Source: Bifidobacterium sp. B4142
Lineage (GTDB): Bacteria; Actinomycetota; Actinomycetes; Actinomycetales; Bifidobacteriaceae
Direction: 5' to 3'
NCBI RefSeq assembly: GCF_026537325.1
Contig: NZ_JAFNMJ010000001.1
Coordinates: 434,001 to 498,000, forward strand
Length of the DNA: 64,000 nt
Shown: in pieces, positions 1-64,000 of the stretch
How positions within the stretch are numbered: position 1 is the first letter of the stretch
How the letters are laid out: the number at the start of each line of letters is the position of its first letter
Notes under the pieces: generated by a model
Told to the model about the DNA's origin: nothing
Database searches by the model: none
The model's input: the letters and a program-made list of their open reading frames with translations, nothing else
Position numbers and translations under genes: made by a program

Positions 1-1209
1 TTGGTGCAGCAGACATGGGACTTTCGGGATTATCATCATGCCTTCAACGGAATAACTCTGACTGAGTTCGATAAGGGCACGATGAAATTAATGCCTGAAA
101 CCGAGCGGATAATCTGGAAAGGCAGCAAGGTAAAAGTCACTGAAGGACCGCACCTATATCGGATCGGAGACTATTATTATCTTTTCGCGGCCGAAGGAGG
201 TACCGGCTATGAACATCAGGAATCCGTGGCTCGCTCACGAAGTCTTGATGCGCTATCGTTCGAGGCGATGCCGAATAACCCACTGCTAGGGAACTATTTA
301 ACTCCCGAATCTTACTTGCAGAAACAAGGGCATGGTTCGTTGGTAGATACCCCTGATGGCCAGTGGTATTATGCGTCTCTTTGTGCTCGTCCATGGCATC
401 GTCCGCAAGATCCGGTGAACGGAGTTAGAGGATGGTGCACTCTTGGCAGAGAGACCTCAATACAGAAGCTGGAGTGGACAGATGATGGGTGGCCTTATAT
501 CGTAGGCGGCCAAGCCGGTCAACGGTATGTCGATCCTCCGGTAGAACCAAGTACGGAGAGCCAGCCATCCAACAGGTTTCACGACGATTTTCAACTTTCA
601 GAGCTAAACCAAGTATGGAATACATGTCGTGTACCATTTTCCGAAAAAATGGGATATGTAGGCGATGGCTGTTTACGACTAAAGGGTGGTCAATCCTTAA
701 CCAGCAGGGATGAACTTGCCATGATTGCTCGACGCTGGGACGCGTTTAACTTTACTGCTGAGACAAAAGTCGAGTTCAACCCCCACTCCTATATGCAGAT
801 GGCGGGCCTGACCAATTATTACAATGATCACTTTTGGTCTTGGATCTACCTAACTTGGGATGAAGAGCGCGGTTGCAAAGTAATTGAAATCTCTGAGTGC
901 AACAGAGGTCGTTATCATTCCTTCCTGCATGACAGGAGCATAATAGTGCCCCAACAGGTTCAATCAGTGTGGCTGCGCACCCAGGTTGATACCGATATGT
1001 ATCGGTATGAATATTCATTTGATGGTCATCGATTCGTTTCGTTGCCATGTGTTTTGGATGCTCGAATTCTGTCGGATGATTATGTTGCTCAGTCCTCTGG
1101 GGGTTTCTTCACTGGGGCTTTTTCTGGCTTGGCTTGTGTCGATCTCGGAGGATATAGGCGCGAGGCACATTTTGATTATTACGACTATAAAAGTTGGGAT
1201 GTTGATTGA
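1..1209 (+). CDS. Glycoside hydrolase family 43 protein, 3' part (5' end outside window)
   Basis: Predicted arabinofuranosidase or xylosidase acting on plant hemicellulose oligosaccharides. The frame is open from base 1, so the gene starts upstream and the catalytic-base Asp of the GH43 propeller is not in view. Visible are the general-acid segment VTEGPHLYR (about residues 45-53), the blade motif QGHGSLVDTPDGQWYY, and from about residue 193 a second domain (FHDDFQLSELNQVWNTCR onward) of the concanavalin A-like beta-sandwich type found at the C-terminus of GH43 beta-xylosidases. Base composition is clearly more AT-rich than the genes after 2 kb, and the gene sits on the 3' side of a tRNA-Glu gene, so acquired sequence is possible. 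The exact substrate cannot be told from the fragment. Confidence 0.85.
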   Translation: MVQQTWDFRDYHHAFNGITLTEFDKGTMKLMPETERIIWKGSKVKVTEGPHLYRIGDYYYLFAAEGGTGYEHQESVARSRSLDALSFEAMPNNPLLGNYLTPESYLQKQGHGSLVDTPDGQWYYASLCARPWHRPQDPVNGVRGWCTLGRETSIQKLEWTDDGWPYIVGGQAGQRYVDPPVEPSTESQPSNRFHDDFQLSELNQVWNTCRVPFSEKMGYVGDGCLRLKGGQSLTSRDELAMIARRWDAFNFTAETKVEFNPHSYMQMAGLTNYYNDHFWSWIYLTWDEERGCKVIEISECNRGRYHSFLHDRSIIVPQQVQSVWLRTQVDTDMYRYEYSFDGHRFVSLPCVLDARILSDDYVAQSSGGFFTGAFSGLACVDLGGYRREAHFDYYDYKSWDVD

Positions 1210-1221
1210 AAGGACGATTTA

Positions 1222-1308
1222 GCCTCCTTATCGCTGAGTCAGTCTTTTGCAGCTGGACGTCACCAAGACAAGGTGTTTTACCCTTGCGATAGGTGTTGTG
1301 ATGGAGGC
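1222..1308 (+). terminator. Possible terminator after the GH43 gene
   Basis: Thirteen bases after the GH43 stop, GCCTCC (1222-1227) can pair with GGAGGC (1303-1308), and TATCGC (1229-1234) with GCGATA (1286-1291). The structure is followed by CTTTTATT. The loop is long and there is an internal bulge, so this is only a weak candidate. Confidence 0.25.
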
Positions 1309-1466
1309 CTTTTATTGTAAGTGATATTAAAAAATGTGAACTATATGGTGTCTATTAATGGCTTGCAGAATGAAAGCCGAGTCGCTAAACCAAACTTCCT
1401 ATAGGGAATGGAATTGTCGAAAGAGAGTCCGGTTAAGTCTCCAATAGGCAGAGTTTTAGATATACA

Positions 1467-1504
1467 AGTCGATAAACATATGGTTCAGCATATGTTTATC
1501 GACT
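1467..1504. repeat. Perfect 16-bp inverted repeat with 6-nt centre
   Basis: Arms at 1467-1482 and 1489-1504 are exact reverse complements (AGTCGATAAACATATG and CATATGTTTATCGACT), separated by GTTCAG. There is no T-tract on either side, so an intrinsic terminator is not the obvious reading. A dimeric repressor operator or a mobile-element end are alternatives. There is no adjacent regulator gene to link it to. Confidence 0.6.
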
Positions 1505-1683
1505 ATTAACGTGGTTGCTGCAAATACATGTATTTTGGACACATTGCCGCAGTTGAGGTTTTCATTAGCTGACTATGTAATTTTGGATCAAAAATTGTTA
1601 TAGAAAATCATGTATTGCCTTGCTAAAAAGAACTTGAAATCAGAATATGATCCGCGCCGCTTAGGCAGCTGACGTGAGGTTCT

Positions 1684-1857
1684 ATGCAAAAGCGTGGCAA
1701 AGAGTTGTCTTCTGTCGTGAAGGTAATTGTGCTGGAGTGTTTTGAGGTTGGCTGCTTTACATGCCAAGGCAGATCTTCAGTCTGCGTGCGACCCAATCTG
1801 ATCTTTTGCGATGAGACCCAAAACAGTGACGTTTTCTGTGATTATTCAAGTACGTAA
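1684..1857 (+). CDS. Possible small Cys-rich protein (57 aa)
   Basis: An ATG preceded by GTGAGG at five bases opens a 57-codon frame ending at TAA 1855-1857. The product has six cysteines (residues 19, 24, 27, 34, 42, 52), which is high for its size, and a short hydrophobic run VVKVIVLECF near the N-terminus. There is no typical signal peptide and I recognise no family. It sits between the inverted repeat and tRNA-Glu in AT-rich sequence. The frame may well be open by chance. Confidence 0.2.
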   Translation: MQKRGKELSSVVKVIVLECFEVGCFTCQGRSSVCVRPNLIFCDETQNSDVFCDYSST

Positions 1858-1918
1858 CAGTTCATGAAGCTTGTGGTTACAGCTTTTATTCTCTCAACAG
1901 GATATGCCGTAAAACTTG

Positions 1919-1990
1919 TACCCCCGGAGAGAGTCGAACTCTCGCTGTCAGATTGAAAGTCTGGTGTCCTAACCGTTAGACGACGGGGGC
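1919..1990 (-). tRNA. tRNA-Glu (anticodon TTC)
   Basis: Read on the minus strand the sequence begins GCCCCCGTCGTCTAACGGTT. It has a complete D arm, an anticodon stem-loop containing CTTTCAA (anticodon TTC), the T loop GTTCGACTC, and a closing acceptor strand CCGGGGGT that leaves a G1-U72 wobble, then discriminator A. CCA is not encoded. Its 3' end faces the AT-rich region at 1-1,918. Confidence 0.93.
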
Positions 1991-2050
1991 GAACGTGCCC
2001 ATGATACCCGCACCCTATGGACCAGGCAAGCCTGGTGTGCCGTCCGCTGG

Positions 2051-2944
2051 TCAGTGGTCCTCCTGGTCCAGCTCCTGGTCGCGCCGGTGGAAGAGCTCCA
2101 TCTGTTCGCGGATCCAGACACGTTCCGCAGGGTTGATGTCGGCGGATTCCAGGTACTTCTGGTAGACGGGGTAGAAGGCTCGCAGGATCGGGTAGATGGC
2201 GTAGAGGGTGTGCTCGGGCTTCTGCTCCCGGGTGTGCTGAGGGTGGGCGTCGAAGGTGTTTTTGAAGCGCTGCATGTAGTGGCGGAAGGATGTGAAAGAG
2301 GTGTCCATCCGGCGGGCGCTGATGCCCACATTCATGTCCTTGCAATAGACCGTCTTGAACCCCTGGTCGATCAAATGTAAAGAGATATCGACATCTTCGT
2401 GCATGATGTCCTCCTTGTCCCTGCAGACCTGGTTGCGTATGGCCCGCCAGGCCGTGGCGCGCAGGGCCATATTGGAACCGTATAGCAGGTATTGCCCGTC
2501 GTCCGCCCGGTAGATGGCCCGGCGAATGGTGTTGTCGCCCTTGAGCCCGATCCGCTTGCCCGGCATGTCGTAATAAGCCACTGGCCCGGTGGCGCCCATG
2601 GCCTTGGGGTCCCGGGTGAAGATGCCGGAGACCACTTCGACCCAGTTGGGACGAAGCATGCAGTCGGCATCGATCCGGCCCAACACGTCGCCGGTGGCCC
2701 GGTCAAGTCCGTAATTGCGGGTGGGGATCAACCCCTGCTCGCTGTCCTGGCGGAGGAGCTTGACATGCTGGTCAGGGTGCTGATCGATGAATTTTTCGAC
2801 GATGGAGGTCGTTGCGTCCGTGGAGCGGTTGTCGACTACCAGCACCTCCTTGGGTGCCTGGCTCTGCCTGGTGGCGTTCAGGAGGCAGTCTTCAATGCGT
2901 TCTTCCTCATTCCAGGCGGGTATGACTATGGAAACGGTCAACAT
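2051..2944 (-). CDS. Glycosyltransferase family 2
   Basis: Soluble GT-A fold glycosyltransferase of 297 residues, likely transferring a sugar from a nucleotide donor in cell-surface glycan synthesis. The N-terminus VSIVIPAWNEEERIEDCL and the metal/nucleotide-binding DAD at residues 92-94 are typical of GT2. A later HEDVDISL segment matches the acidic region around the catalytic base. No membrane segment is seen. The start at 2944 places the conserved N-terminus directly at Met; the open frame continues far upstream antisense to the next gene, which I read as chance. It is divergent from the AI-2E family gene with about 80 bases between starts. Acceptor unknown. Confidence 0.85.
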   Translation of the reverse strand: MLTVSIVIPAWNEEERIEDCLLNATRQSQAPKEVLVVDNRSTDATTSIVEKFIDQHPDQHVKLLRQDSEQGLIPTRNYGLDRATGDVLGRIDADCMLRPNWVEVVSGIFTRDPKAMGATGPVAYYDMPGKRIGLKGDNTIRRAIYRADDGQYLLYGSNMALRATAWRAIRNQVCRDKEDIMHEDVDISLHLIDQGFKTVYCKDMNVGISARRMDTSFTSFRHYMQRFKNTFDAHPQHTREQKPEHTLYAIYPILRAFYPVYQKYLESADINPAERVWIREQMELFHRRDQELDQEDH

Positions 2945-3025
2945 ACCCCTCAGGATACGTGTGCCCGGATACACCGTCGGCTCAACCTGCGTCCCATTGC
3001 CTGCCATGTCAGCCATCTTGGGATA

Positions 3026-4474
3026 ATGGAACATATGGCCAACGAGCAAAAGCAGCGCTTCGATTTCGCGACGGTCTTCCCGCCCAAGGGGGATCCGCGC
3101 CGACCTCCGGAATGGTTCGGCCGTGCCCTTCTCTACGTGGTCATAGCCGTCTTCCTGGCCTGGTTCGCATACTCCTCCTGGTGGAAGATCGAATTCCTGG
3201 TGCTGGATGTGGTGATCGCCATCTTCGTTTCCCTGGCCATGGAGCCCCTGGTGCTCAGGCTGGTCAGGCATGGCTGGCGGCGGGGAGCGGCCTCGGCGGT
3301 CACCCTGATAGGCCTGATCATTATTGTGATCGTCCTCCTGGGCATGTTCGGCAATCTGCTGGTCCAGCAGGTCATCGGCATGGCCAACGGCTTGCCGGCC
3401 CTCTATGAGCAGGTGGCGGAATTCATCGCCAGCCGCACCCCCTGGCACCTGCCGGCCATGCAGGATCTGGGCGGGGAGATCGTCAAGAACATTCAGACAT
3501 CCTGGGTGACCGACTTCGCTGGGCAGGCCTTGACCACCACCGTGGGGCTGGCGGGGTCCTTCATCAATATCATGACCGTTCTGCTGGTCATCTACTACAT
3601 CTCCGCTGCAGGCCCCAAGCTGCGCCGCAGCCTCTGCCAGTGGCTGGCCCCCAGGAGCCAGCGCCGCTTCCTCTTCGTCTGGACTATCGCCCAGGACCAA
3701 ATCTCCAGCTTCCTGTTCAGCAGGACCATCCTGGCGCTTATCTCTGCAGCCTGCATGTCGGTCTTCCTGGTCATCCTCAAAGTGCCCTATTGGCTGCCGT
3801 TGGCCCTCTTCTGCGGGCTGGTGTCCCAGTTCGTGCCTACTATCGGCACCTACATAGGCGGGGCCGTTCCCATTGTGGTGGCCTGGGGGAGCCGCGGACT
3901 GCTGGTGGCTGTTATTGTGCTGGTCTACATCATCATCTACCAGCAGATCGAAAACATGATCCTGGCCCCAAAGATCTCCCAGCGGACCATGGACCTCAAC
4001 CCGGCCATCGCCTTCCTGTCCGTACTGGCGCTGGGCGCGGTCTTCGGCGCCCTTGGCGCTTTCCTGGCTCTGCCTCTGGCGGCCAGCTTCCAGGCCATCT
4101 TCTCGGCTTCGGTCAAGCATTACGAGCTGATTGACTCCCCGCTCATGCAGGATCCCAAGCCTGTCGGCAAGTCCAAGGTGGTTGAGGGCGTCGAGGCCTT
4201 CAACGAGCACGTGGTCCAGCCGGTGGCCAGCCACGTGGGCAGCCGGTCCGCCAAGGGGACCAGTGCCAGGGTTCGAGTGGACGACCCTGTCATGACCATT
4301 GCCAGCCAGCTCTACCCGACATCCTCACCGACGGCCAAGGACCTGGACGAGTCAGCCACGGTGCCCATACCCAAGTCCGCCTCGGCCCCAGTAAGGCACA
4401 GGCCGCTCAGGGGTACCGAGACCGGGGACGATGCCCCCGAGGGGGAGGACAACCCCCGCAAGGAGTGGCGCTGA
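3026..4474 (+). CDS. AI-2E family (PerM/YdiK-like) transporter
   Basis: Integral membrane protein of about 482 residues. The hydrophobic segments follow the AI-2E family layout: a pair of helices near the N-terminus, one around residues 90-115, then a C-terminal membrane block with the family-typical segments LVSQFVPTIGTYIGG and ENMILAPKISQRTMDLNP. The last 110 residues are hydrophilic and charged and probably cytoplasmic. Family members have been linked to autoinducer-2 export, Na+/H+ antiport or general permease activity, so the substrate is open. Starts at 3026 and 3035 are both possible; the longer one is given. The stop overlaps the ATG of the next gene by one base, so the two are co-transcribed. 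Confidence 0.82.
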   Translation: MEHMANEQKQRFDFATVFPPKGDPRRPPEWFGRALLYVVIAVFLAWFAYSSWWKIEFLVLDVVIAIFVSLAMEPLVLRLVRHGWRRGAASAVTLIGLIIIVIVLLGMFGNLLVQQVIGMANGLPALYEQVAEFIASRTPWHLPAMQDLGGEIVKNIQTSWVTDFAGQALTTTVGLAGSFINIMTVLLVIYYISAAGPKLRRSLCQWLAPRSQRRFLFVWTIAQDQISSFLFSRTILALISAACMSVFLVILKVPYWLPLALFCGLVSQFVPTIGTYIGGAVPIVVAWGSRGLLVAVIVLVYIIIYQQIENMILAPKISQRTMDLNPAIAFLSVLALGAVFGALGAFLALPLAASFQAIFSASVKHYELIDSPLMQDPKPVGKSKVVEGVEAFNEHVVQPVASHVGSRSAKGTSARVRVDDPVMTIASQLYPTSSPTAKDLDESATVPIPKSASAPVRHRPLRGTETGDDAPEGEDNPRKEWR

Positions 4475-5700
4475 TGGCTCTGCTCAAAGTATTGGACGTA
4501 CTGATGGTGCTGCTGGGCGGGGTGGGCATCGTCTACCAGGCCATCTGCATCGTCATCTCCTTCGTCTCCAAGCCGGTGGTCTTTCCCGATGCTCCCTTCG
4601 ACAAGCGGTTCGCCGTCCTTATTTCCGCTCGCAACGAGGAGCAGGTGGTTGGTCATCTGATCAACTCCATCAAGGAGCAGACCTATCCATTCTCCATGGT
4701 CGACATATGGCTGGTGGCTGACAACTGCACTGACAACACCGCTGGGCTGGCCAGATCCCTGGGCTGCCATGTGGTCGAGCGGCAGGACCCGGCCCGGGTG
4801 GGCAAGGGCTACGCCCTGACCTTCCTGCTGGAGCAGATACTCGATCGGGGTCTTGATTCCCGCTATGATGCCTATTTCGTCTTCGATGCGGACAACATCC
4901 TGGACTGCCATTACATAGAAGAGATGAACAAAGCCTTCCAGTCCGGCTTCCGCATACTGACCAGCTACCGAAACTCGGTCAACTTCTCGGACAACTGGGT
5001 CTCCTCAGGCTCGGCCCTGTGGTTCATACGCGAATCGCGCTTCCTCAACACCTCAAGGATGGTCATCGGCTCCAGTTGCCATGTTGGCGGCACCGGGTTC
5101 ATGTTCTCCAGGGAGGTTATGGAGCGCAATAACGGCTGGAAGTTCCACCTGCTGACCGAGGACCTGGAGTTCACCATGGATTCGGTTCTGCACGGCGAGC
5201 GCATCGGCTATTGCGGAACCGCTATCCTCTATGACGAGCAGCCGGTCACCTTCAAGCAGAGCTGGCGGCAGCGGCTGCGCTGGAGCAAGGGCTTCCTTCA
5301 GGTCTTCCGTTACTACGGGCCCGCCCTGATTTCCCGGGCCTTCCGTGAACGCGACTTCTCGGCCGTGGACTTGACCATCCTGATCTGCCCGCTGACCGTC
5401 CTTGGTTTGGTCCGCTGCTTCTTCGGTCTGCTCTTCCCGGCTCTGGACTTCGTGACCTGGGCCAGCCAGGTTACCGAACTGATCAATGGTATCGCGGCCG
5501 GGGTTCTGGGTGTCTTGGCCATGATGGGCTTGGCCGCACTGACGGTCCTGGCCGAGCGGGACAAGATCGGCGCATCCAACAAGGAGCTTTTCGCCTACTG
5601 CCTGAGCTTCCCCATCTTCATGCTCAGCTACCTGCCCATCTCCTTCCAGGCCATCTTCGCCAATCCGGGATGGAAGCCCATCGAGCACTCCGGGCATTAA
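4474..5700 (+). CDS. Membrane-bound glycosyltransferase family 2 (processive type)
   Basis: 408-residue membrane glycosyltransferase resembling poly-GlcNAc, hyaluronan or cellulose synthase-like enzymes. One N-terminal helix (residues 3-30) precedes the catalytic domain, which has the D,D,D,QxxRW signature: DNCTDNT near 83, DAD at 138-140, TED at 228-230 and QRLRW at 266-270. About three helices follow. The QxxRW box is usual for processive enzymes making beta-linked polymers, so a role in a surface polysaccharide is inferred. ATG at 4474 has AAGGAG (4460-4465) at good spacing; a GTG at 4465 is the alternative. Translationally coupled to the AI-2E family gene. Confidence 0.85.
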   Translation: MALLKVLDVLMVLLGGVGIVYQAICIVISFVSKPVVFPDAPFDKRFAVLISARNEEQVVGHLINSIKEQTYPFSMVDIWLVADNCTDNTAGLARSLGCHVVERQDPARVGKGYALTFLLEQILDRGLDSRYDAYFVFDADNILDCHYIEEMNKAFQSGFRILTSYRNSVNFSDNWVSSGSALWFIRESRFLNTSRMVIGSSCHVGGTGFMFSREVMERNNGWKFHLLTEDLEFTMDSVLHGERIGYCGTAILYDEQPVTFKQSWRQRLRWSKGFLQVFRYYGPALISRAFRERDFSAVDLTILICPLTVLGLVRCFFGLLFPALDFVTWASQVTELINGIAAGVLGVLAMMGLAALTVLAERDKIGASNKELFAYCLSFPIFMLSYLPISFQAIFANPGWKPIEHSGH

Positions 5701-5754
5701 GGCCAGTCGTGCCTTAATCGGCAGCGAGAGGGGGCATACGGTAGACTTAAGGCC

Positions 5755-6600
5755 ATGTCCGACGAAGCGCAACCACCCAGTATGCCCGCCCAAACGGCAA
5801 TGGTCCCTCCGCCAGATCCACAGGCAGCGGTTTCAATCCGTGCCTTGGTCAAGTGCTACCAGGGCCGGCCTGCTGTCAACGCCCTCTCTCTGGACATTCC
5901 CAGGGGGTCCTTCTACGGAATAGTTGGCCCCAACGGCGCAGGGAAGACCACCACGCTGAACATGATGACAGGCCTGCTGGTGCCCGACTCCGGCAAGGTC
6001 ATGATCCTGGGCAGGGACGTGTGGTCGGACGTGGACACGGCCAAGCGGATCATCGGCATCATGCCCCAGGGCGATCAGATCTTCGACAGGCTGACAGGTC
6101 TGCAACTGCTGATCTACTCGGGAATGCTTCGGCGGATGCCGCGCAGTGAGGCGCTGGGCCGGGCCAAGGACCTGCTTGACGCCTTCGACCTGACTGATGC
6201 CGGCGGCAAGCGGGTCTGTGATTATTCATCGGGCATGACCAAGAAGATCTGCCTGGCCACAGCCATGATTCATTCCCCCAGACTTCTGGTGCTGGATGAG
6301 CCTTTCGAATCGGTTGACCCAGTCTCCAGCGCCAACCTCAAGGACATTCTGGCCGAATATGTCGATACCGGAGGAACCGTGGTCATTTCCTCGCATGTCA
6401 TGGCCCTGGTGGAGCGGATGTGCACCCATGTGGCCATCATCGACCATGGCCTGGTTCGGGCTGATGGCACGGTGGCCCAGGTCGCCGCCGGCGAGAATCT
6501 GGAGGACCGCTTCCTGGACCTCGTCGGCGGCCGTCACCAGGCTAAGCGAATCGCATGGCTGAACGGTTCCGGGTCCCAGGAAGGCCGGGAGACGGAATGA
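5755..6600 (+). CDS. ABC transporter ATP-binding protein
   Basis: 281-residue ABC ATPase of the ABC-2/drug-exporter type. Walker A is GPNGAGKT (58-65), the signature is the variant YSSGM (157-161), Walker B ends LLVLDEPFE (to residue 185), and the switch His is in ISSHVM. The first 25 residues are Pro-rich and not part of the domain. It overlaps the following membrane gene in ATGA fashion, so the two form one exporter. What is exported cannot be read from the sequence. Confidence 0.88.
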   Translation: MSDEAQPPSMPAQTAMVPPPDPQAAVSIRALVKCYQGRPAVNALSLDIPRGSFYGIVGPNGAGKTTTLNMMTGLLVPDSGKVMILGRDVWSDVDTAKRIIGIMPQGDQIFDRLTGLQLLIYSGMLRRMPRSEALGRAKDLLDAFDLTDAGGKRVCDYSSGMTKKICLATAMIHSPRLLVLDEPFESVDPVSSANLKDILAEYVDTGGTVVISSHVMALVERMCTHVAIIDHGLVRADGTVAQVAAGENLEDRFLDLVGGRHQAKRIAWLNGSGSQEGRETE

Positions 6601-8228
6601 GCACGGTAGCCACCATCATCGCCATGCGTTGGTCCATTACTTGGAACACGATCAAGCACTCCTCCTGGCAGATGGTCGGGGCCATCATCAGCCTGCTCAT
6701 GGCCATAGGCATTTGCCTGGCCTCATGGCAGGGGGCGCTGACACTGGGGGGCTGGCTGCCCAGTGCTGGTCTGGGCGATCGGCAGCGTATGGGAACCATT
6801 TTGGTTCTGCTCCTGGTCGGACTGACCCTGGGAATGCTTCTGATTCAACTGGCTTTTCTGGGCCAGGGGTCGATCCTGAGCCCTTCGCGATTCGTCCTTT
6901 ACGGGATTCCTGACAGTCAGCTGCAGGTGGGGCTTTACCTGGCCGGGTTGACCGGGCCTGCGGGATTGACCGGTCTTGTCTGCTTCCTGGCTCTGACGGC
7001 CATCTATGCCCGCATAGGTGTCGGAGCCGCGATCGTGGCTGTAATTTCAGCCCTGCTGGCTGCCATGGTAATGCTGGCCCTATCTAGGGCTGTTTTGGAC
7101 CTGGTCGGTACCTTGGTGGTCTCCCAACGTAACCGATCAGGGCTCTACCTGTTGGTCACCTTAGTGAGCATGCTTTTGTGCATGCTGCCCTCTCTGCTGG
7201 ACAGCGGGATTATGGATGGCATGGAAATTGATACTGACTCCCTCAAGTCCGTGGCCGACATACTGGCCTGGACGCCACTGGGCGCCGCTGTCCACCTGCC
7301 GGAGGATCTCCTTTCGGGATCATGGCGGGCTCTGGTCGGACGCCTGTTGATGGAGCTGGCCACCCTGGCTCTTTGCTTCATGATCGGCATGTTGTGTCTG
7401 CGTCATGACCGCTTGCATGTTAGAGCGAGTGCTGAACGGTCGACTGCTCCCAAGGGGCTGGGGATGCTGGGCCGGTCGCAGAACGTTGTGGATGCTATGG
7501 CTGCGCGATTGCTGATCTATCTTCGTCAGGACTCTCGCAAGCTTATTAGCTATCCGCTTCTGCTGGTCGTGGTGATTTTATACGCAATAATCTTCCGTCA
7601 GATGCCCATGATGCTATGGCTGGGACCGGTATTGGGTGCCCTGATTCTGGAGATTCCCGAGGGCAACGCCTTGGCCTACGATGGGCTTGCCCTGCGCATG
7701 GAGATAGCGGCGGGAGTGAAGGGTCGTGAGGACCGGCTGTCCCGTGTCCGCAGCCATCTGAGCGTGGCCATGCCTTGCATACTCCTGCTCGGGCTGGTGA
7801 CTTTGGCCTTCTCCGGCGCAATGAAGGGCGGACGAAATCTGGTCATCTCCCTGGATATGCTGGCTGTGACCGTGGGATTGCTCCTGTCTGGACTGGGAGT
7901 AGCCCAGGTCTTCTCGGCCTTGCTCATCTATCCGGTGCCCTCCTTGGATCAGCCCTTCACCTCACCGCAGGGACGTGCTGTTGCCCAAGGCTTCCTGCCA
8001 ATGCTGCAGTTGTTGGTTAGTCTGGTGATCATGCTGCCCACTTTCTCGGTGGCATCGTTGGCCTTGACCATGGGCGGGATGCTTCCCATCTGGCTGCCCC
8101 TGCCGGTCGCACTGGCGAACGGTCTGATTGTGCTTGCTGTGGGTGTCGCTTTAGGGTCCCGGATCTTCGATCGTCGACAGTCGGCCATTCTGCTGACTCT
8201 GGATCGCTATGCCGCTTTGCAGTCCTGA
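6597..8228 (+). CDS. ABC transporter membrane protein
   Basis: 543-residue polytopic protein with roughly ten to twelve hydrophobic segments in two halves separated by a charged loop (about residues 255-310). It is translationally coupled to the ATPase upstream (ATG 6597 overlaps TGA 6598-6600), with GGGAG ahead of the ATG. An in-frame ATG at 6555 would extend it by 14 residues into the ATPase gene and is less likely. No family-specific motif is recognised beyond the general ABC-2 permease look. Confidence 0.78.
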   Translation: MSTVATIIAMRWSITWNTIKHSSWQMVGAIISLLMAIGICLASWQGALTLGGWLPSAGLGDRQRMGTILVLLLVGLTLGMLLIQLAFLGQGSILSPSRFVLYGIPDSQLQVGLYLAGLTGPAGLTGLVCFLALTAIYARIGVGAAIVAVISALLAAMVMLALSRAVLDLVGTLVVSQRNRSGLYLLVTLVSMLLCMLPSLLDSGIMDGMEIDTDSLKSVADILAWTPLGAAVHLPEDLLSGSWRALVGRLLMELATLALCFMIGMLCLRHDRLHVRASAERSTAPKGLGMLGRSQNVVDAMAARLLIYLRQDSRKLISYPLLLVVVILYAIIFRQMPMMLWLGPVLGALILEIPEGNALAYDGLALRMEIAAGVKGREDRLSRVRSHLSVAMPCILLLGLVTLAFSGAMKGGRNLVISLDMLAVTVGLLLSGLGVAQVFSALLIYPVPSLDQPFTSPQGRAVAQGFLPMLQLLVSLVIMLPTFSVASLALTMGGMLPIWLPLPVALANGLIVLAVGVALGSRIFDRRQSAILLTLDRYAALQS

Positions 8229-8260
8229 GCCAGTGGAAGGGCCAGTACTAGGCTAGTTGG

Positions 8261-9763
8261 ATGGTGCCTACCGATCCGAACTCGGTTGGCGAAGGCAAGT
8301 CCGGGAGTGAGCAATTGGGTGACAGACATCAGCTGCGCATGACACGTCGTCGGCGGATCAAGCGACGCTGGCGGGTGGCTTTGGCCACGCTGGTGGCTGT
8401 CATGCTGGTCGTCGGCTATGCATGCATGGACCTGACCGACCTGGTGCCCGGACCGCTGACCCTGGCTAAGACCAGCCATTCTTCGGTCCCCCCTGCAGTC
8501 ATGGTAGGAGAGCCGCCGACTCTCGCCGCCGACAAGCCTGGGTCTACTGTGGATGCCAGCCAGGTCCAGCAGCTAGTCGATGCCTTCACCAGCGCACCTG
8601 GCTTGGGTAATGGGTACTCGTTGGTCATACGACAGGCTGACGGACGGGTGCTGGCCCAGAAAAACGCGGACCAGGCACGCCAGCCAGCCTCCACTATGAA
8701 GACCCTGACCGCAGCCGCAGCCGCCTCTGTTCTGGACATGTCCTCACACTTGGACACTGAGGCGGTTCTGGATTCCTCTACCCCCTCGCAGGCAATGCTG
8801 ACCCTGCGCGGTCACGGCGATATGCTCCTGGGGGTAGGCAAAGACGACCCCCTGCATGTCAATGGCCGGGCCGGACTAGGGACTCTGGCCGAGGAGACGG
8901 CTCAGGCTCTGCACCGGCAGGGGATCGACCGAGTGTCCCTGGCTTACCAGGACACGCTTTTCGGCGACGATCAGGAGCCGGAGGGAATTGCAGAAAATAA
9001 TCCTGACGGGATCTACTTCCAGGTGCCTGTCTCCATGGCTGTGGATGAGGCTCGGCAGGGACGGGCTGAGCCTGTTGCCTATCCGGATGCAGGGGTCTAC
9101 TTGCCCAGGGTCGAAAACCCGGCGGGGGCCGCTGCAGTATCCTTCGCCAGCAGCCTGATGGAGGCCGGGATCCAGGTGGACAATGCCCAGGGGCCGGATC
9201 GGAATGACCACGCCCGGGGTAGGGTTCTGGCCCGTGTCCGCTCAGCGCGGCTCAGTGAGGTTATGTCGCTTATGCTGCGCAACTCCGACAACAGTCTGGC
9301 CGAGCTTTTCGGCCGCCTGACCGCTCTGGCTCTGAACATGCCCAACAGCCCAGCCGGTGCTGTGAAAGCTGTTATCAGCACACTGAACAAGCTGGGCGTG
9401 GACACCGCAGGACTCAAGATGGCCGACTGCTCGGGGCTTACCCCCGGCTCCGTCCTGCGGGTGGGCACCTTGGCTGACGTCCAGCAACTGGCGCTTGCGG
9501 ACAAGGGTTTGACCCCCCTGGTCAAGGGCCTGTCTGTAGTGGGTCTGACCGGCACAGCTGCCAGCCGAAAGGTGGATGACCAGGCTGATGGACTGATTCG
9601 GGCCAAGACCGGTACTCTGGATCAGGTCACTTCGCTCACGGGCAATGTGATTCGTCGCTCTGGTGGTGTTTTGGTCTTTGCTGTGGTCGTCAACGATCCC
9701 GAGGATGCGGCTGCTGCCCGACAGGCTGTGGACACTCTGGTCGGATCCCTGGATCGGATTTGA
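8261..9763 (+). CDS. dacB: D-alanyl-D-alanine carboxypeptidase/endopeptidase (PBP4, peptidase S13)
   Basis: Low-molecular-weight penicillin-binding protein that trims or opens peptidoglycan cross-links outside the membrane. The three active-site motifs are present: STMK at 144-147 (catalytic Ser), SDN at 342-344 and KTG at 449-451. A basic N-terminus (RMTRRRRIKRRWR) precedes a single hydrophobic segment at about 39-55, acting as signal anchor. Length (500 aa) fits class C PBPs. It is the first gene of the dacB-tilS-hpt-ftsH run that actinobacteria share, 19 bases ahead of tilS. Confidence 0.9.
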   Translation: MVPTDPNSVGEGKSGSEQLGDRHQLRMTRRRRIKRRWRVALATLVAVMLVVGYACMDLTDLVPGPLTLAKTSHSSVPPAVMVGEPPTLAADKPGSTVDASQVQQLVDAFTSAPGLGNGYSLVIRQADGRVLAQKNADQARQPASTMKTLTAAAAASVLDMSSHLDTEAVLDSSTPSQAMLTLRGHGDMLLGVGKDDPLHVNGRAGLGTLAEETAQALHRQGIDRVSLAYQDTLFGDDQEPEGIAENNPDGIYFQVPVSMAVDEARQGRAEPVAYPDAGVYLPRVENPAGAAAVSFASSLMEAGIQVDNAQGPDRNDHARGRVLARVRSARLSEVMSLMLRNSDNSLAELFGRLTALALNMPNSPAGAVKAVISTLNKLGVDTAGLKMADCSGLTPGSVLRVGTLADVQQLALADKGLTPLVKGLSVVGLTGTAASRKVDDQADGLIRAKTGTLDQVTSLTGNVIRRSGGVLVFAVVVNDPEDAAAARQAVDTLVGSLDRI

Positions 9764-9782
9764 GCAGGAAGAAGCCTGAACC

Positions 9783-10892
9783 ATGGTCTATTCAGCGGCA
9801 ATGAAAAAGGCAGTGGGGCTCCTGCGTTCGAACCTGGACCGTGAGGGCCTGGGCCTGCAGGATAGGCGGTTCGCCCATCACGGGGTGCACAGGCCCGATC
9901 CGGATGCCCCACTGATTCTGGTGGCCTGCTCGGGAGGCCGAGATTCCTTGGCCCTGGCCTATGTGGCCCACCTGGTGGCTGATATGACCGGGCTGCGGTG
10001 CGGCGCCCTGCTGATCGATCATGGTCTGGTGCCTGATTCGGATCGGATCGCCGAACGCGCGGCTGGAACCTGCCGGGAGCTGGGATTGGATCCGGTCCGC
10101 GTCACCAGAGTGGATGTGCCTGTTACTACGGCTGGTCTTGAGGCTGACGCCCGTGCAGCCCGCTACCGGGCCCTCTCTGGGCAGGCCCTCAAGTTTGGCG
10201 CCAGGGCCGTCCTTCTGGCGCACACCCGTGACGATCAGGCCGAAACGGTGCTGATTGGCCTGATTCGCTCCCAGGGGTTGGAGGCCATCACCGGCATGGC
10301 CCGGCGTGTAGAGCGTGGAGGAATGCGCTACCTGCGCCCATTCTTGGACCTGGATCGAAAGGACACTACGGCCATTTGCCGCCAGAAAGGGATTCACTGG
10401 TGGGACGACCCCACCAACGGTGATGATCAGCCGGACGGCTCCACGCTTCCCGAGACGCTGCCGCTGCGCTCGCGGATCCGCCATGACCTGCTGCCAGCCT
10501 TGAATCGCTTCGCTGGCCGGGACATGGTTCGCCGTCTGGCACTGGGCGCGGATATGGCCCGTCTTGATCAGGATTACCTGGACACCCAGGTGGATGGGCT
10601 GTGCCAGCGGCTAGTCGCCCGCCCTGACTTGGACCAGAGAGCCAAGGGGGTGCTGGCCTGCTTGGATGCCCACGGATTGGCCGACTGTCACCCGGCTCTG
10701 CGCACCCGCCTGCTGGCCCAGGTGCTGACCAAGCTGCGCATACGGTTCACGGCCGTGCAGGTCCGGGCCCTGGATGATCTGGTCTGCCGATGGCACGGCC
10801 AGCAGGGCCCTCGCTTTCCCAGCTCCCATACAGCAATCCGTAAGGGTCAAGTCATTCTCATATGCAATGATGGAGACCATGCGCATCGCTGA
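9783..10892 (+). CDS. tilS: tRNA(Ile)-lysidine synthase
   Basis: Converts C34 of the CAU-anticodon tRNA-Ile2 to lysidine so that it reads AUA and is charged with isoleucine. The PP-loop ATP-binding motif SGGRDS lies at residues 50-55, and the conserved HTRDDQAET segment follows at about 144. The 369-residue product has the N-terminal catalytic domain and a short C-terminal part, as in other actinobacteria. ATG at 9783 or 9801 could be the start. The 3' end overlaps the beginning of hpt by about 25 bases. Confidence 0.9.
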   Translation: MVYSAAMKKAVGLLRSNLDREGLGLQDRRFAHHGVHRPDPDAPLILVACSGGRDSLALAYVAHLVADMTGLRCGALLIDHGLVPDSDRIAERAAGTCRELGLDPVRVTRVDVPVTTAGLEADARAARYRALSGQALKFGARAVLLAHTRDDQAETVLIGLIRSQGLEAITGMARRVERGGMRYLRPFLDLDRKDTTAICRQKGIHWWDDPTNGDDQPDGSTLPETLPLRSRIRHDLLPALNRFAGRDMVRRLALGADMARLDQDYLDTQVDGLCQRLVARPDLDQRAKGVLACLDAHGLADCHPALRTRLLAQVLTKLRIRFTAVQVRALDDLVCRWHGQQGPRFPSSHTAIRKGQVILICNDGDHAHR

Positions 10893-11481
10893 TATTCAAT
10901 CCCATATCGACCATGAACTGGTGTCCAAGGAACGGATAGAGGAGCTGGTCGACCGGACGGCCGAGCAGATCAGCCGGGATTACCAGGGTAAGAACCCGAT
11001 CATGCTGGCCGTGCTCAAGGGGGCTTTCAATACGCTTGCCGCCCTCTCACAGGCCGTCACCATACCGGTGCAGATCGAGTTCATGAGCATTTCCAGCTAT
11101 CCGGCCGGCAAGACCAGCGTTTCCAAGGGGGACCTGGACATCAGGATGGATCTGGATTGCGATGTGCGCGGACGGCATATTCTGATCGTTGAGGATATTA
11201 TCGATTCCGGCTACACCTTGCACTGGCTGGTTGAGCATCTCAAGGAGCGAGGAGCTGCATCGGTGGAGATCTTCACCCTGCTGGACAAGACCTCGCGGCA
11301 CGAGGTCGAGGTGGATGTCAAGTATCCAGGATTCGCCATACCCGACGAATTCGTTGTGGGCTTCGGACTGGATTACGAGGAGCAGTACCGTAATCTTGAC
11401 TCGATAGCCGTACTCAGGTCCGAGGAATACATGGACCCGACCCAGGAACAGGATCATCAGGATCAGGGGGAGCAGTCATGA
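10867..11481 (+). CDS. hpt: Hypoxanthine phosphoribosyltransferase
   Basis: Purine salvage enzyme that joins hypoxanthine or guanine to PRPP. The PRPP-binding loop is VEDIIDSGYTL, and the N-terminal region has the family pattern LAVLKGAFNTLAALS. About 204 residues from the first of three close ATG codons (10867, 10870, 10879); none has a strong ribosome-binding site, so the exact start is open. It overlaps tilS at the front and ftsH at the back (ATGA), so expression is coupled. Confidence 0.9.
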   Translation: MMETMRIADIQSHIDHELVSKERIEELVDRTAEQISRDYQGKNPIMLAVLKGAFNTLAALSQAVTIPVQIEFMSISSYPAGKTSVSKGDLDIRMDLDCDVRGRHILIVEDIIDSGYTLHWLVEHLKERGAASVEIFTLLDKTSRHEVEVDVKYPGFAIPDEFVVGFGLDYEEQYRNLDSIAVLRSEEYMDPTQEQDHQDQGEQS

Positions 11482-13592
11482 GCTACTCGCAGGGACCGCA
11501 GCAGGGTCCGCCCAATAGAGGCAGGGACAACGGGGACAAGGGCAACAACCCCTTCAACTTCAACTTGGGCAACAACGGATCCGGCCCCAACGGGGGCAAC
11601 CGTTCCTTCTGGCGTTCCCCCTGGCTCTGGGGGATTCTGGCCGTGGTCATCATCCTGGCCATCTTCGGCTTCTTCAGCAGCCAGAACGGCGCCCAGACCA
11701 TCGACACCCAGGATGGCCTAGAGCTGCTGAACGACCGCAGCAGCATGGTCAAGAAGGCCGAGATCACCGAGAAGATGCAGGTCGTCGAGCTCAAGCTCAA
11801 CAGCGACTTCGTCAAGGATGTACCCGGCTTCCGCGGCAACCGCAGCTCCAAGAACTTCGGCAAGGACGTGCAGTTCTACTATGTGGAGGCCCAGGGGGAG
11901 CAGGTGGTCAAAGCCGTCGAGAAGGCCAAGCCCGCCGAGGGGTACAACTCAGTGGTGCCGCAGACCAGCATGATGAGCTACCTGATCTCTTCCATCCTGC
12001 CCATGCTGATCATTCTGGGGGTCTTCTGGTTCCTGCTCTCACGCATGTCCTCGGCGGCAGGCGGCGGCATGTTCGGCATGGGCGGCAAGAAGAACTCCGC
12101 CCGGCTCAACGACGGGCAGACCCCTAAGACCAAGTTCTCGGATGTGGCCGGCGAGGAGGCCGCTGTCCAGGAGGTGGAGGAGATCAAGGAGTTCCTCAAG
12201 GATCCCTCCAAGTACAAGGCCCTGGGTGCCCGCATACCCCGTGGCGTCCTGCTCTATGGTCCCCCTGGAACCGGCAAGACCCTGCTGGCCAGGGCCATCG
12301 CCGGCGAGGCCAGCGTACCCTTCTACTCCATGGCAGGCTCCGACTTCGTCGAGATGTTCGTCGGTCTGGGCGCCTCCCGAGTGCGTGACCTGTTCGACGA
12401 GGCCAAGAAGAATGCGCCGGCCATCATCTTCATCGATGAGATCGATGCAGTGGGCGGCAAGCGCGGCTCCGGCATGAGCGGCGGTCACGATGAGCGTGAG
12501 CAGACTCTGAATCAGCTGCTGGTCGAGATGGACGGCTTCGACAACGATACGAACCTGATCATCATTGCAGCCACCAACCGTCCAGACATCCTGGATCCGG
12601 CCTTGCTCAGGCCCGGCCGGTTCGATCGTCAGGTGGCCGTGGAGGCCCCAGACCTGGAAGGCCGCGAGGCCATCCTCAAGGTCCACGCCAAGGGCAAGCC
12701 CTTTGTGCCGGATGTGGACCTGCACACTGTGGCCGTGCGCACGCCCGGCTTCACCGGCGCCGACCTGGCCAACGTGCTCAATGAGGCGGCTCTGCTGACT
12801 GCGCGTTCCAACGCCCAGCTGATTGACAACCGGGCCATCGACGAGGCCATTGACCGTGTGCTGAGCGGACCTCGGCGGCGGACCAAGGGCATGGCCCTGG
12901 CCGAGATGCGCAACACCGCCTATCACGAGGGCGGCCACGCTATGGTTGCTGCGGCCCTGCACCACACCGATCCGGTCACCAAGGTGACCATTCTGCCGCG
13001 TGGACGGGCCTTGGGCTACACTGCGGTCATGCCTACCACAGACCGCTACTCGCAGTCCCGCAACGAACTGCTGGACCAGATGGCCTACGCTATGGGCGGT
13101 CGCGTGGCAGAGGAGGTGGTCTTCCACGACCCGACCACAGGTGCTTCCAACGACATCGAAAAGGCCACCAGCATCGCCCGGCAGATGGTCCTGCAGTATG
13201 GGTTCTCATCCAAGTTGGGAGCCATCAAGTGGGCTGACGAGAATGACCAGGATTCCGGGCTTGATGCCCTGAAGCCCCACAACTATTCGGAGAAAACCGC
13301 AGAGGCCATCGATCAGGAAGTTCACAATCTCATCGAGACGGCCCACCAAGAGGCCTGGCAGATCATCACCGAGAACCGTGACGTGCTGGACGAGCTCGTT
13401 CGACAGCTGCTGGTCGAAGAGACCCTGAACAAGGACGAACTGGCTGCGGTCTTCGCTGGCTTGCGCAAGGCTCCGGAGCGTCAGCTCTGGCTGTCTGCGC
13501 CGGATCGGCCGGACTCTGAGCAGCCACCCGTGGAGATTCCTGAGGAGCTCAGGCGCAGCGTGAATGGTTCGTCCGCAACGGACCAGCACTGA
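11478..13592 (+). CDS. ftsH: ATP-dependent zinc metalloprotease FtsH
   Basis: Membrane-anchored AAA+ protease that degrades unassembled or damaged membrane proteins. After a Gly/Asn-rich cytoplasmic leader of about 45 residues there are two membrane helices (about 48-66 and 166-187) flanking an extracytoplasmic loop. Walker A GPPGTGKT is at 261-268, Walker B IFIDEID near 317-323, and the zinc-binding HEGGH at 483-487. Full length at 704 residues. It overlaps hpt by four bases. In most actinobacteria folE and folP follow directly; here they do not. Confidence 0.96.
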
Positions 13593-13675
13593 ATTCTGGA
13601 TCGGCTCGGTGTCCTGCATATGGTCCCGAGGGTGTGCGGCAGTAAATGTTCTAAGGCAAGGGAGGAGCATACATC

Positions 13676-14758
13676 ATGGATTCCATCCGTTTGAGCTCCA
13701 TCAAGGTCGCACCCCTGCATGGTCAGCAGAAGCCTGGGTTCGGCTACCAGGTCGATGCCGTCCTCTACCTGGATTTGAGTGAGGCAGGCAGGCTCAACGA
13801 CGGCACTCAAACAGTTGACTATGTGCAGATTGTCCGCCGGATCGTCAACCTGATCCAAAACGAGTCGCCTGATGAGATTCTGGAATCCCTGACTGCCAAG
13901 GTGGCTGATGCCATCCTGCTCTCCCACCAGATACGCCGCACCCGGGTTACGGTCACCCGTCTGGGCGCCGACCAGGGAACAGGGGTCGATTTTCAGGTGG
14001 GCGTCACCTTGGAGCGTGCGGCCGACGATCAGGTGGAAGGCAACCCGGCCAGCATGGAATCTGGACGAGTTAGCGGCGGGGGGAATGCAGCTCTAGGGCA
14101 TCCCTCATTCCTGCTGTCTGGTCAGGCCGATTCTGGCCATGCGGCGCAGGCCCGGCTGCGTCACCCCTTGACCTCCTCTACAGAGAACAGTCCGTCCTCG
14201 GGTCCGGAGAATGATAACGAAGCTTTCAGCCGGCCGACTGTTGAAAGAGCCAAGCCGCAGGGCCTTCCGATGCGTGATGTAATTGCGCTGGAGGGAGCAT
14301 CGGGAACAGATCGGTTGGCCATGCTTCGTACTCTTGCAGCTCTGGACGGAATCCCCGGCAGTCAGTTGGTCGGCATCTCGCCTCTATATGCCTACCGGGA
14401 TGATCAGGGGGATCAGCGTCTGTCGGCTGTGGTTATCCTGCAGACGCCGCTGAATCTGGAGGAGCTGCAGTCGGCTCTAGACATGGTGGCCGCTCCTATC
14501 AGGCAGATGGGCGGCTTGGATGCCGATGTGGTGGAGGTGGAGACTCTGGATGGTTCTGTTCTGTCTTCCCAGGACCGTCCGCCTCTGCTGACCGCTGATG
14601 CTCCAGCGCGCGTTTTGATTCCCTGGGCCTATTTGGAGCCTGAACACTGCCTGCTTGGTGCTGGCGGATCCTGTCTGGCCAGCCTGGCCAACCGTGCTCC
14701 TGACCGTGATCGCATCAGCCTGGTCTCGGAGGACTGGATTCTGGACGGTCTGTCATGA
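13676..14758 (+). CDS. folBK: Degenerate dihydroneopterin aldolase / HPPK fusion (FolB-FolK)
   Basis: 360-residue fusion in the position of folB-folK. The first 115 residues follow FolB (DSIRL...HG...YQVDAVLYLDLSEAG, VDYVQIV, ILESL), but the loop after HG is about four residues short and lacks the usual catalytic Glu, and the Lys of the xxxKPxxPIP region is replaced (VTVTRLGADQ). A linker of about 80 residues follows. The FolK part (about 199-360) keeps fragments such as ISPLY, an LDAD and RVLIPW, but not the GSN motif, the RWGPR segment or the PHP box. No stop or frameshift interrupts it. It may be inactive or reassigned. GGGAGGAG precedes the ATG; it overlaps the DUF3180 gene. Confidence 0.75.
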   Translation: MDSIRLSSIKVAPLHGQQKPGFGYQVDAVLYLDLSEAGRLNDGTQTVDYVQIVRRIVNLIQNESPDEILESLTAKVADAILLSHQIRRTRVTVTRLGADQGTGVDFQVGVTLERAADDQVEGNPASMESGRVSGGGNAALGHPSFLLSGQADSGHAAQARLRHPLTSSTENSPSSGPENDNEAFSRPTVERAKPQGLPMRDVIALEGASGTDRLAMLRTLAALDGIPGSQLVGISPLYAYRDDQGDQRLSAVVILQTPLNLEELQSALDMVAAPIRQMGGLDADVVEVETLDGSVLSSQDRPPLLTADAPARVLIPWAYLEPEHCLLGAGGSCLASLANRAPDRDRISLVSEDWILDGLS

Positions 14759-15342
14759 GGGCCCGCCGCACACCGCTCGTGCACTACCTGGTCGCCCTGA
14801 TCCTTGGGCTGATTGGAGGTGCCGGCATCTCGGAACTGGGCATGTCCACCAGGACGGACCTCATGGGGGTTCCCTGGCTGGTCAGCGTATTGCTCTTCCT
14901 GCTTGGGGTGGCCATCCTGATCATGGCCTTCCAGGTGCATCGCTACGCCAGGGGAGACCGCAAGGAGATGGATTTGCGTTTCGCGGTCAATGTGCTGATC
15001 ATGAGCAAGGCCTTGGGCGTTGCCTGTGCTGCTCTGTTGGGCTGGTACGGCAGTCAGGCTCTGATCAGCATGGGCCATGCAGGCGCGCCCTATTACACAC
15101 GGGTCATGCAGGAGTGCCTGGTAGCATCCCTGGTCTGTCTTATCGATGTGGTAGCCGGGGCCGTGGGGGAGTGGCTCTGTCAACTGCCGCCGAATGACGG
15201 ACCTGAGAATACCGACCGGCGAAAGGCCTCACAAAGACCCATGGCCGATGCAGCCGATACTGTTGACAGGGAGGAGACAAAGGCCGATGCCAGTGAGAAT
15301 CATGCTGATCAGCGTCCAAGGCCGTCGCCAAGAAATTCCTGA
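14755..15342 (+). CDS. DUF3180 family membrane protein
   Basis: 195 residues with four hydrophobic segments (about 9-30, 40-62, 80-104, 118-141) and a charged C-terminal tail of about 50 residues. The family regularly follows folK in actinobacteria (for example next to the fol genes of Mycobacterium); its function is unknown. ATG overlaps the stop of the FolBK gene, so it is expressed with it. Confidence 0.8.
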   Translation: MRARRTPLVHYLVALILGLIGGAGISELGMSTRTDLMGVPWLVSVLLFLLGVAILIMAFQVHRYARGDRKEMDLRFAVNVLIMSKALGVACAALLGWYGSQALISMGHAGAPYYTRVMQECLVASLVCLIDVVAGAVGEWLCQLPPNDGPENTDRRKASQRPMADAADTVDREETKADASENHADQRPRPSPRNS

Positions 15343-15415
15343 AGACGGTCGGTCGCTGCCGACCATGCTGCTAACCCTGTGCTTTTTGAAAAATACGCGA
15401 TGACCTGGTGGCCGT

Positions 15416-16330
15416 TCAGTCTTTAGGCACCCTGATCATGGCCTCCTGAACCATGAAGGCAGCTAGGTCACCCTGGCGGTTGTAGACCTTGGCCATGCAT
15501 AGGTTGCGTCCGTGGTCGGCTACTGGGGACTCCTGAATAAAGCAGTGCCAGTCGCAGGGATTCAGGTCCTGATACCACCACATGGCATGGTCGATGGAGG
15601 CGAAGGAAATCCCTGGGGTAGTCATGCTCAGCCCGGCACGGCGCAGGGCAGGCTCCATCATGATCTGATCGCATTCCATGGCCAGCAGCGCTCGGCGCAT
15701 CAGCGGGTCCAAGTCGGCTCTTCCCTGGGTGCGGCTCCAAACGGCCTGACGACCCCTGTCGTCGTTCTTGGAATCCCCGGGTACTGCATCATCTGCATCA
15801 TCCAACAGGACCGTGCCGCCAACATGACGCATGTCGAAGGGGCTCCGATGGGCGTAGTAGTCCGCGAAGGGGGACTTGTCGGCATAGGGTTCCATCAGCT
15901 CTCGTGAACCAGGCAGGTCCTCCGGATCAGGCAGCCCCGTCGGCATGGGGTCGTCATAGCGGACGCCCTCCTGGCCGACCTGCTGATAGGAGAGCAGGGC
16001 GTTTAGGAGGGTCCGTTCCCCCTGGTGCAGGTCAACTCGCCGGGAGGAGAAGGAACGGCCGTCACGGATGGTCTCCACTTCCGCCTGAACGTCCTGATTC
16101 AGGAGTCCGGTGCGCAGGTAACAGGCGTGCATCGAGTGAGGTAGTCGGCCCTGGGGCGCGGTCCGCCCGCCGGCCATGATGGCCTGACCCAGCAGCTGGC
16201 CCCCATAGAGGCGTCCCGTGGGAAAGTCCAACGATTTTCCAAGGAAACGGGAACGGCCATCGGCGGGCTGCTGCTTCTGCAGGTTCAGCCCAGCGATGGC
16301 CTGGGCCAGTGCTTCATCCTCGGTGCTCAT
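15416..16330 (-). CDS. tesB: Acyl-CoA thioesterase II
   Basis: Double hot-dog thioesterase of 304 residues that hydrolyses acyl-CoA to free fatty acid and CoA in the cytoplasm. The first hot-dog carries GRLYGGQLLGQAI and the segment SMHACYLRTGLL; the second ends with the family-typical ASIDHAMWWYQDLNPCDWHCF and the nearby GRNLCMAKVYNRQGDLAAF. Length matches TesB. It lies 39 bases downstream of ettA on the same strand and may be co-transcribed with it. Confidence 0.9.
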   Translation of the reverse strand: MSTEDEALAQAIAGLNLQKQQPADGRSRFLGKSLDFPTGRLYGGQLLGQAIMAGGRTAPQGRLPHSMHACYLRTGLLNQDVQAEVETIRDGRSFSSRRVDLHQGERTLLNALLSYQQVGQEGVRYDDPMPTGLPDPEDLPGSRELMEPYADKSPFADYYAHRSPFDMRHVGGTVLLDDADDAVPGDSKNDDRGRQAVWSRTQGRADLDPLMRRALLAMECDQIMMEPALRRAGLSMTTPGISFASIDHAMWWYQDLNPCDWHCFIQESPVADHGRNLCMAKVYNRQGDLAAFMVQEAMIRVPKD

Positions 16331-16369
16331 GCTTCTCCTTGGCCTTCGATTCCCAGTGGCGTATTTCGT

Positions 16370-18046
16370 TCAGCGAGTCAGCTTGCGGTGGATGCGGTGG
16401 GGCCTGGAGGCCTCCTCGCCCAGACGCTTGACCTTGTTCTCCTGGTAGGCCTGGAAGTTGCCCTCGAACCAATACCAGGAGGCCGGATTCTCGTCCGTGC
16501 CCTCCCAGGCCAGGATATGGGTGGCGATACGGTCCAAGAACCAGCGGTCGTGGGAGATGACCACAGCGCAGCCGGGAAAGGCCAGCAGGGCGTTTTCCAG
16601 ACTTTCCAGGGTCTCCACGTCTAGATCGTTGGTGGGCTCGTCCAGCAGGAGAAGGTTGCCGCCCTGCTTGAGGGTGAGTGCCAGATTCAGCCTGTTGCGC
16701 TCTCCGCCGGAAAGGACTCCGGCCGGCTTCTGCTGATCCGAGCCCTTGAAGCCGAAGGAGGCTACGTAGGCGCGGGTGGGCACCTCAACGCCTCCGACCT
16801 CGATGAAGTCCAGCCCCCCGGAGACTACCTCCCAGAGGTTCTTGTTGGGGTCGATGCCCTCGCGGTTCTGATCCACGTAGGAAATCTTGACCGTGTCGCC
16901 GACCTCCAAGGAGCCCGATGTCAGCGGCTCCAGTCCCACGATGGTCTTGAAGAGCGTGGACTTGCCCACTCCATTGGGGCCGATGACGCCCACAATGCCG
17001 TTTCGAGGCAGAGTGAAGCTCAGATCGTCGATCAGGACACGGTCGCCAAAGGCCTTGTGGATGTGCTCAGCCTCCAGCACCTTGGAGCCCAGACGAGGAC
17101 CCGGCGGAATCTGGATCTCGGAGAAGTCCAGCTTCTTGTTGTTCCGGGCCTCGTTCTCCATCTGCTCGTAGCGCTCCAGGCGGGCTTTGTTCTTGGCCTG
17201 CCGGGCTTTGGGGGAGGAGCGGACCCACTCCAGTTCGGTATTGAGCCGCTTGGCCAGCTTGGCATCCTTCTGTCCTTGGACTTCTAGACGCTTGGCTTTG
17301 GTCTCCAAATAGGTGGAGTAGTTGCCCTGGTAAGGGTAGAGGTGGCCACGGTCCACCTCGCAGATCCATTCGGCCACATTGTCAAGGAAGTACCGGTCGT
17401 GGGTCACGGCTAGGACGGCGCCCTTGTAGGTGTGCAGATACTGTTCCAGCCAGAGGATGGACTCGGCGTCCAAGTGGTTGGTGGGCTCGTCGAGCAGCAG
17501 TAGATCGGGGGCTTCCAGCAACAGCCGGCATAAAGCCACCCGGCGGCGTTCGCCTCCCGAGATGACCGAGACCGGGGTGTCCGGGTCGGGGCACTGCAGA
17601 GCATCCATGGCCTGGTCCAGCTGGGAGTCAAGGTCCCAGCCGTTGGCGGCATCAATTTGCTCCTGAAGCTGGCCCATCTCGGTCATGAGAGCGTCGTAAT
17701 CAGCGTTGGGGTCGGCCATCTGCTCGCCGATCTGGTTGAAGCGGTCCACCTTGCTCATGATGTCGCCGAAGGCCATGCGAATGTTCTCGCCCACGGTCTT
17801 GTTCTCGTCCAGAGGTGGTTCCTGCTGCAGGATGCCTACCGTATAGCCGGGGGTGAGCTGAGCCTCGCCGTTGCTGACCGTGTCCAGGCCGGCCATGATC
17901 CGCAGCAGGGTGGACTTGCCCATGCCGTTGGGGCCCACCACGCCAATCTTGGCGCCGGGCAGGAAACTCAGGGTCACGTCGTCGAGGATGACGCGGTCGC
18001 CGAAGGACTTGCGCGCCTTGATCATCTGATAAATGAATTCGGCCAA
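16370..18046 (-). CDS. ettA: Energy-dependent translational throttle ABC-F protein
   Basis: Soluble ABC-F ATPase of 558 residues that binds the ribosomal E site and couples translation to ATP level. Two complete nucleotide-binding domains: the first with GPNGMGKS and DEPTNHLD, the second with GPNGVGKS and DEPTNDLD, separated by a charged linker (about 240-320, EWVRSSPKARQAKNKARLERY) typical of EttA. No membrane partner is encoded nearby, as expected for ABC-F. The start MAEFIYQMIKARKSFGD is the family N-terminus. Confidence 0.93.
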   Translation of the reverse strand: MAEFIYQMIKARKSFGDRVILDDVTLSFLPGAKIGVVGPNGMGKSTLLRIMAGLDTVSNGEAQLTPGYTVGILQQEPPLDENKTVGENIRMAFGDIMSKVDRFNQIGEQMADPNADYDALMTEMGQLQEQIDAANGWDLDSQLDQAMDALQCPDPDTPVSVISGGERRRVALCRLLLEAPDLLLLDEPTNHLDAESILWLEQYLHTYKGAVLAVTHDRYFLDNVAEWICEVDRGHLYPYQGNYSTYLETKAKRLEVQGQKDAKLAKRLNTELEWVRSSPKARQAKNKARLERYEQMENEARNNKKLDFSEIQIPPGPRLGSKVLEAEHIHKAFGDRVLIDDLSFTLPRNGIVGVIGPNGVGKSTLFKTIVGLEPLTSGSLEVGDTVKISYVDQNREGIDPNKNLWEVVSGGLDFIEVGGVEVPTRAYVASFGFKGSDQQKPAGVLSGGERNRLNLALTLKQGGNLLLLDEPTNDLDVETLESLENALLAFPGCAVVISHDRWFLDRIATHILAWEGTDENPASWYWFEGNFQAYQENKVKRLGEEASRPHRIHRKLTR

Positions 18047-18347
18047 GAAGCTACCTCACAGAACCATGAAAAGCCAATGCAAACTGTATTCATGGTAGTG
18101 GGAACTTCTGACTTATGCGCCGGGCTGATAGGCAGGGCCAGGCAGACGTATGGCCGCCTATAGGCAGGATCTATGGCCAGACCCTGGTCCCGCGCTCACA
18201 GTCGGGGTAGCCTTGAGTGGACGTTCCCGCCCGGCATGCGCAGGTCAAGGAACGCTGCGATCCGGCCTGTCTGCAGCACGACCGGGCGTTTTGCTGTGTG
18301 CATGAATCAGGAAGACCGGTCGATGTGCCGGCGGATCGGAGTTGACT
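18047..18347. other. Divergent intergenic region between ettA and ykoE-like gene
   Basis: Three hundred bases that must hold promoters for both directions. Several GC-rich inverted segments are present, for example CGCAG/CTGCG at about 18239-18259. I looked for a TPP riboswitch, often found before ykoE genes, and did not find its conserved CTGAGA plus GAACCTGA core. Confidence 0.4.
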
Positions 18348-18995
18348 ATGACGACGCGAACAGGCGTTGGAGACAAAAGAGCACAGCGTGCGGGCCATGC
18401 CCTTGCTTGGAAGCCGCTGGATATCGCTGTTGGCGCTGGTCTGGGCGCGGTTGCCGGACTGATCTACTGGGCCGCCAGTCTGCTGGCCTCCTGGATATTT
18501 CCGCTGATGACCGCTCTTCTGCCGGGCATGGCAGCCCTTTTGCACGGCATTTTCTACTTTCCTTGCACGCTGTCTCTGCTGATAATCCGCAAACCCGGGG
18601 CCGCGGTCTACGTGGGGATCATCAGCGTACTGGTGGAGATCCTGCCAGGCAACGCCTACACTGGGCCCATGATTTTCGTGCAGGCCCTCTTGGAGGCCCT
18701 TTGCGCCGAGCTTGCTTTCGGTATCTTTCGCTATCGGCGCTGGAGCCTGGGAACCACTCTGTTGGGCGGACTGCTGATCGCTCTGGTCTACAACGCCTTC
18801 CTCTTGGCCTTCTATTACCAGGGCGTCGCCTTCCTCAGCCCCCGCGGGCTGGTCGGCACGGCATGCGAGATCATCAGCGGTCTGTTCTTCGCTGGACTGG
18901 TCAGCTGGCTGCTCTTCAAGGCTATTGTCAGGACCGGAGCCTTGGATCGCCTGGCTTCCGGGCATGATTTGCATGTCGCCCGATCAGGTATCTGA
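18348..18995 (+). CDS. ykoE: ECF transporter substrate-specific component, YkoE type
   Basis: Predicted membrane S-component for a thiamine precursor (hydroxymethylpyrimidine) or related vitamin. 215 residues with about five hydrophobic segments; the family-like start KPLDIAVGAGLGAVAGLIYW and the region NAYTGPMIFVQALLEALCAELAF fit YkoE. The ATPase and coupling genes (ykoD, ykoC) usually beside it are not in this neighbourhood, so it would have to share an energising module encoded elsewhere. ATG 18348 has CGGAG upstream; a TTG two codons earlier is in frame. Confidence 0.78.
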   Translation: MTTRTGVGDKRAQRAGHALAWKPLDIAVGAGLGAVAGLIYWAASLLASWIFPLMTALLPGMAALLHGIFYFPCTLSLLIIRKPGAAVYVGIISVLVEILPGNAYTGPMIFVQALLEALCAELAFGIFRYRRWSLGTTLLGGLLIALVYNAFLLAFYYQGVAFLSPRGLVGTACEIISGLFFAGLVSWLLFKAIVRTGALDRLASGHDLHVARSGI

Positions 18996-19080
18996 GGGCT
19001 GGCGCAGTCGCAGTCCGACACAACCGGGAGGCGGTATGAGTCCTGGCATTTGCTAGGATGGAACAGCTGCTTGTCGGCTT

Positions 19081-19157
19081 GGGGCCTTAGCTCAGTCGGT
19101 TAGAGCAAACGACTCATAATCGTTCGGTCCAGGGTTCAAGCCCCTGAGGCCCCACCA
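19081..19157 (+). tRNA. tRNA with CAT anticodon (Met, or Ile2)
   Basis: Complete cloverleaf: acceptor GGGGCCT/AGGCCCC, D arm with TAGCTCAGTCGGTTAGAGCA, anticodon stem AACGA/TCGTT around CTCATAA, T arm with GGTTCAAGC, discriminator A and encoded CCA. The CAT anticodon fits elongator Met or the TilS-modified Ile2; the stem sequence does not let me decide. It is not the initiator, because the acceptor closes with a normal G1-C72 pair and the anticodon stem lacks the three G-C pairs. Confidence 0.92.
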
Positions 19158-19161
19158 CCAA

Positions 19162-19198
19162 GCAACCCCCTGAAACCGGTCGGGTTCCAGGGGGTTGC
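19162..19198 (+). terminator. Hairpin after the CAT tRNA
   Basis: GCAACCCCCTG (19162-19172) and CAGGGGGTTGC (19188-19198) form an 11-bp perfect stem that continues inward with mispairs. It sits five bases after the encoded CCA and probably ends the tRNA transcript, although no T-run follows. Confidence 0.55.
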
Positions 19199-19341
19199 GT
19201 CAACGGCCGAATCCAGGCCATGACGTTTTTCTTCGTCCAATGACAATCTGGTGGCTCAGCTCGGTGCCGGATGGTGTCTTCAGATGCTTGTCTTTGCAGC
19301 TCGAGGGTTTTGTATCCCGAACTTTCTTGATAGTCTTAGGA

Positions 19342-19458
19342 GAAGGACAAGCCCCGAATCTTGTCGGGGCCGTCCTCTCGTCGCCTAGCTCTAGCATCCA
19401 TGATTCACCGATGCAATAGTACGGCTTCACATGAAAGCCGGGGGAAAAGAGCTAGGCG
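19342..19458. ncRNA. Candidate structured RNA
   Basis: Two adjacent foldable units. The first pairs GGACAAGCCCCGA with TCGGGGCCGTCC (19345-19375) around a short loop. The second has an exact outer stem CGCCTAGCTCT (19382-19392) with AGAGCTAGGCG (19448-19458) and an inner hairpin formed by CGGCTT/AAGCCG around CACATG. The plus strand then reads CGTTTTC. No known RNA family is recognised, and the strand is uncertain. Confidence 0.3.
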
Positions 19459-19752
19459 CGTTTTCAAATCGGATCATGGAGCACTTGTGAATGGGCATCC
19501 ATCCTTCAGTGCCAGCAGGCTGATATGCATACACAACCTGGGCTTAAGCGTGTCGCACTGATCCGGAAACGATTCCGCAGAACCGCTAAGTATGTGAATA
19601 GAGAATAGAAAAGAGTACGGGACGCGCTCGAGTTGGAGCCGTCAACATATGCCAGGAAACTATACGCATATACATCTCCTCTGGAGCTGCAATCAACTCA
19701 GCCCCTGTAGATCTCTCGTGTATACGTCCCCCGTATATCTGCTCCTAATGAT

Positions 19753-19770
19753 ACACCCTGACAGGGGTGT
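19753..19770 (-). terminator. Short hairpin after the YheO/DauR-like gene
   Basis: ACACCC (19753-19758) and GGGTGT (19765-19770) form a small hairpin one base beyond the stop codon of the minus-strand regulator. No clear T-run follows, so it is a weak terminator. Confidence 0.4.
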
Positions 19771-19771
19771 G

Positions 19772-20596
19772 TCAACGCTGGACCTGGCGCGCCGATCTGC
19801 TCTGATCGGGGCCTGCGCCAGCATTGCGTATGGTATGCAAATAACGGTAGACGCTGGCGGAGGAGACCTCGAGAGCCTGGGCAACCGTGTCCACTGCGCC
19901 CTTGATCAAAAAGACCCCCGAGCCTTCAAGCCGTGTGATCAGCTGCAGTCGTTCCTGCCGGTTCATCCTCGCCGGAGGGACTTCCAGCTCAGCGGCGAAG
20001 TCGGCGATATTATGCGTTACCAGTTCGTTTGTATTCACCGAGAGCACCTCACGGGTCGATTGGTCGCCCACGGTTTTGTCGTTCAGTCGGACAGCGCCCG
20101 AAGTCGGCTGGGCGCGGCCAACTTGAGCATCCGATTTCTCTGACGCGGCCCCCCTGTCCTTCAGCTCCGCGGCAGGACCGGTCAGCCCCAGGGCATCCAG
20201 ATAAGCGCTTGCCTGTCTTAGCTGCTGACTGGCCTGCCGGAAGGCGGAATTGTCAAAGTTGATGCAGAGAAAGCCGATCACCCGTCCTCTCGCATCTCGC
20301 AGAAAGAAAGTAGAAGAGACCATGGGGTGTCCCTGGATGGTATAGCCGGTGTAATGGGTCAGGTAGTCGCGCTGTTCGTATTCGTGGTTCTGCCAGATGC
20401 GCAGGACTAGGTCGGTGGCGGGGCTGCCTATGGTGCGTCCGCTCAAGTGGCCGTTGGCGATGGCCACAACCGAATGCGAGAAATCCTTGACGCTTTGAAG
20501 AACCACTTCCGTGTTGGGCCCAAGAATCTCACCTAGGAAGTCCACTAGCGGGATGAAAGGACGCAGGGCCGGCGAAACGGGCTTCGAATCTCCCAT
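19772..20596 (-). CDS. YheO/DauR-type transcriptional regulator (PAS plus HTH)
   Basis: About 274 residues. The N-terminal half (up to about residue 120) matches the YheO-like PAS domain: LGPNTEVVLQSVKDFSHSVVAI, then HPMVSSTFFLRDARGRVIGFLCINFD. A polar linker leads to a C-terminal helix-turn-helix (about 215-262) with RLQLITRLEGSGVFLIKGAVD and VAQALEVSSASVYRYLHTIR. DauR in Pseudomonas represses D-arginine catabolism; other members are poorly studied. ATG 20596 is preceded by GGGGGGTGACC and is preferred over the GTG at 20605. Divergent from the aminotransferase at 20740, which is a likely target. Confidence 0.85.
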   Translation of the reverse strand: MGDSKPVSPALRPFIPLVDFLGEILGPNTEVVLQSVKDFSHSVVAIANGHLSGRTIGSPATDLVLRIWQNHEYEQRDYLTHYTGYTIQGHPMVSSTFFLRDARGRVIGFLCINFDNSAFRQASQQLRQASAYLDALGLTGPAAELKDRGAASEKSDAQVGRAQPTSGAVRLNDKTVGDQSTREVLSVNTNELVTHNIADFAAELEVPPARMNRQERLQLITRLEGSGVFLIKGAVDTVAQALEVSSASVYRYLHTIRNAGAGPDQSRSARQVQR

Positions 20597-20739
20597 TCTG
20601 GTCACCCCCCATCAGCTGGTTCAAGGCAGATAGTACCATCGTTGCTTTGCTATTGGCCGCGGACACTCGGATCCAGCCCACAGCAGTAGACTGACAGAAG
20701 ATCGCTGCGAGCGCGTCTGCACGGGATGAGAGGTTGACT

Positions 20740-21951
20740 ATGGCATACGATTTCACCAGCATTATGGATAGGCACGGCAGGGACGCCATTGCGGTTGACG
20801 GGCTGGGTGCCGAGCCTGGATTTGCCCCCGAACCTCCCAAGGAAGGCTTCGATGTCATCCCCATGTGGGTGGCGGATATGAACTTCCCGACGGCACCTAC
20901 TATCCCCGAGGCCATCATCGAGCGCGCCAAGCACCCGGCATTTGGCTACTTCAGCCCTACTGAGGAGTACTACAATGCCATCATCAACTGGCAGCGCACC
21001 CGCAATGGCGTGGAGGGCCTGATGGCCGAGGACATCGGCTATGAGAACGGGGTCCTGGGCGGAGTGGTCTCCACGTTGACCGCTTTTGCTGCGCCTGGCG
21101 ATGCAGTATTGCTCCACAGCCCGACCTATGTCGGCTTCACGTCCTGCATCGAGAACAACGGCTACCACATCGTGCACAGCCCGCTGAAGAAGGACGAGCA
21201 GGGCGTCTGGCGGATGGACTTCGAGGACATGGACCGCAAGCTCAAGGAGAACAACATCCATGTGGCGGTCTTCTGCAGCCCGCACAACCCCTGTGGCCGC
21301 GTCTGGGAGAAGTGGGAGATCGAGAAGGCCATGGAAGTATATAAGGACAACGACTGCGTGGTCATCTCCGACGAAATCTGGTCAGACCTGACCCTGTCGG
21401 GCCACAAGCACATTCCCACCCAGTCGGTCAGCGAGGATGCCCGCAACAGGACGGCAGCCTTCTATGCGCCCAGCAAGACCTTCAACCTGGCCGGGCTGGT
21501 CGGCTCCTACCACATCATCTACAACAAGTATCTGCGCGACAGGATTGTGGCCAAGGGGTCCAAGGCCCACTACAACGACATGAACGTTCTGTCCATGCAT
21601 GCCCTGATCGGGGCCTACAAGCCCCAGGGCCAGGAGTGGGTGGACGAACTCCGACAGGTCCTGACCGGGAATGTGGACTATGCCTTCGATTACATCCGGC
21701 AGCATTTCAAGGGAGTCGAGCTCTCCAAGCCCCAAGGCACCTACATGCTCTTCCTTGATTGCACGCAATGGTGCAAGAATCATGGTCTGAGCCTGGATCG
21801 GCTGCTGAAGCGTGCCTGGGATGTAGGCGTGGCCGTCCAGGACGGGCGGCAGTTCAAGGCTCCCTGCGCCATCCGCATGAACCTGGCCCTGCCTTTGAGC
21901 CGTGTCCAGGAGGCCATGGATCGTCTGGACAAGTACGTCTTCAACGCCTGA
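20740..21951 (+). CDS. PLP-dependent aminotransferase, MalY/PatB (C-S beta-lyase) family
   Basis: 403-residue fold-type I PLP enzyme; relatives cleave cystathionine or other cysteine S-conjugates, some act as aminotransferases. Family features: VIPMWVADMNFPTAPTIPEAI near the N-terminus, the cofactor-binding segment FCSPHNPCGRVW, ISDEIWSDL, and the Schiff-base Lys in YAPSKTFNLAGL (about residue 245). AGAGG precedes ATG 20740. The gene stands alone, divergent from the DauR-type regulator, suggesting local control by an amino-acid signal. Confidence 0.88.
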   Translation: MAYDFTSIMDRHGRDAIAVDGLGAEPGFAPEPPKEGFDVIPMWVADMNFPTAPTIPEAIIERAKHPAFGYFSPTEEYYNAIINWQRTRNGVEGLMAEDIGYENGVLGGVVSTLTAFAAPGDAVLLHSPTYVGFTSCIENNGYHIVHSPLKKDEQGVWRMDFEDMDRKLKENNIHVAVFCSPHNPCGRVWEKWEIEKAMEVYKDNDCVVISDEIWSDLTLSGHKHIPTQSVSEDARNRTAAFYAPSKTFNLAGLVGSYHIIYNKYLRDRIVAKGSKAHYNDMNVLSMHALIGAYKPQGQEWVDELRQVLTGNVDYAFDYIRQHFKGVELSKPQGTYMLFLDCTQWCKNHGLSLDRLLKRAWDVGVAVQDGRQFKAPCAIRMNLALPLSRVQEAMDRLDKYVFNA

Positions 21952-22028
21952 ATGATCATGGACTCTCGCCGTCGGGCAGAACCGATCAGCGAGGGTCCAT
22001 CATATGTGGGCGAATCCTGGCGGGAGGC

Positions 22029-22853
<825 letters not shown>

Positions 22854-23009
22854 CTAAAGGAAGCCCGACCGGCCACCCCGGTTGGCGGATTCGGCGTGTG
22901 GCGCAAGGGGATCGTGTTCTCCCGGGGATGCGCTAGACTATTACGCGGTTGCCGGTTCACGTCCGCCACAGGGGCGGTCGACCCGGGGCCCTTGGATCTA
23001 GGAGTAACC

Positions 23010-23222
23010 ATGAAGCAGGGAATTCATCCCGATTATCATCCCGTTGAGGTCACGTGCTCGTGCGGCAATACCTTCATCACCCGTTCGACCGCTCCCGGCG
23101 ATCATATGACGGTTGATGTCTGCTCGCACTGCCACCCCTTCTACACCGGCAAGCAGAAGATTCTGGACACCGGTGGTCGCGTGGCTCGGTTCGAAGCCCG
23201 TTACGGCAAGAGGACCAAGTAG
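23010..23222 (+). CDS. rpmE: Ribosomal protein bL31
   Basis: 70-residue large-subunit protein. It is the zinc-containing form, with Cys pairs in CSCG and CSHC, rather than the zinc-free paralogue. TAGGAG precedes the ATG. A strong terminator follows, so it forms its own transcript ahead of prfA. Confidence 0.96.
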
Positions 23223-23230
23223 CACTTCCA

Positions 23231-23284
23231 ACGCCAGTCCCTTCCGGGTCGCTCTGCTATGCCCGGTGGGGACTGGCGTTTTTT
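23231..23284 (+). terminator. Rho-independent terminator of rpmE
   Basis: ACGCCAGTCCC (23231-23241) pairs exactly with GGGACTGGCGT (23269-23279) and is followed by TTTTTT; an inner CCGGG/CCCGG pairing extends the stem. Confidence 0.88.
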
Positions 23285-23325
23285 ATGACTTAAACCATGC
23301 GGATGAGCGAACGGGAAGAGTGCAG

Positions 23326-24414
23326 ATGAGCGAGGAGCAGTTTCCGGCGGCGGTGGCTGCCGTCGAGGAGTACGGTCGCCTGGAAAAGCAGATGAGTCAG
23401 CCCGAAACGGCTTCAGACCCGGTGCAGATCCGCAAATTGGGCCGCAGACACGCCGAGCTCGCTCCCATTGTTGCTGCCTACCAGGCTTATCAAGGCGCCT
23501 TGGAAGACAGCCAGGCGGCCGAACAGATGGCACGGGAGGATCCTGGCTTTGCCGAAGAGGCTAAGGCTGTGGCAGACCGCATACCGGATCTGGAGCAGAC
23601 CCTGCGCACCGCTCTTATTCCGCGTGACCCAGATGACGGCCGCGATACGATCATGGAGATCAAGGCTGGCAGCGGCGGCGAGGAGGCGGCCCTCTTCGCT
23701 GGCGATCTGATGCGCATGTATGTGCGTTATGCCGAAAAACGCGGTTGGACCATCGAAATCATGAGTGAGAACCGAACTCAGCTGGGCGGGGTCAAGGATG
23801 CCCAGATGGCCATTCGTGCTCGCGGTCAGGTGGCTCCTGCAGACGGCGTCTGGGCCTCGCTCAAGTATGAGGGCGGCGTTCATCGGGTCCAACGCATCCC
23901 CGTCACCGAGTCTCAGGGTCGCATTCAGACTTCAGCCGCTGGAGTCATTGTCTTTCCCGAGGCTGACGAAGACGACAATGAGATCGAGATTGACCCCAAG
24001 GACCTCAAGATTGACATCTTCATGAGCTCCGGACCAGGAGGACAGTCCGTCAACACCACATACTCCGCTGTGCGCATGACCCATATTCCCACCGGCATTG
24101 TGGTCTCCATGCAGGATGAGAAATCCCAGATACAGAATCGTCAGGCTGCCCTACGGGTGCTCAAGTCGCGTCTGCTGGCCATGAAGCATGAGGAGGAGGC
24201 CGCCCAAGCCGCCGACATGCGTCATTCCCAGGTCCGTTCTCTGGATCGGTCTGAGCGTATCAGGACCTACAATTTCCCCGAGAGCCGGATCGTGGATCAC
24301 CGCACCGGCTACAAGGCCTATAACCTGGAACAGGTGTTGGACGGCGACCTGCAGGCCGTTATCGACTCTGATATTCAGGCCGACGAGGCCCGCAGAATGG
24401 CTTCGCAGGGGTGA
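23326..24414 (+). CDS. prfA: Peptide chain release factor 1
   Basis: 362 residues; recognises UAA and UAG at the ribosome. The codon-recognition tripeptide appears as PVT in RIPVTESQGRIQTSA, a variant of the usual PxT, and the peptidyl-hydrolysis motif GGQ is at 238-240 in GPGGQSVN, the Gln being the target of the neighbouring PrmC. GGAAG stands ahead of ATG 23326. The frame is open further upstream inside rpmE but the conserved N-terminus begins here. Confidence 0.95.
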   Translation: MSEEQFPAAVAAVEEYGRLEKQMSQPETASDPVQIRKLGRRHAELAPIVAAYQAYQGALEDSQAAEQMAREDPGFAEEAKAVADRIPDLEQTLRTALIPRDPDDGRDTIMEIKAGSGGEEAALFAGDLMRMYVRYAEKRGWTIEIMSENRTQLGGVKDAQMAIRARGQVAPADGVWASLKYEGGVHRVQRIPVTESQGRIQTSAAGVIVFPEADEDDNEIEIDPKDLKIDIFMSSGPGGQSVNTTYSAVRMTHIPTGIVVSMQDEKSQIQNRQAALRVLKSRLLAMKHEEEAAQAADMRHSQVRSLDRSERIRTYNFPESRIVDHRTGYKAYNLEQVLDGDLQAVIDSDIQADEARRMASQG

Positions 24415-25394
24415 ATCAACAGAGGCATGGGACCAGTCTGGCTGGGCTGGTTGATAGCGGCCATCGCCTGCTGGCCCAGGCCGGCGTGCCTACCCCGCTC
24501 AATGATGCCAGGCTGCTGCTGGCCGATGCCCTTGGGTGCGATCTGCACCAGCTGGATCAGGCTCTGCTTTTGAAACGGACTGCTGAGGAACTGCTGACGG
24601 ATGAAGGCGGGCGCAGACAGGCTGATGGTTTTCGGAGGGCGACCCTGGACCGTTATCAGTCCTATCTGCAGCGGCGAGCCGGACGTGAACCCCTGCAGTA
24701 CATTCTTGGCCACGCCTACTTCCGTTATTTGGATCTTCGCCTGGGGCCGGGGGTCTTTATCCCACGTCCTGAGACCGAAACGGTGGTCCAGGCGGGAGTG
24801 GAGGCCTTGACCGGAGTGGATCATCCACTGGCAGTGGACCTGTGTTCTGGCAGCGGGGCCATCGGCCTGTCCTTGGCTATCGAGGTTCCAGGATCGCAGG
24901 TCAAGGCCGTGGAAGTGGACAAGGAGGCATATCGGTGGGGTGCGCTGAACGCCACCGATCAGGAGGCTGCCATCCGGGAGTCTGGGTCCGATTATCAGCT
25001 GCTGCTGGCTGATGCCACGGACCTCGCCACCCTGTCTGATCTGGATGCCAAGGTGGATCTGGTCATCAGCAACCCTCCCTACGTCCCCATGGATGCGATT
25101 CCTAGCCAACCCGAGGTGCGTGACTGGGATCCTGACCCGGCCCTCTATGGTGGTTCACCTGACGGGTGTCTTTTGCCCTGCCGCATTCTGGACAAGGCCA
25201 TGGTTTTGCTGGCCCCCGGTGGTCTGCTGGTCATGGAGCATGATGCCTCCCAGGGGCCGGCCATGGTTGCTGCTGCACTGGAGCGGGGATTTGTTCAGGC
25301 ACGCACTCATCAGGACCTGGCTGGTCGAGACCGCTACCTGACAGCCCGACGGCCAGTCCATGCATCCTGGCGACCTGCCTTGGTCCTGGGATAG
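24411..25394 (+). CDS. prmC: Release factor glutamine methyltransferase
   Basis: 327-residue SAM-dependent methyltransferase modifying the GGQ glutamine of RF1 and RF2. Motif I is VDLCSGSGAIGLSLA, and the catalytic NPPY lies in LVISNPPYVPM. GTG start overlaps the prfA stop (GTGA). An N-terminal helical domain of about 90 residues precedes the catalytic fold as usual. Confidence 0.93.
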   Translation: MNQQRHGTSLAGLVDSGHRLLAQAGVPTPLNDARLLLADALGCDLHQLDQALLLKRTAEELLTDEGGRRQADGFRRATLDRYQSYLQRRAGREPLQYILGHAYFRYLDLRLGPGVFIPRPETETVVQAGVEALTGVDHPLAVDLCSGSGAIGLSLAIEVPGSQVKAVEVDKEAYRWGALNATDQEAAIRESGSDYQLLLADATDLATLSDLDAKVDLVISNPPYVPMDAIPSQPEVRDWDPDPALYGGSPDGCLLPCRILDKAMVLLAPGGLLVMEHDASQGPAMVAAALERGFVQARTHQDLAGRDRYLTARRPVHASWRPALVLG

Positions 25395-25437
25395 ATTAGT
25401 AGCTGGTCACATGAACATGTCGAACCGAGAGGTCGTG

Positions 25438-26106
25438 ATGCAGGGTATGAGCCGGGTGATGACCTATGACAGCCGGTCGCCGCAGTTGCTGGCCCAGGTG
25501 GTGGCTGCCGGAGGGCTGGCGGTCATTCCTACCGACACGGTCTATGGCATCGTCTGTGATCCATGCAATGATGCGGCCATCGATAGGCTCTTCCAGGCCA
25601 AGCACCGTCCCAGAACCAAGTCCATTCAGGTGTTGCTGGATGGGGTCGAGGCCATGGACCGGTTGGATCTTAGCCTGCCTGCCCCTCTTGATCGCCTGGC
25701 TGACGCCTTGTTGCCGGGTCCTTTTTCGCCTATTGCCCAAGTGGGGCAATCCTGCCCTCTGCGCACCCCTCGAATGGAGCCCGATGGCTCTACCCAGGCC
25801 GTCAGAGTACCCGATTCTCCCATCTGTCGGGCGCTCCTGCAGGTGACCGGACCTTTGGCCGCTTCTAGCGCCAACCGATCGGGGAATCCCAGCGTGGAGA
25901 CCGTGCAGCAGGCCAGAGCCGAGCTTGGTGATAGCGTCGACCTTTACCTGGACGGGGGACCGACCCCTGGCTCAGTGGCCAGCACAGTGGTGGAAGCCGA
26001 CAAAACTGATCCTGATGGGATGCATGTGTTGCGGCAGGGCGTAATCGGCGAGGCCCGGGTCCGTGCTCTTCTGTCGGGCCGGTCCAGCGGAGGGGAGGGC
26101 CAGTGA
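25438..26106 (+). CDS. L-threonylcarbamoyladenylate synthase (Sua5/YciO/YrdC family)
   Basis: Makes the threonylcarbamoyl-AMP used for t6A37 of ANN-decoding tRNAs. 222 residues from ATG 25438 (GAGAGG upstream); alternatives at 25411 and 25447, and an earlier frame overlaps prmC. Motifs: VIPTDTVYGIVCDP, the KHRPRTKSIQVLL nucleotide-binding region, LLPGPFS and GPLAASSANRSGNPS. Only the YrdC domain is present, without the C-terminal Sua5 domain. Follows prmC closely and overlaps the next gene (GTGA). Confidence 0.9.
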   Translation: MQGMSRVMTYDSRSPQLLAQVVAAGGLAVIPTDTVYGIVCDPCNDAAIDRLFQAKHRPRTKSIQVLLDGVEAMDRLDLSLPAPLDRLADALLPGPFSPIAQVGQSCPLRTPRMEPDGSTQAVRVPDSPICRALLQVTGPLAASSANRSGNPSVETVQQARAELGDSVDLYLDGGPTPGSVASTVVEADKTDPDGMHVLRQGVIGEARVRALLSGRSSGGEGQ

Positions 26107-27293
26107 GGGTATATTTGTTCATTGCTGCCATCGCTGGCGGGGCCACCTGGCTGGTCATGCCCATGATTCGTCATCTCGCCATCCGGGTTGGCGCCGTAGG
26201 CGTGGTCCGCGCTCGCGACGTACATAAAGTGCCCACCCCTCGGATGGGCGGCTTGGGCATGCTGATCGGATTTGCCGTAGCCATGTGCTTTGCCTCCCGC
26301 ATCCCATTCATCACGGGCCTCTTCCAGTCCGGGCATCAGGCTTGGGTCATCCTGGCCGGGGCCGTAGCCATCTGCCTGCTGGGCATAGCCGACGATCTTT
26401 GGGACCTGGACTGGATGCTTAAGCTGGCTGGCCAGCTGCTGATTTCGGTCTTCGTCTCCTGGGGCGGTATCCAGATCATCTCCCTCCCTCTGGGATCCTT
26501 GGTGGCGGCATCGCCCAGCCTGTCCATGGCCATAACGGCATTCCTGATCGTGGCCTCCATCAATGCGGTCAACTTTGTGGATGGACTGGACGGCCTGGCT
26601 GCAGGCATCGTGGCCATCGGGGGCATCGCCTTCGCCATCTACTCCTATATCATCGCCCGCATCTCGCCCGACTACGCCTCTTTGGCCACCCTGATCGACG
26701 TGGCCATGGTGGGCATTTGCGTGGGATTCCTCCTGCACAACTGGCATCCAGCCAAGCTTTTCATGGGAGACTCAGGATCCATGCTGCTGGGATACCTGAT
26801 TACCTGCGCCTCTATCGTGGTCACCGGCCGACTGGATCCGGCAACTATTCATGCCAGCATCTATCTGCCGGCATTCATGCCCATTCTTCTGCCCATCCTG
26901 GTGCTTTTCCTGCCTGTTCTGGACATGTGCCTGGCCATCATCCGAAGGCTCAGTCACGGGCAATCACCCATGCACCCCGACCGCATGCACCTGCACCATC
27001 GTATGTTGCGCATAGGTCACACGGTTCGTTCCGCGGTCCTTATTCTCTGGGGCTGGGCCGCTCTGATCGCCTTCGGCTCGCTCTTTATTCTATTCTTCCG
27101 TCTGCGATATGTCATGATTGGTCTGGTCCTGGCCGCCATACTGCTGACCTTCGCCACCCTCTACCCTTACTACCGTCGTCGACTTCCCGAAATCAGGCGC
27201 GAGAACGCACTTCTCGCTGCCCAAGGCTCACAGCATGCGGCCAGACCGCCCTGGCATCGCAAGAGCCGCCATGATAAAAATGAGGGCGATTAA
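26103..27293 (+). CDS. Polyprenyl-phosphate GlcNAc-1-phosphate transferase (WecA/TagO family)
   Basis: Polytopic membrane enzyme (396 aa, about eleven hydrophobic segments) that starts cell-wall glycan or arabinogalactan-like linker synthesis by moving GlcNAc-1-P to a lipid carrier. Catalytic loops: RVGAVGVVRARDVHKVPTPR, the Asp pair in IADDL, NFVDGLDGLAAG and the cytoplasmic HPDRMHLHHRMLRIGH. GTG start overlaps the previous stop. The gene position after prmC and sua5, as in many actinobacteria, supports the assignment. Confidence 0.9.
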   Translation: MRVYLFIAAIAGGATWLVMPMIRHLAIRVGAVGVVRARDVHKVPTPRMGGLGMLIGFAVAMCFASRIPFITGLFQSGHQAWVILAGAVAICLLGIADDLWDLDWMLKLAGQLLISVFVSWGGIQIISLPLGSLVAASPSLSMAITAFLIVASINAVNFVDGLDGLAAGIVAIGGIAFAIYSYIIARISPDYASLATLIDVAMVGICVGFLLHNWHPAKLFMGDSGSMLLGYLITCASIVVTGRLDPATIHASIYLPAFMPILLPILVLFLPVLDMCLAIIRRLSHGQSPMHPDRMHLHHRMLRIGHTVRSAVLILWGWAALIAFGSLFILFFRLRYVMIGLVLAAILLTFATLYPYYRRRLPEIRRENALLAAQGSQHAARPPWHRKSRHDKNEGD

Positions 27294-27350
27294 TTCACTG
27301 GATGAAATAGTACGAACACCGTACCGTTAACGGTCAAGAAGCACTTGTAG

Positions 27351-28907
<1,557 letters not shown>

Positions 28908-28924
28908 GCCTACATAGGCAGGTG

Positions 28925-28958
28925 ATCGGCGCAGGGTCTCATCATGACCTGCGCCGAT
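28925..28958 (+). terminator. Hairpin after guaB
   Basis: ATCGGCGCAGG (28925-28935) pairs exactly with CCTGCGCCGAT (28948-28958) around a 12-nt loop, 17 bases after the guaB stop. The tail TGCTTAT is only weakly T-rich. Confidence 0.6.
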
Positions 28959-29101
28959 TGCTTATCTCAAGTCAGTCATGGTCCGGTCGGTTGTGCTGGC
29001 GAGCACTCCGCCGGTCACGTGCTGGCGGTATCTTGTAACGTTCCGCCCAAGGCGGCGGAAGGAACGACCCGGGCAGCAACCCGGATCTGAAAGGCATACA
29101 G

Positions 29102-29803
29102 ATGAGCGATAAGAATGAACTGACCTTCACTGCGGAGGAATCCCGCATGATCTGGATAGACTGCGAGATGACCGGTCTGGATATCTTCCATGACGAGCTG
29201 TGCGAGGTCTCCGTGGTTCCCACCGACTTCAACATGAAGGTCCTGGACAAGGGCATCGATCTGGTCATCAAGCCCTCCCAGGCGGCCCTGGACCATATGG
29301 GGGATTTCGTCAGGAAGATGCATACCTCCTCCGGCCTGATCGAGGAGATGAAGACCGGCCTTGACCTGGAGGATGCCCAGCGTCAGGTGATCGAGTACGT
29401 CAAGCCCTTCTTGCCCAAGAACGGCAAGGCTCATCTGGCAGGCAACTCGGTGGGTTCTGATAAGAAGTTCCTTGACAGGTACATGCCCGACTTGATGAAT
29501 CTTCTGCACTACCGGGTCATTGACGTGAGCACCCTCAAGGAGCTGTCGCGCCGCTGGTACCCGGACGTCTACAAGAACAAGCCGGCCAAGCATGGCGGTC
29601 ACAGGGCCCTGGCCGACATCATCGAGTCCATGGACGAACTGCGCTACTACCGCTCCATGTTCTTTGTTCCTGCCCCCGGACCTGATCAGGCCCAGTCCAA
29701 GGCCGGAGCGGAACAGATCGAGCAGACCAGTCTTCTGCGCCATTACGAAGAGTCCGGCAATCCTGTCGAGGATGCCAATAAGCCTGAGAAGACCGACTAC
29801 TGA
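29102..29803 (+). CDS. orn: Oligoribonuclease
   Basis: DEDDh 3'-to-5' exonuclease that finishes RNA decay by degrading 2-5 nt fragments, including pGpG. ExoI motif [12 protein letters not shown], later Asp in [13 protein letters not shown], and the HRALADI motif with the catalytic His. 233 residues, longer than the usual 180-200 because of a polar C-terminal extension of about 35 residues. Upstream of the PIF1-like helicase by about 40 bases. Confidence 0.93.
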
Positions 29804-29843
29804 CAGGCGTGGCCATGTACCTCTGACGTGGCACCATGGAGGC

Positions 29844-31250
29844 ATGCAACAATCCGAAGCCTTGACCATATTGAGTGCGGGGGCCAATGCCTTCATCACA
29901 GGTGCCCCAGGGTCAGGCAAGACTTTTGTGCTCAACGAGTTCGTCCACCAGGCCCGGCAGGCCGGAGCGGTTGTGGCGGTGACAGCCTCGACCGGAATTG
30001 CCGCTACGCACATCAACGGCCAGACTATCCACTCCTGGAGCGGTGTGGGAATCGCCACCTGTATGACGGAATCGCTCTTGAAGCGGATCAAGACCCGTCG
30101 TCGCAGGCAGATTGAAGGCACCGACATCCTGGTCATCGACGAGGTCTCCATGATGCACGCCTGGCTCTTCGACATGGTGGACCAGGCCTGCCAGGCTGTT
30201 CGCCACAGCCCCGAGCCTTTCGGAGGGATCCAAGTGGTCCTTTCCGGGGATTTCTTCCAGCTGCCGCCGGTGACCCGGTCCAACCGAGCTGCAGGGATAC
30301 TGCCCAGCCCCGAATTCCAGGCTGCCCGGGAACGCTATGCTCAGGTTGGCAAGGATCCGGATGGGTTCGTTACCGAATCACTGGTCTGGCGGGAACTGGA
30401 CCCCGTCATCTGTTATCTGACTGAGCAGCATCGCCAGGACGATGGTCAGCTGTTGACCGTCCTGACTGATATCAGGGAGGGCGGCGTCACCCAGGAGGAC
30501 CATGAGGTCCTGGCTGCCCGAGTCGGCGCAGTGCCTGCTCCTGGACAGGTCGCAGTCCACCTCTTCCCGGTCAACAAGCAGGCCGACACGTTGAATGACC
30601 AGCGCCTGGCCTCCATCGACGAAGAGGCCCACCATTACCAGGCCACATCCCGGGGCGAGACAAGGCTGGTTGAGCGGCTGAAGAAGAACATGCTGGCCCC
30701 CGAGGATCTGGCCCTGAAGACCGGAGCGGCGGTCATGGCTCTGCGCAACGACCAGGATCATCAATATGTCAACGGCTCCATAGGCACAGTCAGCGGATTC
30801 ACCAGCTCGGCCAAGGGGGGATGGCCGATTGTCTCCTTCCAGAATGGCAATCTGGTCACTATGAAGCCGGCCGCCTGGGAGACTATGGATGGGGATACGG
30901 TCTTGGCCGCCGTCAATCAGGTTCCCCTTCGCTGCGCATGGGGGATCACTATCCACAAGTCCCAGGGGATGACCTTGGACAGGGCAGTCATGGACCTGAG
31001 ACGGACCTTCGCGCCAGGGATGGGCTACGTGGCCCTCTCCCGTGTGGAAAGTCTGGATGGGCTCTATCTGACGGGCATCAATGAGCACGCCTTCCTGGTC
31101 TCTCCCGATGCCGTCGTTCTGGATGCGGGATTGAGGGCCGAGTCCAAGGCGGCCTGCGCCCGTCTGAAGGATGAAGGTCCTGAGTCCTTCACCAAGCGGG
31201 CCGTCGGTCAGGAACCAGAAGACGAATTCAGCCAGGACCAGCTTTTCTGA
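29844..31250 (+). CDS. PIF1/RecD2-like superfamily 1B DNA helicase
   Basis: 468 residues. Walker A GAPGSGKT at 20-27, motif Ia TASTGIAATHINGQTIHSWSG, Walker B LVIDEVSMM, motif III LSGDFFQLPPV, and the C-terminal motifs ITIHKSQGMTLDRAVMDL and GYVALSRVESLDGLYL. This is the pattern of PIF1 helicases, which unwind G-quadruplexes, R-loops and stalled forks in a 5'-to-3' direction. ATG 29844 is preceded almost directly by GGAGG, too close for a normal ribosome-binding site, so the start is less certain. It follows orn on the same strand. Confidence 0.88.
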   Translation: MQQSEALTILSAGANAFITGAPGSGKTFVLNEFVHQARQAGAVVAVTASTGIAATHINGQTIHSWSGVGIATCMTESLLKRIKTRRRRQIEGTDILVIDEVSMMHAWLFDMVDQACQAVRHSPEPFGGIQVVLSGDFFQLPPVTRSNRAAGILPSPEFQAARERYAQVGKDPDGFVTESLVWRELDPVICYLTEQHRQDDGQLLTVLTDIREGGVTQEDHEVLAARVGAVPAPGQVAVHLFPVNKQADTLNDQRLASIDEEAHHYQATSRGETRLVERLKKNMLAPEDLALKTGAAVMALRNDQDHQYVNGSIGTVSGFTSSAKGGWPIVSFQNGNLVTMKPAAWETMDGDTVLAAVNQVPLRCAWGITIHKSQGMTLDRAVMDLRRTFAPGMGYVALSRVESLDGLYLTGINEHAFLVSPDAVVLDAGLRAESKAACARLKDEGPESFTKRAVGQEPEDEFSQDQLF

Positions 31251-31283
31251 AGGGTCGTCCTTATTGGTCTTGGCCCGGTATGG

Positions 31284-31740
31284 TTATTTGGGTAGTTCGA
31301 GACGCCATGACAGGCGAACCATGTCTCTAAGGGTGATTCCGTTCTCGCAAAATAATTCCGTTCAATGCGGTCCATGCGAAACCCGCATGTCTGGTAGAAG
31401 CAAAGGGCTCCAAAACTGGTGGATCCGGTCCCAACTTCCAGCCTTCTCAGGCCCAGCCTGACAGTCTCCATCTTGGCTCGGTCTATTAATCTACTTCCAA
31501 GCCCCTGTCTGCGATAAGCGCGGTCCACATTGATATCGGCAATTTCCACGGTATCCGTGTTCGGTCTGGCAAGCAGCATGACACCGGCCAGGGTTTGTCC
31601 TACTCGGATTTCATAGGCGCGGGAATGGGTGAAACGTCACGGATTATCCGTTCTGAGGGATCGGCCTCCAGGAGGAGCGTCAAGTGCTCTGCGTCGAGGT
31701 TGGTAAAGGTCTGGATGGTCACACCCGGCTCTGAAGACAT
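31284..31740 (-). pseudogene. GNAT acetyltransferase broken by two frameshifts
   Basis: Read from ATG 31740 on the minus strand, the protein runs MSSEPGVTIQTFTNLDAEH through PSERIIRD and then hits a stop; one frame over, THSRAYEIRVGQTLAGVMLL continues into the acetyl-CoA loop RRQGLGSRLI and CGFRMDRIERNYF. Near 31346 the sense moves frame again to ENGITLRDMVRLSWRLELPK and a stop at 31284. The three pieces join into one ordinary GNAT of about 150 residues. Shifts lie near 31632-31640 and near 31346. The gene is recently inactivated, or there are two sequencing errors; the substrate is unknown. Confidence 0.8.
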
Positions 31741-32010
31741 AGGTGCCCGCCTTATCCTAGTAAATCAGAAAACCTGTTCGTACAACTATCATATCTTGGC
31801 TGTCCTTATGGAGGAGGGATAGGGCTAGATAGATGCCAGATGTCAGGCTGCGGATTTACCGACCTTTCCTGTATGTGCTGTCTGGCTTTTGTTTCGGTTA
31901 TGCGGGTCATATACGCAGGTCCGGTTGACTGCTGGGTGGATCCGGACAAGCTCCTGCGCTGTTAAGGCCCTCAGGATCTCACACCTCTCACAAGGAGTCG
32001 TGCCGACTCT

Positions 32011-32790
32011 TTATTTCTTGTCCATAATCATTCCCCGGCCTCCGGTGACCGTCCAGAGTATGACGGCGAAGACCGTCAAGACCGTGGCAATCGCCGGCCA
32101 AGTACCCTGTCCAGGAACGGGTGGTCTAACGTCCTCGGGGTATAGACGGAGCGACATTCCCATGCCTACTTGCATACTTTGGCTGGCGATATTAATCACT
32201 GCCAGCCCTGCGCCCAGTCCAAGCCCGTAGAAACGACCCAGTGATGCGATGCCGAGCATGACCGAAGATGCGTCGACTAGGCCGTTGCAGACAGCCAGCC
32301 TGAGCAGCGACTGTGCACTGGCCGAGTCGCCGCGGGAGCTGGGTATGGTAAGGAGGAGGTTGAGAAGAAACGGCAGCATCAGCACGCCTGTCCCGGCGGC
32401 CAGGGCTCGCCAACGGACGCGCGCCAGGTTCAGGCGCTCCCATGTGGGCATAAGCGGGGCAAGCATGACCAAGGCGCATGCGCTGAACGCCGCGTAGGCC
32501 AGCTCGGCCATGGGTACGATACTGGGTACGGCGCTTTTGCCTTGTGAGCATTGGGTGTGCACGGCGCCGTTGAATACCGCTGCATGTGGATCGGGAACGC
32601 ATACGTATCCGTAATAGGCTGGCCGGGCATAGATCTCCCCGCCGGTAGCTGACGTGGAGGCGGAAGCAAGCAGGAAGGGCACGGCCGTAGCCAGCACGAC
32701 GAATGCCAAGGCCGCCCATGGGCGGCGCCCAGCCAACCATCCGACCGAGATTCCGCCTTTCATGGAACCATGTCGATGCCGGCCACCCAT
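32011..32790 (-). CDS. Polytopic membrane protein of the peptide/ABC cassette
   Basis: 259 residues with about five to six membrane segments (for example PWAALAFVVLATAVPFLL, ELAYAAFSACALVMLAPL, GVLMLPFLLNLLLTI, ATVLTVFAVILWTV). Between the first two lies an extracytoplasmic loop of about 60 residues with two Cys. The start overlaps the stop of the larger permease gene (ATGA), with GGGGAAG upstream, so it belongs to the same operon. I recognise no family; by position it could be a second transporter subunit or an immunity protein. Confidence 0.65.
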   Translation of the reverse strand: MGGRHRHGSMKGGISVGWLAGRRPWAALAFVVLATAVPFLLASASTSATGGEIYARPAYYGYVCVPDPHAAVFNGAVHTQCSQGKSAVPSIVPMAELAYAAFSACALVMLAPLMPTWERLNLARVRWRALAAGTGVLMLPFLLNLLLTIPSSRGDSASAQSLLRLAVCNGLVDASSVMLGIASLGRFYGLGLGAGLAVINIASQSMQVGMGMSLRLYPEDVRPPVPGQGTWPAIATVLTVFAVILWTVTGGRGMIMDKK

Positions 32791-34289
32791 CAGTGGTTCT
32801 TCCCCAGACCATTGATGACATCGGACGGCGTGACGGTGCAGCGTTCGATGTCAGAGAGGTTACGACGCACATAGGCATGGAACTCTTCATTCGTAGCGTC
32901 GTTGAGCAGATCGGCGGCAGGGCCTCGGGCGCTTCCCAACCCAGAGATTGCGCTTCCCCCGCCCAGGGACTGGTAGGCGGTCTCTCTCATGCGCTGGGGC
33001 AGCTGCTCCAGTACGAAGGCGGACACGCTGGCACCGCCATCCAACGTCCGTTGTTTATACACGTTTTTAAGTGCCGTAGCCGCGCAGTCCGCATGAATGA
33101 ATTCCTCCACGATGGCCTCCGTGACATCAGCTAGGTCGCTGTATCGTCCAGTGCGTTCGGTGACTGTGTCGGTCATCACCTGTATCTTCTTGCCGCCCAA
33201 CTGTCGCAGTTCGGCCAGGCCTTGGCCGGTGAGATTCCATGCCTGGCCGTGGGTTGTGGGCGTAAAGGCGTTGCCCAGCAAAAGCACAAGACCCGATCTG
33301 CCCTCCACGCTGTCCTTGGGGAACCATGAGGCGACCGACTGCATATACCGCATGTAGCGTCTCAGCTGGGCATCATCATCCGGGTGGGCGCACACTGACA
33401 GCGGCACACCGTCTATGCTTTTGCACACAGGGGTGAACGGAACGGATCGGCGCCATTCTGCCAGGCTGGACATGGCGACCAGGCCCCCGGCAGCAGTCGG
33501 AACAAGCAGAAGCACCACCAATGGGGCGACTATCCATGACAGGCTGCGCCGCCACCGGTGTGCCGTCAGTATGCATGCCCCAGTGGATGCGGCCAGCACT
33601 ACCGCGACTAAAATCCAGCGCACTGCCACAGCTGACGGATTAATCCTGAGCCCCGGCTCAGCACCGATGCCCGTGTCCATTACCGGCATCACCACGGATA
33701 GAGCCGACCCCCACATTCGGGGAAACACGTCCCCCTTGGGTACGCGCGGTATGAGCAGTACCACGCTGCCCCAACACAGGATCGCAGGCAAGAGTGTGGC
33801 CGGCACCATGGACCAGCGGCTGCCCATGATGGCGCCGAGCGCATAACCGAGGGCGAACATTGCCGCCGGCACTGCCATGCCCATGAGCAAGGCTCCCAAG
33901 GGAACTGATCCGCCCGTGGATTGCAGAGTCTGGACAATGGCGGGAAGACAGCCCGCCACATAGGCCAGGGAGCACAATGCAGCGCCTTTGAGGACAGGTG
34001 CGCTGTATCTGCGGACGGCCGACCCCCCGATCCAGGGCGGCGCAATCATGGACCGCGGGGAGCATGCCTTCCAGGCACTCCACGCACCAAACATGCAGGC
34101 AATCACATCCGTCACTAGATGCATCCAGGTCAGGTCAAGCTGCAAGGCGGCGTTTGGCAACACCCGCAGGGACGCGTCTGGTCGGCCGACGCCGTAGTTG
34201 CGCACCGATAATGCAGCCGGATATGCCATCATTGACAGAAAGAACACCAGCGAGCTTATCGGCGATAGGGGATTGAGCAGCCGGACCAT
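32790..34289 (-). CDS. ABC-type membrane protein with large C-terminal extracytoplasmic domain
   Basis: 499 residues. About seven hydrophobic segments occupy residues 10-300, followed by roughly 200 residues with no membrane segment, beginning SLAEWRRSVPFTPVCKS and containing CAHPDDDAQLRRYMRYM, a GKKIQVMTDTVTERTG stretch and VEEFIHADCA. With seven helices this tail would lie outside the membrane. Paired Cys (VCKS...VCAHP) could form a disulfide there. ATG 34289 overlaps the ATPase stop (TAATG). The layout recalls large membrane proteins of lactococcin 972-like operons, but I cannot assign it to that family. Confidence 0.65.
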   Translation of the reverse strand: MVRLLNPLSPISSLVFFLSMMAYPAALSVRNYGVGRPDASLRVLPNAALQLDLTWMHLVTDVIACMFGAWSAWKACSPRSMIAPPWIGGSAVRRYSAPVLKGAALCSLAYVAGCLPAIVQTLQSTGGSVPLGALLMGMAVPAAMFALGYALGAIMGSRWSMVPATLLPAILCWGSVVLLIPRVPKGDVFPRMWGSALSVVMPVMDTGIGAEPGLRINPSAVAVRWILVAVVLAASTGACILTAHRWRRSLSWIVAPLVVLLLVPTAAGGLVAMSSLAEWRRSVPFTPVCKSIDGVPLSVCAHPDDDAQLRRYMRYMQSVASWFPKDSVEGRSGLVLLLGNAFTPTTHGQAWNLTGQGLAELRQLGGKKIQVMTDTVTERTGRYSDLADVTEAIVEEFIHADCAATALKNVYKQRTLDGGASVSAFVLEQLPQRMRETAYQSLGGGSAISGLGSARGPAADLLNDATNEEFHAYVRRNLSDIERCTVTPSDVINGLGKNH

Positions 34290-35071
34290 TATGAGACCCC
34301 TTCCTGGTCGGATGGCAGGTGTCCAGTCCCCTTCAGAAGCTGTCGATAACCAGATTCCCAAGGCGATGCCATTGAGTCCTCAGGACTGGCCAAGGCTGCG
34401 AGATCATCCATGTGTCCGTCCAGGAGCAGATGCCCATGATTGAGCACCAGTACACGGTCGGCAATTGCGGCCAGGTCCTCAACCAAATGTGTACTTACCA
34501 GCACCGTGTGACTGTCCGCATAGGCGTCGAGGAATCTACGTACCTCAATGCGCTGCACCGGGTCGAGGCCAACGGTCGGCTCATCCAAGACGAGCACGTC
34601 GGGACGGGCAACAATCGCACAAGCGATGCCTACCCGTTGACGCATGCCGCCGGACAGGCTGCGCACCGGGCGGTGGGATTCCCCGGACAATCCCACCTGC
34701 TCCATGGCCCACACTGCTGCGTCGCAGGAAGCACTCCAGGACAAACCACGCGCCCATGCGGCATACCGCACGTTGCGCATGAGGCTGGAGGCATCCATCA
34801 GCTCGAAGGATTGCGGCAAATAGCCAATCCGGCTCCTGGCCCGACGTCGTCCAGAGCTGGTCAGCACATGCGCCCCGGCAATCTTCACATCGCCCGACGA
34901 AGGTCGCGATAAGGTGGTTACAATATTCAGGAGGGTCGTCTTGCCGGCACCGTTCGGACCCAGCAGGCCGTATACGCCATTGCCGAAGCTCAACGATACA
35001 TCGGATAGCACCCGTCTATGTCCGTATGAGAAACAAACATGCGACAGGGAAACGCACACTTTATAAGTCAC
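34289..35071 (-). CDS. ABC transporter ATP-binding protein of the peptide cassette
   Basis: About 260 residues. Walker A GPNGAGKT, Q-loop LPQSFELMDASS, signature LSGGMRQRVG, Walker B VLVLDEPTVGLDP, switch His in VSTHLVEDLA: an intact ATPase of the ABC-2/bacitracin-export type. The start is uncertain: GTG 35071 and GTG 35059 both lie after the terminator at 35088-35126, while the longest frame (TTG 35116) would begin inside the terminator stem. No strong ribosome-binding site is visible. Translationally coupled to the permease; probably powers export of, or resistance to, the peptide encoded upstream. Confidence 0.8.
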   Translation of the reverse strand: MTYKVCVSLSHVCFSYGHRRVLSDVSLSFGNGVYGLLGPNGAGKTTLLNIVTTLSRPSSGDVKIAGAHVLTSSGRRRARSRIGYLPQSFELMDASSLMRNVRYAAWARGLSWSASCDAAVWAMEQVGLSGESHRPVRSLSGGMRQRVGIACAIVARPDVLVLDEPTVGLDPVQRIEVRRFLDAYADSHTVLVSTHLVEDLAAIADRVLVLNHGHLLLDGHMDDLAALASPEDSMASPWESGYRQLLKGTGHLPSDQEGVS

Positions 35072-35087
35072 TATTGAACCAAACTGT

Positions 35088-35126
35088 AAAAAAGAGAAGC
35101 GGTCCTTCTTCTGCAAAGAACCGCTT
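35088..35126 (-). terminator. Terminator between peptide gene and transporter genes
   Basis: On the minus strand AAGCGGT (35126-35120) pairs with ACCGCTT (35103-35097), with further pairing inside between TTCTT and AAGAA, and the stem is followed by CTC and six T (35093-35088). It lies 17 bases past the stop of the small secreted peptide. It should end most transcripts and let a fraction read through into the ABC genes. Confidence 0.82.
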
Positions 35127-35142
35127 AACCAACCGAGTAGTC

Positions 35143-35478
35143 TTACGGGTTTCCTACCTCCAAACTCACAGGGTTACCGCTTGGAACATCGTTAACACCT
35201 AATGGACACCCACCCGAATAGCTGGTGCCGTTCTTGATCCAACCGGTGTATTGATCGGGCCATAATCTACAGGCAATCTTTGCCCTGGCATATCGAGGCG
35301 AGTTCTTACAAGTATTTTTGGCTTGGTTGTTATGTCGAGCAGCTCGGCACGGGACAAATATCCTCATCCCCGAAAACGACACCGCCTCATCAGCATATAC
35401 TACTGCTGGAACTGCTGCAAACATACCAAGCGCAGCAACAGCAGCGAGAAGTTGTCTCATTGTTTTGAAGAACTTCAT
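35143..35478 (-). CDS. Small secreted cationic four-Cys peptide, candidate bacteriocin/toxin
   Basis: 111 residues. A classical Sec signal peptide (basic MKFFKTMR, hydrophobic core to about residue 27, AxA-type end VVYA) predicts cleavage near residue 29-30, giving a mature peptide of about 82 residues. It has four cysteines (VPC, NTC, IAC, GGC), a basic middle rich in Arg/Lys/Asn and aromatic residues in WPDQYTGW. An excellent GGAAGG ribosome-binding site precedes ATG 35478. Own promoter upstream, strong terminator downstream, then an ABC transporter: the arrangement of exported antimicrobial peptides. No homologous family is recognised; a secreted adhesin or enzyme inhibitor cannot be excluded. 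Confidence 0.7.
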   Translation of the reverse strand: MKFFKTMRQLLAAVAALGMFAAVPAVVYADEAVSFSGMRIFVPCRAARHNNQAKNTCKNSPRYARAKIACRLWPDQYTGWIKNGTSYSGGCPLGVNDVPSGNPVSLEVGNP

Positions 35479-35504
35479 TGTTCCTTCCTATTGAGCCCAT
35501 TCTC

Positions 35505-35523
35505 TAAGAGAGGAATTCTCTTA
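35505..35523. promoter_or_regulatory. Operator-like inverted repeat at the peptide promoter
   Basis: TAAGAGA (35505-35511) and TCTCTTA (35517-35523) are exact inverted copies around GGAAT. It overlaps the predicted transcription start of the peptide gene, suitable for a repressor site or a 5' UTR hairpin. Confidence 0.4.
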
Positions 35524-35530
35524 ATAATTG

Positions 35531-35559
35531 AGTTTAAAATAAATTATTATACGAGTCAA
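35531..35559 (-). promoter_or_regulatory. Predicted sigma-70 type promoter of the peptide gene
   Basis: On the minus strand TTGACT (35559-35554) and TAAACT (35536-35531) are separated by 17 bases of very AT-rich sequence, with the expected start near 35524 and a 45-base leader to the ATG. Confidence 0.5.
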
Positions 35560-35913
35560 ATCCAGCTTTCTCTACGCGCCTTCCCAGATCCGCGGGTGTC
35601 ATGATCGGCCCCGATCGTCCTCTGGGCTGTGGCCACCACGGCTATGTGTATGATAATACCGATTCCAACGAGTCCTATCCGCAATCGGCCAATGCTGTGT
35701 ATTTCATGGCTTCATCTTTACGATTGCGTCTGGGCAAGCATTGTTTTTTTGGGGATGATTTTCTCTCAACATCGTTGGGTAGTCGTATGCAACGATAGCG
35801 TGCGTCTCTGTGAGAGCACCCATAACCGCAGGGTTCTGGGCTCGCTTTAAGAGAATAATTACAGGTCATCCTCAATGGCTGCTTGTCCCTTTGCGCGCAT
35901 ATCTTTGGGAGGT

Positions 35914-37728
35914 ATGAGAACCAAAGCCATGCGCATGTCAACCCTCTTTCTGCGGACCCTCAGGGAGGATCCGGCCGACGCCGATGTGGACTCGGCCAAA
36001 CTCCTGCAGCGGGCCGGATACGTCCGCAAGGTGGCTCCTGGCATTTTCACCTGGCTGCCCTTGGGTCTGAAGGTCCTTGACAAGGTCCAGGCTGTGGTCC
36101 GGGAGGAGATTAATGGCATTGGTGCCCAGGAGGTCCACTTCCCGGCCCTGCTGCCTCGTGAGCCCTACGAGGCCACCCACCGCTGGGAGGAGTACGGCGA
36201 GAATCTCTTCCGCCTACAGGACAGGCACGGCGCTGATTATTTGCTGGCTCCCACCCACGAGGAAATGTTCACCCTTTTGGTCAAGGACATGTACTCCTCA
36301 TACAAGGACCTACCGGTTGTTCTCTACCAGATCCAGACCAAGTACCGCGACGAGTTCCGTCCCCGCGCCGGGCTGATCAGGGGTCGCGAGTTCATCATGA
36401 AGGACGCTTATTCCTTCACCGTGGACGAGGAGGGGCTGAAGAAGGCCTACCAGGATGAGCGCGGCGCCTATGAGCGAATTTTCAAGCGTCTGGGAGTCAA
36501 TTACGTGATCGTCCACGCGGTTTCCGGGCCTATGGGGGGATCCGAGTCCGAGGAATTCCTGGCTCCGCTGCCCATAGGCGAGGACACCTTTGCTCTGGCG
36601 CCCTCGGGGAAGGCATGGAACGTGGAGGCGCTGACCACACCGCGTCCCGATTCCGTCGACTACGCTGAGACCCCGGTTATGCAGGAGCTGGAAACTCCCG
36701 ACTCGACTACTATCGACACTCTGGTGGAGCGGTTCAACCAGCTGCATCCTCGTGAGGACGGCCGTGACTGGACCGCTGCCGATACTCTGAAGAACCTGAT
36801 TGTGGCCGTCAATCACCCTGCGGATGATGACCATCCCGATGGCTGGCGGGAGCTGGTGGCCGTTGGCCTGCCGGGCGACCGTCAGGTGGATATGAAGCGG
36901 CTGGAGGCCCAGTTCGCCCCGGCCGAGATCGAGGAAGCCAGTGAGGCTGACCTGGCTGCTCACCACGAGCTGGTCAAGGGATACATTGGTCCTCGTGTTC
37001 TGGGCCCTCAGCGTTCGGACACCGAGTCCGCAGCCCATATCCGCTACTTCCTCGACGCCCATGTGGCCCCTGGCTCAGCCTGGGTGACCGGGGCTGATGC
37101 CCAAGGCGTGCATCTGGCCAATGCGGTCTATGGGCGCGACTTCCGAGCTGACGGAGTGGTGGAGGCAGCCGAGGTCCGTCACGGGGACATGAGCCCTGAC
37201 GGATCAGGGCCGCTCAGCTTCGAGCGTGGCGTGGAGATCGGCCAGGTCTTCCAGCTCGGACTGAAATACTCTGACGCGCTGGGGTTGAAGGTCCTGGACC
37301 GCAACGGCAAAGCGGTGCCGGTCTGGATGGGCTGCTACGGCATCGGCATCTCCCGCGTGCTGGCCTGCATCGCCGAGATGCATCACGACGATAAAGGTCT
37401 GGCCTGGCCCAAGGCTGTAGCTCCTGCCGCGGTTCATGTGGTGGCCACCGGCAAGAAGCAGGAGGCCTTCGATGCTGCTGAGAAGCTGGTTGCCGGCCTG
37501 GAGGACCGTGGCGTTGAAGTTCTCTACGATGACCGGCCCAAGGTGTCTCCGGGGGTCAAGTTCAAGGATGCAGAGTTGATTGGGGTGCCCTTGGTCGCTA
37601 TTGCCGGTCGCGACACCATCGCCAACGGCACTATTGAGATCCGCAACCGCGACGGCTCGGATGCGCAAGCTGTTCCTGCTGATGAGGCCGCTCAGACGAT
37701 CGTGGATCGGATTGCAGCCCTGCAGTAG
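35914..37728 (+). CDS. proS: Proline--tRNA ligase
   Basis: Class II synthetase of about 604 residues charging tRNA-Pro. It is the bacterial-type enzyme with an insertion (editing) domain between motifs 2 and 3. Motif 2 area: [21 protein letters not shown]; motif 3 area: [17 protein letters not shown]-terminal anticodon-binding domain from about residue 505 (VHVVATGKK). Start options are 35914 (GGGAGG one base upstream, rather close) and 35929, with an earlier frame from 35875; the conserved [13 protein letters not shown] begins shortly after. Confidence 0.94.
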
Positions 37729-37761
37729 GGTATGCATGCCGCACTCATAGTGCACTATAGA

Positions 37762-37807
37762 GAGGTGGAGCCTTGGTCACACCATGATGTGACCAAGGCT
37801 CCACCTC
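37762..37807. terminator. Bidirectional terminator between proS and xthA
   Basis: A perfect 19-bp stem (37762-37780 with 37789-37807) around an 8-nt loop lies between two convergent genes. T-rich bases flank only one side (CTTGGTTGTATTG). Confidence 0.85.
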
Positions 37808-37843
37808 TTGGTTGTATTGCTTTGGGGTCAGGAATCTATCCGG

Positions 37844-38698
37844 TCAGATGCGGAGCAGAATGGGCAGGTGATCCTGGCGCTCGCCGGTGTCCACGGGTTC
37901 GCTGGTACTGACCTGGTCAGCGATCCGGTTGGAGGTCAGCCAGTAGTCGATGCGCCAGCCGGAGTTGTTGATCTTGCTCTTCGGGGCCCGCTGGGCGAAC
38001 CAGGTGTAGACGCTGCGGTGGTCGTTGTAGAAGCCTGCGGCATCGCCATGAATCTTACGGAAGGTGTCGGTGAAGCCTGCATCCAGCAGAAGGCCGAACT
38101 TCTCGCGCTCCTGGTCGGTGAAGCCGGCGGAATGGTGGTTGGAGGCCGGGTTGGCGATGTCGATCTCCTCGTGGGCCACATTGAAGTCGCCACAGGCCAG
38201 GACCGGCTTGCGGGCATCCAGTTCCTTCAGGTAGCGACGATAGCAATCGTCCCAGATGCCGCGCGGCTTGAGCCTGACCAGTCCCGATCCGGAATTGGGA
38301 GTGTAGACCGTGGTGACGAAGCAGTCCGGGAACTCCAAGGTGAGCATGCGGCCCTCGTCGTCCATGGTGCCTGGAGCTCCGATGCGGGGGCGGGTCACGG
38401 TAGGTTCTGGCAGGCTCTTGCGGTAGAGCATGAGCGTGCCTGCGTAGCCAGTGCGGGCCGGAGCCTCGGAGCGACGGTCCGCCTCATGGTAATCGGGGAA
38501 GTAGCGCATGAGCGCCTTAAGGATGCCCGCGGATTTCTTCTGGTCACCGTTGAGTTTGGTCTCCTGGATGGCTACGACATCGGGGTCCAGATCCCGGATG
38601 GTCTCCACCACCTTCAGGGACAGGGCGCTGCGGCTGCTCTTGCCCAACAGGGCGGCGTTGAGCGAATCGATGTTCCAACTGACCAGCGTGTGAACCAT
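37844..38698 (-). CDS. xthA: Exodeoxyribonuclease III family AP endonuclease
   Basis: 284-residue base-excision repair nuclease. Metal and active-site segments in order: SWNIDSLNA, the Glu in IQETKL, TVYTPNSG, GDFNVAHEEIDIANP, RIDYWLTS and the terminal DHLPI with the catalytic Asp-His pair. ATG 38698 is preceded by GGAAGGA and chosen over the ATG at 38716. Convergent with proS. Confidence 0.92.
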   Translation of the reverse strand: MVHTLVSWNIDSLNAALLGKSSRSALSLKVVETIRDLDPDVVAIQETKLNGDQKKSAGILKALMRYFPDYHEADRRSEAPARTGYAGTLMLYRKSLPEPTVTRPRIGAPGTMDDEGRMLTLEFPDCFVTTVYTPNSGSGLVRLKPRGIWDDCYRRYLKELDARKPVLACGDFNVAHEEIDIANPASNHHSAGFTDQEREKFGLLLDAGFTDTFRKIHGDAAGFYNDHRSVYTWFAQRAPKSKINNSGWRIDYWLTSNRIADQVSTSEPVDTGERQDHLPILLRI

Positions 38699-39069
38699 GA
38701 CTGCGGGTCCTTCCAAACCGTGCCGATATATCTGCTCTCACAGTTTAGCCCAGGACCAATGTTTCGATGCCCTTGCGCAGTGAAAGAGGTATTGCCAAAC
38801 CAGCCATGGGCAAGGTTGTCCACCACGCGAAACAGACCGAGCTCATTCGACCACAATGACTTTCGGGTCAGGTGCGGGGACGTGCGCGGAGGCAGGATGG
38901 ATTCACCGTTCGACGGAGGGTCCCTGGCCGGGGCCAGTCCCTTCCCCCGCTCCGATTATCCGCGCTCTGGCTAGGGATTCTCCGTCGGACGGCTTCACCG
39001 CCACGCAATGAGCAATCGACCGGTGGGTTTACAGCGCCGGATTCATGACATCGACAGAGAGGTTCCGAT
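38699..39069. other. Intergenic region with a long imperfect hairpin
   Basis: About 370 bases without a gene, between divergent xthA and the SSB-like gene. The main feature is an inverted repeat of 13 bases with one mismatch (38906-38918 with 38980-38992, CCGTTCGACGGAG-type arms) enclosing a small perfect hairpin CTGGCC/GGCCAG at 38924-38937. It could be a structured leader or a decayed repeat. Confidence 0.45.
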
Positions 39070-39579
39070 ATGTCCATCAACGAAATAAAAACGACCGTCT
39101 TCGGCTTTATGGGAACCCAGCCAGCCCGTCTGGGACAGCCGGGAACCACACCAGTCTGTTCCTTCAGGCTTGGCTCTACGCCGGCCTATTACGATGCTGC
39201 GGCTGGCGTATGGAAACGAAAATCCACCACCTGGCTGACAGTCAAGGCTTTCAGGACCCTGGCGGTTAATGCTCTGGCCTGTCTGCACAAGGGCGATCCG
39301 GTCATGGTGACGGGATCCTTGGTTACGGAGGAGTGGACCAGCGACGGCCAGCCGCATAGCAGTCTGGTCTTGGTAGCGGATGGCATCGGTCACGACCTGG
39401 CCAGGGGACAGGATACCTTCACCAGGATCCGATCGGGTACTGCGCCCATCGATGAGGGGGCCGCCGGTGCGAATCCTTGGACCACTCCGCTGACATCTTC
39501 ACCCTCTGAAACCGCCCCAGCATCATCGGTGTCATCTGCAGCCAAGCGGACACCAGTGGGGGCTTCCAATGCTGGATGA
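39070..39579 (+). CDS. ssb: Single-stranded DNA-binding protein, SsbB-like
   Basis: 169 residues with one OB fold (about 1-115): TTVFGFMGTQPA, then FRLGST, KSTTWLTVKAFRTLAVNALACLHKGDPVMVTG, and WTSDGQPHSSLVLVADGIGHDL. The tail is Pro/Ser/Thr rich and lacks the acidic DDDIPF-type tip of the main replicative SSB, so this is probably the accessory paralogue used in recombination or DNA uptake. GAGAGG lies upstream of the ATG. Confidence 0.85.
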   Translation: MSINEIKTTVFGFMGTQPARLGQPGTTPVCSFRLGSTPAYYDAAAGVWKRKSTTWLTVKAFRTLAVNALACLHKGDPVMVTGSLVTEEWTSDGQPHSSLVLVADGIGHDLARGQDTFTRIRSGTAPIDEGAAGANPWTTPLTSSPSETAPASSVSSAAKRTPVGASNAG

Positions 39580-39698
39580 GCAAAGGTTGTTTCGGCCGAG
39601 CAGGACGAAGGCGGGAGGCCGGCTGATTCCAGTCGACATCCCGCCTTGGTCAACAGGCTGATTGAAACCGTCAACCGATGATTTCAATCAGAACAGGC

Positions 39699-41792
39699 TT
39701 ACCAAATCTTGACCCTTGCCTCGGGTTCCAGCCACATGCCGTCGTCAGCGGTGACGCCGAAGGCCTGATAGAAGCGATCCACATTCCTGACGATGCCGTT
39801 GGTGCGGAATTCAGCAGGGGAGTGGGGATCAATCTGCAAATACTGTTCAGCCAGCTGATCCCTGTTCTTGGTCCTCCAGATGGAGGCATAGGACAGGAAG
39901 AACCGCTGCAGGCCGGTGTAGCCGTCCATGACCGGAGCCGAGGCCAGCGCCTGGTCCATGGCCACATCGTCTGTCCCTGCTGTGCCGCCCTGCCGCTTCT
40001 GCAAGGAGAGGGCGTAGGCCTTGATGGCGATGTTGACGCCTCCCAGGTCTCCGATGTTCTCGCCGATGGTCAGCGCCCCATTGACATGAGGTGCTTGCTC
40101 GGGCTTGTCGGCGTACTTCTCGGCAAGTTGTTGGGGCACGAACCCGTTGTACTGTTCGATGAGCGCCTTGGTCCGCTGCTCGAAGTTCTCACGGTCCTGC
40201 GGGGTCCACCAGTCTTGCAGACGTCCGTCGCCGTCGTACTTGGAACCCTGGTCGTCGAATCCATGGCCGATCTCGTGGCCGATGACCGACCCGATGCCTC
40301 CGTAGTTGACGGCATCATCGGCTTCGGGGTTGAAGAAGGGCGGCTGCAGGATAGCTGCGGGGAAGACGATGACGTTCAGGGTGGGCTCGTAGTAGGCGTT
40401 GACCGTCTGAGGGTTCATTAGCCACTCTTCCTTGTCCACAGGCTGCCCGACCTTGCCGAACTGGTAGCCGGACTCGTAGAGGTTGGCCCGCCGCACGTTG
40501 TCGACCAGACCCAGCTTTTCGTCCACAGCCAGGGCCGTATAGTCGCGCCAGTGATCGGTGTAGCCGATCTTGGGCGAGAATTTGTCCAGCTTGGCCAGAG
40601 CCTTGACCTTGGTCTGTTCGCCCAGCCAGTCACTGGATGTGATGGAGACCCGGTAGGCGTCGATCAGATCTGAGACCAATGCCTCCATGCGGGCCTTGCT
40701 GGAGGCAGGGAAGTGCCGGCGCACATATTCGCGTCCGACTTCCTCGCCGCAAATGCCGTTGACCAGGGAGACGGCTCGTTTCCAGCGGTCCCGCATCTTG
40801 GTCGTGCCTGAAAGGACCTTGCCGTAGAAGTCGAACCTAGCCTGATCGAAGTCGCTGCTGAGCAGACCTGCCCACTCGATCAGGGTGTGCACGCGGGCCC
40901 AAAGTTTCAGATCCTCCAGGTCGCTGGTCTTCCATAGCTCGTTCAAACCCTGCAGGAAGGAGGGTTCGTGCACGATGGTCCTGGACAGGGCCGTGCTCAG
41001 ATCGACCGGCTGCATATTGGCGACAGGGCTGGAGGCATAGGCTCTCTGCCAGGATTCGATCCAGGTGTGCAGATCGAAATCGGCGAGCGTTGACTCCAGG
41101 TCAGCCAGGGTGGTGGGATTGTAGGTGCGATCCTCATCTCGGGTGGATACGTTGTCCCAGTGGCGTGCCGCTATGCGCGTCTCGACCTCAAGGAAGGACT
41201 CCGCCTGTTTGTGAGCATCCTCCTGGTCGTCGGCGTAGCCGGAGAGCCTGAGCAATGAGGCGACCATGTCGGTGTAGGCCTGGCGGACTGGAGCGTAGCT
41301 CTTGTCCCGGTAGTAGGCCTCGTCGGGGAGTCCCAGCCCGGCCTGCTCCATATGAGCTACGTTGACGCCGGCGTTGCCTGGATCGCCATAGATGGCGATA
41401 CCGAACAGATCGGGGCCGCCAGTCGGATTGAGTCGGCCGAGCAGGCTGGTCAACGCCTTCTTGTCGGGCACAGCATCAATGGCCTGCAGGTCGGGGCGGA
41501 TGGGTTCCATTCCCGCCGCCTCGATGGCATCGGTGTCCAGGAAGCTGTGATAGAGCAGGGCCGACTTGACGGCCGTGGATTCCGGATCCTCAAGGATTTC
41601 GTGGATCTGTGCCTCGGCATCCTCGGCAAGCTTGTCGAAGGAGCCGAACCGGGAGCGGTCCTCGGGCAGACTGTAGGTGTCGATCCAGGGGCCGTTGACA
41701 AAGCGAAAAAGGTCGTCTTGTGGCCGAATGACCGAAGAGAAGGAGGCCGGATCGAGTCCGGAGGAGGTCGTGGATTCAGTAGATTGTGCCAT
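39699..41792 (-). CDS. pepO: M13 family metallopeptidase (PepO, neprilysin-like)
   Basis: 697-residue zinc endopeptidase acting on oligopeptides. HEIGH at 506-510 holds the zinc His pair and the catalytic Glu; the third ligand Glu lies in GENIGDLGG about 60 residues on. Substrate-binding VNAYYEPTLNVIVFPAAILQPPFF precedes the zinc motif, and the C-terminal RVKIW resembles the family end VW. No signal peptide or membrane anchor, so cytoplasmic as in lactic acid bacteria. Confidence 0.94.
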   Translation of the reverse strand: MAQSTESTTSSGLDPASFSSVIRPQDDLFRFVNGPWIDTYSLPEDRSRFGSFDKLAEDAEAQIHEILEDPESTAVKSALLYHSFLDTDAIEAAGMEPIRPDLQAIDAVPDKKALTSLLGRLNPTGGPDLFGIAIYGDPGNAGVNVAHMEQAGLGLPDEAYYRDKSYAPVRQAYTDMVASLLRLSGYADDQEDAHKQAESFLEVETRIAARHWDNVSTRDEDRTYNPTTLADLESTLADFDLHTWIESWQRAYASSPVANMQPVDLSTALSRTIVHEPSFLQGLNELWKTSDLEDLKLWARVHTLIEWAGLLSSDFDQARFDFYGKVLSGTTKMRDRWKRAVSLVNGICGEEVGREYVRRHFPASSKARMEALVSDLIDAYRVSITSSDWLGEQTKVKALAKLDKFSPKIGYTDHWRDYTALAVDEKLGLVDNVRRANLYESGYQFGKVGQPVDKEEWLMNPQTVNAYYEPTLNVIVFPAAILQPPFFNPEADDAVNYGGIGSVIGHEIGHGFDDQGSKYDGDGRLQDWWTPQDRENFEQRTKALIEQYNGFVPQQLAEKYADKPEQAPHVNGALTIGENIGDLGGVNIAIKAYALSLQKRQGGTAGTDDVAMDQALASAPVMDGYTGLQRFFLSYASIWRTKNRDQLAEQYLQIDPHSPAEFRTNGIVRNVDRFYQAFGVTADDGMWLEPEARVKIW

Positions 41793-41968
41793 GCCACAAG
41801 CCTAGCCATCTTTGGTGACATGCCATGCCCTGTGGTCACCGGAGATCGGCGGACCGGCGAATCATCCGCCGAAGGGAAAAGCCGCGATTGCCTCCGTTGG
41901 TGATTTACACTTGAAAGACGGTAACGGGGCGGGCCATAGGCTGCCCTGAGCGAGAGAAAGAGGACGAT

Positions 41969-42667
41969 ATGACGGATCCCATGCAGGGCGGTCAGCCCAA
42001 CCAGTACGGTGGTCAGGATTCTGGGCAGAATGGCGGCCAATACCAGAATAATTATGGTCAGTATGGGCAGTACCCCGGCTATCAGGGGCGCCCGCCACGG
42101 ATGGATCCTTTCTCCATGATTGCCGAGGATCTGGGATTCAGAACCCTGAGGGCCATCCGCGTCATCATGGGTGTCATGGGCGTGATTGGAGTCATCCTGG
42201 GCCTGGCCCTTCTGCTCAGGCCGGACAAGACCCTGATCGCCGTGACTGTGGTGCTGGGCATCTACTTCATCATCTCCGGCGTGGTCCGTCTGGCTACCTC
42301 CATCGTGACCAAGGGACTTCCAGGCGGTTGGCGTGTGCTAGGCGTCCTCTTTGGCGCTCTGATCGCTGTCGGCGGCATCGTGATTGTGAGGAACACGGCC
42401 CTGTCCGCTTCAGCGCTGACCCTGCTGGTCACCATCATCGTGGGCATCAGCTGGATCATGGAGGGCGTAATGAGTCTGGCCGCCTCCTGGGGGCTCCCGC
42501 ATTCAGGCTGGGCCATTTTCTCGGGCATCGTCTCCATCATTGCCGGGATCATCGTCATGGTCTACCCGTTGAGCTCCGTCATCTTCCTGGTTATTTTCAG
42601 CGGGTGCGCTCTTCTGGTGCTGGGAGTCGTCTCTATTATCAGGGCCTTCACCTTCGGCCGGAACTGA
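41969..42667 (+). CDS. HdeD/DUF308 family membrane protein
   Basis: 232 residues. A Gly/Gln/Asn/Tyr-rich cytoplasmic leader of about 45 residues is followed by six membrane helices arranged as repeats (for example IMGVMGVIGVILGLALLL, IAVTVVLGIYFIISGVVRL, SGIVSIIAGIIVMVYPL), the hallmark of HdeD-like proteins, in enterobacteria linked to acid resistance. Divergent from pepO. Confidence 0.82.
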   Translation: MTDPMQGGQPNQYGGQDSGQNGGQYQNNYGQYGQYPGYQGRPPRMDPFSMIAEDLGFRTLRAIRVIMGVMGVIGVILGLALLLRPDKTLIAVTVVLGIYFIISGVVRLATSIVTKGLPGGWRVLGVLFGALIAVGGIVIVRNTALSASALTLLVTIIVGISWIMEGVMSLAASWGLPHSGWAIFSGIVSIIAGIIVMVYPLSSVIFLVIFSGCALLVLGVVSIIRAFTFGRN

Positions 42668-42770
42668 GAGCCGGACTCGTCCGACTGACCCGATAATACT
42701 GAGAGGTAGTACTTGGGCAGGATCCCAAGGGATGGCACCTGCGGGCACCAATCATGAAAGGACGCAGAGG

Positions 42771-43547
42771 ATGATCGAGCTCAAAACCAAGCAGGAGATC
42801 GAACAGATGAAGCCGGCGGGTAGGTTAGTCGGCAGCATCCTCAAGGAGCTCAAGGCCATGAGCAAACCTGGGGTCAACCTCCTGGAGCTGGACGACTACG
42901 TCAAGGACAGGATCAACTCCCGCAAGGGAGCCACCTCCTGTTACGTGGATTATGCGCCTGATTTCGGTACTGGACCCTTCGCCCACTACATCTGCCTATC
43001 CGTCAACGATGCCGTTCTGCATGGGGTGCCTTATGACTACAACCTTAAGGACGGCGACCTGCTTTCCCTGGATCTGGCCATCAACGTGGACGGATGGGTG
43101 GGCGACTCAGCCATTAGCTTCGTGGTGGGCGAGCATGCCGATCCAGAGGATCTGCGGCTGATTCGGACCACTGAAGAGGCTTTGAAAGCGGGCATCGCCC
43201 AGGCTCAGCCTGGCAACCGCCTGGGTGACATCTCCGCTGCGGTCGGTCAGGTTGCCCACGAAAACGGATACAGCGTCAACCTGGAGTTCGGCGGCCACGG
43301 GGTAGGGCGGATCATGCATGGCGATCCCCATGTGCCCAACGATGGCACTCCTCATCACGGTTACAAGCTGCGCCCCGGTCTGGTCATCGCCATTGAGCCT
43401 TGGTTCCTGGCGACCACCGATCAGATTTATCAGGATCCCAAGGATGGATGGACCCTGCGTTCTGCAGATGGATCGCGCGGTGCCCACAGCGAGCACACCA
43501 TTGCCATCACCGAGCAGGGACCTGTCATTCTGACGACCAGGGACTGA
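42771..43547 (+). CDS. map: Methionine aminopeptidase, type I
   Basis: 258 residues; removes the initiator Met from nascent proteins. Metal ligands follow the family order: Asp in LSLDLAINVDGWVGDS (two), His in FGGHGVGRIMH, Glu in IAIEPW and Glu in AHSEHTIAI. AAAGGA lies at good spacing ahead of ATG 42771. A strong hairpin ends the gene. Confidence 0.94.
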   Translation: MIELKTKQEIEQMKPAGRLVGSILKELKAMSKPGVNLLELDDYVKDRINSRKGATSCYVDYAPDFGTGPFAHYICLSVNDAVLHGVPYDYNLKDGDLLSLDLAINVDGWVGDSAISFVVGEHADPEDLRLIRTTEEALKAGIAQAQPGNRLGDISAAVGQVAHENGYSVNLEFGGHGVGRIMHGDPHVPNDGTPHHGYKLRPGLVIAIEPWFLATTDQIYQDPKDGWTLRSADGSRGAHSEHTIAITEQGPVILTTRD

Positions 43548-43570
43548 TTCGAGGGCTGTCAGGACTATAT

Positions 43571-43615
43571 AAGGGGCCGAGGAATGTCCACAATGTGGAT
43601 GTTCCTCGGTCCCTT
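43571..43615 (+). terminator. Terminator hairpin after map
   Basis: A 20-pair stem (43571-43590 with 43596-43615, three of the pairs G-U) around a 5-nt loop begins 23 bases after the map stop. No long T-run follows. Confidence 0.7.
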
Positions 43616-43872
43616 GTCTGATGCCGTCCTTTCTTCCTTGGAATTGTTACTTGCAGGCTGGTGCGGGAAGGCAGACGGCCCTGCCTTAGGCTCGCAGGTC
43701 GTGACCAGGGACGGACGGATTCCTGCTTGCGGTTACAAGCCGGTAATCGAAGTCGTGATTGTTTCTGTTAGCATATCGGCAATTCCACGCCGGTACAGGT
43801 GCCGGTAGCCAGATCTGGCATGGCCGTCGACTCTCATTGGCACCTCACTGGTTGATTGACAGGAGGTGCGTG
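43616..43872. other. Leader region of citrate synthase gene
   Basis: About 260 bases without a gene apart from the terminator before it. AT-richer sequence around 43757-43780 (GTTAGCATATCGG) may hold the promoter of gltA. Nothing else is recognised. Confidence 0.35.
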
Positions 43873-45162
43873 GTGTCTACAGCACGGTTGTCCATCGGTT
43901 CCGACCAGGTTGATCTGCCATTGGTTCGCGCCACCGAGGGGCCCGACGGCATTCTGGTCTCCTCCCTGCGCAATGACGGCTGGGTCACGCTCGATCCCGG
44001 CTTCCAGACCACGGCTCAATGCGTTTCAGGAATAACCTTCATTGACGGCAAGCGGTCCATACTGCGCTACAGGGGCTATGCCATAGAGGACTTGTGCGCC
44101 CAGTCCAATTTCCTCGAAGTGGCCTGGCTGCTGTCCCATGGCGAACTGCCTGATGCCGAGCAGTACAAGCGGTTCCGCAGCCATGTTCTGGGTCACACGG
44201 TCGTAGGGGAGGACTTCCGTCATCTGCTCTCGTCCTTCCCTCGCCAGGCTCATCCCATGAGTGTGCTGGCTGCGGCGGTCAACGCTCTTGCTGGCTTTCA
44301 TCCGGACACTTGTGACGTAGACGATCCCGAGCAGTTGGATGAGGCCAGCGCCATCATCATGGCTAAGGTGCGTACTATCGTCTCCCTGATCCACCGTCGT
44401 CGTCGCGACCAGCCCCTGCTCTACCCGGACAGGAACTGGGGCTATGTGGAGGACTTCCTGAGAATGAGCTTCGCCATGCCTTACCAGCCTTATCAGGCCG
44501 ATTCTCTCAAGGTGCAGGCCCTCGACAAGCTTCTGATTATCCATGCCGACCATGAGCAGAACTGCTCCACCTCTGTGGTCAGGATTGCCGGATCGGCCAG
44601 GGCCAATCTGTATTCGGCAGTGGCTGCCGGCATCAATACACTTTCAGGCCCCCTGCACGGCGGCGCCAACGAGGCTGTGCTGCGCCAGCTGAAGAGCATA
44701 CGGGATTCCGGTCTGGGTGTGCGAGGCTATGTGGACCAGGCCAAGAGCGAGGGGCGGAAAATTGCAGGTCTGGGCCACCGGGTCTATAAGTCCTATGACC
44801 CGCGCGCGGCAATAGCCAAGCAGTGGCTATACAAGCTCATGGACGAGCCCGACCAGGATAGGAATGCTGAGGATGCAGAACTCTTCGACGTGGCCTTGGA
44901 GCTTGAGGACCTGGCCCTGCATGACGACTACTTCGTCGAGCGGCACCTCTATCCCAATGTGGATTTTTACACCGGGCTTATCTACCGCGCCATCGGCTTC
45001 GACCCGGAGATGTTCACCACGCTCTTCGCCTTGGGTCGCATCCCCGGATGGATCGCCCAGTACTGGGAGATGCTGGACGATCCCGACACGAAAATAGGTC
45101 GACCCAGGCAGGTCTATACCGGTCAGGGACCACGTGACTACCTGCCTATAGGAGAGCGCTGA
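43873..45162 (+). CDS. gltA: Citrate synthase
   Basis: 429 residues; condenses oxaloacetate and acetyl-CoA. Active-site His in GPLHGGANEAV, His in GLGHRVYKSYDPRA and Asp in NVDFYTG. Start is the GTG at 43873 with AGGAGG at ideal spacing (43861-43866). In organisms with a partial TCA cycle it feeds 2-oxoglutarate and glutamate synthesis; aconitase and isocitrate dehydrogenase genes are not in this window. Confidence 0.95.
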   Translation: MSTARLSIGSDQVDLPLVRATEGPDGILVSSLRNDGWVTLDPGFQTTAQCVSGITFIDGKRSILRYRGYAIEDLCAQSNFLEVAWLLSHGELPDAEQYKRFRSHVLGHTVVGEDFRHLLSSFPRQAHPMSVLAAAVNALAGFHPDTCDVDDPEQLDEASAIIMAKVRTIVSLIHRRRRDQPLLYPDRNWGYVEDFLRMSFAMPYQPYQADSLKVQALDKLLIIHADHEQNCSTSVVRIAGSARANLYSAVAAGINTLSGPLHGGANEAVLRQLKSIRDSGLGVRGYVDQAKSEGRKIAGLGHRVYKSYDPRAAIAKQWLYKLMDEPDQDRNAEDAELFDVALELEDLALHDDYFVERHLYPNVDFYTGLIYRAIGFDPEMFTTLFALGRIPGWIAQYWEMLDDPDTKIGRPRQVYTGQGPRDYLPIGER

Positions 45163-45181
45163 GTCCTATGTCCGCCTGGGC

Positions 45182-46141
45182 TCAGTTGGCGTGCAGCCGC
45201 TCGTTCAGCTCGATCCCCTTCTTGCGGGGCAGGGCTCTGACTTGGCCCGTGCGGGAGTCGCGGATGAAGAGCAGATGATCCCTTCCGCTGAGTTCCGCCC
45301 CCTTGACCTCCTGGTCGCCCAGGCCGATCTTGGTACCGGCGGTGACATAGAGTCCGGCTTCAACCACGCAGTCGTCGCCTAGGGAGATGCCGATGCCGGC
45401 GTTGGCCCCCAGCAAGGAGTGCTGACCAATGGAGACCCGGTGGCGGCCTCCGCCGGACAGGGTGCCCATGATGGAGGCTCCGCCACCGATGTCTGAACCG
45501 TCGCCGACTACGACTCCCTGGGAGATCCGGCCTTCGACCATGGAGTGGCCCAGAGTTCCAGCGTTGAAGTTGACGAAGCCCTCATGCATGACCGTCGTTC
45601 CCGGAGCCAGGTGGGCGCCGAGCCGAATCCGGTCGGCGTTGCCGATGCGGACCCCATCGGGAACCACGTAATCCACCATGCGGGGGAACTTGTCCACGCT
45701 CAGCACCGTTATCTGTGTCACCGGGATGCCCGGCATGGACCGGCTGGCTGCAGCCATGACCGCTGACCTGCGCATGGCGAAATCCTCCACGGCGAAGGGT
45801 CCATAGTTGGTCCAGACCACCGTGTTGAGCTGTTCGAAGATCCCGTCCAGGTTCATGCTGTTGGGAGGGGTCAGGCGCATGCTGAGCAGATGAAGCCGCA
45901 GATAGGCATCGGCTGCATTGGCTATTGGACCATCCAAATCGGCCACAGTGAAGACCGGAACCTTTCGGATGCCGCGGGCGTCGGGCTGGTTGTTGACTTG
46001 GTCGCCAAAGTCGTGGTTGGGACGGTTCGCCGGGGTCGGCGGTGTCGAGATCTCGGCCTTGGGGTACCAGACATCCAAGGTCCGGCCCTGCTCATCCTGG
46101 CTGGCCAGGCCCCAACCCCATGCGGTGCGTGCTGTGCTCAT
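45182..46141 (-). CDS. dapD: Tetrahydrodipicolinate N-succinyltransferase
   Basis: 319-residue acyltransferase of the succinylase lysine/diaminopimelate route, of the actinobacterial trimeric type. The C-terminal half is a left-handed beta-helix of hexapeptide repeats ([45 protein letters not shown]). AGGAGGAACG precedes ATG 46141, so the frame upstream is not used. Convergent with gltA, only 19 bases between the stops. Confidence 0.92.
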
Positions 46142-46287
46142 CGTTCCTCCTTCTGGCTGTGCAGTCATATTGACATAGGTTGTCTTACAGGATAAACCGC
46201 TCGACGCTCAAACACAGACGGTCCGTCCGACAGTCGGCTCTGGGTGGTCGCCAGCCAGGTCGCAGCCGATAGGTAAAATTATCAACT

Positions 46288-46419
46288 ATGAGTGCCTACA
46301 GTCATGAGCGTGAGCGCCGGGAGCGTCGGCGCCGCAATACAGCCAGGGCGGTCTGCCTGGTCATTGCCGTGGCTTTGCTGGCCAGTCTTATCATCCCCGC
46401 CATTTTCAGCGGCCTTTGA
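46288..46419 (+). CDS. Small single-pass membrane protein (43 aa)
   Basis: Starts MSAYSHERERRERRRRNTAR, then one hydrophobic helix AVCLVIAVALLASLIIPAIF and a stop. The strongly basic N-terminus predicts a cytoplasmic side. TAAAAT at 46273-46278 could be a -10 box giving a nearly leaderless message; the ribosome-binding site is weak. It lies about 110 bases ahead of prfB. No family recognised. Confidence 0.5.
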   Translation: MSAYSHERERRERRRRNTARAVCLVIAVALLASLIIPAIFSGL

Positions 46420-46526
46420 CCCGATCCGTCCGGTCGGCGTGAATCCGGCCGTCACAGGCACAGGCAAATGGCAATGAAGACGGCGGCCGACTCGTATGGA
46501 GCCGGTCTGGAAAGCGGTGAGACGGT

Positions 46527-47660
46527 ATGGCAGAGATGGATTTTGCTCAAGCATTGGAGCAGGCCAAGGCCAAGTACGAGATGATTTCCAAGGCGCTGGA
46601 CCCGGAGGGTTTGCGCTCGCGGATTGCGGATCTGGAGCGTCAGGCCAGTGCGCCCGGACTCTGGGATGATCAGGAGAATGCTCAGAAGGTGACCAGCAGG
46701 CTCTCAGCCCTGCAATCCCAGCTCAAGCATCTGGAGTCCGCATCCTCCCGGCTGGAGGATGTCCAGGCTCTGGAGGAGTTGGGCCAGGAGGAGCATGACC
46801 AGGACACCCTGGTGGAGGCCCGCAAGGAGATCGACTCGTTGAGGTCCGACCTGGCTGACATGGAGATCCAGACCCTGCTGGACGGGGAGTACGACGAGCG
46901 CGCCGCCGTGGTCACCATTCGTTCTGGTGCCGGTGGGGTGGACGCGGCCGACTGGGCCCAGATGCTCCTGCGCATGTATATAAGGTGGGCTGAGCGGCAC
47001 GGCTTCTCCACCAAGGTCATGGACACCTCCTATGCAGAGGAGGCCGGCATCAAGTCGGCCACCTTCCAGGTGGATGCCCCCTATGCTTACGGTCGGCTGT
47101 CTGTGGAGGGCGGCACTCACCGTCTGGTGAGGATTTCGCCCTTTGACAACCAGGGCAGGCGGCAGACTTCTTTCGCCGCTGTCGAGGTCATCCCTCTGGT
47201 GGAACCCACTGACCACATCGACATCCCCGACTCGGATATCCGAGTGGACACCTACTGCTCCTCCGGTCCCGGCGGTCAGGGTGTCAATACCACCTATTCG
47301 GCCGTGCGTATCACCCATTTGCCGACCAACATCGTGGTCACCATGCAGGATGAGCGCAGCCAGATCCAGAACCGTGCGGCTGCTATGGCCGTTTTGCAGT
47401 CCCGCCTACTGGTTCTGCGGCACGAAGAGGAGGCCAAGAAGAAGAAGGAGCTGGCCGGCGACATCAAGGCCAGCTGGGGGGATCAGATGCGCTCATATGT
47501 GCTGCATCCCTACCAGATGGTCAAGGATCTGCGTACAGGATACGAGACCTCGGATACCCAGGGCGTTTTCGACGGCAATATCGATGCCTTCATAGAGGCC
47601 GGTATCCGTTGGCGGCATCAGCAGCGGGTTCAGGCCCATGAGGAGGAAGCCAGCAAATAA
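46527..47660 (+). CDS. prfB: Peptide chain release factor 2
   Basis: 377 residues; recognises UGA and UAA. The SPF tripeptide is in [15 protein letters not shown] and the GGQ is at 249-251. The frame is continuous from the ATG, so the autoregulatory +1 frameshift of E. coli prfB is absent. First gene of the prfB-ftsE-ftsX-CHAP-smpB block. Confidence 0.95.
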
Positions 47661-47757
47661 ACCTGTGCTCGGCCTCATCCGGGTCGGTGTTTCATGAGTG
47701 TGTAGTGTCGGTCTTGTTGATAGCCTCTGTAGGGGAATACCGAGGAACGGAGAGTCA

Positions 47758-49617
47758 ATGGCGTTGATTTCGCTCAAGGACGTGACCAAGATCTACCCCA
47801 AGGGGTCCCGTCCCGCCTTGGATGACATCAGCCTGGATGTCGATCGTGGGGATTTTGTCTTCCTTGTGGGCGCCAGCGGGTCGGGCAAGACCACCCTGCT
47901 CCGCCTGCTTCTGCGTGAGGAGGAGGCCACCGAGGGGGAGATTCGCGTGGCCGGCAACGACCTGCGACGTCTGCGCAATCGTGAAATTCCCGGATATCGG
48001 CGCTCCATTGGCTTTGTGTTCCAGGATTACAAGCTGCTCAATAACAAGACCGTATGGCAGAACGTGGCCTTCACGCTGGAAGTCATCGGCGCTCGTCGGT
48101 CCACCATCAAAACCCTGGTTCCTCAGGTACTCAAGACTGTGGGGCTGACGGGCAAGGAGCAAAACTACCCCCATGAGCTTTCCGGCGGCGAAGCTCAAAG
48201 GGTGGCTTTGGCCCGCGCCTACGTCAATAATCCGGAAATCCTACTGGCTGACGAGCCCACCGGCAATCTTGATCCCACAACCTCCCTGGGCATTATGGAG
48301 GTTCTGGACGCCATCAACAGGACCGGCACCACCGTGGTCATGGCCACCCACAACGAGGAGATCGTCAACTCCATGCGCAAGCGGGTGGTGGAGCTGCATA
48401 CGGGCCGGATCATGCGCGACGAGGCCCACGGCTCCTACGATTCTTCGCGCTTCTTCCCCGATGCCGAGGTTGCGGCGCGCGCTCATCATGCCATCGGGGA
48501 TCCCGCTGACGGCGATGCCCTGGATCGTGCTCGTGAGGTTGGAGTTGGAGGGCGCCGTCCGGTGCAGGTTGTCGTCCAGGATGGGAATAGCCCGGCTACC
48601 GAGCCCATCGTGGATGGAACCAAGGGAGCCAAGCAGGTGGTCCAGGCGGCGGCACAGGCCGTCGACCAGGGCCAGTATGGCGACGAGGGAATCGCACGGC
48701 TGGCCAAGTCCATGCATTCGGGGAGAACAGGACGTTATGGGCAGGTCTTCACCTCGGTGGAGGACACCCTGACCTGGGGAAAGGGCCTGGGCAGCCTTGA
48801 GTCTGCGCAGGAAGATTCCAGTCAGCATGAAGGCGCCTCTGCGGGGCAGTCCGAGGGGAAGACCGTCTCTGACCCTGACGAACGATTCCGCAGACCTGTG
48901 CCGGTGTCCCAGGGCGGCCAGGATTCACCCGGTCAGTCGCATGAAGGTTCCAGTGACCAAGACCAGGGCAAGGCAGGAACCGATCGGGCCGAATCCGGGG
49001 ATCGTCCCCAGGCAGAACCAGCAGAACCTGCAGCCTCCCGGAAATCTCGGAAGTCCGCTCGTGGTTCGGATACTGTTCGGCCCAAGTCGACCCCAGAAAG
49101 CAGGTCCCAGGATCGGCGGCCCGAGGATTCGAGCAGTCATGAGCAGGGTAGGAAACCAAATAGCGACCGCAAGGGTCTTGCGCATGATGATCACAATCAT
49201 GACCGTGATCAGAGGGGATCCAAGCAAAATGACAAGGTCAAGGACCGCCAACCGTTGAAGGAAACCTCCGCTGAGGCTGCTGATCGTGAACAACAGTTCA
49301 AGAAGCCCGATCAGCCTCCGCGGCCCGATGTTTCCAGCTCGGCGGAACCGACCGGCAAATCCGGTCAGGCTACGGCCCAAATGAAGCAGGACGACGCGCA
49401 ATCTTCAAAGCAAGTCTCCAGCAAGAGCAAGATCAGTAAAAAGGACTCGACCAGCGAAATCGATCATGATGTCGAGCCTTACGATGCTGAGTCCATGGGG
49501 GCCCCGCCGGCCCCGCCCGCTCCCCCTGAAGCCCCCAAGGCGGCCAGGAAGTCCCAACAAAAGAGCGACGCAAAGGCTCGGGATGAGCATCATGACAAGA
49601 AGAAGGCGGCACGATGA
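47758..49617 (+). CDS. ftsE: Cell-division ATPase FtsE with very long disordered tail
   Basis: 619 residues. The first 225 or so are a normal FtsE: Walker A GASGSGKT (38-45), VFQDYKLL, signature LSGGEAQRVAL, Walker B LLADEPTGNLD, MATHNEEIV. The remaining roughly 390 residues are hydrophilic and low-complexity, rich in Ser, Gln, Lys, Asp, Pro and Arg, ending with a Pro/Ala stretch (APPAPPAPPEAP) and basic clusters. Typical FtsE is about 230 residues. GGAGAG precedes ATG 47758. Overlaps ftsX (ATGA). The frame is open throughout and codon use looks normal, so the tail is probably real. Confidence 0.92.
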   Translation: MALISLKDVTKIYPKGSRPALDDISLDVDRGDFVFLVGASGSGKTTLLRLLLREEEATEGEIRVAGNDLRRLRNREIPGYRRSIGFVFQDYKLLNNKTVWQNVAFTLEVIGARRSTIKTLVPQVLKTVGLTGKEQNYPHELSGGEAQRVALARAYVNNPEILLADEPTGNLDPTTSLGIMEVLDAINRTGTTVVMATHNEEIVNSMRKRVVELHTGRIMRDEAHGSYDSSRFFPDAEVAARAHHAIGDPADGDALDRAREVGVGGRRPVQVVVQDGNSPATEPIVDGTKGAKQVVQAAAQAVDQGQYGDEGIARLAKSMHSGRTGRYGQVFTSVEDTLTWGKGLGSLESAQEDSSQHEGASAGQSEGKTVSDPDERFRRPVPVSQGGQDSPGQSHEGSSDQDQGKAGTDRAESGDRPQAEPAEPAASRKSRKSARGSDTVRPKSTPESRSQDRRPEDSSSHEQGRKPNSDRKGLAHDDHNHDRDQRGSKQNDKVKDRQPLKETSAEAADREQQFKKPDQPPRPDVSSSAEPTGKSGQATAQMKQDDAQSSKQVSSKSKISKKDSTSEIDHDVEPYDAESMGAPPAPPAPPEAPKAARKSQQKSDAKARDEHHDKKKAAR

Positions 49618-50537
49618 GACTGCGGTTCATCCTTTCCAGCACCTGGGACAACCTGCGGCGCAACGGGTCCATGATCCTCTCGGTCATGCTGGTCACTTTC
49701 ATCTCCTTCCTCTTCATCGGCGCATCGGGCCTTATGCAGGCGCAGATCAGCAAGGCCAAGGGGGACTGGTACGACCAAGTGGAGGTGGTGGTCTGGCTGT
49801 GCCCGGACGGCGCCAGCCAGGCGGCATCCTGCGCGACCGGCAAGGCGCCCACGAACGACGAGATCGTCAAGCTGGAGAACACCATCAATACCGAGCTGCG
49901 CGACTCTGTGGCAAAAATCACCTACCAGAGCCGGGAGGACTTCTTCAAGAACACCTTCCTCAAGCAGTACCCCAACGGCACATACGAGGGAAGGACCATG
50001 ACCGCAGCGGACATGCAGGCCTCCCTGCGTCTCAAACTCAAGGATCCCACCAAGTATCAGGTGGTCTCCGAGGTGCTGTCAGGACGTGACGGCGTGGAGG
50101 AGGTGTCCGACCAGCGCCAGATATTCGACCCGGTCTTCAAGATCCTCAACAGGGCTACGGCAGTCACCCTGGTTCTGGCCGTCGTCATGGTGATCGTGGC
50201 CATCCTGCTGACTGGCACCACCATCAGGATGAGTGCCGCCTCGCGTCGCAACGAGACCGAGATCATGAGACTGGTAGGAGCCTCCAACTGGACAATACGA
50301 CTGCCCTTCATCCTGGAGGGCGTGGTGGCATCCTTGCTGGGATCTCTTCTGGCTGTCGGCGCTCTGAGCGCCATCGTCAAGCTCTTCATCACGGACTGGC
50401 TGGCCCGTACGGTCCAGTGGATGCCCTACGTGGATCAGTCCACGGTCCTGCTGATGGCACCGGCGCTGATCCTGGGGGCCATGCTCTTGTCCGCATTGGC
50501 CTCTTCCATCTCCCTGCGGCGGTATCTGAGGACCTGA
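49614..50537 (+). CDS. ftsX: Cell-division protein FtsX
   Basis: 307-residue membrane partner of FtsE. One N-terminal helix (about 20-40), an extracytoplasmic domain (about 45-175) and three further helices in the C-terminal half, with the conserved RLVGASNWTIRLPFILEG segment. Signals ATP hydrolysis by FtsE across the membrane to a wall hydrolase; the next gene is the obvious candidate. Confidence 0.93.
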   Translation: MRLRFILSSTWDNLRRNGSMILSVMLVTFISFLFIGASGLMQAQISKAKGDWYDQVEVVVWLCPDGASQAASCATGKAPTNDEIVKLENTINTELRDSVAKITYQSREDFFKNTFLKQYPNGTYEGRTMTAADMQASLRLKLKDPTKYQVVSEVLSGRDGVEEVSDQRQIFDPVFKILNRATAVTLVLAVVMVIVAILLTGTTIRMSAASRRNETEIMRLVGASNWTIRLPFILEGVVASLLGSLLAVGALSAIVKLFITDWLARTVQWMPYVDQSTVLLMAPALILGAMLLSALASSISLRRYLRT

Positions 50538-50624
50538 TCCGCGGCGACGGGCCGATCGATCTTATGGGTACGAGCTCTGCCATAATGATGACTAGCATGG
50601 ATAAGTGATAGTGAGGACTTGACC

Positions 50625-52013
50625 ATGAATCGTACGAAACACTTGGAAGCCATCTGCGGCCTGGTGGGGTCGTTGGCCATGATGCTGGGCGGTGGGATCC
50701 TGGGGTTGACAGTGGCCCCCGCACCGGCCCGGGCCGATTGGAGTAGCTATCAGCAGAAGGTACAGAGCCATGAGGCTCTGAAGAGCAAGCTGGCGGGTGT
50801 CAACAGCGAGCTGGCCAACCAGATTCTCAGTCTCAGCGATCTGACTGCCAACCAGATCCCGGCAGCTCAGCAGAGTGCAGTCGAAGCTCAGCAGCAGGCC
50901 GAGCAGGCCGACAGTCTGGTTCAGGCCACCAACGACCGACTGCAGGCGGCCCGCAAGGATCGTGCCGACCTGGAGGCTAAGATCCGTCAGACCGGCATCG
51001 ACTATGACGACGCCAAGGCCGGTGTAGCGCAGATGGCGAGAAAGAGTTTCCACGGCTCTGAGGTTTCCCAGGTCATGGACGTGGTGACCAAGTCCTCCAG
51101 CACCAAGGATTTTGTGGACAAGATGCAGTCCGATGCAGCCGTGACCCGATCCGAGGCCAATACGGCCAATGATGCCGCCAACACCCTCAATTCGTCCATG
51201 AATCGCAAGCAGCGTCTCGAGGCCATTGAGGAGCAGATCAGCACCTTGAAGGCCAAGGCCGACCAGCAGCAGGCAGCGGCACAGCAGGCGGCAGCTGCGG
51301 CGCAGGCCAAGCAGGACAGTCTGCAGGCCTTGCGCGACCAGGGAACCGCAGCACGCAAGCAGCTGGAGGGGCAGAAGGCTGCCCTGACCACTCAGTCAGC
51401 CCGTGAGGCCGCTGATATCGTGGCCACCGAGTCTATGATCGATTCCCTCAACACGGGCAATGCCGGCGGCGGGGCCGATCCCCATGCCGGTGGCGCCCAG
51501 CAGGTCGGCGGTGGCGGCCCTGCACCATCGCCGGCTCCGCGCCCGTCTCCGCCGAGCAACGGAGGTGGTGGAGGTGCCTCCGGTATGAATTACGGGGTAC
51601 CTGGCAGCTGTCCTGAGGGCTCTGGGTTCTGCTACGGCCATCCTACCGGCAATTCGGTGGGCGGCAGTGCTTACCCCGCCCGTCAGTGCACGCTCTGGGC
51701 TTACATCCGGCGCTCGCAGCTGTCCCTGCCTGTGGGATCCTATATGGGTAACGGAGCTGAATGGGCCAATACTGCACGTGGTCTGGGCTACCTGGTCAAC
51801 AACACTCCGCACGTCGGAGCCGCCATGGTCTTCGCCCGTGGTCAGCGGGTCGGTTACTGGAACGCCGACTGGACCTATGGCCATGTGGCCGTGGTCGAGC
51901 GGGTCAATGGAGACGGGTCTGTGCTCATCTCCGAAGGAGGCACTGGATTTGCCTCATTCCCCGCCTATGAGACGGTTTACGGGGCTGGCAACTACCAGTA
52001 CATTCATTACTGA
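50625..52013 (+). CDS. Secreted coiled-coil CHAP-domain peptidoglycan hydrolase
   Basis: 462 residues: signal peptide to about residue 36 (LTVAPAPARA), a long Gln/Ala-rich coiled coil (about 40-275), a Gly/Pro/Ser linker, and a C-terminal CHAP amidase/endopeptidase domain (about 350-462) with the catalytic Cys in ARQCTLWAY and His in YGHVAVVERV. This is the layout of PcsB, whose coiled coil is gripped by FtsX in streptococci, and functionally of RipC in mycobacteria. Placement directly after ftsEX supports a role as the FtsEX-activated hydrolase in septum splitting. ATG 50625 preferred over TTG 50619. Confidence 0.9.
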   Translation: MNRTKHLEAICGLVGSLAMMLGGGILGLTVAPAPARADWSSYQQKVQSHEALKSKLAGVNSELANQILSLSDLTANQIPAAQQSAVEAQQQAEQADSLVQATNDRLQAARKDRADLEAKIRQTGIDYDDAKAGVAQMARKSFHGSEVSQVMDVVTKSSSTKDFVDKMQSDAAVTRSEANTANDAANTLNSSMNRKQRLEAIEEQISTLKAKADQQQAAAQQAAAAAQAKQDSLQALRDQGTAARKQLEGQKAALTTQSAREAADIVATESMIDSLNTGNAGGGADPHAGGAQQVGGGGPAPSPAPRPSPPSNGGGGGASGMNYGVPGSCPEGSGFCYGHPTGNSVGGSAYPARQCTLWAYIRRSQLSLPVGSYMGNGAEWANTARGLGYLVNNTPHVGAAMVFARGQRVGYWNADWTYGHVAVVERVNGDGSVLISEGGTGFASFPAYETVYGAGNYQYIHY

Positions 52014-52106
52014 CATCGAAGCGGACCAGGTCCGCCACCTGGGACGCCACTCCTAGCCGTCCGGCCTACCAGGCGACATGATCGGCATGGTCCGGAGGAG
52101 GACATC

Positions 52107-52583
52107 ATGGCTAAGGAGACTGGCACGTCGATGATTGCCCAGAATCGCAGGGCCCGGCATGACTACCAGATCGAGGATCGGTATGAGGCCGGCATCGCCC
52201 TGACCGGGACTGAGGTCAAGTCCTTGCGCGAAGGGCGGGCCTCCCTGGCTGAGTCATTCGTCAGCATCGACCCTCGGCACGAGGTCTGGCTCGAGAACGC
52301 GAATATCCCCGAATATCTCAACGGCACCTGGAACAACCATGCCCCCAAGCGCAAGCGCAAGCTGCTTCTGCATGCCAAGCAGATCATTCGCCTGGAGCGG
52401 CAGATTCAGGCCAAGGGCTACACCATTGTCCCCCTGAGTCTGTATTTCAAGGATGGCAGAGTCAAGGTGGAGATCGCCGTGGCAAGGGGCAAGCGTGAGT
52501 ATGACAAGCGCCAGTCCCTGCGTGAGGAGCAGGACCGTCGTGAGGCCCAAAGGGCCATGCGCTATCGGAACCATCGGGGCTGA
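52107..52583 (+). CDS. smpB: SsrA-binding protein SmpB
   Basis: 158 residues; escorts tmRNA to stalled ribosomes. Family features: QNRRARHDYQIEDRYEAGIALTG-type start, GTEVKSLREGRASL and the basic tail KREYDKRQSLREEQDRREAQR. GGAGGACATC precedes the ATG. The tmRNA gene itself is not in the window. Confidence 0.95.
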   Translation: MAKETGTSMIAQNRRARHDYQIEDRYEAGIALTGTEVKSLREGRASLAESFVSIDPRHEVWLENANIPEYLNGTWNNHAPKRKRKLLLHAKQIIRLERQIQAKGYTIVPLSLYFKDGRVKVEIAVARGKREYDKRQSLREEQDRREAQRAMRYRNHRG

Positions 52584-52782
52584 AACACGTGCTGATGTGC
52601 TTTCCGATTCTCAGATGATTCTTGGATAGGGACGACTGACTACTGATATTGCCTTGCACTATGCAGGTCGACACGCCCGGAGCTAAGGCGTCCGGCGGTG
52701 TTCTATAAGCTTCTGAAGCTTGTAGTAAAGCCAAAATCCGCCCTGAAGAGCAAACCATGATTGATGATCATCAGTCAGTTGG

Positions 52783-52819
52783 ATGCATAAAAATACAAAT
52801 CTGTGCATAATAGTGCATG
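52783..52819 (+). promoter_or_regulatory. ARG-box-like repeats and promoter before the amino-acid importer
   Basis: ATGCATAAAAATACAA (52783-52798) and TGTGCATAATAGTGCATG (52802-52819) lie in tandem about 55-90 bases ahead of the binding-protein gene. They resemble ArgR/AhrC operators, which combine TGCATA-like half-sites around an AT centre. The second one contains a possible extended -10 (TGTGCATAAT). Assignment is by eye. Confidence 0.35.
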
Positions 52820-52871
52820 TCAATCAAGGGATACGGAGGGTCGCCTCGGGCGGTCCGGAAGAGGAGAAGAC

Positions 52872-53810
52872 ATGGGCAAGATCAAGGCGATGCTGACGGC
52901 GGCTCTGAGTGTCGCCCTGCTGGCCTCCATCGGGGCCTGCGGAACCACCGACGAGGCGGACAACAACAGTGCGTCGGGTAAGGCCACAACAAGTTCCCAT
53001 CCTGCGGCTTTTGACGTCAGTGGCATCAAGAAGGATCCGGCCATCGCGGCCAAGGTGCCTGAGTCGGTTTCCAAGGACGGCAAGTTGACCGTGGGCATGG
53101 AGACCTCGTATGCTCCGGGTGAATTCATGAATGAGGACGGAAAGACACCGATTGGCTATGACGTGGACTTGTCGAACGCCATTGCCAAGGTGATGGGGCT
53201 CAAGGGGGAGATGTTCAGTGCCTCCTTCGATACCATCATCCCCGCCATCGGCAGCAAGTACGACGCGGGTATCTCCAGCTTCACCATCACCAAGGAGCGG
53301 ATGCAGTCGGTCGACTTCGTCACCACCTTCAAGGCGGGCACGGCCTTTGCCGTCAAGAAGGGCAACCCCTCCAAGATCAATCCTGACGACATCTGCGGCG
53401 TCAAGGTCGGTGTGCAGACGGGCACTATCGAAGAGCAACAGGCTGCTGACAAGATCTCGGCAGAGTGCAAGGCCAAGGGCAAGAAGCCGGTTGATGTGCA
53501 GTCCTACAAGCAGCAGACCGATGCCGCCACGGCAGTGGTCAACGGCAAGATCGACGTCTTCTACGCCGACTCCCAGGTGACCGGGTATGCCATTAAACAG
53601 ACCGACGGCCAGTTGGAGAAGCTGGGCAAGGATACCGACATCGTCCTGCAAGGTGCTGCCCTCAAGAAGGGCAGCGGCATGGCCGAGGCCACCCAGGCGG
53701 CTCTTCAGAAGTTGATCGACGATGGCACCTATGCCAAGATCCTCAAGAACTGGGGCGTTCAGAGCGGTGCTGTTGAGAAGGCGGAGATCAACCCTGCGGT
53801 CTCTGACTGA
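52872..53810 (+). CDS. Amino-acid ABC transporter substrate-binding lipoprotein
   Basis: 312 residues. Lipoprotein signal ending LLASIGAC with the lipid-modified Cys at about residue 25, then a type II periplasmic-binding fold of the polar amino-acid family (TVGMETSYAPGEFMNEDGK, GYDVDLSNAIAKVMG, GVQTGTIEEQQA). GAGGAG precedes ATG 52872; a GTG at 52803 only adds non-signal sequence. The specific amino acid cannot be read; ArgR-like sites upstream hint at a basic one. Confidence 0.9.
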   Translation: MGKIKAMLTAALSVALLASIGACGTTDEADNNSASGKATTSSHPAAFDVSGIKKDPAIAAKVPESVSKDGKLTVGMETSYAPGEFMNEDGKTPIGYDVDLSNAIAKVMGLKGEMFSASFDTIIPAIGSKYDAGISSFTITKERMQSVDFVTTFKAGTAFAVKKGNPSKINPDDICGVKVGVQTGTIEEQQAADKISAECKAKGKKPVDVQSYKQQTDAATAVVNGKIDVFYADSQVTGYAIKQTDGQLEKLGKDTDIVLQGAALKKGSGMAEATQAALQKLIDDGTYAKILKNWGVQSGAVEKAEINPAVSD

Positions 53811-53821
53811 GGCAAGCCTCC

Positions 53822-53855
53822 AGGCGCGGGTCGGTTCAACAACCGGTCTGCGCCT
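53822..53855 (+). promoter_or_regulatory. Intercistronic hairpin after the binding-protein gene
   Basis: AGGCGC (53822-53827) with GCGCCT (53850-53855) and CGGTT/AACCG inside form a stable stem 12 bases after the stop. Without a T-run, it is likelier to stabilise the upstream message or attenuate read-through than to terminate fully, giving more binding protein than permease. Confidence 0.55.
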
Positions 53856-53919
53856 AGCGGTTGGCCTGGCTGGATAGGCTAGGCCTGAATAAGTTCAGCG
53901 GTGCGGAAGGAAGCAGGAG

Positions 53920-54894
53920 ATGCATACCAAGAAGGGGACGGACCAGATTCAGATCCCCGGCAGAATAGAGGCCAGGCCGGTGCGCAAGCCGGGGCCGATT
54001 GTGGCTGCCGTCATCGTGGCCATTTTCGTGGCCATGCTGATCCACGGCATGGTGACCAATCCCAACTTTGATTGGCCTACGGTCTGGAAGTACCTCTTCA
54101 ACGAGCATGTCCTGGATGGCATCAAGTGGACTCTTCTGCTGACTGTCTACGCCATGGTTCTGGCCACAATTCTGGCCATCATCCTGGCAGTGATGCGCAA
54201 GTCGTCCAATCCGGTCCTGCGCTGGGTCAGCTGGTTCTTCATCTGGTTCTTCCGTGGCACTCCTGTATATACCCAGCTGGTCTTCTGGGGTCTGCTTTCC
54301 GTGCTGATTCCCAAGCTGGCCATCGGCATCCCCTTCGGGCCCGAGTTCTGGAGCGTCGACACCAAGACCGTGCTCAACGCCACCGTGGCCACGGTTCTGG
54401 GCCTAGGACTGAACGAGGCTGCCTACCTTTCCGAAATCGTCCGTGCCGGCATCGAGGCCGTAGATCCTGGTCAGGAGGAGGCCGCCAAGGCTCTGGGCAT
54501 GCCGCCCGCCATGATCATGAGGCGGATCGTCCTGCCTCAGGCCATGCGCATCATCGTGCCGCCTACCGGCAATGAAACCATCGGCATGCTCAAGACCACA
54601 TCCCTGGCTCTTGCCGTGCCCTTCACCCTGGAGCTCCAGTTCGCCACCAACGCCATCGCCAACCGCATCTACAAGACCATCCCGCTGCTGATTGTGGCCT
54701 GCATCTGGTACCTGGTCATCACCTCTGTTCTGATGGTTATCCAGGCCCAGCTGGAGAAGCACTACGGCAAGGGCTTCGACTCGCGGCCGCTAGCCGGGTC
54801 GGGGGCCAAGGACGGCAAGGATGGCGAGGATCCTCAGACTCGTCAGGAGACCGACAAGGTCAACAAGGTCATGATGGCCGGGCTGAACGCCTGA
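53920..54894 (+). CDS. Polar amino-acid ABC transporter permease
   Basis: 324 residues of the HisM/GlnP family: five to six membrane helices and the cytoplasmic EAA loop [29 protein letters not shown]-like segment (about 165-195) that contacts the ATPase. Charged N-terminal and C-terminal extensions (30-40 residues each) are longer than usual. Single permease gene, so it probably works as a homodimer. Confidence 0.92.
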
Positions 54895-54910
54895 GCGCAG
54901 GAGGAGAATC

Positions 54911-55723
54911 ATGGACGAGGATATGCAGACCAAGAAAGACGGTCAAGGCGGCAAGGATCCGGCCATCGTCATCAGGAATGTGCACAAGGTATTCGGCGAT
55001 CAGCATGTGCTGCGGGGAATCAACCTAGAGGTCATGCCCGGCACGGTAACGGCCGTCCTGGGGCCTTCCGGTTCGGGCAAGTCAACGCTGTTGCGGCTGA
55101 TCAACCAGCTGGAGACCCGCACAGCCGGCGAGATCTATGTGGATGGCGAGCTGACTGGATACCGGAAGATCGATACGGGTAAGGGCCCTGTGCTGCAGAC
55201 CTTGGATGACAAGGCCATTGCCAAGCAGCGTTCCAAAATCGGCATGGTCTTTCAGCGCTTCAATCTCTTTCCTCACATGACGGCCTTGGAGAACGTCATG
55301 GAGGCGCCGGTTCATGTGGGCCGGGTTCCCAAGACCGATGCCCGCCAGGAGGCTCAGGCCCAGCTGAAACGTGTAGGGCTCGAGGACAGGATGGACTACT
55401 ACCCTGCCCAGCTCTCCGGCGGTCAGCAGCAGCGTGTGGCCATTGCGCGAGCCTTGGCTATGCACCCCGACATCATGCTCTTCGATGAGCCCACCTCAGC
55501 CCTGGATCCGGAGCTGGTGGGGGAGGTTCTGGGGGTTATGCGGCAGGTTGCCCAACAGGGCATGACCATGGTGGTGGTCACCCACGAGATGGGCTTCGCC
55601 CGCGAGGTGGCCGAGCAGATCGTCTTCATGGACCAAGGCGTTGTGGTGGAACAGGGAGGCCCTGACATCATCGACCATCCTCGCACCGAGAGGTTCGCCG
55701 AATTCCTGCACACTGTGCTCTAG
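54911..55723 (+). CDS. Polar amino-acid ABC transporter ATP-binding protein
   Basis: 270 residues of the GlnQ/HisP type: Walker [10 protein letters not shown]-loop [16 protein letters not shown], signature [15 protein letters not shown], Walker [15 protein letters not shown] and switch His in [15 protein letters not shown] lies ahead of ATG 54911. Completes the importer with the two genes before it. Confidence 0.93.
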
Positions 55724-55810
55724 CCTCAGGCTCTGTTCAGGTTGTAGAAATTCCGGCAAGAAGCCCCGTGGGCGGGCAGCGGCGAAACTCCCAAGGTTAG
55801 ACTGGGGCCC

Positions 55811-57703
55811 ATGTGTGGAATCGTCGGTTATGCGGGATCAGTACGGACGGCCTGCGGCAGGCCCTTGGAGGTCTGCCTCAAGGGTTTGGAGCGTTTGGAG
55901 TACCGAGGGTATGACTCGGCCGGAGTGGCCCTGGCTGCCCCTGTGATGACGCGGGTGGCCGTACGCAAGAAGGCAGGACGCCTGGGCAATCTGGTCGCCG
56001 ATCTGAAGGCCAAGCCCATGCCCGAGGCCACCGTAGGCATCGGCCACACCCGTTGGGCCACCAACGGAGAACCCACTGATGTCAACGCTCATCCCCACAT
56101 CAGCCGTGACGGCAAGGTCGCGCTTATCCACAACGGGATCATCGAGAACGCCTCCAGGCTGCGGCTGGACCTGGAGACCGAGGGATACACTTTTGTGTCC
56201 TCTACGGATACCGAAGTGGCTGCCAAGCTCCTGGGCAAGATCGCCCAGGAGATCGTCGACGCCACCGGCCAGCCCGATATCTTCGAGGCCATCAGGCGGC
56301 TGGCCCGCATGCTCAAGGGAGCTTTCACCATCCTGGCAGTGGACTCGAGGCAACCTGATCTGGTAGTGGGTATCCGACACGATTCGCCGCTGGTGGTCGG
56401 TCTGGGAGACGGAGAGAACTACCTGGGTTCCGATGTGGCCGCCTTCGTAGCCTATACCCGCCAGGCCATGGAGCTGGGGCAGGACCAGGCCGTCTGCATC
56501 AGCGCGGACCAGGTCAAGGTCACCGACTTCCAAGGGCATCCGGTGGAGCACCCGCGCCGTTACACCATCGACTGGGATGCCTCAGCCGCCGAAAAAGGCG
56601 GATGGGATTCCTTCATGGACAAGGAGATCCACGAGGACCCTGCGGCGGTCTCCAACACCCTGCTGGGCCGGTACGACGAGTCGGGCGACCTGGATTTGGA
56701 CGAGGTTCATATCGACGAGGAGGTCTTCCGCCAGATTGACAAGATCATTGTCGTGGCCTGCGGGACGGCCTCCTACGCGGGGCTGGTGGCCAAGTACGCC
56801 ATCGAGCATTGGGTTCGTATTCCGGTGGAGGTCGAGCTGGCCCATGAGTTCCGCTACCGTGATCCCATCCTGACCCCACGCACCCTGGTCGTGGCCATTT
56901 CCCAATCAGGGGAGACCATGGACACGTTGATGGCGCTTCGGCATGCACGGGAGCAGGGTTCAAGGGTACTGGCCATCTGTAACACCCAGGGGTCCACCAT
57001 CCCCAGGGAGTCTGATGCCGTGCTCTACACCCACGCCGGCCCCGAGGTGGCTGTGGCCTCCACCAAGGCCTTCCTGGCTCAGATCGTGGCGGCCTACCTG
57101 CTGGGGCTGTACCTGGCCCAGGTCAAGGGGACCATGTATCGAGACGAAATCCACCAGACCATCGACAGCCTCAAAGCCATGCCAGCCAAAATCCAGAAGG
57201 TGCTGGACGGGCAGGCCGAGGTCATCAGCCAGACGGCTCAGCGCATGTCCAAGGCCCGCTCCTTCCTCTTCCTGGGTCGGCATGTGGGCTATCCGGTGGC
57301 CCTGGAAGGGGCGCTCAAGCTCAAGGAGATCGCCTACATCTTTACCGAGGGGTTCGCCGCTGGTGAGCTCAAGCACGGGCCCATCGCCCTGGTGGAGCCG
57401 GGGGAGCCTGTGGTGGTCATCGTCCCCAGTGCACGGGGTCGCAATGTGCTGCACGACAAGGTCATCTCGGCCATTGAGGAGGTCAAGGCCCGTGGTGCCT
57501 TCACCATCGTCGTGGCCGAGGAGGGCGACCCGGATGCCGACCGCTATGCTGACGTGGTCTTTTGGCGGCCGCCCTGCCCGACCCTGCTCAGCCCCCTGGT
57601 TGATGTGGTTCCCCTGCAGCTGTTCGCTCTGGACATGGCACGGCTCAAGGGTCTGGACGTGGACAAGCCCCGCAATCTGGCCAAGTCGGTCACGGTGGAA
57701 TAG
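55811..57703 (+). CDS. glmS: Glutamine--fructose-6-phosphate aminotransferase (isomerizing)
   Basis: 630 residues; first step to UDP-GlcNAc. N-terminal glutaminase with Cys2 as nucleophile (CGIVGYAG), then two SIS sugar-isomerase domains (VACGTASYAGL and LGRHVGYPVALEGALKLKEI) and the C-terminal KPRNLAKSVTVE, the usual family end. No glmS ribozyme is seen upstream, as expected outside Firmicutes. The next gene begins six bases later. Confidence 0.96.
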   Translation: MCGIVGYAGSVRTACGRPLEVCLKGLERLEYRGYDSAGVALAAPVMTRVAVRKKAGRLGNLVADLKAKPMPEATVGIGHTRWATNGEPTDVNAHPHISRDGKVALIHNGIIENASRLRLDLETEGYTFVSSTDTEVAAKLLGKIAQEIVDATGQPDIFEAIRRLARMLKGAFTILAVDSRQPDLVVGIRHDSPLVVGLGDGENYLGSDVAAFVAYTRQAMELGQDQAVCISADQVKVTDFQGHPVEHPRRYTIDWDASAAEKGGWDSFMDKEIHEDPAAVSNTLLGRYDESGDLDLDEVHIDEEVFRQIDKIIVVACGTASYAGLVAKYAIEHWVRIPVEVELAHEFRYRDPILTPRTLVVAISQSGETMDTLMALRHAREQGSRVLAICNTQGSTIPRESDAVLYTHAGPEVAVASTKAFLAQIVAAYLLGLYLAQVKGTMYRDEIHQTIDSLKAMPAKIQKVLDGQAEVISQTAQRMSKARSFLFLGRHVGYPVALEGALKLKEIAYIFTEGFAAGELKHGPIALVEPGEPVVVIVPSARGRNVLHDKVISAIEEVKARGAFTIVVAEEGDPDADRYADVVFWRPPCPTLLSPLVDVVPLQLFALDMARLKGLDVDKPRNLAKSVTVE

Positions 57704-57709
57704 GGTCCC

Positions 57710-58462
57710 ATGGCTGTCGGGTCCGAGCAGCAGGGACACCGGATGGTTCTGGAGGAGCCGCAGATTCCCTTCGAACCCAGAATCATATACGAGGATCAAC
57801 GCATCATTGTGGTCGACAAGCCCCATTTTCTGGCCACTATGCCGAGAGGGATGTGGTATGCCAGTACCGTGCTGATCCGGATGCGTCGGCTCTACGGGGA
57901 GCCCGACATCATCCCTGCCCACCGGCTGGACAGGGCCACAGCAGGTGTGCTGGTTCTGGTACGAGATCCGTCTGCCAGGCGGTCCTATCAGATGCTCTTC
58001 CAGGAGCATCGCGTGCGCAAGATCTACCAGTGTCTGGCGCCGGTACGACCCATAGCTCGCCCGCTGACCGGCACCGTGCGACACCTGGATCCGCCCCGGG
58101 TCTTCCCGCTAGAGCGCCGCTCCAGGGTGATCAAACGCCGAGGGGTTCTCCAGGCCTGGGAAGAGCGCGGGCCGGTCAATGCCGTTACTCGAGTCGAGCT
58201 GACAGCGGGCCATGGATGTCTGGCCACCTACACCCTCTACCCAAAGACCGGCAAGACCCACCAGCTACGTGTGCACATGAACGCTCTGGGTCTGCCCATA
58301 GTGGGCGACGACCTGTACCCACGAATCCAGACCCGGGCCTATGACGACTTCTCCCGACCACTGCAATTGGTGGCCCGTGGCATGGAATTCACCGACCCCT
58401 TCACCGGGGGTAAGCGTGCCTTTGTCTCCTCAGTCCCCTTGGATCCTCAAGGCGAGGACTAA
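57710..58462 (+). CDS. RluA-family pseudouridine synthase
   Basis: 250 residues; converts uridine to pseudouridine in rRNA or tRNA. Catalytic Asp in AHRLDRATAGVLVL, and the conserved PKTGKTHQLRVHM substrate-binding segment. No N-terminal S4 domain. The target position cannot be told. Six bases after glmS, so expressed with it. Confidence 0.88.
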   Translation: MAVGSEQQGHRMVLEEPQIPFEPRIIYEDQRIIVVDKPHFLATMPRGMWYASTVLIRMRRLYGEPDIIPAHRLDRATAGVLVLVRDPSARRSYQMLFQEHRVRKIYQCLAPVRPIARPLTGTVRHLDPPRVFPLERRSRVIKRRGVLQAWEERGPVNAVTRVELTAGHGCLATYTLYPKTGKTHQLRVHMNALGLPIVGDDLYPRIQTRAYDDFSRPLQLVARGMEFTDPFTGGKRAFVSSVPLDPQGED

Positions 58463-58485
58463 ACAGTCAGCCTGGTGGGACATAA

Positions 58486-61429
<2,944 letters not shown>

Positions 61430-61574
61430 GTCTCTTCCTCCCTGCCGTCGTCCGGGCGCGTGGCGCTTTCCGAATCCATCCTAAGCGCATAAGCCTGTGT
61501 AATGGCTTCGGGGAGTATGCTGGTGGGCGGTGATCGACCAGAATGGCGGTCAACCACAGCATAAGGATTCGTCA

Positions 61575-63221
61575 ATGAACGCAGATCGACACGGCACGCA
61601 TGCCCATGACAGCGTGACCGCAGCAGATACAGACGTGGCCCAGGAACCAGGCCCAAGCACTGACCCTGAACTCAACGCCAGGATCAGACCCATGAAGTCG
61701 GGCGGCAACACCCTGCCCTGGAAGCTGCTCAGTCTCCTGCTGGCACTGGCCTTGGCTATCTCCCTGTGGACAGGGCATCGTGGAGTCGCTGGTCAGGCCG
61801 AGGGCGGGAGCGTGGCGGATACGGTCACTGTGGGCCTCAAGCTGGCTCCCACCAATCTGGACATCCGCAACCAGTCGGGTACGGCGCTGGATCAGCTCCT
61901 GATCGGCAATGTCTATCAGGGTCTGGTGTCACGAGATTCTAGGAATCGGGTGCGCCCAGGGCTGGCAAAAAGCTGGAATATCTCCGAGGATGGCCTGGTC
62001 TACACCTTCCATCTGCATGAGGGCATCCGCTTCTCCAACGGCCATGCTCTTCGGGCCCAGGACGTGGTCGACTCCATTCGCGGACTTATGGCAGGTCACT
62101 ATCAGGGCAGCGAGATGTTGGAGGGTTTCCAGGGTGTGGAGGCGACAGATCCGCTGACGGTGCGCCTGACGTTGTCCAGACCCTATCAGGATCTGCTCTG
62201 GCAACTGAGCGGGCGGGCCGGTCTGGTCTTTGACCGGCGGGCTCATTACGACATGAAGACCCAGGCCGTGGGATCCGGCCCATACATGCTGGCAAGCTTC
62301 CGTCCTAACGACTCGGTCACACTCAAGGCCGATCCACACTACTGGGGCAGCGACAAGCCTAAGACGCCAACCATCGTCATCCGTTACCTCAATGATGACA
62401 ACGCCGCCGTCAACGCCCTGCGTAGCGGGGATGTGCAGGTGCTGGCTCCGGTCACCGAGAACCTGGCCAGTCCCTTCCGCAAGAGCCCCGACTTCCAGGT
62501 CAAAGCGGGCGACGATACCGACAAGTACGTCCTGGCCATGAACGGCAAGGGTGGTGCCACATCCGATCCACGGGTGCGTCAGGCCATCCGCCATGCCATC
62601 GACCATCGGCAGCTGATCGCCTCCCGGGGCGGATCGGATAGGGCTCTGGGTGGACCCATACCCTCCTTGGATCCCGGCTATCAGGATCTGACCAGGCTCT
62701 ATCCCCACGATCCGGAGCAGGCGCGGCGGCTTCTGGCCCAGGCCGGGTATGGTCCCGAACACCGGCTCAAGCTACGACTGACCTATGCCAACACCTATGG
62801 CAGCGAACTGGGCGATCAGCTGCGCTCGCAGCTGCGTCAGGTGGGCATCGACCTGGATGTGCGGGTGGTGGAATTTTCAGTCTGGCTCCAGGACGTGCAT
62901 GCCAACAAGGACTATGACCTGTCTTTGGTGGATCATGGCGAGAGCCACGACTTCCACCAGTGGGCCAACCCCGGCTACTACTACAACTATGACAATCGTC
63001 AGGTCCAGGAGCTTTACCGTCAGGCCATGGCCACGACCTCTGCCGATGACTCCGACAGGCTCCTAGCCCAGGCTGCCTGGATCGTCAGCAAGGACGCAGC
63101 GGCGGACTGGCTCTTCAACTACCGGGTGACCACGGCCTGGCGGAAGGGGTTGGAGGGCTTCCCGGTCGATCTGAACCAGTCTCTCATGCCCTTATCTGAC
63201 GTGATTTATAGGCGGGGGTGA
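61575..63221 (+). CDS. Peptide ABC transporter substrate-binding protein (family 5), membrane-anchored
   Basis: 548 residues. After a hydrophilic leader of about 55 residues one hydrophobic segment (KLLSLLLALALAISLWTG) acts as an anchor; there is no lipobox Cys. The rest is a DppA/OppA-like fold (GLAKSWNISEDGLVYTFHLHEGIRFSNG, NDDNAAVNALRSGDVQV, RQAIRHAIDHRQLIASRGG). ATG 61575 with AAGGA upstream is chosen over GTG 61530. First gene of a peptide importer whose permease follows after two bases. Confidence 0.88.
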   Translation: MNADRHGTHAHDSVTAADTDVAQEPGPSTDPELNARIRPMKSGGNTLPWKLLSLLLALALAISLWTGHRGVAGQAEGGSVADTVTVGLKLAPTNLDIRNQSGTALDQLLIGNVYQGLVSRDSRNRVRPGLAKSWNISEDGLVYTFHLHEGIRFSNGHALRAQDVVDSIRGLMAGHYQGSEMLEGFQGVEATDPLTVRLTLSRPYQDLLWQLSGRAGLVFDRRAHYDMKTQAVGSGPYMLASFRPNDSVTLKADPHYWGSDKPKTPTIVIRYLNDDNAAVNALRSGDVQVLAPVTENLASPFRKSPDFQVKAGDDTDKYVLAMNGKGGATSDPRVRQAIRHAIDHRQLIASRGGSDRALGGPIPSLDPGYQDLTRLYPHDPEQARRLLAQAGYGPEHRLKLRLTYANTYGSELGDQLRSQLRQVGIDLDVRVVEFSVWLQDVHANKDYDLSLVDHGESHDFHQWANPGYYYNYDNRQVQELYRQAMATTSADDSDRLLAQAAWIVSKDAAADWLFNYRVTTAWRKGLEGFPVDLNQSLMPLSDVIYRRG

Positions 63222-63223
63222 CC

Positions 63224-64000
63224 ATGGCCAGATTCCTGATGCGGCGCTTGGTGCTCTTCATCTTGGCGCTGATAGGCATTTCGCTGCTCATCTTCTTGGC
63301 TCTGCGCATTCTGCCCGGTGACGTGGCCGCCATTATGGCCGGGCTGGATGCCCCACCCGAACGCGTCGATCGGCTGCGTCGGCAGATGGGCCTGGATCGC
63401 TCCTACCCAAGGCAGTATCTGGATTGGATCGGCGACTTTCTGCAGGGGGACCTGGGCAGGTCCATTCTTACCAACCGTTCCATCGCTTCTCAGGTAGGTG
63501 TCCGAGCCCAGATCACCTTTCCGCTGATCCTTTTGGGGCTGGCCGTGGCTCTGCTGCTGGGCATTCCCCTGGGCTGTGCGGCCGCTCTGGCTCGCTCGCC
63601 ACGGATGCAGTCATTCAGCCACATGGTAGCCATTGTGGGCGGATCAGTACCGGCCCTCTGGTCAGGACTGCTGCTGATCATGCTCTTCGCCAAGGGCAGT
63701 GGCCTGATCGGTCTGTTGCCCTCTCAGGGCTTTCCTGCACTCGGCTGGGCTCAGCCGGGTCAGGCCTTGGCGGCATTGATTCTGCCCGCGCTGTCTACCG
63801 GCATCATCGTGGGTGCCGGCATCATGCGGTACACCCGCTCCTTGTTGGGCGACATGCTCTCTTCGGGGTATGTGGACATGGGCATGGCCTGCGGGATGAC
63901 CCGGACCCAGGCTGCTCTGCGCATCGGTCTGCGGCTGGCTTCCCCCCAGCTGGTTTCGGTGATTGGACTGACCATGGCCGAGATGATCACCGGGGTCATG
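63224..64000 (+). CDS. Peptide ABC transporter permease, DppB type (3' end outside window)
   Basis: Open frame of 259 codons to the window edge, beginning MARFLMRRLVLFILALIGISLLIFL. Family markers: LRILPGDVAA, the GLDRSYPRQYLDWIGDFLQGDLGRS stretch typical of DppB/OppB, and the start of the EAA-like loop near DMGMACGMTRTQAALRIGLR. Forms a transporter with the binding protein just upstream. Confidence 0.9.
   Translation, partial: MARFLMRRLVLFILALIGISLLIFLALRILPGDVAAIMAGLDAPPERVDRLRRQMGLDRSYPRQYLDWIGDFLQGDLGRSILTNRSIASQVGVRAQITFPLILLGLAVALLLGIPLGCAAALARSPRMQSFSHMVAIVGGSVPALWSGLLLIMLFAKGSGLIGLLPSQGFPALGWAQPGQALAALILPALSTGIIVGAGIMRYTRSLLGDMLSSGYVDMGMACGMTRTQAALRIGLRLASPQLVSVIGLTMAEMITGVM

What the first reader, a model, noticed from the sequence alone, without database searches (positions are those of the whole stretch)
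32011..35478. Secreted four-Cys peptide with its own ABC transporter: possible new peptide-toxin or bacteriocin system
Seen: a 111-residue Sec-signal peptide with a cationic mature part and four Cys, then an intact ABC ATPase and two coupled membrane proteins, all on one strand, flanked by a broken GNAT gene and AT-rich sequence. Known: lactococcin 972-like and other unmodified bacteriocins often pair a secreted precursor with an ABC exporter/immunity set. Inference: this is a bacteriocin-like system, but neither peptide nor membrane proteins match a family I recognise. There is no modification enzyme nearby, so the peptide would rely on disulfides alone.
Basis: partly seen in the sequence, partly recalled or inferred. 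Interest (0 to 1): 0.78.

Follow-up and report, generated by a model that had tools for sequence, protein, structure and literature searches.

The report
Likely bifidobacterial bacteriocin with immunity pump
A bifidobacterium carries, in one operon, a gene for a small secreted four-cysteine protein and genes for a three-part pump; relatives often keep the pump after losing the protein, which fits an antibacterial toxin with its immunity, though no killing or protection has been tested.

Summary
Four - strand genes at 32011-35478 encode a 111-aa Sec-signal peptide with four Cys, an ABC ATPase (GTG start, 35071-34289), a 499-aa permease with a Cys-bearing C-terminal domain, and a 259-aa permease. 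Peptide and permeases have no meaningful match in Pfam, NCBIfam, PHROGs or PADLOC, yet they form a conserved unit. In 189 Bifidobacteriaceae genomes the peptide profile hits 10 and the permease profile 28; all 10 peptide hits (8 intact, 2 truncated) lie beside the transporter, even where the peptide gene sits at the other end and strand (G749). Conversely, 17 transporter-bearing genomes lack an intact peptide gene, 8 with visible relics; 15 of the 17 keep three open transporter genes, with dN/dS 0.10-0.19 in six that share one peptide breakpoint. By upstream flank the unit occupies eight sites. Best reading: a Sec-secreted, unmodified, disulfide-stabilised bacteriocin-like toxin whose ABC-2-like transporter gives immunity rather than export. 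It works like lactococcin 972 but fails that family's sequence tests. Killing and immunity are inferred, not shown; in the pneumococcal parallel, a strain keeping only the transporter genes was still inhibited. Main rival: a secreted immunity or signalling partner of the transporter.

The parts
35143..35478 (-). Four-Cys peptide gene: 111 aa, Sec-type leader (about residues 1-29), mature about 82 aa with Cys at 44, 57, 70, 91
   Evidence: profile hits in 10 of 189 Bifidobacteriaceae genomes; four Cys invariant in the seven intact peptides aligned and present in the eighth
35531..35574 (-). Promoter-like sites ahead of the peptide gene (TTGACT-17-TAAACT and TAGAGA-17-TATAAT); a GATTTGACTC box also stands directly ahead of the ATPase in six same-genus peptide-less genomes
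   Evidence: 6 promoter-like sites in 1 kb on both strands against 1.4 expected; two of the six are these; alignment; consensus match only
35097..35126 (-). 12-bp stem-loop followed by a T-run between peptide and ATPase: possible terminator or attenuator
   Evidence: -20.7 kcal/mol, 7 of 200 shuffles fold as well; 2 terminator-like sites found, 1.2 expected, so weak on its own
34289..35071 (-). ABC ATPase, 260 aa, GTG start, drug-export type
   Evidence: PF00005 3.1e-31; best NCBIfam GldA and DrrA, both below cut-off
32790..34289 (-). Permease 1, 499 aa: ABC-2-like membrane half (about 1-278) plus C-terminal domain (about 279-499) with conserved Cys, presumably extracytoplasmic
32011..32790 (-). 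Permease 2, 259 aa, with an invariant Cys pair (C64, C81) between its first two predicted membrane segments

Best explanation
The unit is a bacteriocin-like toxin/immunity operon. The peptide is made with a Sec leader, cut after ...VYA by signal peptidase, and folds outside the cell into a small cationic protein held by two disulfides (four invariant Cys); no other modification. It acts on related bacteria at the envelope (target unknown; perhaps a conserved wall precursor, as for lactococcin 972). The ATPase with permeases 1 and 2 forms one ABC-2 exporter that protects the producer by expelling or displacing the peptide, with the C-terminal domain of permease 1 as the likely capture part. A terminator-like hairpin keeps peptide message above transporter message. 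Cells that lose the peptide but keep the pump can stay protected, so the pump outlives the toxin. Shown: linkage, conservation, peptide decay with pump retention, low dN/dS of the pump, ABC-2-like fold of permease 1 (low-confidence model). Inferred: secretion, disulfides, killing, immunity, target, attenuation.
For: Linkage: 10 of 10 peptide-bearing genomes (of 189) have the transporter next to it; hypergeometric 1e-9 ignoring kinship; linkage survives relocation to the other end and strand in G749. Asymmetry: of 25 genomes with a recognisable transporter, 8 have an intact peptide, 8 only a truncated relic (6 keep the first 118 bp, 2 about the last 106 bp), 9 nothing found. The transporter is open in 15 of the 17 without intact peptide; dN/dS among the six with the shared breakpoint 0.099, 0.192, 0.189, and 0.112, 0.206, 0.274 among four same-genus peptide-less genomes. 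Ancestry: peptide occurs in each multi-genome deep branch of the transporter tree; peptide and transporter distances correlate, r 0.92, 21 pairs of 7. Mobility as a unit: eight upstream contexts; in G088 the unit is 50% GC in a 59% locus. Anatomy: leader, cationic, exporter-type ATPase, ABC-2-like permease. Precedent: pneumococcal scbABC complete in 414 of 571 genomes, scbBC alone in 157 (PMC11796350, passages).
Against: No activity, structure or export was measured. In the pneumococcal precedent the D39 strain, which keeps scbBC without scbA, was inhibited by the producer in overlays and biofilm (PMC11796350 section 12), so keeping the pump genes does not by itself show protection. The mature peptide is more conserved than the pump between some clades (own vs G088 75% over 73 aa; ATPase 52, permease 1 37, permease 2 33%), unlike a toxin in an arms race. 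Low dN/dS on an orphan pump fits any useful exporter. The six genomes with the shared breakpoint are not a clade in the transporter tree (supports 0.32-0.86), so not all their divergence need post-date one loss. G774's transporter cannot be read, so only 7 of 8 intact peptides have a readable, open transporter. Distant secreted relatives occur outside the family. The peptide model is poor (pLDDT 56.5). Whether same-genus peptide-less genomes lost or never had the peptide is not shown.
Confidence: 0.55

Rival explanations
1. The peptide is a secreted immunity or resistance partner of the transporter (as LanI proteins work beside LanFEG): it binds a foreign antimicrobial outside the cell and the transporter expels it. 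No toxin is made by the locus.
For: Strong conservation of the mature peptide; pump layout resembles lantibiotic-protection transporters (TIGR03740 132 bits, below its 310 cut-off); unit found in several contexts. No other leader-bearing small ORF was seen near the unit in the 17 loci scanned or elsewhere in the window, but only three of those 17 loci carry an intact peptide and the filter missed the known peptide of G749, so this is weak.
Against: No lipobox: the leader ends VYA|DEA, so it is not a LanI-type lipoprotein; promoter-like sites ahead of it and a terminator-like hairpin behind it suggest a separately expressed structural gene; the peptide decays while the pump is kept.
Confidence: 0.19
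2. The peptide is a signal or cue and the transporter a sensor or importer/exporter for it; the pair regulates behaviour rather than killing.
For: A LuxR-type response regulator lies beside the unit in G088 and G701, and beside a distant transporter in G724.
Against: No such regulator seen by eye within about 3.5 kb at the other sites viewed (9 of the 11 loci; one of them is cut by a contig end); the peptide is large and multi-Cys for a pheromone; regulators are also common in bacteriocin loci (recalled).
Confidence: 0.1
3. The transporter is the peptide's dedicated exporter or folding/maturation factor.
For: Operon with overlapping permease genes; an exporter-type ATPase.
Against: Sec-type leader; 15 of 17 genomes without an intact peptide keep an open transporter with low dN/dS where measured; no peptidase C39 domain in the ATPase.
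Confidence: 0.07
4. The peptide is a secreted inhibitor or surface protein (as the distant Streptomyces-like family may be) that merely travels with an unrelated drug exporter.
For: Distant four-Cys secreted family; the permease was not found in a sample of 395 other phylum genomes (three candidates scored per genome).
Against: Never found apart from the transporter in 189 Bifidobacteriaceae genomes, even after rearrangement; the remote link weakens without its seed sequence.
Confidence: 0.09

Closest known systems
Lactococcin 972 and its kin (pneumococcal streptococcin B, scbABC; mediterrocin)
   Same: Sec-secreted unmodified bacteriocin of roughly this size (mediterrocin 114 residues with a 25-residue leader) with an ABC transporter thought to give immunity; genomes that keep only the transporter genes (scbBC in 157 of 571 pneumococci); a separate transcript of the structural gene reported for lcn972 (PMC4786598, PMC4055356, PMC12345188 passages; PMC11796350 passages and section 12).
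   Different: No match of peptide or permeases to any lactococcin 972 or DUF1430 model; four Cys; two permease genes instead of one 7-TM protein; ATPase 124 bits to TIGR03608 against a 255 cut-off.
LanFEG / BcrAB-type immunity and resistance exporters (named from memory)
   Same: One ATPase plus two permeases, ABC-2-like fold of permease 1, ATPase related to TIGR03740 and DrrA models.
   Different: Cut-offs not met; permease 1 has an added ~220-residue Cys-bearing domain; no lanthipeptide genes recognised beside it.
Four-Cys secreted proteins of a large-genome actinobacterial genus (probably Streptomyces; L055-L084)
   Same: Leader, four Cys in the same order, a C..(W)PD....W core; mature-only profile match better than 200 of 200 column shuffles and 200 of 200 Cys-fixed shuffles.
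   Different: About 24% identity over 41 columns; the match falls to probability 18% when the seed L055 is left out, still above 150 of 150 shuffles. The seed's genome has a TetR-like gene and a DrrAB-like ABC pair near it (my reading of ORFs) but no permease-1 homologue; the neighbours of the others were not examined.

Membership tests
Lactococcin 972 bacteriocins | Peptide matches the lactococcin 972 profile | tested here: not met
   No such model among hits up to E 10 in Pfam or NCBIfam; no PDB sequence match up to E 10
Lactococcin 972 bacteriocins | Seven-TM DUF1430-type membrane protein | tested here: not met
   No DUF1430 or bacteriocin-associated membrane model for permease 1 or 2
Lactococcin 972 bacteriocins | ATPase of subfamily TIGR03608 | tested here: not met
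   124.3 bits against cut-off 254.85
Lactococcin 972 bacteriocins | Sec-type signal peptide, no modification enzyme | tested here: met
   Hydropathy and cleavage-like VYA|DEA; no modification enzyme recognised by eye among neighbouring ORFs; no dedicated predictor available
Lactococcin 972 bacteriocins | Fold of lactococcin 972 | tested here: inconclusive
   Peptide model pLDDT 56.5, not searched
Lactococcin 972 bacteriocins | Inhibits related bacteria | not testable with these tools
   Needs an assay
Class II bacteriocin with double-glycine leader and C39 exporter | GG leader and C39 peptidase-ABC protein | tested here: not met
   Leader ends VYA; ATPase has no C39 domain
LanFEG lantibiotic-protection transporter | ATPase above TIGR03740 cut-off | tested here: not met
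   132.1 bits against 309.75
ABC-2 / type V exporter | ABC-2 permease fold in permease 1 | tested here: met
ABC-2 / type V exporter | Pfam ABC2_membrane match | tested here: not met
   None for 12 permease-1 or 12 permease-2 members; best unrelated hit E 0.14
LanI-type immunity lipoprotein | Lipobox with Cys at +1 | tested here: not met
   Sequence of P0001: first Cys is residue 44

The most novel reading that the evidence does not exclude
A previously undescribed family of Sec-secreted, disulfide-only bacteriocins of bifidobacteria (the window's genus with Bifidobacterium sp. 7101, B. pseudolongum, B. cuniculi and, by GC and genome size, probably vaginal Gardnerella-type lineages), with its own class of ABC-2 immunity transporter carrying an extracytoplasmic capture domain, maintained as a mobile producer / immune-non-producer polymorphism across the family.
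Probability: 0.47. Interest if true: 0.75.

Novelty: new variant of a known kind. Interest (0 to 1): 0.56.

Why it matters
Few bacteriocins are known from bifidobacteria (recalled). A unit seen in eight genomic contexts, with decay of the peptide and retention of an open pump, would give a natural series of producers, pump-only strains and decayed loci within gut and perhaps vaginal communities. It makes a concrete test possible: does the pump alone protect against the peptide? That is also open for lactococcin 972 loci, whose B and C products one paper says were never verified (PMC11796350, passage). If yes, a new unmodified antimicrobial scaffold and a new immunity transporter type follow.

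Tried and rejected
Family searches with the peptide and permeases gave nothing meaningful (PDB by sequence 24, 25, 63, 64; a distant-family member 65). Plasmid search: no match for permease or peptide; viral contigs: none. The phylum-wide peptide search gave 34 weak hits besides the window's own (E 0.002 to 0.1); 19 had loci. I translated those 19, but seven lie on the - strand and were read on the wrong strand there; re-read the seven. By eye none but L043 shows a leader with four Cys; the 15 without loci were not looked at. L043 was thus picked from a noisy list, so I repeated the profile test without it: the signal fell. A first profile comparison was spoiled in the same way and discarded; one search corrected it and left out one locus (L082) in which no matching ORF was found. 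A degenerate metallopeptidase tail in permease 1 was considered (EEFIHADC); those residues are not conserved across the 12 homologues, so it is not claimed. The peptide model was too poor for a fold search; one attempt met a busy machine and was not repeated. Fold rows cover only the membrane half; the C-terminal domain of permease 1 is untested. Paper searches in which I recognised no description of this unit: 7 of 7 listed; 15 of 30; 12 of 40; 12 of 32; 12 of 24; 10 of 11; open-licence full text only. A three-gene 'lantibiotic resistance ABC transporter' of G. vaginalis (PMC2928729, table passage) could be this pump; not checked. After the filing check I lowered the main odds from 0.58 to 0.55 (and the novel case from 0.50 to 0.47) because of PMC11796350 section 12.

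Rows dropped: G774 (transporter not readable: run of N and a contig end) and G742 (transporter split) were left out of the tree; G774 also out of the distance correlation. G012, G019 (decayed relics) and G724 (distant) are counted in the 28 but not in the 25.
Full report
What is there. Four genes lie head to tail on the - strand: a 111-aa peptide (35478-35143), an ABC ATPase (GTG 35071 to 34289), permease 1 (34289-32790, 499 aa) and permease 2 (32790-32011, 259 aa). Both permease starts overlap the preceding stop by one base; the peptide gene has a Shine-Dalgarno-like sequence, the ATPase gene none that is obvious. The peptide has one hydrophobic stretch (residues 10-28), a VYA|DEA cleavage-like site and a cationic mature part of about 82 residues with Cys 44, 57, 70, 91. 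Between peptide and ATPase is a 12-bp stem-loop with a T-run; the fold is only moderately better than shuffles (7 of 200 as good). Promoter-like sites lie ahead of the peptide.

Distribution. With single-sequence queries, 4 of 149 relatives genomes (own included) had the peptide and 13 the permease. With profiles, the family as held (189 genomes) gave 10 with the peptide and 28 with permease 1. Of the 28, two (G012, G019) hold only decayed relics and one (G724) a distant transporter. The other 25 divide as follows: intact peptide 8 (G000, G008, G017, G088, G701, G749, G765, G774); truncated relic 8 (G742 and G771 keep about the last 106 bp; G707, G743, G769, G770, G772, G773 keep the first 118 bp at one shared breakpoint); none found 9 (G001, G003, G005, G010, G011, G013, G057, G746, G754). 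All ten peptide profile hits lie beside the transporter; none was found without it. G774's transporter cannot be read in the held assembly, so a readable open transporter accompanies 7 of the 8 intact peptides. Named relatives, by matching contig lengths, are Bifidobacterium sp. 7101 (G017), B. pseudolongum subsp. globosum 2093B (G088) and B. cuniculi LMG 10738 (G701). The group with 1.5-1.8 Mb genomes and AT-rich loci (locus GC 0.36-0.44) looks like Gardnerella-type lineages; that name is my inference, not a tool result.

Does the transporter need the peptide? Of the 17 genomes without an intact peptide gene, 15 have all three transporter frames open; G742 is split and G746 has a stop in permease 2. 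Among the six with the shared peptide breakpoint, pooled dN/dS is 0.099 (ATPase), 0.192 (permease 1) and 0.189 (permease 2) over 15 pairs. A caution: in the transporter tree these six mix with the intact G765 and the other relic G771 at low support (0.32-0.86), so recombination or poor resolution is possible and not all of that divergence need post-date one loss. Four same-genus peptide-less genomes give 0.112, 0.206 and 0.274, where the time of loss is unknown. A transporter whose only task was to export this peptide should have decayed. Orphan immunity fits; so would any other useful efflux.

History. In the tree of concatenated transporter proteins (23 genomes) peptide-bearing genomes appear in each deep multi-genome branch, so the peptide is probably ancestral to the unit and was lost several times. 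Full-length peptide and transporter distances correlate (r 0.92, 21 pairs of 7 peptides; relatedness inflates this). By upstream flank the unit lies in eight contexts (tblastx E 1e-30): one in the window's genus (9 genomes), one in the AT-rich group (10) and six single ones; G088 and G701 share their downstream flank, which holds a response regulator. In G088 the unit is 50% GC in a 59% locus. In the six same-genus peptide-less genomes a GATTTGACTC box like that of the peptide promoter stands directly ahead of the ATPase, as if the peptide gene had been lost from, or gained, between promoter and pump.

Conservation. Own versus G088 and G701: mature peptide 75.3 and 74.0% over 73 residues, leader 20 and 23%, ATPase 52 and 49%, permease 1 37 and 38%, permease 2 33 and 26%. 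The mature peptide is thus the slowest part between these clades, which suggests a conserved target or partner. This is less marked elsewhere: full-length peptide distance to G765 and G749 is 0.53 and 0.52 against 0.56 and 0.58 for the transporter.

Remote relatives. A phylum-wide sample (396 genomes) gave only the window's own peptide below E 0.001, but one weak hit (L043, E 0.018) has a leader and the same four-Cys layout. The permease profile matched none of the other 395 genomes of a phylum sample that includes the seed genome G315 (three candidates scored per genome). Near the seed gene lie a TetR-like gene and a DrrAB-like ABC pair (my reading); other neighbourhoods were not examined. 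Mature-only profiles align with probability 62%, above all 400 shuffles; without the seed the probability is 18%, still above 150 of 150. I read this as probable distant homology, not proof.

Interpretation and comparison. The nearest working analogue is lactococcin 972: Sec-secreted, unmodified, with a putative ABC immunity transporter (PMC4786598, PMC4055356, passages). In pneumococcus 157 of 571 genomes keep only the scbBC genes (PMC11796350, passages), the same asymmetry as here. Two facts from that paper cut the other way: it says the B and C products had not been verified in any lactococcin 972 locus, and its section 12 (read whole) shows the scbBC-only strain D39 inhibited by the producer, so transporter genes alone did not protect under those conditions. 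The present unit works like that system but is not a member: profile tests fail for peptide, membrane proteins and ATPase subfamily. I put 0.55 on toxin/immunity, 0.19 on a secreted immunity partner, 0.10 on signalling, 0.09 on unrelated cargo and 0.07 on a dedicated exporter.

Literature. Six searches of open-licence full text (between 12 and all of the papers listed per search, as given under Tried and rejected) showed no paper that I recognised as describing this unit. Of the papers cited I saw passages, and of PMC11796350 also section 12.

Noticed in passing
window 31208-31739: GNAT acetyltransferase gene next to the unit is broken here but open in the relatives G008 and G017 (L020, L024).
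   Followed up: partly
L030 9537-11447 and the matching stretch of L031: Decayed relics of permease 1 and, by eye, permease 2, between a ClC-like channel gene and an MFS-like gene in two same-genus genomes (L030 only viewed).
   Followed up: partly
L029 9614-11570; L034 6838-8656; L123 4853-5644: A LuxR-type response regulator (and in two cases a likely sensor kinase gene without Pfam match) sits beside the unit or its distant relative.
   Followed up: partly
L028 3899-11959: In G057 the peptide-less transporter lies inside a cluster of mevalonate-pathway-like genes (my reading of the ORFs).
   Followed up: no
L055-L084: Secreted four-Cys protein family in 29 of 150 genomes of a large-genome actinobacterial genus, without Pfam match in eight members scanned; some genomes carry two copies.
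   Followed up: partly
L123 5583-8363: G724 carries a distant ATPase/permease set with a shorter C-terminal domain but a similar Cys pattern (by eye), and no leader-bearing small ORF found nearby by a rough filter.
   Followed up: partly
window 1-2000: AT-rich stretch (GC 0.457 against about 0.60), not examined.
   Followed up: no
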